A stretch of 21,801 bases of DNA from a virus. Position numbers and translations under genes: made by a program. The notes below the pieces were generated by a model. That model saw only the letters and a program-made list of their open reading frames with translations, made no database searches and was not told the origin of the DNA. The stretch lies in the IMG/VR virus record IMGVR_UViG_3300032217_000064, positions 1-21,801 of that record. One strand, given 5' to 3'. Below, one piece after another: positions 1-21,801 of the stretch; within the stretch, counting starts at the first letter, position 1, and every line of letters starts with the position of its first letter.

Positions 1-90
1 TAGGTTTGCGTCGTACCAGCGGCCAATTGCCTGGTACTCAGTGCCATTGCGGTAGACGCCTGGGGGAATTTTTAGAGGAATGAGTGCCAT
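1..90 (-). CDS. Tail-associated protein, N-terminus only (cut by window edge)
   Basis: Thirty codons from an ATG at 90 to the left edge, with no stop. The protein begins MALIPLKIPPGVYRNGTEYQ and continues to GRWYDANL. From memory, MALIP.IPPGVYRNGTE followed by GRW.D..L opens a large tail (tail-stabilisation-like) protein in many short-tailed phages from water. The start is supported by GGTG five bases upstream. It is 2 bp behind the stop of the C1q-like tail gene and in the same transcription unit. Only the beginning is visible, so the tail assignment rests on an N-terminal signature plus position in the tail/lysis region. Confidence 0.7.
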   Translation of the reverse strand, partial: MALIPLKIPPGVYRNGTEYQAIGRWYDANL

Positions 91-92
91 GA

Positions 93-746
93 TTACACCG
101 ATAGGTTGGAGACAAACGACAGTGTAACGATGGCAGACGGTACTGCTGGCCTGGTTGGAGAAGTGCCTGCCGGATACTGCTCAATCGACACTCCGACATC
201 AGTAGGCCGCCACATGATCTCCACATAGTCGTTTGCGTTAAGGCTTACAAAATAGTTTATTGCTGCAATTGTGTGAAACGGATCGCCAGCGCCTTTTCTG
301 GGTGCAAACCCAAACCTTGAGTTCGACTTGTCAATGTTTGTCCCATTCTTTCTGAACCAAACGTCAACGTCTTGGGATGAATTTGTCGTGTTCGTAAACT
401 GGATGGAAAACTGGACGTTGTATATTCCAGACTGCGATACGTTCAGCCTGGAGGAGTTTGAGAGCGTGACGCCGTTGCTGAAGTCGGTGGTGTCAAAGGT
501 GATGGCGTAGGCCGTTGTTGTGTTAGCCGCGACCTGGTCTGTGCCGTCCTGGAACGAGCCATAAGGGGCGTTGATGTATTTTCCTCCACGCGGTCCGAAT
601 AACGCTGCCAAAGCGTTTGTGATGCGAGTGGCATAGTTTCCGATGCTGCTAAATGTCTGGCTAAAGAACAGGCGATCATAAACCTCGCCAGGGTTACCGA
701 TATTCGGCTGCGCTGGTGTTGTGATTTGGCCGCTGTAGTCGCTCAT
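93..746 (-). CDS. C1q/TNF-like jelly-roll tail protein
   Basis: A 217-residue protein. Residues 1-55 are an N-terminal segment ending in ALAALFGPRGGKY, probably an attachment region. From about residue 60 there is a beta-sandwich pattern: GSFQDGTDQVAANTTTAYAI, then TTDFSNGVTLS, SRLNVSQSGIYNVQFSIQF, DVDVWFRKNGTNI, INYFVSLNANDYVEIMWR and a final IVTLSFV. The G.Y.V.FS.Q, WFRKNG and NDYVE.MW strands in this order resemble the C1q/TNF-like fold found at the tips of phage tail proteins, so a trimeric receptor-binding or fibre-tip role is likely. The gene overlaps the endolysin stop by 4 bp (ATGA). There is no signal peptide and no catalytic motif. Family similarity is from recall; the receptor-binding role is inferred. 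Confidence 0.75.
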   Translation of the reverse strand: MSDYSGQITTPAQPNIGNPGEVYDRLFFSQTFSSIGNYATRITNALAALFGPRGGKYINAPYGSFQDGTDQVAANTTTAYAITFDTTDFSNGVTLSNSSRLNVSQSGIYNVQFSIQFTNTTNSSQDVDVWFRKNGTNIDKSNSRFGFAPRKGAGDPFHTIAAINYFVSLNANDYVEIMWRPTDVGVSIEQYPAGTSPTRPAVPSAIVTLSFVSNLSV

Positions 747-1081
747 ATGTTTCGTTCAAAGTGTGGGCAATCCACCAGCGATCTGAAGTTACCTCCCCAG
801 CGGTTCTTCGGGTACAGGCTCTCCCAGTAGGAGCCAATCGGAGACAGGATAGCCTTGTCCCAGATAATCTTCCCGTCCTTGAAGAAGTTCAAGTCCATCG
901 CGCACCGCTTGAGGTGGATGGAGTTCATGGTCTTAGACCGGCCCGTTTTGACGTAGATAGCCTGCTGCTCTGGAGTACGCGCTAATTCTCCACCAGTGAC
1001 CATAAAACCCTGCTCTGTGGCGTGTTGAATTAGCTTGCACATATCCAGCAGGAATGCTGCTTGTTCTTGACTTAGGCTCAT
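743..1081 (-). CDS. Endolysin, M15-family (VanY/L-Ala-D-Glu type) peptidase
   Basis: A 112-residue peptidoglycan peptidase. It carries the M15 zinc signature S54-I-H56-(x)6-D63 (SIHLKRCAMD) and the terminal CPHFE block (His107), preceded by WGGNFRSL, as is usual for short phage M15_4 endopeptidases. His56, Asp63 and His107 should bind zinc. Its job would be to cut cross-links in the host wall at lysis. There is no signal peptide or SAR segment, so export should depend on the holin encoded just upstream, whose stop it overlaps by 4 bp (ATGA). Length and motif order fit the family well. Confidence 0.88.
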   Translation of the reverse strand: MSLSQEQAAFLLDMCKLIQHATEQGFMVTGGELARTPEQQAIYVKTGRSKTMNSIHLKRCAMDLNFFKDGKIIWDKAILSPIGSYWESLYPKNRWGGNFRSLVDCPHFERNI

Positions 1082-1590
1082 TTTGCGCTCCTCATTTCAG
1101 CCAGCTTCTCTACCGTTCGGCCTCCAAAGTACGCACCCATAATCAGCATTCCCCAGTTACCCAGCAGGGTCACATAGGACTCGTTGGCGTTGAGGCCGTA
1201 AGCGCTCATCATGGCAAATAGGAAATAGCCCATGAAGATTGCAATTAGAGACATTGGTCGTATGTTCTTTGATAGCCATGAATCAGAGTTCATGTCAGCC
1301 TGCCAGCGGTCTGTGACATTCTCCGCATCACTCTGTGCAGCCTTGGCAAACAATTCCAACTCGGCCATCTCTAGCTTGGCCTTCTCAATACCCAACTCAA
1401 TCAGGCGCTCTTCATGCTGATACTGCAACTCGCGCAGTTTCTCAACATCGGCAGGCGTAGGGTTATCGGGTATCTTCACGCCCAGCGTGTTCTCAACCAC
1501 TTCCTTACCCTTGGCCTGGATGGCGCTAGACAGGAGTCCTAAACCGCTTTCCGCAAGGGTGCCAAGTAGTGCGCCAAGAATTGGAATCAT
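1078..1590 (-). CDS. Holin, GTA-type 3TM family
   Basis: A 170-residue membrane protein. It has a hydrophobic N-terminus (MIPILGALLGTLAESGLGLL), a long charged helical middle (about residues 35-105, rich in Glu/Lys) and two C-terminal hydrophobic segments (about 112-133, SLIAIFMGYFLFAMM, and 138-158), ending GGRTVEKLAEM. The WLSKNIRP motif before the membrane pair and the GGR..EK ending match the phage/GTA holin 3TM family (PF11351) as I remember it. It probably forms the inner-membrane lesion that lets the downstream M15 endolysin out. Its start overlaps the stop of the preceding gene (TGATG) and its stop overlaps the endolysin start. Confidence 0.8.
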   Translation of the reverse strand: MIPILGALLGTLAESGLGLLSSAIQAKGKEVVENTLGVKIPDNPTPADVEKLRELQYQHEERLIELGIEKAKLEMAELELFAKAAQSDAENVTDRWQADMNSDSWLSKNIRPMSLIAIFMGYFLFAMMSAYGLNANESYVTLLGNWGMLIMGAYFGGRTVEKLAEMRSAK

Positions 1591-2080
1591 CAGAAACCCC
1601 TATTTGTGATAACGTGAAATGCAACGCTTACCAATGGAACGATGATAGCTGACGCACCGGTAATCCACAGTGTGTTCATAATGATTGTCACTTTCATTTC
1701 TTTGTCCTTCTGCTTACGCTCTGCATCTTCTCTTTCCAGCGTATTGCGTTCCTTAATCATCCTGGTACGCTCTGCCATCATCTCTTCCCATACTGGAGCA
1801 TTCCCGCTGTAGAAGAGTATGTCCTTCAGTTCCTTCTCGTATTCCCGCAATGCTTTTGAGGCCATTGCAATCTGGAGAGCCTGAGAACTTATCTGTGCAT
1901 CTGTCTTCCCTATGCTTGCAATCCTGGCTTTGCTGCTTGCTAGGTGTACTGTATCTGCCGCTTGGTAAAAACTGCTGAATTCTTTATATAGGCCGTGGAT
2001 GTCTTTGCCAAGGGCAATTGCTTTTTTATGCCAGCGACAGCACCCTGTGCCATTGCAAATGCCGTAAAAGGGTCTATCAC
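1590..2080 (-). CDS. Lysis-region membrane protein read by a -1 frameshift (0-frame 2080-2021, -1 frame 2021-1590)
   Basis: The 0 frame starts at GTG 2080 (GTGA overlap with the previous stop), encodes MIDPFTAFAMAQGAVAGIKK, then would stop at 1940-1942 (46 residues). The -1 frame is open for 52 codons upstream of its first ATG (1865) with no ATG, GTG or TTG, and reads AIALGKDIHGLYKEFSSFYQ onward in good coding style. Joined at 2021, the product is 163 residues. GIKKAIALGKDI across the joint resembles a single continuous protein in related phages (recall). The C-terminal half has a charged helix (WEEMMAERTRMIKERN...) and one membrane segment near residues 130-152. Function is unknown; its place before the holin suggests a lysis or membrane role. 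The alternatives are a natural disabling frameshift, a sequencing indel in the A6 run, or a separate 91-residue protein from ATG 1865. Confidence 0.65.
2021..2027 (-). promoter_or_regulatory. Candidate -1 ribosomal frameshift site, A AAA AAG
   Basis: Codons 18-20 of the 0 frame are ATA AAA AAG, giving the heptamer A AAA AAG in the exact X XXY YYZ phase used by E. coli dnaX. Slipping one base back continues into the long open -1 frame. Three bases downstream is a small hairpin, TTGCC-CTT-GGCAA (2017-2005). A purine-rich AGGG lies 15 bases upstream, farther than the roughly 10 bases in dnaX. The heptamer and phase are directly visible. The stimulators are weak, so actual frameshifting is inferred. 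Confidence 0.55.
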
Positions 2081-2244
2081 TTTTTGTTCACTACCGCCCA
2101 GCGGCAAATGCGTCCGTCTTTGTCCATAAATTCATTTGCGCCCATCTTTTTGTCCTCATCTTTCTTAGGGATACGACAAACCAAAACAGTCTTTGTTTCA
2201 GTGCTAGGCCAAGGGCTTTCAGCAGATGCGACCTGATCAATCAC
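2077..2244 (-). CDS. Small hypothetical protein (55 residues)
   Basis: The GTG start at 2244 overlaps the stop of the upstream membrane-protein gene (GTGA), and the TGA at 2077 overlaps the GTG of the downstream gene in the same way. The protein reads MIDQVASAESPWPSTETKTV, then a basic core LVCRIPKKDEDKKMG and a C-terminal DKDGRICRWAVVNKK. It has no membrane segment and two widely spaced cysteines. Double coupling at both ends and no gap argue for a real gene, but I do not recognise the family. A GTG start gives some uncertainty about the exact N-terminus. Confidence 0.6.
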   Translation of the reverse strand: MIDQVASAESPWPSTETKTVLVCRIPKKDEDKKMGANEFMDKDGRICRWAVVNKK

Positions 2245-2474
2245 TTGTCTGCTTTGTTTTCCAACTTGTCAAAGATACGCTCTAAGGTAGCGTCAATCTT
2301 GTCCAAGCGGGCCTCAATGTCTGCCTTACTGACGTAGTTCTTTGGTAGGTCAATCTCAATTGCTTTTAGGTCTTCCTTCAGCGCCTTGACAGAGTCCCAT
2401 ATCTCTTTGCACCACCAGCCAACGGCGACTAGGATTGCGCCGCCGATAAAGTTAAACATTGGCTGGAATTCCAT
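2241..2474 (-). CDS. Small membrane-anchored coiled-coil protein of the lysis region
   Basis: A 77-residue protein with one N-terminal membrane segment (about residues 7-21, FNFIGGAILVAVGWW), then a charged amphipathic helix (KALKEDLKAIEIDLPKNYVS and KADIEARLDKIDATLERIFD) ending KADK. The start is set by AGGAG six bases upstream, inside the end of the previous gene. Small proteins of this shape (short anchor, DLP.NYVSKAD linker, C-terminal helix) are common near phage lysis genes. The topology could suit an inner-membrane spanin subunit or a holin partner, but I see no diagnostic motif and no lipoprotein partner with a lipobox. Function is open. Confidence 0.7.
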   Translation of the reverse strand: MEFQPMFNFIGGAILVAVGWWCKEIWDSVKALKEDLKAIEIDLPKNYVSKADIEARLDKIDATLERIFDKLENKADK

Positions 2475-2476
2475 GA

Positions 2477-2599
2477 TTACTCCTGCGTTTCAGCTTGCTG
2501 GGCCGCAAGCGCAGCCTCATATGCGGCAAGTTCTTCGCCTTCCAGTTCAATCTCTTTGACTTCTCCAGTTTGGACGTTGATTTCAATTCGTGTTGGCAT
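2477..2599 (-). CDS. Small acidic hypothetical protein (40 residues)
   Basis: ATG at 2599 and TAA at 2477. The protein is MPTRIEINVQTGEVKEIELE followed by GEELAAYEAALAAQQAETQE: a short beta-hairpin-like start, then a strongly acidic, alanine-rich helix. It fits between the tail-fibre gene (5 bp gap) and the membrane-protein gene (2 bp gap), and its 3' end supplies the Shine-Dalgarno for the next gene. Short proteins with MPTRIE.N..TGEV.EIEL are frequent behind phage tail-fibre genes (recall). Its own Shine-Dalgarno is weak (GAG eight bases upstream). Function is unknown. Confidence 0.65.
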   Translation of the reverse strand: MPTRIEINVQTGEVKEIELEGEELAAYEAALAAQQAETQE

Positions 2600-2604
2600 A
2601 ATGT

Positions 2605-3705
2605 TTACTCATAAAGTATGTTGATGGAACCGGCGTCAAAAGTGTCACCGCCTGCCGTGGTGATGCGTACACGATCTAGCGTAGAAGCTAAAGTTTTAAC
2701 TCCAGCAGATGTGGAAACGGCGCTTGTGCCGCCAGAAGCCCGATTTAACGCACCCATTTCAGCCCAAATATTTCCCGATACGTTAGTTAGTACAACTGCG
2801 CCATTTTGTGTGTCTGCGGCGGTGTTAATACCAACCAAAATAAACGCAGCAGTTGCAGATGCGTATGAAGCCGCACTAGCAGATGTGCAACTGCCAATAC
2901 CAGAAACATATCCGCTAGTTTCAGGGCCGCTACTTGTGCCGATTTGTAAATATAAATTGCTTGTGCCGTTAGTGCTTACGCCGCTAAACATTACCGTAAT
3001 GCGTTTTACCCAACTAGGAATACTGGTGAAATCAATGCTGGTTCCGCTGGTGGATGCAACAGCAGTACCGCGTGTAATGTTTTCAGACCAGCTTGGTGCT
3101 GCTGAAGCACCTCCAGATGTCAAAATTTGTCCACTAGTTCCATAATTTGCACCAGCAATACCTAATTGCCCAGCAGAAGCTATTCGGAATCTTTCATCAG
3201 CAGTTGTAAAATCACCGGCAGATGTCGTGGCATTATTGTAAAAAACAATAGAACCTATTCCATAGGAATTAGCACGAACAAGTCCGATACCAGCTTTTGT
3301 TGAAGACGTTTCGGATGCCGCAGAAGAGGACACGTTGAAACCTACAGCGGCGACACCTGTACCGGACTGATCGTTCCTGACTACCGACTGAATCTGCAAG
3401 CTGTTTGCTGATGCAAATATTTCCAGTTTTTTGCTTGGAGAAGTAGTCCCAATGCCAACAGCCCCACTTGAGTTCCAAATTCCACTACTTGGCAGGTTTA
3501 CCGTACCTGTAGCAGTCAGCGTACCGGCCACCGTTAGCGTCTTGCCAGACCCCACATTGAGTCCAACGCTGGTTCCAGTTCCAGCCGCAGCAAACACCGC
3601 ATCAATTGAATCCAGGTCGGTGTTAACCTTCGTTCCCCAGGTGTCGGTACTGGCCCCTACCTCGGGCTTGGTAAGGAGTAGGTTTGTGGTGGTCGTATCA
3701 GCCAT
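2605..3705 (-). CDS. Tail fibre-like protein
   Basis: A 366-residue Ser/Thr/Gly/Ala-rich protein. The N-terminus ([20 protein letters not shown], then [15 protein letters not shown]) is a recurrent opening of phage tail-fibre or tail-spike proteins and probably the virion attachment part. Next come [20 protein letters not shown] and [14 protein letters not shown], beta-repeat shaft signatures, then a C-terminal domain with [20 protein letters not shown] and [20 protein letters not shown]. No peptidase-type intramolecular chaperone is seen at the C-terminus. Probably a host-contacting fibre or its shaft. GAGGTG six bases upstream fixes the start, 8 bp behind the repeat-protein stop. Confidence 0.75.
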
Positions 3706-3713
3706 GTTTCACC

Positions 3714-4820
3714 TCATTGGGTTGTCCAATCCTTAGACGTTCCGCTTACAGATGTCCAAGGGTTAGTGTTGTCGGAAATTATAGTCCAGCTACCTGTATT
3801 TTGGGACTGCGTAGTCCAGGACGTAGTTGATGTACCAGAGTCTGTCCATGTTTCTGGTTCTATTGGCTCTGGCTCCCACAACAGGCGCTGCGTGATGTAG
3901 TCCAATGCGCTTGCAGTCTCTGCTATCTGCGCGACAAATTGCAATCCAGACAGATAACTGTCACTGATTGAGTAGATATCTGAAATGTCTACATTGAAAA
4001 TTGCAATGTTGTCAAATGCATCAGATGCTGCAAGAGTCTCAGATATAGCAGATAGGAATGAACCTACAGCTACATTAATATCACTAGCCGTTACAGTTTC
4101 AGCCCTATCAACCTGGTAAGAAAATATTGGTACTACTGAATCGGATGCTGATAGTGCTTCAGCAATTGCAGATGAAAGACTTAGTCCTCCAACAATAACA
4201 TCTTGCGCTGACAATGCATCCGATGCAATTGCAACTGCTTGCAATACATTTGTTACAGCATCAGCCGCAGTAAGTGAGTCCGATGTTATTACAGGTATTG
4301 TTAGGACACATACTTGAGAATCTGATGCAGTTCCTGTTTCAGATGCCAGCGCAAGGAAAACAATCGTGCTAGTCTGTGAACTTGTAGCAGATCCAGTTTC
4401 TACTGCAAATGCTACTGCTGTCAGAACTGATAACTGACTATCAGATGCTGATCCTGCTTCAGATAGGACAGCTATCGCGCTGAGTGTATTTGTGTTGGCA
4501 TCAGCAGATGATCCTGTTTCTGACGCGCTTGCCAGTGCTGTTAGGATATTGGTCTCTGAATCAGATGCTGAACCTGATTCATTTGTTTCTGCAACTGCCG
4601 TGAGAATATTTGTCTCAGTCTCTGATGCCGAACCAGCTTCAGCCAAAGATTGGCTGTATGCAAAGCCACCAAGCAAACTGTCTAACGAACCGTATCCATA
4701 GACTCCAGAACCGTATTGGTTGGAACCATACCCACCCTCAATGACTGTTACGTCATATGTGAAATTTGATATTGCAAGCGAACTAAATGGCGCTTCACTG
4801 AATGCTGCAATACCAAACAT
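3714..4820 (-). CDS. Virion protein with thirteen 20-residue repeats and five Trp decapeptides
   Basis: A 368-residue protein. Residues 1-60 form a head with YGSNQYGSGVYGYGSLDSLL. Residues 61-320 are thirteen gap-free 20-residue repeats: an acidic residue sits at position 1 of every unit (61, 81, ... 301), an Asp/Glu at position 7 in twelve of thirteen units, and a mostly hydrophobic residue near position 13 (for example E-AGSAS-E-TETNILTAVA). Residues 325-368 hold tryptophans exactly ten residues apart (325, 335, 345, 355, 365), each followed by Thr. This looks like an elongated solenoid-like or fibrous virion part, perhaps a fibre shaft. I know no function. It sits between a small tail-region gene and a fibre gene, with AGGTG close to its ATG. 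Confidence 0.75.
   Translation of the reverse strand: MFGIAAFSEAPFSSLAISNFTYDVTVIEGGYGSNQYGSGVYGYGSLDSLLGGFAYSQSLAEAGSASETETNILTAVAETNESGSASDSETNILTALASASETGSSADANTNTLSAIAVLSEAGSASDSQLSVLTAVAFAVETGSATSSQTSTIVFLALASETGTASDSQVCVLTIPVITSDSLTAADAVTNVLQAVAIASDALSAQDVIVGGLSLSSAIAEALSASDSVVPIFSYQVDRAETVTASDINVAVGSFLSAISETLAASDAFDNIAIFNVDISDIYSISDSYLSGLQFVAQIAETASALDYITQRLLWEPEPIEPETWTDSGTSTTSWTTQSQNTGSWTIISDNTNPWTSVSGTSKDWTTQ
3717..3848 (-). repeat. Coding repeat of Trp decapeptides, 30-bp period
   Basis: Four complete 10-residue units and a fifth partial one start with Trp-Thr (WTDSGTSTTS, WTTQSQNTGS, WTIISDNTNP, WTSVSGTSKD, WTTQ). The tryptophan spacing is exactly ten, half the period of the preceding array. 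It forms the very C-terminus of the protein. Confidence 0.75.
3861..4640 (-). repeat. Coding tandem repeat, 13 x 60 bp
   Basis: Thirteen in-frame 60-bp units encode the 20-residue repeats. The units near the 5' end of the gene (about 4440-4640) are still similar in DNA, with recurring blocks such as TCAGATGCTGA on the plus strand. The units near the 3' end keep only the acidic and hydrophobic positions. That gradient suggests recent duplications at the 5' side and older, drifted copies at the 3' side. Confidence 0.8.
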
Positions 4821-4827
4821 TTCACAC

Positions 4828-5088
4828 CTATCCTATCAATGCCCAGGACAATGTTGCCTCGTCCCAACCATACATTTTGCCGTCTGTAGGCATGGGAGTA
4901 GGAGCAACCCAATAGGACTCGCTTTCATGCAACACCCAGCTTGGGAACGGCTGCTCCCCATGAAAAGGGCCACCGTTAACTATTTTTGCTTCTTCAAGCG
5001 TAATTGCCACTGAGCCTTCTGGTAGCCCGGATAGTGGGACACCAAAATCGTACCAATACAGCGTATTTGTTGGGCTTTTATAGTACAT
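4828..5088 (-). CDS. Small tail-region protein (tail-fibre-associated?)
   Basis: An 86-residue protein beginning MYYKSPTNTLYWYDFGVPLS, then EGSVAITLEEAKI and ending YGWDEATLSWALIG. The opening 'MYYK.P.N.LYWYD' and the closing 'WDEATLSW' are seen in small phage proteins next to fibre genes, some of them fibre-assembly-like (recall). Aromatic content is high and there is no membrane segment. It lies one base behind the LamG-like gene stop and 7 bp ahead of the repeat-protein gene. A fibre-assembly role is a guess from context. Confidence 0.6.
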   Translation of the reverse strand: MYYKSPTNTLYWYDFGVPLSGLPEGSVAITLEEAKIVNGGPFHGEQPFPSWVLHESESYWVAPTPMPTDGKMYGWDEATLSWALIG

Positions 5089-5089
5089 A

Positions 5090-6067
5090 TCAGAATGGTG
5101 TCAGTGCGCTGTAGGAAACCCCGTTAGAGTTGGTAATAGTCAACGGTATCGAACTACTATCGGTAGTCAAACCCCCACTGCTAGAAGCAAGTAGTAATAG
5201 CTTCGTGCCAGAAACTGCTGCCAAAGGGGTGGTGGGGCGTGAAAAATTTCCCGTGTAAAGTGCTGAACCTTGCGTGTACCGGAAGTTGGTTATGTTCCCA
5301 ACAAACCCATAACCTGCCGTGGTAGTGTTTTGTACGTCAGACCCAATCCATAGCGTCCCAGCGTACCAATTAGAAACGTTAGAGGCAACGGTGTTTACGC
5401 TTGTGCCATTCAAAAATACTTGCAAAAGACCCGCTGCATTTCTTTGCACCGTTACATACGCCCATGCATTAAGTATGCTCCCCAACGCTGTGTAGTCGGC
5501 AGTAATCAAAATACTCGCAGCTAACCATACCGTAATTTGTTTGTTGGAGTCTTGGATGAAACAGCGGAAATTCCCCGTAGTATTTCCCCATGATGCCAAC
5601 GCCCTAAACGCCGTGTCAGTCACGTACACGTACGATTCCAAAGTGAACTGAGCAGTTCCAATACCCGTTGAAGACGTTATGGTGGTCGAGGTCACAGTTT
5701 GCGAAGTCCCAACTGTGTACGTGCCTATGCCCCCAGTACCTGTACCAAGCGCCGTAATGATTGTTCCAGCAGTGACCCCCGTGCCGCTGATTGGTTGTCC
5801 AACCTGAATAGTGCCTGAAGACACTGCGGTAACAGTGAGGGTCGTCGTTGCAATTGACCCAGTAAAGACCGCAGCGTTGCTTACACTCAAATACTGCGCT
5901 GCGGTGGTGGCTCCGGCAAACAGCATACTCCCGCCTGTACCGGCAGAGGGCCAAGCCCCCGCTTGTTTTGCTTGCATTTGCTCAGTCAAACTCCAAATAC
6001 CAGCAGCAGCAGACGTGCTAGCTGTAGCAGCCGTAGAGGACTTGATGGAGCCTTTATAGCGTTGCAT
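5090..6067 (-). CDS. LamG/concanavalin A-like virion protein with inserted module
   Basis: A 325-residue protein. The N-terminal segment ([20 protein letters not shown]) precedes a lectin-like jelly roll: [19 protein letters not shown] starts it; [37 protein letters not shown] and [20 protein letters not shown] continue it, as in LamG_3-type domains. Between strand one (to about 66) and FTLE (141) sits a Gly/Thr-rich module of about 65 residues ([15 protein letters not shown] ... [20 protein letters not shown] ... [16 protein letters not shown]), a widespread repeat unit in phage and bacterial surface proteins. It probably binds carbohydrate on the host or is a virion decoration. The start codon shares a base with the previous stop (TAATG). 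Confidence 0.75.
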
Positions 6068-6489
6068 TAGGTAATAGCCTCAAATGAAGCAACAAACTGG
6101 ATAGCACTACCAGTTCCAGTAAATACGCCAATGGACTGCGTATCAGTTAGATAAAACGGTGTGCTCTTGTCTGTAACCACTACCGATGATCCTGCGGGAA
6201 CTGAGATACCATACGCAATGAAATAAATAGTGGAAGATGAAAACGTAGCAGAGTTTCCAATTGCAACGTAGCAAGTAGCGGCAGAGCCTGTTACGTTCGT
6301 GGCTGTGATGTTGTCAATCTTGTTTACAGTACCAGATGCTGGAGTCAGGCCGGTCAGCGCAGTGCTGCCGTTGTACGTCCATGAGACAAAACCGTTTGCA
6401 GCCACAAAACTTGTGGTTGAGGCTGTTGGGATTGCATAGCCGGTGTTCCCCGTGATGGAGGACACATTGAGCATATTTGGGGTTGCCAT
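6067..6489 (-). CDS. Hypothetical virion-type protein (140 residues)
   Basis: A beta-rich, Ser/Thr/Ala-rich protein without charged stretches: [72 protein letters not shown] and a final [11 protein letters not shown]. From recall, small proteins opening MATPNM..V.SI.G.T are common in the tail/decoration region of aquatic phages. AAGGA is well placed six bases upstream of the ATG. Composition and position suggest a structural or decoration protein; no domain is recognised with certainty. Confidence 0.65.
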
Positions 6490-6498
6490 AGGATTCCT

Positions 6499-6843
6499 TT
6501 AGATGCCAAATACCATCGCCAATACGATAGATTTGCCTTCTGTAACTGAATTATTTGCTGGATAGGTTACAAATACGTCTTTTGTACCAGAAGAGAAAGA
6601 TACCAGCGATCCAGAGTTACTAGAACCCAAAACTGTTGTTCGGGAAAGAGTGGTTCCAGCAGATGTGTATGTGCCTATTCCTACTTCCCACTCGCTAGTT
6701 CCAACAATGCTGTAATAGGTAGTGTTCCCATTACCTACAGCAGCGAATGATTGAAAACCTGTAGCAGCACCAAGCAATGTTGCTGTGCCAGTACCAGTTA
6801 CTGTCGTGGTTTCTTTGACTCGGTCAGCGACTATAAGAGCCAT
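6499..6843 (-). CDS. Small virion protein with phage fibre-type beta domain
   Basis: A 114-residue protein opening MALIVADRVKETTTVTGTGT, then ATGFQSFAAVGNGNTTYYSI, EWEVGIGTYTSAGTTLSRT and KDVFVTYPANNSV. I recognise this sequence type as a recurrent domain in phage tail-fibre and virion proteins (DRVKETT.T.GTGT, GNTTYY.I, WEVG.GTYT). Here it stands alone as a full protein with a short hydrophobic tail (SIVLAMVFGI). AAGGGG is positioned before the ATG. Probably structural; the exact position in the virion is unknown. Confidence 0.7.
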   Translation of the reverse strand: MALIVADRVKETTTVTGTGTATLLGAATGFQSFAAVGNGNTTYYSIVGTSEWEVGIGTYTSAGTTLSRTTVLGSSNSGSLVSFSSGTKDVFVTYPANNSVTEGKSIVLAMVFGI

Positions 6844-6855
6844 GAAAGCCCCTTG

Positions 6856-7032
6856 TTATGCTGCTTCTAACTCGTCTTCCTTGAAGAATCGTTCTTGCGG
6901 AGTTCCAACCTGGTCGGTATAGGAAACACGCAGCAACAAATTCGACTCAGAATCCACCGTAGCACCTTCAACAACCCCATTTGTAGTCGTTGTGTACTTT
7001 ACTTTTACCAAATCACCAGTTTTAAAGGCCAT
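6856..7032 (-). CDS. Small hypothetical protein (58 residues)
   Basis: ATG at 7032 with AAGGA five bases upstream, stop TAA at 6856. It reads MAFKTGDLVKVKYTTTTNGV, then EGATVDSESNLLLRVSYTD and QERFFKEDELEAA. The pattern of GDLVKVKY ... LLLRVSYTD ... FKEDEL suggests a small SH3-like beta barrel, a guess from hydrophobic spacing. It fills the interval between two virion genes with gaps of 8 and 12 bp. Function is unknown; probably a minor structural or assembly protein. Confidence 0.7.
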   Translation of the reverse strand: MAFKTGDLVKVKYTTTTNGVVEGATVDSESNLLLRVSYTDQVGTPQERFFKEDELEAA

Positions 7033-7040
7033 GATTTTCC

Positions 7041-7595
7041 TTAGACTGATGCGGTATAGGTGACGTTCAGTGTGTCGCCATTAGCCACAGAACGATTACC
7101 ACCAGTGAACGAACCAGCAGAGTACAGCACTCCACTGGTGGTTGCACGAACCTGAGTGACTGTCAACAAAGCGCCTGCAATCGTTGCTGTTGCATTAATG
7201 CTAAATGATGTAGCGGTGGATGCTTTAGAGCCAGATGCAGCCGCATTCCATGCCACCGTGATGCGGTTTGATCCAGTGTATGCAGTGCTTTCAGTCCATC
7301 CAGCGTGAGATGCCAAAGTGTCTCCAGCCGCATAGGTTGGAGTAGATGCACCATCAACCAGGCCCATGTACCATGCAGCGGTGTAGGCGCTTCCTGCAAA
7401 ATACTTATCCAGCAAGTCATTCTTGCCGACGGTCACTACAAGGTTTTCAATAGTGTCAACCCACTTGACTTGACCATCTGAGCCTACGCACTCCACTTGA
7501 TAGTGGCCAGTTACGCCGATTGTTTCATCCATATCGGATTTGCGCGAGATAGATACGCTTGCTGCGTCTTTAATATTGACTCGTTCAGAATGCAT
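7041..7595 (-). CDS. Hypothetical virion protein (184 residues)
   Basis: Opening MHSERVNIKDAASVSISRKS, followed by GVTGHYQVECVGSDGQVKW and DTIENLVVTVGKNDLLDKYF, then AAWYMGLVDGAST, LASHAGWTESTAY and a long Ala/Ser/Thr beta-rich C-terminus. Proteins with NLV...GKNDLLDKYF ... MGLVDGAS.P.Y.AGDT..SHAGW.E are familiar from aquatic phage structural regions (recall), usually without assigned function. GGAG eight bases upstream supports the ATG. It lies directly downstream of the adaptor gene, so it is likely a virion component (decoration or fibre). Confidence 0.7.
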   Translation of the reverse strand: MHSERVNIKDAASVSISRKSDMDETIGVTGHYQVECVGSDGQVKWVDTIENLVVTVGKNDLLDKYFAGSAYTAAWYMGLVDGASTPTYAAGDTLASHAGWTESTAYTGSNRITVAWNAAASGSKASTATSFSINATATIAGALLTVTQVRATTSGVLYSAGSFTGGNRSVANGDTLNVTYTASV

Positions 7596-7621
7596 TTTTG
7601 GTTCTCCAATATGGGAAAATT

Positions 7622-8242
7622 TTAACCGAAAGACCTTGCGCGTGACTTCAATACGCCACCACTGGTAGCGCCACGCTCATCTGCAATTTGCAGTTCCTCA
7701 ATGCCAGTTTTGTACAGGCCAGCCCACACTTGAATCCTTGCGTCATCCTGTAGGTATGGTGCAGCTTGCAATAAAGAACCGTACAGGTACACGTCAGGCG
7801 CTTTAGTGAGCAGCCAGTTGGTGGTGTTGGAGTCATACAGCTTGCTGAGTTTTGCGTAGTAGATCAACTCGCCCGTGTAGCTAGAGTCTGGGATTGGGAC
7901 AACGCGAATCTGCGACCCGATAACGCCAAAGAATTTAGGTTTCCCGCTGGATGTGTATGTTGTCAGCAAGTTATCCAGGCTGTCAATGGTCTCAAACTGC
8001 AATGGAGTTACGGGGTTGGTGTCCAGCTTAAACGTCCGCGCCTCCAGGAAGTCGCCTGGCGTTGCGTTGTACTCTGCATCAATGGTGGCCGTGGCGCGAG
8101 TAATCATCTGGGTGGTTCGCAGAGTGCGCTCCATCTGCGCTTCAGCCAGAGAGACAAAGTCGGTGATGGCAGACGTGAGATCGCTACGGTTGAGCCAGTC
8201 GGCGACCGAGGCTTTCAGTTCAGCGTAGGTGCTAAGTGCCAT
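7622..8242 (-). CDS. Head-tail adaptor, P22 gp4/phage-adaptor-like
   Basis: A 206-residue protein beginning MALSTYAELKASVADWLNRS, then DFVSLAEAQMERTLRT, LPSD-like loop ATPGDFLEARTFKLDTN, DSLDNLLTTYTSSGKPKFFG, IRVVPIPDSSYTGELIYYAK, and helices ending QIADERGATSGG. The helix-strand-helix layout, the WLNR start, the F....G..I...P.P...Y...YY.K core and length match gp4-like adaptors that ring the portal of short-tailed phages. Position after portal and capsid genes agrees. It overlaps the glycosyltransferase gene by 11 bp. Confidence 0.75.
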   Translation of the reverse strand: MALSTYAELKASVADWLNRSDLTSAITDFVSLAEAQMERTLRTTQMITRATATIDAEYNATPGDFLEARTFKLDTNPVTPLQFETIDSLDNLLTTYTSSGKPKFFGVIGSQIRVVPIPDSSYTGELIYYAKLSKLYDSNTTNWLLTKAPDVYLYGSLLQAAPYLQDDARIQVWAGLYKTGIEELQIADERGATSGGVLKSRARSFG

Positions 8243-8897
8243 GCTCTGCCTTTTCCTTCTCGATGTCGCGCATCATCCAGGTGTGGTCGTGCTTGAATTC
8301 AAACGTACCGATGTGGCCAATCTCTTTGCTCACATCGTGGTCTATATAGATTTTATACCCTTCCGCCTGCGCTTTACGGCAGAAGAAAATGTCTTCTCCA
8401 ATGTAGCCGCGCTTGTCGTGACGCCAGGGAGTCTCAAACCAAGGCTCTGTCAGCTTCTCAAAGACGTTACGCTTAATCAGCATCACGCCCATGCCAATGC
8501 TGCCAACTTCCTCAATGCCGGTAGATTCCGGCATGGTGTAGATCAGTTCGCGCTCACCATCAGAACCATACTTCTGTGCAGTCGGTCCTGTAGGAATACG
8601 CCGGCGTGCGCAGTTGGTAGCCACAATGTCTAGATCGTTCTTGAGCAGGCGCTCAACCATGTCTTGGGGAAACGTCATGTCAGAGTCGATAAACAGGATA
8701 TGCGTGCATCCTTCTCGCATCGCATCCAGCGCCAGATCAGCACGCTGGTTCTGTATCAGCGTACCCTGCATGATCTTAAGAGACACCGCGTCTGTCGTGT
8801 TCAGCGTGTGGTAGCAGACCATATTCACCAAGCAATAGGTGAAATTGGCGTGAACCATGTCACGGGCTGGCGTGCAGACTGCAATGTAGTTATTCAT
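8232..8897 (-). CDS. Glycosyltransferase, GT-A (family 2-like)
   Basis: A 221-residue protein. The N-terminus MNNYIAVCTPARDMVHANFT leads to QNQRADLALDAMREGCTHIL, then the metal-binding D71-S-D73 (ILFIDSDMTFPQDM), followed by ATNCARRRIP, GSIGMGVMLIKRNVFEKL and the acidic acceptor-side block GYIGEDIFFCRKAQAEGY. These are the ordered elements of a GT-A fold: nucleotide-sugar end, DxD, and ED catalytic base region. It probably transfers a sugar to a virion protein, a host glycan or modified DNA. Its place between the capsid and adaptor genes favours a virion target, which is inference. It overlaps the upstream gene by 4 bp (ATGA). Confidence 0.8.
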   Translation of the reverse strand: MNNYIAVCTPARDMVHANFTYCLVNMVCYHTLNTTDAVSLKIMQGTLIQNQRADLALDAMREGCTHILFIDSDMTFPQDMVERLLKNDLDIVATNCARRRIPTGPTAQKYGSDGERELIYTMPESTGIEEVGSIGMGVMLIKRNVFEKLTEPWFETPWRHDKRGYIGEDIFFCRKAQAEGYKIYIDHDVSKEIGHIGTFEFKHDHTWMMRDIEKEKAEHGT

Positions 8898-9208
8898 ACT
8901 TGTCCAGGTCTAGTTCTAAAAAATCTGTTGTCGGGGTCATTTAGCCAGCGTTTCATGTACGCCTGATCCTCTAGCTTGCCCTCGGCCTTGAGTTTGTAGT
9001 AAACGCCCTCTGGAATACTGGCGACGTGATGCCACTCGCCTTTCCAGCTTGCCCGCTCGTCTACCTGATTGAAATCTGCCTTATTTGCTTCAACAACTGC
9101 TGTGACATCCTGCTGAGTCTGAATTGTTGCCTGGCCAGTTTCATCATTGAAATGCCAAAAACGGGTAATACCCGCTTCCTTGTTCTCGTCAAATACTTGT
9201 TTGTTCAT
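8894..9208 (-). CDS. Conserved small phage protein behind the capsid gene
   Basis: A 104-residue protein: MNKQVFDENKEAGITRFWHF, TQQDVTAVVEANKADFNQ, DERASWKGEWHHVASIPEGV and KRWLNDPDNRFFRTRPGQV. The F...E..G.T..WHF start, VASIP..VYY.L and WLNDPDN..FRTRPG end are familiar from short proteins next to capsid genes in T7-like and related aquatic phages (recall). No function is known to me; a capsid or assembly role fits the context. Its ATG is only five bases after the T-tract of the terminator behind the capsid gene, and no Shine-Dalgarno is visible, so translation may be low. Confidence 0.75.
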   Translation of the reverse strand: MNKQVFDENKEAGITRFWHFNDETGQATIQTQQDVTAVVEANKADFNQVDERASWKGEWHHVASIPEGVYYKLKAEGKLEDQAYMKRWLNDPDNRFFRTRPGQV

Positions 9209-9213
9209 GCGTT

Positions 9214-9244
9214 AAAAAAGGGACCAGGTTTCCCTGATCCCTTT
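9214..9244 (-). terminator. Intrinsic terminator behind the capsid gene
   Basis: Read on the minus strand, AAAGGGATCAGG pairs with CCTGGTCCCTTT (12 bp with one G-U wobble) around a GAAA tetraloop and is followed by a T run (TTTTTT). It starts 7 bp after the capsid stop. Such a partial terminator would raise capsid mRNA relative to the downstream genes. Confidence 0.85.
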
Positions 9245-9251
9245 AGGTTGA

Positions 9252-10214
9252 TTACGACGTAATCAGGTCAGCAGCCAGGCCGTGTGCATTCTCGGCCAGC
9301 ACTTTGTGACCCCACTCCACCAGCAACATACGCTTCTCAGCGTCGCCGGTCTTAGCGAGTTCAATTTGCTGGTAAGGACGCAGAACAGTCATCTTTGCGT
9401 ACTCAGGATCGAGCACCCAGGCGTCACGCTCACGTTGGAAACGGTTCGCAATCACGCTCACTTGGCCGAAATCGCTGACGTAGATGTCAACTGCACCAAT
9501 CAAGGTTGCGGGACGGTCACCACCGTTGATGTTGTAACGGCTGGAGGCAATACCAGAGAAACCGCTGACGCGCTGTTTGTTGACAGGGCCGGTCATCAGG
9601 ATCTTAGGAACGCCACCAGAAGTCCATACTTGCTGAATCACATTCTTGAGAATGGTTTCAGTAAAGGTGCGGACGTTTCCGTCGGTACGGGCGCTAGATG
9701 GCAGCGTGGTGTAGGACGGGTTTGCGCCGTTGGTCTGCATATCCACGTTGGTCTTGATAAACGCACCCAGAGATGCCGTACCGCGTGCGGTGCTGGTGCT
9801 ACCGGCAGCAGCAACTGCACCATTCAGCATGGTGAACTCTTGGTCGCGCTTCAGTTCTGCGCTGCGCTTGGCGATCTGGTAAGCCAGTTCGCTGCGACGG
9901 CCAGCCTTGTTAACCACCTCTTCAGTCGCGGACAAGATGATGGTCTTGCGCGAAATCTGAGCGTAGTTTTGCAGGCGAACGGTTGCGGTAACAGCGTCAA
10001 AAGAGGCGACATCGTCACCCTCGATCTGCTTGTTAGCCGCAGCTGCTGCCAGCGTGTCGGTCTGGTACTCGAACAGCGAATTGCTGATTGACTCGCGTCC
10101 GATGTTGCTCATGTAAGGAGTTTCTTCGGGAGCGATATTGGTGATGATGTTAGACAGATCTTCACGGATACCTTTGGCATCAAAGGTGGTGAAAGTATTA
10201 GTTACGATACTCAT
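9252..10214 (-). CDS. Major capsid protein (DUF5309-type, HK97 fold likely)
   Basis: A 320-residue protein. The N-terminus has NTFTTFDAKGIREDLSNIIT and APEETPYMSNIGR, as in phage major head proteins. Then come FEYQTDTLAAAAANKQIEGD, RLQNYAQISRKTIILSATEE, a long spine-helix region (ELAYQIAKRSAELKRDQEFT), GGVPKILMTGPVNKQRVS, VSDFGQVSVIANRF and a C-terminus KRMLLVEWGHKVLAENAHGL. This order is that of the DUF5309 capsid family. It lies behind the scaffold gene and ahead of a strong terminator, as expected for the most abundant virion protein. Length is normal for the family. The 7-bp gap to the scaffold stop carries a weak GTGAG Shine-Dalgarno. Confidence 0.9.
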   Translation of the reverse strand: MSIVTNTFTTFDAKGIREDLSNIITNIAPEETPYMSNIGRESISNSLFEYQTDTLAAAAANKQIEGDDVASFDAVTATVRLQNYAQISRKTIILSATEEVVNKAGRRSELAYQIAKRSAELKRDQEFTMLNGAVAAAGSTSTARGTASLGAFIKTNVDMQTNGANPSYTTLPSSARTDGNVRTFTETILKNVIQQVWTSGGVPKILMTGPVNKQRVSGFSGIASSRYNINGGDRPATLIGAVDIYVSDFGQVSVIANRFQRERDAWVLDPEYAKMTVLRPYQQIELAKTGDAEKRMLLVEWGHKVLAENAHGLAADLITS

Positions 10215-10221
10215 GGTGTAC

Positions 10222-11178
10222 TCACTTTAATAAAAGTTCAATTGCGGATACCGCGTCTTGGACGCGGCCAGTTTTTGCAAGACGTTGTTTTGCACGCGTT
10301 GACTCTGTTGTCGTGGATACGCGACCAGCTGCGCCTGGCTTGGCTGGTCTTGGGCCATTGTTTGTCACCGGTTTGATGTTGCCCCGCTTGGACATCATCT
10401 GCTCGTAGAGTGCCGCCTTACGCAGTACGTTCACGACGCGGTGGTCAAAAATGTTCTTCAGTTCATCAGGCTGGAATCCGGCTTTCTGCCCGAATTCAAT
10501 GAGTAACGCTTTCTCTTCCTTGGCTTTTGCTGGGTCCTTCCACTCGGGTAGGACTTCCATCAATCTTTCCTGCTCTTGAGCAAGAAATGCCTGCATAGAC
10601 TGCGCCTGCTCTTGGCTTGAGATTTCTGCAAGTCGCTGCTGCTCGCTTTTAATAGCTGCGGCCTTGGTCTGGTTCTCACGCACTAACTCTTTTTGCCTCA
10701 CCCACTCGATGGGGTCCTCTTGGTAGAGGCGATCCCAATCAATCTGAGGCTCTGCTGCCTGCTGAACTTGCTGCTCCAATGCTCCTAACAACTGAGCGTA
10801 TTGCGCACGCTCGGCGCGGATGGCCTGGCTCTCTTGCTCGACTTGCTTGCGCACCTCGGCAATTTGCTGGGTCTTCCGCGTGTAGTCTTGAGTGCGTGAG
10901 TACCCTTGCTGGAGTTCGTCAAGCGTTACAGAAACTTCCTTACCGTCTACTTTGACGGTGAAAGTCTGTGGCTCTTCGTTTTCCTCTGGTTTCTCATCTT
11001 CCTCTGACTGTTCGGTAGGTGTTTCATCATCCGATGCGTCTGCATCATCGGACAATTCTTCATCCACCGCCGCCTCAGTTTCCTGAGATAACGCCTCGTC
11101 GGGTAACTTTTCTCCGTCTTCCGGAAGTATCGCCGTGAGTGCCTGGACTGCTGCGTCCATATTGAGTGATTCTGTCAT
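10222..11178 (-). CDS. Scaffolding protein
   Basis: A 318-residue protein with a very acidic N-terminal third (residues 20-72, Asp/Glu-rich with DDADASDDE and EEDEKPEENEEP), a short beta segment (QTFTVKVDGKEVSVTLDELQ, QGYSRTQDYTRKT) and a long Gln/Glu/Arg coiled coil (about 100-225). A basic C-terminus (RAKQRLAKTGRVQD) could bind the capsid subunit. The acidic head, V.VDGKE..V.L.EL..GY.R..DYTRKTQ block and location between portal and capsid genes are typical of phage scaffolds. Its start overlaps the previous stop by 4 bp (ATGA). Confidence 0.85.
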   Translation of the reverse strand: MTESLNMDAAVQALTAILPEDGEKLPDEALSQETEAAVDEELSDDADASDDETPTEQSEEDEKPEENEEPQTFTVKVDGKEVSVTLDELQQGYSRTQDYTRKTQQIAEVRKQVEQESQAIRAERAQYAQLLGALEQQVQQAAEPQIDWDRLYQEDPIEWVRQKELVRENQTKAAAIKSEQQRLAEISSQEQAQSMQAFLAQEQERLMEVLPEWKDPAKAKEEKALLIEFGQKAGFQPDELKNIFDHRVVNVLRKAALYEQMMSKRGNIKPVTNNGPRPAKPGAAGRVSTTTESTRAKQRLAKTGRVQDAVSAIELLLK

Positions 11179-11426
11179 TTGTTAACCCGTTCTGCCGCAC
11201 GCTGCGCAACTTTTGCGTTGTCGATGGTCTTTGTAAGTTCATTCTTGAGGTTCTCAATTGACCTCAACATAGACCATGCCATCTCTCGCTTTGCAGATTC
11301 TTCAGGTTTGCTGCTCTTGAAAATCCAGAGTTGGTCATTTTCAATCTTGGTCAAAGCCAAATTAAACGTCTCGTCCTCTAAAAGTTCCTGGGCCTTGCGG
11401 CCAGAGCGGATTACTTGTTCTGTCAT
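11175..11426 (-). CDS. Small helical protein between portal and scaffold genes
   Basis: An 83-residue, mostly helical, charged protein: MTEQVIRSGRKAQELLEDET, then KIENDQLWIFKSSKPEESAK and EMAWSMLRSIENLKNELTKT ending VAQRAAERVNK. Small proteins with G..A..LLE...F......I.......W..S.P....RE..W..L..I..L...L occur next to portal genes in many phages (recall), without firm function. A portal- or packaging-associated role is possible. ATGA overlaps at both ends couple it to portal and scaffold. Confidence 0.75.
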   Translation of the reverse strand: MTEQVIRSGRKAQELLEDETFNLALTKIENDQLWIFKSSKPEESAKREMAWSMLRSIENLKNELTKTIDNAKVAQRAAERVNK

Positions 11427-13543
11427 GCCATTCCAGGTTGGTTGATGGTTGCCTCTCGATTCATACTGGTCACAGCTTGAATCTCAGCGTTGCTAATTTG
11501 AGCGTTGTACTTTAATTCTATTTCATATTTCTTGAGAAGTCCATTCTGGGCTAACTCATCACGTCGGAAATCATCATCTCTAATCATCTGGTCGCGTTTT
11601 AATTCCAACTCAGCTGCCTTTTTCTGAATATCTGCCTCAATGGATTTTGCCTGCACCTCAGCTAATACTTCCTCTGGTGTGGGTTTGGGAGGTGGTGGCG
11701 CTGGCGGCTGGTAATCAGATGGAATATCGTTAAAGAACTGGCTAGAGTCCTTAAATCCGCTGAGTTCCACAATCTTGCGCAGGGTGCTTGCGTACATTGA
11801 TGGAGTAACCAATGGGTTCTGTGGTCCGAGTTGCGTCAGAGCCTCCTGCTGCTTTCCGCTAATCATCATCAAAGCCTGTAGACGTTCGTTGGTGTCTCCA
11901 TTACCCAAGCCAATGTTGATACTTACGTCCATGTTAGCGTTCCAGGCGCGGGGATCAATCTCCACAAACTTATCGCGCAGGCGAATCATGCGGGGCTTGT
12001 CCTGGTGCGTCACTATCAGGAACAGGATTCCTTTAAACAGCTTCTTCATGCCCTCTGCCATCATCCGCGCCGTGAGTTCAATGCGGCCCTGGGACGCGCT
12101 GATGGTGGCGGCCACAGCTGCCTTGGTGCTGGACTGCAACGCGTCAGCATTTAAGCCCATTGCGGCCTTGCTCATGCCGGTGCGGTCCTCTTTTATCTGG
12201 TCGATGTAGTCCAGCATCGGGAACGCGGCCTGCCCGACAAACGGGCTGGAAAACGGCTGTACCATGCCAGGCGCACGCATACGAATGATGGCTCCGGTCT
12301 CATTGTTCAGCACGTCATCCATGTTGACCTGGCCCTCAACCACCGCAGTGCGCGGGTGGATGGACTGCGCCAGGGAGTCCAGCGTGTTACGCAGGATCTC
12401 GGACTTGATCTCTTGGATATCGTGCGTGATGTCGAAAATGGACATCGCTTCAATAGGGCTAGTGTGTGGCTCTGGGTCGCAAGGGAAGTCTACAAACGGA
12501 ATGTAGGACGCAGGCAAATTACGCACAACCTTGTAATCTGGACCCATGCAGCAGATCTTGCGCAATTCTGGGATGCCATCACCATCGTAGTCGATGCGCT
12601 CATACGCCTCGATGTACAGAACGCGAAACTGCATAGGGTTATTACTGTCTGTCTGACCTAATCCAGTTGATAGTGGTTGACGTACCAAATACTCCATATT
12701 TTGGGATAGGTCATTAGCCGTAACATAATCCTGCACCTCATCCTCGTCGTATCCCATCGCTACCAGTTCTGCAACAGTCGCCATCTTGCGGTGCGCAATC
12801 AGGCTGCAATCCTCAAATGACCGCGCTTGTCGGTCAATTAGCAATTCCTCCGGTGGCACTGCCATGATTTTGATGCGCCCGTCTTTGGTAACGCGCTTGA
12901 TTTGCACATCGTGCAACATTGGGACTGGTGGAATAGGCATCATCTGACCCATTGCGTCCATTTGTGGCTGCATTGGTGGTGCGTCTGGGTCTGGGTACGA
13001 AACCACAATCTTTACTTCAGCGTGTTCCTGCATCAGCACTTGCAGGGTTTGGTCATCCAGGCCGCTAAAGTCTGTAATCTCAACCTTTTCTGAATCCTCC
13101 CACCAGAATTTCGCAACTCCGCACTTACGGACCAGCGAATCCTTGAAGATTGCATAGGTAGTCATAAAACCGTTGTTATCACGGTTGAATACAAAATTCG
13201 CGTAGTCGGTGGCCTGCTTGGCGTGCTCCACATCTGCCGGCGTCTCTGGGACATACTCGACGGTATTCTCGCTGGAGAAAAATACCCGCATCAAGCTGGG
13301 CATCATGGCCGATACGGTGTCACGCACCTCCATCGCCACTACTTGGGAGCGCCCCTCTTCTTCATTTCCAAAGTTATCGCCTCGATAATATGACGTGCCT
13401 TTCGCCCGTACAGGCGAAATATCCATATCGATATAACTTATGGCATCAGAAAGATCTTGCCCGATGATCGCTTCCAGTTCGGTATCATCCATCGGCTCCT
13501 GTGCGGCCACGTCGGTGGTCACTGGCATATCGTTCATATTCAT
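11423..13543 (-). CDS. Portal protein, P22-like
   Basis: A 706-residue protein, close to the size of P22 gp1 (725). Early residues hold SPVRAKGTSYYRGDNFGNEE and GRSQVVAMEVRDTVSAMMPS, followed by LMRVFFSSENTVEYVP, the wing region with MAVPPEELLIDRQARSFEDC, SYIPFVDFPCDPEPHTSP, the stem/clip region DITHDIQEIKSEILRNTLDS, and MSKAAMGLNADALQSSTKAA. The last 120 residues are a charged coiled coil (barrel-like) with a proline-rich hinge PPAPPPPKPTPEE before it. It would form the twelve-subunit DNA channel at the head vertex and dock the terminase. The length and the missing head-protease motifs favour a podovirus-type portal. The start overlaps the methyltransferase stop by 4 bp. Confidence 0.9.
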   Translation of the reverse strand: MNMNDMPVTTDVAAQEPMDDTELEAIIGQDLSDAISYIDMDISPVRAKGTSYYRGDNFGNEEEGRSQVVAMEVRDTVSAMMPSLMRVFFSSENTVEYVPETPADVEHAKQATDYANFVFNRDNNGFMTTYAIFKDSLVRKCGVAKFWWEDSEKVEITDFSGLDDQTLQVLMQEHAEVKIVVSYPDPDAPPMQPQMDAMGQMMPIPPVPMLHDVQIKRVTKDGRIKIMAVPPEELLIDRQARSFEDCSLIAHRKMATVAELVAMGYDEDEVQDYVTANDLSQNMEYLVRQPLSTGLGQTDSNNPMQFRVLYIEAYERIDYDGDGIPELRKICCMGPDYKVVRNLPASYIPFVDFPCDPEPHTSPIEAMSIFDITHDIQEIKSEILRNTLDSLAQSIHPRTAVVEGQVNMDDVLNNETGAIIRMRAPGMVQPFSSPFVGQAAFPMLDYIDQIKEDRTGMSKAAMGLNADALQSSTKAAVAATISASQGRIELTARMMAEGMKKLFKGILFLIVTHQDKPRMIRLRDKFVEIDPRAWNANMDVSINIGLGNGDTNERLQALMMISGKQQEALTQLGPQNPLVTPSMYASTLRKIVELSGFKDSSQFFNDIPSDYQPPAPPPPKPTPEEVLAEVQAKSIEADIQKKAAELELKRDQMIRDDDFRRDELAQNGLLKKYEIELKYNAQISNAEIQAVTSMNREATINQPGMA

Positions 13544-14076
13544 ACTGGTATCTTTCGTAGTACGACGTACATGGAGTCCACCGCCCGAGGCGTGCGTAAC
13601 AATTCGTCTTGTTCCAATTCTAGGGTCTTCCCATACTCTGAGAGACGGTAATCCAAATGGGTCATCTCAAACCGGTAATCTTTCCAGCCTAAGTACCAGT
13701 GCCAGGCGCAGTAGTACACCCATGAGTTTTCATTGAATGCTCTGACGTGCGTCGGATCCTGCCACGCTCCCAGACCCAACTCGTAAGGCACAACAATGTG
13801 CATCTCACCGCCAATCGCCAGCAGATCTCGGCAGTTAGTCATTGCCTGGACTAGATTCGGGATATGCTCCAAAACATCAAAGGCAATGATGCGCTCAAAG
13901 CCCCCGCGTTTGATTGGGACATAGTTATTCTTCCAGCGGACTATCCCACCAATGTGGACATCAGAGATATCCATAACCCAATCAGCACCAACATCTGGAC
14001 GGATGTCCGCGTTGATGGCGTCATCCTTGTAATCCCTTCCTGACCCAAGGTTAAGAGTTAAACCAGCATTGGACAT
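13540..14076 (-). CDS. Class I SAM-dependent methyltransferase
   Basis: A 178-residue protein. Motif I is LTLNLGSGRDYKDDAINADI (residues 7-25, SAM pocket), then VGADWVMDISD (adenine side) and the post-motif FERIIAFDVLEHIPNLVQAM (FDVLEHI at 66-72), followed by GGEMHIVVPYELGLGAWQDP. These are ordered as in Methyltransf_11-type enzymes. HTHVRAF-like DPTHVRAFNENSW is typical of sugar- or small-molecule-directed members. The substrate is unknown; the adjacent glycosyltransferase suggests methylation of a glycan. It overlaps that gene by 26 bp and the portal by 4 bp. Confidence 0.85.
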   Translation of the reverse strand: MSNAGLTLNLGSGRDYKDDAINADIRPDVGADWVMDISDVHIGGIVRWKNNYVPIKRGGFERIIAFDVLEHIPNLVQAMTNCRDLLAIGGEMHIVVPYELGLGAWQDPTHVRAFNENSWVYYCAWHWYLGWKDYRFEMTHLDYRLSEYGKTLELEQDELLRTPRAVDSMYVVLRKIPV

Positions 14077-14743
14077 ATTTGGGTCTATTTTTCATTAGCC
14101 AGGGCATCGCCTGGTTTGTCAACATCTCAGCGTTCACGCCAACAGTCTGGCTCCCAACGTGGTGGACATAGGATGCGCTCACATAATTCTCGTACCCAAG
14201 TTCCTCTAGGTCCGTGCATTGCACGTCATCTGAGTACCAGTTCAGTGGTGGGAATGGGCATTTAGAAAAGGCATCTGCACAGATCCAGGCAAATATGGGC
14301 GAGATGACATCAGAACGCCGAATCTTGGATTCGGACGTGAATCTGCACATATCTATGGCCTCTCCTTCCGGATTCCAGCGAATATTCTGCACTGCACGCG
14401 CAGAGTCGCACCTGGAGGCCACCCATCCAGGATTCAGACTCAGGCTCCTAACAATGTCAACGTCCTCCAGCAAAACCTTGTAGCTGGTAGGTGTCAGGAC
14501 AATATCGTCATTTGCCACCACCACTGAGTCGAAATCCTTGAGTGCGCAGTTAATGATGTCGTTGTAGTCTTCGCCAAAGTTACGGGGCTGGCCAATCATC
14601 TTCACGTCTGCATTGAATCGCTCCAGCACCGACGCAGGCCCACGCAAGTACACGGGTATCTCTGGACAGTATTCGCGTATAGACGCCAGCATCACCGCCA
14701 GGTTATTACCGTGGACGGTGCTGATGGCAATTGGTGCTATCAC
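14051..14743 (-). CDS. Glycosyltransferase-like protein (GT-A)
   Basis: A 230-residue protein starting with GTG at 14743, overlapping the upstream stop (GTGA). The N-terminus APIAISTVHGNNLAVMLASI, then PRNFGEDYNDIINCALKDF and FDSVVVANDDIVLTPTSYKV (N78-D79-D80 in place of DxD) give a GT-A pattern. Later blocks are FAWICADAFSKCPFPPLNWY and the acidic YSDDVQCTDLEELGY, as in glycosyltransferases that act on phage or surface glycans. The donor and acceptor cannot be read. The neighbouring methyltransferase suggests a joint glycan-modifying step. The assignment is less certain than for the 8232-8897 gene because the metal motif is degenerate. Confidence 0.7.
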   Translation of the reverse strand: MIAPIAISTVHGNNLAVMLASIREYCPEIPVYLRGPASVLERFNADVKMIGQPRNFGEDYNDIINCALKDFDSVVVANDDIVLTPTSYKVLLEDVDIVRSLSLNPGWVASRCDSARAVQNIRWNPEGEAIDMCRFTSESKIRRSDVISPIFAWICADAFSKCPFPPLNWYSDDVQCTDLEELGYENYVSASYVHHVGSQTVGVNAEMLTNQAMPWLMKNRPKYVQCWFNS

Positions 14744-15030
14744 TTTGCCTTGTTCCTCGCAGAGATGGCCTTCGCCTTAGATTTAGCATCTGCCTTGCTA
14801 GACGCGCCCCAAGCGTTCAAACTCAGCAGCAGGCGCGTAGGCTTACCGTCTTTCATCTCAGGTCCAGGCATACCACCCATACGCGCCAGGAAACTCGCAC
14901 GGCGCGGGTTATCGCCTGACTTCACTGGCGGCTTGATGTCCTGGCCTGCAGCCTTCAAGCTGGCGCGGCCCTTGGCGTTCAATCCACCTTTAGGGTTTTG
15001 CCCCTCCTTGCGTTGCCAGGCCGCTGTCAT
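14740..15030 (-). CDS. DUF6321-type small basic protein
   Basis: A 96-residue, Lys/Arg/Gly-rich protein: MTAAWQRKEGQNPKGGLNAK, PPVKSGDNPRRASFLARMGG, MPGPEMKDGKPTRLLLSLNA, WGASSKADAKSKAKAISARN. This matches the conserved core of DUF6321 proteins (WQRKEG.NP.GGLN..GR, SGDNPRR.SFLARM, MPGPE, LL.AWGASSK), which are frequent in phages. The function is unknown; strong positive charge suggests nucleic-acid contact. It overlaps the upstream stop by 4 bp (ATGA) and the glycosyltransferase start by 4 bp. Confidence 0.85.
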   Translation of the reverse strand: MTAAWQRKEGQNPKGGLNAKGRASLKAAGQDIKPPVKSGDNPRRASFLARMGGMPGPEMKDGKPTRLLLSLNAWGASSKADAKSKAKAISARNKAK

Positions 15031-15188
15031 TTCTTCATCGGCTTGGCCGTCTTAGCCGCCTTACGAAAGTCTGCTGCGCTGGGCGCTGCCTTGCTACCAA
15101 CCTTGTTCATCTTCTCGCCGGAGCCAGCGGCAATACGCTTCTGCTTGGCATTGATGTTTGCGTATAGTCCAGGTTTTGCCATCTTCAT
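15027..15188 (-). CDS. MAKPGLYAN-type small basic protein (53 residues)
   Basis: ATG at 15188 (or ATG 15182), stop TGA at 15027. The sequence MKMAKPGLYANINAKQKRIA, AGSGEKMNKVGSKAAPSAAD, FRKAAKTAKPMKK is a recurrent small phage protein (MAKPGLYANI.AKQKRIAAGSGE.M.K.G). It is very basic and lacks hydrophobic segments, so nucleic-acid binding is possible. It sits with DUF6496- and DUF6321-type genes, a grouping often seen between terminase and portal genes in aquatic phages (recall). The second Met (15182) gives the familiar MAKPG start. Its stop overlaps the next ATG. Confidence 0.8.
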   Translation of the reverse strand: MKMAKPGLYANINAKQKRIAAGSGEKMNKVGSKAAPSAADFRKAAKTAKPMKK

Positions 15189-15189
15189 G

Positions 15190-15663
15190 TCATTGCCCCA
15201 CGTTAGTGTCTACCGATTCCGTATCGCCGTCATTAGGTCCACCCACCACCCACGCATCGCAAGTGCGGCTCGCCGCGCACTTGAAGTCAAAGATCTCGCA
15301 GTATCCGAGATCAGCCAATGCAATCGTTCCCCAAGGGTCTGCTTCATTTCCGATTCCTTTAGCAATGCACTGCTTGATTGAGTCCTGCACGTTAAACGCC
15401 GCGCAGTTTCCGCAACGGCTTTTCTTTGCATCATCAATACTAACGTCCCATGTATCTGCCTTCTTCTTCCAGTAGGCCGTATTTGGCAATGCTGGATTCT
15501 CAGGACCATAGGCTGCAGTGGTAATTGCCTTTGCCCGATTCTTCAGATTCAGCACAACGTCCTGGGTAGGCGCAGGACACTTTGCCACCTCGTTTGACGG
15601 CGTCATCATCTGATTCATGGCCGCCTGGTATTTGCCAGGCACGTCGCGTGTCTGTGTAGCCAT
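15190..15663 (-). CDS. Cysteine-rich conserved phage protein, HiPIP-like pattern
   Basis: A 157-residue protein with seven cysteines: CPAPTQ near residue 29, then in the second half CGNCAAFN, QCIAKGIG, GYCEIFDFKC and SRTCDAWVVGG. The spacing CxxC ... C ... L-x3-G-Y-C-x2-F resembles the HiPIP (4Fe-4S) ligand pattern, though the third cysteine is farther away than in classic HiPIPs. Homologues in aquatic phages end in nearly the same FDFKCAASRTCDAWV block (recall). It may bind a metal or an Fe-S cluster; no experiment is known to me. It starts at TAATG on the DUF6496 stop with AAGGA upstream. Confidence 0.75.
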   Translation of the reverse strand: MATQTRDVPGKYQAAMNQMMTPSNEVAKCPAPTQDVVLNLKNRAKAITTAAYGPENPALPNTAYWKKKADTWDVSIDDAKKSRCGNCAAFNVQDSIKQCIAKGIGNEADPWGTIALADLGYCEIFDFKCAASRTCDAWVVGGPNDGDTESVDTNVGQ

Positions 15664-15833
15664 TACATTTTTCCTTTTGGCATAGGCTTTGACTTGCCAG
15701 CCTCAGACAACGCGATAGCAATCGCCTGCTTGGGATTCTTCACTACACGCTTGGTCATGCCAGAGTGCAATTTCCCAGACTTATATTCGCCCATTACTTT
15801 CGCGATCTTCTTCGCGGCCTTGTCAATCTTCAT
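15663..15833 (-). CDS. DUF6496 small protein (56 residues)
   Basis: ATG at 15833 with AGGGG seven bases upstream, stop TAA overlapping the next ATG. The sequence MKIDKAAKKIAKVMGEYKSG, KLHSGMTKRVVKNPKQAIAI, ALSEAGKSKPMPKGKM fits DUF6496: K.I.KVM.E...G.L.SG....V....QAIAIALSEAG. It is a basic, helical protein common in phages and some bacteria; its function is unknown. It lies directly behind the large terminase gene. Confidence 0.85.
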   Translation of the reverse strand: MKIDKAAKKIAKVMGEYKSGKLHSGMTKRVVKNPKQAIAIALSEAGKSKPMPKGKM

Positions 15834-15861
15834 AGATTACCCCTTTGGTTGGATGGCGTAA

Positions 15862-17289
15862 TTATGCTACGCGAGGAAGATTCCTGCGTAGCGGCTTATT
15901 CCAGGATACTTTAGCACCGCCAAATGCACCGATCACCGCGTCGGACGCAAATGTTAGACAGAACGCATCTGCCCTGTCCGGACTCGGGAAACCGCGTTTC
16001 CTGATCTCGTCCTTGCCCTCAATCTGAATCTTGCCAGAACTGGTGAACGAATACCGCACGATGGCCAACTCTGCCACCAGAGCCTCGTCTTTAGGCATCT
16101 TACAGTCGCGCCCCTCCAGCCAGGCTTTAGCCTTGTGCCACAACTCGGCCTTCAGATTCCGATACGTCGCGCCCATCGCTGGACTCTCGGAGACGTTGAT
16201 TCCGCGGCAGGGAAGATTCAGTTCCCGCAGCCGATCAACCACTCCCGCGCCCAGGCCGATGCTATCCACCAGGATCTCGGTCGGTCGCTCGCTTGGCGGC
16301 AGAGCCTCGTACTCTGATACCACCGCGCCGGTAAGTTGCATCAGGTCCAGGTTCTTCCACGTCTTGATTGGCTCGGTCACGGCGTTCCCCTTACGCTTGC
16401 AGAGCGCCGACCTGTCGCTCCCAAACCTGGCAACGTCCAGACCCCAGACCATTGGCGCCGACTGACTCGGCTCAACGTCTCGCTGCTGCGCCATCTCCAG
16501 CAACTCCATCGGGATGACGGTATCGTCATCTGAACGCGGAAACTCCCCAAGCACGCGAATCCGGTAGGCATTGCTCTCCTCTCCGTAACGTGCCGCCATC
16601 TCCCCGAGGTACGCCTCACTAACTCGCGGAGAGTCGGCGCAACTCACCTTCATGGTGATCCAGTCATCCTTTAGGCGATTATGGGTGTCGTAGAAGAAAC
16701 CCGTACTGCGAACAGGATTACCCAGCAACAGCGTCACAGCCTTGTGGCCAGACATTGATCCGGCTGCAGCCTCGAATACCGCCTCTGGGATACCGCTGGC
16801 CTCATCTGCCACCAGCATGACGTTGTCGCTGTGGACGCCTTGGAGTGCCTCGGGCTGCTCTGCTCGGCTGGTCCTGGCCGAGATGAACGCCTCGTTGGGT
16901 GCTTCCTTTACCTCAACCCTGTCCTGCTTGACATCCAACTGGTCCTGCAGCATAGGCGGCAGCTGCTTAACCCACCGCTTCAGTTCCGCAAACAGTGCGT
17001 CGTAAAGCTGGCTTGACGTTGGCGCTGTAACGACAATCTTCACAGGGAACCGCAAAAACAGATACCAGAGCATTGCCCATGCGCTGGCCGTTGACTTGCC
17101 TACGCCGTGGCCGGATCTGACGCTGATGCGTCGGTTGCCAGCCGCAATGTGATTCATAAACTCTACTTGCCAAGTATCAGGCTCGGTGTTCAGCACCTCC
17201 CTGACAAACAGCACGGGGTCATTCCGATACCGCAATGCGAACTCAATAAACGGGTTATCGGGAACTTCCAAATTTTTTTTTGTAGCCAT
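15862..17289 (-). CDS. terL: Terminase large subunit (ATPase-nuclease)
   Basis: A 475-residue packaging motor. Walker A is SGHGVGKST (59-67), the Q-like adenine motif is DTWQVEFM upstream, Walker B is VMLVADEA (157-164, D162 E163), and the coupling motif is LLGNPVRSTGFFYD. The RNase H-fold nuclease has D285 (GLDVARFGSD), D342 (VDSIGLGAGVVD) and the terminal SPDRADAF (D438, D441). It translocates DNA into the head through the portal and cuts concatemers. The start ATG at 17289 has no Shine-Dalgarno (the leader is CCCCCTACCCCCTACC) and is followed by nine consecutive A (17271-17279) in codons 3-6, a slippage-prone tract. It is separated from the small subunit by an unusual 338-bp gap. Confidence 0.95.
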   Translation of the reverse strand: MATKKNLEVPDNPFIEFALRYRNDPVLFVREVLNTEPDTWQVEFMNHIAAGNRRISVRSGHGVGKSTASAWAMLWYLFLRFPVKIVVTAPTSSQLYDALFAELKRWVKQLPPMLQDQLDVKQDRVEVKEAPNEAFISARTSRAEQPEALQGVHSDNVMLVADEASGIPEAVFEAAAGSMSGHKAVTLLLGNPVRSTGFFYDTHNRLKDDWITMKVSCADSPRVSEAYLGEMAARYGEESNAYRIRVLGEFPRSDDDTVIPMELLEMAQQRDVEPSQSAPMVWGLDVARFGSDRSALCKRKGNAVTEPIKTWKNLDLMQLTGAVVSEYEALPPSERPTEILVDSIGLGAGVVDRLRELNLPCRGINVSESPAMGATYRNLKAELWHKAKAWLEGRDCKMPKDEALVAELAIVRYSFTSSGKIQIEGKDEIRKRGFPSPDRADAFCLTFASDAVIGAFGGAKVSWNKPLRRNLPRVA

Positions 17290-17627
17290 GTGCGCAATCA
17301 GGTAGGGGGTAGGGGGTCAGCTGGAACGTGTAATCGGTAGGTGTTTAGGTGCTGCAACAACCGCCCCGCCGCCAGCGGCCCACGGGGGGGGTCGGCGCGG
17401 CGGCCAGGTGGGACGCCGGCCAGCTGCTGGCGGCAGCCTGTGGACAACTCAGCATGCTGCGCGTCCCCTCTGACGATGCGCTATGGTGCGCGTAACCAAT
17501 TGATTCGATTGAGTATTCTGCTGCGCGTCTGAACTTAGTTCATCTGCGCTACTTAATACAGTGTCCATTATGTGAAGCAAAACAGGGTACTTATGCCTGT
17601 TTCTGCTTAATCCTTGAGCAAATGCAC
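17290..17627. other. Non-coding gap between terminase genes with GC-rich island
   Basis: The longest gap in the window. Bases 17361-17440 are 69/80 G or C, against about half GC elsewhere. They contain an inverted repeat GCCGCCAGC (17368-17376) / GCTGGCGGC (17426-17434), a bulged hairpin (17415-17434) and a G8 run. The strand near the terL start carries GGTAGGGGGTAGGGGG. An ATGA-coupled ORF of 60 codons (17631-17449) crosses part of it but lacks a Shine-Dalgarno and runs into the island, so I do not call it. The gap could be an origin, a packaging (cos/pac) site or a transcript control region. Confidence 0.6.
17576..17607. promoter_or_regulatory. Hairpin behind the small terminase gene
   Basis: AGCAAAACAGG (17576-17586) pairs with CCTGTTTCTGCT (17596-17607): eleven base pairs with one bulged C and a nine-base loop. 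It could be a weak terminator or attenuator for minus-strand messages; only a short TTTTGCTT follows on that strand, so the call is tentative. Confidence 0.4.
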
Positions 17628-18074
17628 TCATTCTGTGGATAACTTAGGCATTGCATCTGTGGATAACTGCTCGACCACCTCGACGTGGCGCAGTGCTTCC
17701 ATCCGCAATCCCTGGATGCTGATGTTCACGGCCTGCGCTTTGTCAGTTCCGTACGTCTTCCGATCCCATCGCTCGGCCAGCCACTGGCGCGTTTTGATCT
17801 GGTAGCCAGCCTTGCCCTGGTTGGCGTCATCGACGCTGTCCGCAATGGTCACTAACTCGCATGCGAATTTGTCTGCCGCGAGCGTGCGCGCGCGCGTTAT
17901 TTTAGCGCTGTAGTCGTTATCTTCGATCCAGATGTCAAGCGCACGCTTACTGACGCCCATCCCGATGCAGATGTCCGAGATGGATTTACCCTCCTCAAAC
18001 ATCAGAAAGATCATCTCCTCGTCGAGTTCGTTGAGCAATGCCACGTCACGGTGTACTTTCGGATTACCCGGCAT
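17628..18074 (-). CDS. terS: Terminase small subunit
   Basis: I start at ATG 18074, because GGAGG lies eight bases upstream and the ATG overlaps a small ORF stop (TAATG); a TTG at 18089 would put that Shine-Dalgarno inside the gene. The 148-residue protein begins MPGNPKVHRDVALLNELDEE, has a helix-turn-helix (IFLMFEEGKSISDICIGMGV, SKRALDIWIED) and then the small-terminase middle block LAADKFACELVTIADSVDD and QIKTRQWLAERWDRKTYGTD. It should recognise the packaging start on phage DNA and recruit the large subunit. The C-terminus repeats LST (LSTDAMPKLSTE) because its DNA holds two DnaA boxes. Confidence 0.88.
   Translation of the reverse strand: MPGNPKVHRDVALLNELDEEMIFLMFEEGKSISDICIGMGVSKRALDIWIEDNDYSAKITRARTLAADKFACELVTIADSVDDANQGKAGYQIKTRQWLAERWDRKTYGTDKAQAVNISIQGLRMEALRHVEVVEQLSTDAMPKLSTE
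17634..17666. promoter_or_regulatory. Two perfect DnaA boxes (24 bp apart)
   Basis: TGTGGATAA occurs at 17634-17642 and 17658-17666, the reverse complement of the DnaA box TTATCCACA. Both are inside the last codons of the small terminase gene, where they encode LST-D and LST-E. A near-match, TGTGGACAA, is at 17439-17447 in the adjacent gap, in the same orientation. Spacing and clustering suggest DnaA binding; whether it matters for replication is unproven. Confidence 0.45.
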
Positions 18075-18154
18075 TAGACGGCCCTCCAAGCGCGTTTAGC
18101 TGGTGCAAGCACTCCACATATCACCTCGTCACATAAATCACGCTGTACGCTCAT
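18074..18154 (-). CDS. Possible 26-residue ORF coupled to terS
   Basis: ATG at 18154 with AAAGGG six bases upstream, inside the end of the 215-residue gene, and TAA overlapping the terS ATG (TAATG). It would encode MSVQRDLCDEVICGVLAPAK followed by RAWRAV. The ribosome site, both overlaps and lack of a gap are consistent with a leader peptide or minigene that couples terS translation. With 27 codons, chance is a real alternative, and I do not recognise the product. Confidence 0.3.
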   Translation of the reverse strand: MSVQRDLCDEVICGVLAPAKRAWRAV

Positions 18155-18785
18155 TTCTTGCCCTTTCTGCTGCACTTGTATCAAACAACTTGCCGCCCTT
18201 GAATGGTTTGCTGATGTCGATATCGTTTTTCATGTCCTCAAACCCGCTAGATCCTTCAGTCTGAATAGGAATCATTCTCATTCCAGGTATAGCCGCCTTG
18301 ATTTCGCGTACCTGAATCAGCGTCTTATTGTTCATAACCACCTCCAGTTCCTCGAGTGTCCAGATTGAGCGTGCGCCTGGCTCTTTCCTAAACTGCTCGT
18401 ACCAGATTCTGTCTTTCTCCTGCCTGACAACCACCAGCAAACTCCCATCTTGCATCCTATGCTCCATGCAATCGATTTTAGGCATCTGCTCTAGCCCTAC
18501 CCCTTCAGCCCACCGCGTCAACGCCTTATAGGCCGCTACAAGCCCCTTGCTGGCTCGTTCTAACCTTTCTTCGTCCCGCGCCTGCACGGCTTCCGCAATC
18601 CGTTCCCGCTGCGCGGCAAACTTGCGCCTAAATTCTGCGTCCACCAATTCAAGCACCCGCCCAATCCCGTAAACCTTTTCATGTTCCAGCTTTGCTAGTT
18701 CAACGTCCACCGCCAACGCCTGATTCCAAACCTTAAACGGGTCGGATGGATAAACGTCAGTCTCCAACAATTTCTTTGATGCCAT
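18138..18785 (-). CDS. Hypothetical protein, 215 residues, mostly helical
   Basis: It starts at ATG 18785 with AAGGA six bases upstream. The first 100 residues are helical and charged: DVELAKLEHEKVYGIGRVLE, LVDAEFRRKFAAQRERIAEA, ASKGLVAAYKALTRWAEGVG. A mixed segment follows: CMEHRMQDGSLLVVVRQEKD, RSIWTLEELEVVMNNKTLIQ, and a C-terminal charged tail with DISKPFKGGKLFDTSAAERA. There are no zinc or membrane motifs. It lies after a repeat array and before the small terminase, so a replication, recombination or packaging role is possible. I do not recognise the family. One repeat copy ends 8 bp ahead of its Shine-Dalgarno region, so repeats might control it. Confidence 0.7.
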   Translation of the reverse strand: MASKKLLETDVYPSDPFKVWNQALAVDVELAKLEHEKVYGIGRVLELVDAEFRRKFAAQRERIAEAVQARDEERLERASKGLVAAYKALTRWAEGVGLEQMPKIDCMEHRMQDGSLLVVVRQEKDRIWYEQFRKEPGARSIWTLEELEVVMNNKTLIQVREIKAAIPGMRMIPIQTEGSSGFEDMKNDIDISKPFKGGKLFDTSAAERARNERTA

Positions 18786-18798
18786 CTTTAATCCTTAC

Positions 18799-19023
18799 AT
18801 AGCCGACTTCAAACATAGCCAACTTCCAAAATCCCGAGATAGCCGACTAGCCGACTTCATATTGCATTAAGCAATATTATGCAAGTCGGCTATCCGACCA
18901 CCTATTTCTGGCCGACTTCACGATAGCCAGCTTGCCACGATTTTACAAGTCGGCTATGTTTTACAAACAAAAGTACATAGCCAGCTTGCCACGATTTAAT
19001 AGCCAACTTCACAAGTCGGCTAT
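18799..19023. repeat. Array of eleven 12-bp motif copies in both orientations
   Basis: Variants of ATAGCCGACTTC occur in the plus sense at 18799, 18815, 18839 (truncated), 18848, 18910 (partial), 18923, 18977 and 18999, and as CAAGTCGGCTAT in the reverse sense at 18882, 18946 and 19012. Core variants are CGACTT, CAACTT and CAGCTT. A 21-bp direct repeat (18923-18943 = 18977-18997) contains two of them. Opposed copies form hairpins: TAGCCGACTT/AAGTCGGCTA around an inner ATATTGC/GCAATAT palindrome (18848-18892), and 18999-19023 with a three-base loop, overlapping the primase stop. No ORF is present. This could be an origin with iterons, an operator cluster or a structured RNA. Confidence 0.85.
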
Positions 19024-21086
19024 CAGAAAGGTGCGACAAACGGCTCATCTTTATCCTTATCGGGGTAGATTACCCAGCAATATTCCGCTACATCAGTCTT
19101 GTGATAGCCCACCAATTCCTTGGCGAACATAGATTTCTTGCCCTTATAAAAGTCGGTGTTGATGCTGCTACTGTCACCCTTCAGCTTCACAAATTCCTCT
19201 TTCCACTCGTTCACGGTTACCGTCTTATGGCGCTCATTCCCTACATTTGTCATATGCCCATTCTTCTCAATCGCCTTGTGGATGGCGTTGAGCGCCACTT
19301 GCTGGTTCTCTTGTAGCTTGCGTGGCTTCTCTTGATGGCTGACTGCTTGGGTCTGCATCTGCTGCTGGATAGCCTCATCACTGGCTCTGACAGCCAGGCT
19401 AATCTGTGCGTCTGCCAAGCCTAATGTTCCAGTCTGAATCTCCACCTTCACCATCTCGAACCCTATCTTCAGCCCGTCCTGGCCGTCCTTCTGCTTGCTA
19501 ATAGTAAGGATGCCGCTGCCAGCTATTGGGCTGGACGGGTTAGGCGTAGCGTCAACCTTCATCAGTTCTAGTTGCGTGTCCACGGCACCTAGCAGGCTGC
19601 TATGTCCCCGCAATCCTTTGGTGGCATCCTTACCAGAGTGATGCAGCACCATCATGGCGCAGTTCAACATCCGCTGAATCCGTCCTGCGTTGTGGATAAA
19701 CGCTCCCATGTCCTCCGAGTTGTTCTCATTGCCACCGCCAAACGCTCTGGCTAACGTGTCAATCTGGACTAACTCAAACTGGACACCTGTACGCTCCACC
19801 AAATCCTTGATGGATAGCACCAGCAAATCAAAGTCCTCCGCACTCGATCTTAGGTTAATGGCTGCCCTGATAACGTATATCTCAGCACCAGCTTGCGTTG
19901 CGTTGTGCATCTTGCAGGCTTTGATGCGTGCGCCGATGCCGCCAAAGCCTTCGCCTGCTATATACAAGACTGCGCCGGCGGCTTGCACTTCCCGACCCAT
20001 CCACGTCCTGCCCGTTGCAACCGCCTCGGCAATGTCCAGCGCAACAAATGACTTGTAGCTACCTGGCGGGCCGTATAAGGCGGCAAATGCCTTCTTCGGC
20101 AGCACATTCTCAATCAACCACTCTACTGGCTCATCCTCAATCGAGTCCCACGGCTCAATGTTGAGTAGCTGGCGCGGGACTAGGATGGGTGATTCTTCCT
20201 CGGGTAGCGCCTGCACTTCCTCAATCGTTTCCCGTGGAACAATCCACTCTGGTGTTACCACCTGGTCAACGCTAGTGATAACGGGTAATGCCTTAGCTAA
20301 CTCTGCCAGCTTTGCCCTATCCCCGCCATCCGCTACCCACTCATAGGCATCGTCACCAAGTTCGGGTAAATTTAAATCAAGCACTCGGATTGCCTTGGCT
20401 ACAGGCAGCAGCGCCTCCACCACCCGCTTGGCGTACTTCCAGCCTGGTGCATCGCAATCAGGTACCACTATCACAACAGCATCGGAGAAGTATTGGGTAA
20501 TGTCTGCCGGCCAGTGACCGGCGCCAGCGTGACTAGTAGTGGCAATCGCACCTATGCTAACCAAAGCATCCGCTGCCTTCTCTCCCTCCACCAGATAGAT
20601 TGCGCGGCCAGCTTCCCGTGCGTTAATGAGTTCCGGCAGGCGGTAAGGCACTATCCGCGCCCCTGTCATGCTGCCCTTGCGGTTGCCAGCGGCATCCACC
20701 TTATGCAAGCTGTATGTCTTGCCCTTCTCAGTGTTGGTCTTGAACCGGCGCTTTACGAACAGCGTCTCGCCCGACTCATCCTTGTACTCCCATTCCTGCT
20801 CCAGCGTTGGCATAGTCATCAATTCACCTTTGATAAGCGCGAGACTGTACTCCTGCCGCTGGATGGATGGCAAGAGGTTGCGTTCCCGTACAGCGTCAAA
20901 TACAGACCCCTGATCGCAACCACCGTGGCAGTGAAACAGGTATTTGCCATCCGATTCCTTGATGGATAGGCTAGGATTCTTGTCCCCGTTACCACGTCCA
21001 TGCCCAGGCACAGGGCAGCTTGCAACCCAGTTCCCATTCACCTTCTTGGCGTTGCCTAGGGCTTTGGCTATTGTTTCTGTGTCCAT
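19023..21086 (-). CDS. Primase-helicase (CHCC zinc finger, Toprim, RepA-like AAA ATPase)
   Basis: A 687-residue replication protein. The zinc ligands are C24-x4-H29 (CPVPGH) and C53-x3-C57 (CHGGC). A Toprim domain has VEGEK (166-170) and the acidic D210-C-D212. The C-terminal ATPase has Walker A GPPGSYKS (339-346), a FELVQIDTLARAF Walker B region (D443) and the RepA-type VLHHSGKDATKGLRGHSSLL (480-499). It probably unwinds phage DNA and makes primers, like T7 gp4 in outline. CAGGAG eight bases upstream fixes the start. A second in-frame ATG (codon 90, 20819) follows AAAGGTG at good spacing and would make a form without the zinc finger. The stop touches the repeat array. An extra C-terminal region (about 590-687) is unassigned. 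Confidence 0.88.
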   Translation of the reverse strand: MDTETIAKALGNAKKVNGNWVASCPVPGHGRGNGDKNPSLSIKESDGKYLFHCHGGCDQGSVFDAVRERNLLPSIQRQEYSLALIKGELMTMPTLEQEWEYKDESGETLFVKRRFKTNTEKGKTYSLHKVDAAGNRKGSMTGARIVPYRLPELINAREAGRAIYLVEGEKAADALVSIGAIATTSHAGAGHWPADITQYFSDAVVIVVPDCDAPGWKYAKRVVEALLPVAKAIRVLDLNLPELGDDAYEWVADGGDRAKLAELAKALPVITSVDQVVTPEWIVPRETIEEVQALPEEESPILVPRQLLNIEPWDSIEDEPVEWLIENVLPKKAFAALYGPPGSYKSFVALDIAEAVATGRTWMGREVQAAGAVLYIAGEGFGGIGARIKACKMHNATQAGAEIYVIRAAINLRSSAEDFDLLVLSIKDLVERTGVQFELVQIDTLARAFGGGNENNSEDMGAFIHNAGRIQRMLNCAMMVLHHSGKDATKGLRGHSSLLGAVDTQLELMKVDATPNPSSPIAGSGILTISKQKDGQDGLKIGFEMVKVEIQTGTLGLADAQISLAVRASDEAIQQQMQTQAVSHQEKPRKLQENQQVALNAIHKAIEKNGHMTNVGNERHKTVTVNEWKEEFVKLKGDSSSINTDFYKGKKSMFAKELVGYHKTDVAEYCWVIYPDKDKDEPFVAPF

Positions 21087-21089
21087 TAT

Positions 21090-21770
21090 TTAAACTCCTG
21101 CTGAGAGGATTCGCCAAGCTGTTGCGGCGCACAATGGGACTTGTCCATTTCCAATGGCTTTAAGTCTGTCCACCCTGGCGGCCACCCCATCAGCCACTCG
21201 TAATGATTCGGGGTAATCTTTCCAAAAACCTTTAACCAATTCCGGCATCCAGCGTGCTTCTGCATTGAGGGCGCACAAAAGTTCGCCATCGTTGTCGGAG
21301 TATGCAAATAACCAATATCGCTCCCGAATATGGTCTGCACCCATGTCTGCCGCTGAAAGTTGAAGTGCTTTGGTTTTGTAACCCATCGATTCACAATCGT
21401 CTGCCGCTTGGTCAATTGCCACTCTGCTGACGTTTTCGGCAAAAACGTACCTGGGAGCGACATCTGCCACAATTCTCCGCATCTCTGGCCAAAGGTCGTC
21501 CGCTGTATTTTTTCCAGCCGCTGCGGTGGAATAGGCTTGGCATGGAAACCCGCCAGATACAACGTCAACAATTCCTCGCCACGGCTTCCCGTCAAAGGTT
21601 TGTACGTCATCCCATATCGGGAAAGTTTTGAGAAGCCCATCATTTTGTCGGGCGCACAATACGCTTGCTGGGTATGGCTCCCACTCAACGGCGCAGACTG
21701 TTCGCCATCCAAGAAGTTTTCCCCCAAGTATTCCACCACCAGCGCCTGCGAATAAAGCCAACTCATTCAT
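21090..21770 (-). CDS. DNA cytosine-5 methyltransferase, compact
   Basis: A 226-residue enzyme. Motif I is LFAGAGGGILGGKLLGW (6-22), motif IV is VSGGFPCQAYS with catalytic Cys77, motif VI is AENVSRVAI (E112-N-V114), motif VIII is HIRERYWLFAYSD (R149-E-R151) and motif X is LKAIGNGQVP (GNG 208-210). The region between VIII and X, where target recognition sits, is only about 45 residues. It would methylate cytosines at unknown sites, probably to protect phage DNA from restriction; no partner nuclease is visible. The frame stays open upstream to the window edge, so the ATG at 21770 could be internal, and its Shine-Dalgarno is weak (GAG). Confidence 0.88.
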   Translation of the reverse strand: MNELALFAGAGGGILGGKLLGWRTVCAVEWEPYPASVLCARQNDGLLKTFPIWDDVQTFDGKPWRGIVDVVSGGFPCQAYSTAAAGKNTADDLWPEMRRIVADVAPRYVFAENVSRVAIDQAADDCESMGYKTKALQLSAADMGADHIRERYWLFAYSDNDGELLCALNAEARWMPELVKGFWKDYPESLRVADGVAARVDRLKAIGNGQVPLCAATAWRILSAGV

Positions 21771-21801
21771 ATTCTCGCTTTCATTATTTTTAGAGGAAAA
21801 A

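Follow-up and report, generated by a model that had tools for sequence, protein, structure and literature searches.

A repeat array behind a phage primase-helicase gene, with a repeat word that co-varies with the C-terminal domain of the protein: a likely iteron-type replication origin

The origins of most environmental phages are unknown, and the nearest described counterparts of the locus reported here come from satellites, plasmids and phage P4. In the SaPI replicons, the C-terminal domain of the Rep protein reads iterons that lie directly 3' of the Rep gene (PMC7581432). The RSF1010 origin combines iterons with hairpins, the alpha protein of P4 unites a primase, a helicase and a winged helix that binds origin repeats in one polypeptide, and in pRN1, a stem-loop directly downstream of the gene for a primase-helicase-winged-helix protein is required for replication (PMC4234260 for all three). 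In the PLE of V. cholerae, the DNA-binding domain of RepA co-varies with the origin, replication is limited to cognate pairs, and swaps of this module escape an origin-directed, origin-cutting nuclease of ICP1 (PMC8263062).

The DNA analysed here (the window) is a virus record of 21,801 bases, in which the main genes all lie on the minus strand and a repeat array separates a primase-helicase gene (19023-21086) from a 215-codon gene (18138-18785). This array is likely to be an iteron-type replication origin that is recognised by the C-terminal domain of the primase-helicase itself, carries an apical hairpin and is exchanged as a cassette; binding and origin activity are inferred, there being no binding or replication data.

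The SaPI/PICI replicons are alike in that the gene of the initiator helicase is followed at once, on its 3' side, by an iteron origin, and in C-terminal specificity (PMC7581432, PMC6092414), but the window phage is complete, with terminase and structural genes, and is not a satellite that needs a helper phage for its particles. Its helicase is of the RecA-fold, RSF1010-RepA-like kind, not DUF927 or D5/Primase_Cterm (AAA_25 is the only Pfam match to the primase-helicase), and its array holds a nested hairpin. The SaPI/PICI layout has two iteron sets on either side of an AT-rich region; in the window, iterons lie on both sides of the AT-rich inner hairpin (18859-18877) but are spread out and in mixed orientation. 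Given the complete phage genes and the different helicase family, a PICI identity was rejected for the window phage. The oriV of RSF1010 (IncQ) shares a RepA-related helicase (E 4e-8) and the presence of iterons and hairpins in one origin (PMC4234260), but RSF1010 employs a separate iteron binder, RepC, and a separate primase, RepB', whereas the window protein appears to fuse primase, helicase and reader. P4 alpha is, likewise, a single polypeptide with primase, helicase and winged helix that has origin repeats (binding is inferred for the window protein); unlike in P4, the single repeat region of the window abuts the gene. The P4 alpha helicase belongs to another superfamily than the window helicase. 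The PLE system is similar in that its iterons co-vary with a DNA-binding domain and the two can be swapped as one module, but it belongs to a satellite, its RepA_N-type initiator has an N-terminal binding domain, and it comprises two module classes, compared with 25 or more words here. pRN1, finally, resembles the window in its stem-loop behind a primase-helicase-winged-helix gene but has an archaeo-eukaryotic primase, an SF3 helicase and no iterons. On the preferred reading, the locus belongs to a familiar kind of system, in which an iteron origin is paired with its own swappable reader domain, here with an unusually large number of specificities. No description of the arrangement was found in the open-access literature searched, and a prior description elsewhere is possible; the genome paper on the cultured phage CRP-811, discussed below, mentions neither an origin of replication nor repeats (PMC12629253).

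The repeat array and its hairpins

The word ATAGCCRRCTT occurs in 225 bp in eight exact and three near copies, eight of the 11 in one sense and three in the other. The exact copies (18799-19023; five on the plus and three on the minus strand) compare with a chance expectation of 0.04 for the whole window, and eight were never reached in any dinucleotide shuffle. Allowing one mismatch adds copies at 18839-18849 and 18847-18857, and a copy with two mismatches, CTGGCCGACTT, was read from the sequence at 18908-18918 on the plus strand. The word is found nowhere else in the window, and the array meets the expectation for an iteron origin of several short repeats of one word at one locus. The features are as follows.

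19023-21086, minus strand: 687-aa primase-helicase (Pfam AAA_25), its helicase part a relative of RSF1010 RepA (PDB 1g8y)
18138-18785, minus strand: 215-aa gene, function unknown, without co-variation with the repeat word
18799-19023, minus strand: iteron array, 11 copies of AAGYYGGCTAT (gene-sense reading) in mixed orientation; proposed replication origin; position common to all near relatives, sole locus with the word
19013-19023, minus strand: iteron copy, exact; shares one base with the primase stop codon (19023-19025)
18999-19009, plus strand: iteron copy, exact
18977-18987, plus strand: iteron copy, exact
18947-18957, minus strand: iteron copy, exact
18923-18933, plus strand: iteron copy, exact
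18908-18918, plus strand: iteron copy, two mismatches
18883-18893, minus strand: iteron copy, exact
18847-18857, plus strand: iteron copy, one mismatch
18839-18849, plus strand: iteron copy, one mismatch
18815-18825, plus strand: iteron copy, exact
18799-18809, plus strand: iteron copy, exact; separated from the 215-codon gene by 13 bp
18999-19023, no strand: hairpin 1 at the primase stop, formed by opposed copies; 11-base arms, loop of 3
18946-18988, no strand: hairpin 2, formed by opposed copies; arms 18946-18959 and 18975-18988
18838-18894, no strand: nested palindrome; opposed iterons 18838-18851 and 18881-18894 enclose an inner stem-loop at 18859-18877 (ATATTGC-ATTAA-GCAATAT)

A preliminary description, made from the sequence alone, had counted 11 copies (eight and three by sense) in 225 bp, with one overlapping the primase stop, another just ahead of the 215-residue gene, and opposed copies making at least three hairpins, one of them nested around ATATTGC/GCAATAT. 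All of these claims held, but only eight of the copies match ATAGCCRRCTT exactly.

Repeat words and the C-terminal domain in freshwater relatives and beyond

Searching with the primase-helicase as query yielded 80 viral loci. In eight near-complete relatives of 30-43 kb, the word is restricted to the array, and each of the near relatives with downstream sequence has a gap of ~220-240 bp that holds an array at the identical place. The density of the array word is 36-186 per kb inside the array, compared with 0-0.5 per kb elsewhere in the same loci, with the sole exception of locus L046. The word itself differs between relatives, and within one array all copies change together. The types are A (AAGTCGGCTAT, the word of the window), B (AAGTTGACTAT/ATAGGCAACTT), B2 (ATGGTCAACTT), B3 (AAGTTGGGTAT), B4 (CTAGGCAACTT), C (CTACGCAACT), D (GTATGCAACTGCATAC and GTATGTAATTACATAC) and E (CGTATAGTTTTATATACG), and relatives at about 50% identity carry very different words (GGTAACAAAC, GGGGACAAATGG, GTGACGAATCG). 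The arrays of the near relatives share the layout of inverted repeats, the main ones holding their position through the replacements of the word. The existence of the array, its uniqueness, its conserved position and layout and the concerted replacement of its word are thus shown directly. The 145 arrays collected in all fall into at least 25 word clusters; no DNA similarity of the array to phage records was found.

The exception, L046, carries at 11967-12061, at a contig end, a second copy of the array in reverse complement, together with the 215-aa and methylase genes, and is probably an assembly chimera of two strains. Four other contigs (L018, L021, L037 and L048) stop inside the array or at its edge, which raises the possibility that the inverted repeats break metagenomic assembly.

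The inner stem-loop, TTGC-TTAAT-GCAA, lies outside the repeat word and is kept in 50 near-group arrays, in which several stem positions are altered on both sides with retention of pairing, and G-U pairs are almost absent. Because these compensatory changes preserve the pairing, the hairpin itself is probably under selection, as extruded or single-stranded DNA or as RNA, an inference that rests on sequence data only. Across the stems, G-T mismatches outnumber those of the A-C kind (107 vs 22), but this excess was set aside as evidence since it mostly reflects changes inherited inside one repeat type.

The change of the word is followed by one part of one protein. In an alignment of the primase-helicases of 58 relatives, residues 1-520 differ little whatever the word (mostly 0.85-1.00 identity to the window protein, with somewhat more variation in the small B4 group). 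Identity drops with the word over residues 600-687; for residues 641-680, it is 0.92 in proteins with the same word, 0.74 for B, 0.57 for C, 0.39 for E and 0.27-0.28 for D. When array distances were compared with protein distances in 51 loci, the correlation was 0.15-0.24 for residues 1-560 and 0.65-0.72 for residues 561-687; in 20-residue windows, it rises from 0.11 at 541-560 through 0.48 at 561-580 to 0.6-0.7 at 581-680. The 215-aa protein yields 0.11 in the same loci and no more than 0.18 in any 20-residue window, and the terminase subunits show no correlation with the array (TerS, r 0.01; TerL, r -0.02). On the tree of the C-terminal domain, nine changes of word type suffice (the minimum for nine types is eight), compared with 18 on the tree of residues 1-560, 22 on that of the 215-aa protein and about 31 after shuffling. 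In the near group, co-variation is therefore restricted to the last ~125 residues of the primase-helicase, i.e. the predicted linker and winged helix. As array and domain are adjacent, part of this signal could be plain linkage; simple linkage does not account for the co-variation because the 215-aa gene, equally close to the array, lacks it. For the same lack of co-variation, the 215-aa protein was rejected as the partner of the array. The expectation that origin repeats be matched to a cognate initiator is met, by co-variation only.

Sequence pairs tell the same story at close range. In the freshwater loci L039 and L020, DNA identity is 0.91 in the core, 0.71 in the C-domain, 0.51 in the array and 0.94 downstream, and the near-identical natural pair L194 and L201 differs in the word (CGTACCA vs CGTAACA).

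By sequence, the helicase domain is related to RSF1010 RepA (PDB 1g8y, E 4e-8, residues 323-492). For the C-terminal domain, AlphaFold2, given an alignment of this domain, confidently predicts a winged helix (pLDDT mostly >90 over residues about 590-670), in which residues 642-655 would form the recognition helix and 659-672 the wing.

19068-19319, minus strand: C-terminal domain with winged helix (residues about 590-673), which co-varies with the word and is proposed to read the iterons
19122-19163, minus strand: residues 642-655, the recognition helix of this domain as predicted by AlphaFold2; contains type-linked positions

The full-length model was poor (mean pLDDT 62) and was used solely for its agreement on the C-terminal domain. 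Structural alignment of this domain reaches Z scores of up to 10 against winged helices, including those of origin recognition complexes; Foldseek alone found no match with E below 0.001, and Pfam no family, only sub-threshold chance hits. Several of the positions that best predict the word (643, 644, 647, 648 and 652) lie in the predicted recognition helix, and others are scattered over the domain. A shared winged-helix fold does not, by itself, demonstrate function.

The same design recurs in cultured phages of marine Roseobacter. CRP-811 and CRP-823 have ten ACTACAAA sites, all in the gap behind the RepA-like helicase; of the eight TGTATAAA sites of CRP-831, seven fall in the equivalent gap, which carries the same AAACCCTTTAGGGTTT hairpin. 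The DNA of CRP-823 and CRP-831 has an identity of 0.96 in the helicase core, falling to 0.73 in the C-terminal domain and 0.57 in the array and returning to 0.91 downstream. The CRP-811 helicase, used as a query, retrieved a marine phage family, an independent repetition of the array design, in which most arrays have the lineage's own word in high copy. Because in this family as a whole, which is more divergent, the word is also correlated with the core (r 0.45-0.66), the marine argument rests on close pairs: where cores are at least 90% identical, the C-domains are 89% identical if the word is shared (55 pairs) and 73% if it is not (16 pairs). In Rhizobium phage RHph_N65, nine of the ten genomic GGCGGAGAT sites lie in an array behind the helicase, between the 3' ends of two converging genes, and arrays of a similar make, apical hairpin included, occur at loci in the bacterial genomes of Hydrogenophaga and Pseudovibrio. 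Not every phage with a RepA-like helicase follows the design: in Mycobacterium phage Ariel and in CRP-406, the helicase gene is followed by no gap and no array was seen directly there, nor was one seen directly behind the helicase of MW202711.

The apical hairpins of unrelated lineages, L136, L139 (CRP-811, CRP-831), L103 and L127, have a GC-rich stem and a TA-containing apex (CCCTTTAGGG, CCCGTAGGG). By analogy, this combination may recall a priming or single-strand initiation signal.

The origin reading and its rivals

In the proposed mechanism, the C-terminal winged helix would bind the repeated half-sites (general form AAGTTG-NN-TAx in the freshwater group, AAGYYGGCTAT in the window), and several bound copies would seat the ring of the RepA-like helicase on its own origin. 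Once the strands had opened, the nested hairpin would be exposed or extruded, and the fused primase would prime there, possibly at the exposed hairpin. Because one domain would read all the copies, word and domain must change together and be replaced as a unit. Binding, strand opening, priming at the hairpin and origin activity are all inferred. Against the origin reading, there is no clear AT-rich stretch for unwinding that exceeds the inner hairpin in length. In six relatives, cumulative GC skew is strongest near the array but has no extreme or sign change there, in what is a weak test given that the genes run one way.

The preliminary description had proposed an iteron origin beside a RepA-like helicase, a proposal now supported by the unique locus, its conserved place and the co-variation of the C-terminal winged helix, with origin activity still inferred; the GC-skew minimum that it suggested looking for is absent from the array and lends no support. 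Two findings that it held would refute an origin, copies scattered all over the genome and no repeats at the same place in relatives, were not seen: the word has a single locus in eight relatives, and an array is present in every near relative. As for its alternatives, operator sites are weakened by the array of RHph_N65, a structured RNA has lost support (no Rfam match; composition control), and a mobile hairpin repeat fails on distribution.

The main rival, although an unlikely one, is an operator cluster, on which the winged helix would repress or activate the 215-aa and terminase genes, or autoregulate, without any origin function. In its favour, the array precedes the 215-aa and terminase genes, one copy lies near a start codon, and co-variation demonstrates a matched reader and site, not the effect of binding. 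Against it, the RHph_N65 array, lying between converging 3' ends, serves no downstream promoter; a promoter and terminator scan of the array region gave matches at chance level only, the promoter-like ones on the other strand; the word has no copies upstream of the replication genes; and a DNA-reading domain fused to a primase-helicase suits an initiator better.

There is little to recommend a structured non-coding RNA transcribed from the minus strand, perhaps regulatory between the replication and packaging genes. For it speak the very stable predicted minus-strand fold of the window array (-108.6 kcal/mol, z -9.3), with 13 G-U pairs compared with none on the other strand, and the compensatory maintenance of the inner stem. 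Before composition control, minus-strand folds are far more stable than plus-strand ones, but with shuffled controls, the sense-minus-antisense difference has a mean z of -0.11 for the 11 freshwater arrays and of 0.37 for the 18 marine ones; across repeat types, the excess is in general a composition effect. Only type A keeps extra minus-strand, i.e. sense-strand, stability beyond composition (z about -3 to -4), which the DNA-element model does not explain. The preliminary observation that G/A variants still pair as G-U in minus-strand RNA is accordingly true of the window phage but does not generalise to other repeat types. Moreover, Rfam has no match for the array, the inner stem is nearly devoid of G-U pairs, and an RNA has no need for one shared, changing word tied to a DNA-binding-type fold. 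A DNA element is preferred because the strand difference is mostly composition and Rfam gives no match.

Less probable still is a packaging site (cos or pac) read by the terminase, for which speaks the position of the array, two genes ahead of TerS and TerL (the small and large subunits). The distances of neither TerS nor TerL follow the array, whereas those of the primase-helicase C-domain do (about 0.7), and the contigs of relatives are circular maps opened at differing places; lacking TerS co-variation, a cos/pac identity was rejected. A mobile or self-amplifying hairpin repeat without phage function, conceivable since hairpin-bearing repeats can be mobile elements, is all but ruled out by the one locus in eight relatives, the layout kept across unrelated words and the co-variation with a protein domain.

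If the iteron-origin reading is correct, seeking an iteron array directly behind a RepA-like primase-helicase would locate the origins of many uncultured and cultured phages. Replication origins would be places where phages diversify rapidly and in matched fashion, as is known for the PLE satellites, and the near-identical pairs with different words (CRP-823 and CRP-831; L194 and L201) make initiator-origin specificity directly testable. A bolder reading has three parts, which, taken jointly, we are inclined to doubt somewhat more than to accept: that these phages form a widespread replicon class with at least 25 distinct origin specificities generated by swaps of the winged helix and iteron cassette; that the swaps perhaps escape origin-directed nucleases, satellites or competing phages with the same origin; and that the apical hairpin, with its compensatory changes and usually TA-containing apex, is a single-strand priming site for the fused primase. 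Were it true, the natural pairs of domain and word would amount to a readable protein-DNA recognition code.

Other genes of the window

Behind the array of almost every near relative, the 215-aa protein keeps to a narrow range of lengths (214-219 aa); it matches no Pfam or PHROG family. The window also encodes TerS and TerL, along with ORFs that read as portal and capsid genes. Of two overlapping 226-codon ORFs in different minus-strand frames at 21086-21770, one is the C5-cytosine methylase (Pfam DNA_methylase), and the other is probably spurious. Amid the structural genes, ORFs at 13540-14743 and 8232-8897 look, by eye from their translations alone, like glycosyltransferases and a SAM-dependent methyltransferase. 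A 368-aa ORF at 3714-4820 is rich in imperfect ETGSASDSQTNxLxAVA repeats and may be a tail fibre or surface protein.
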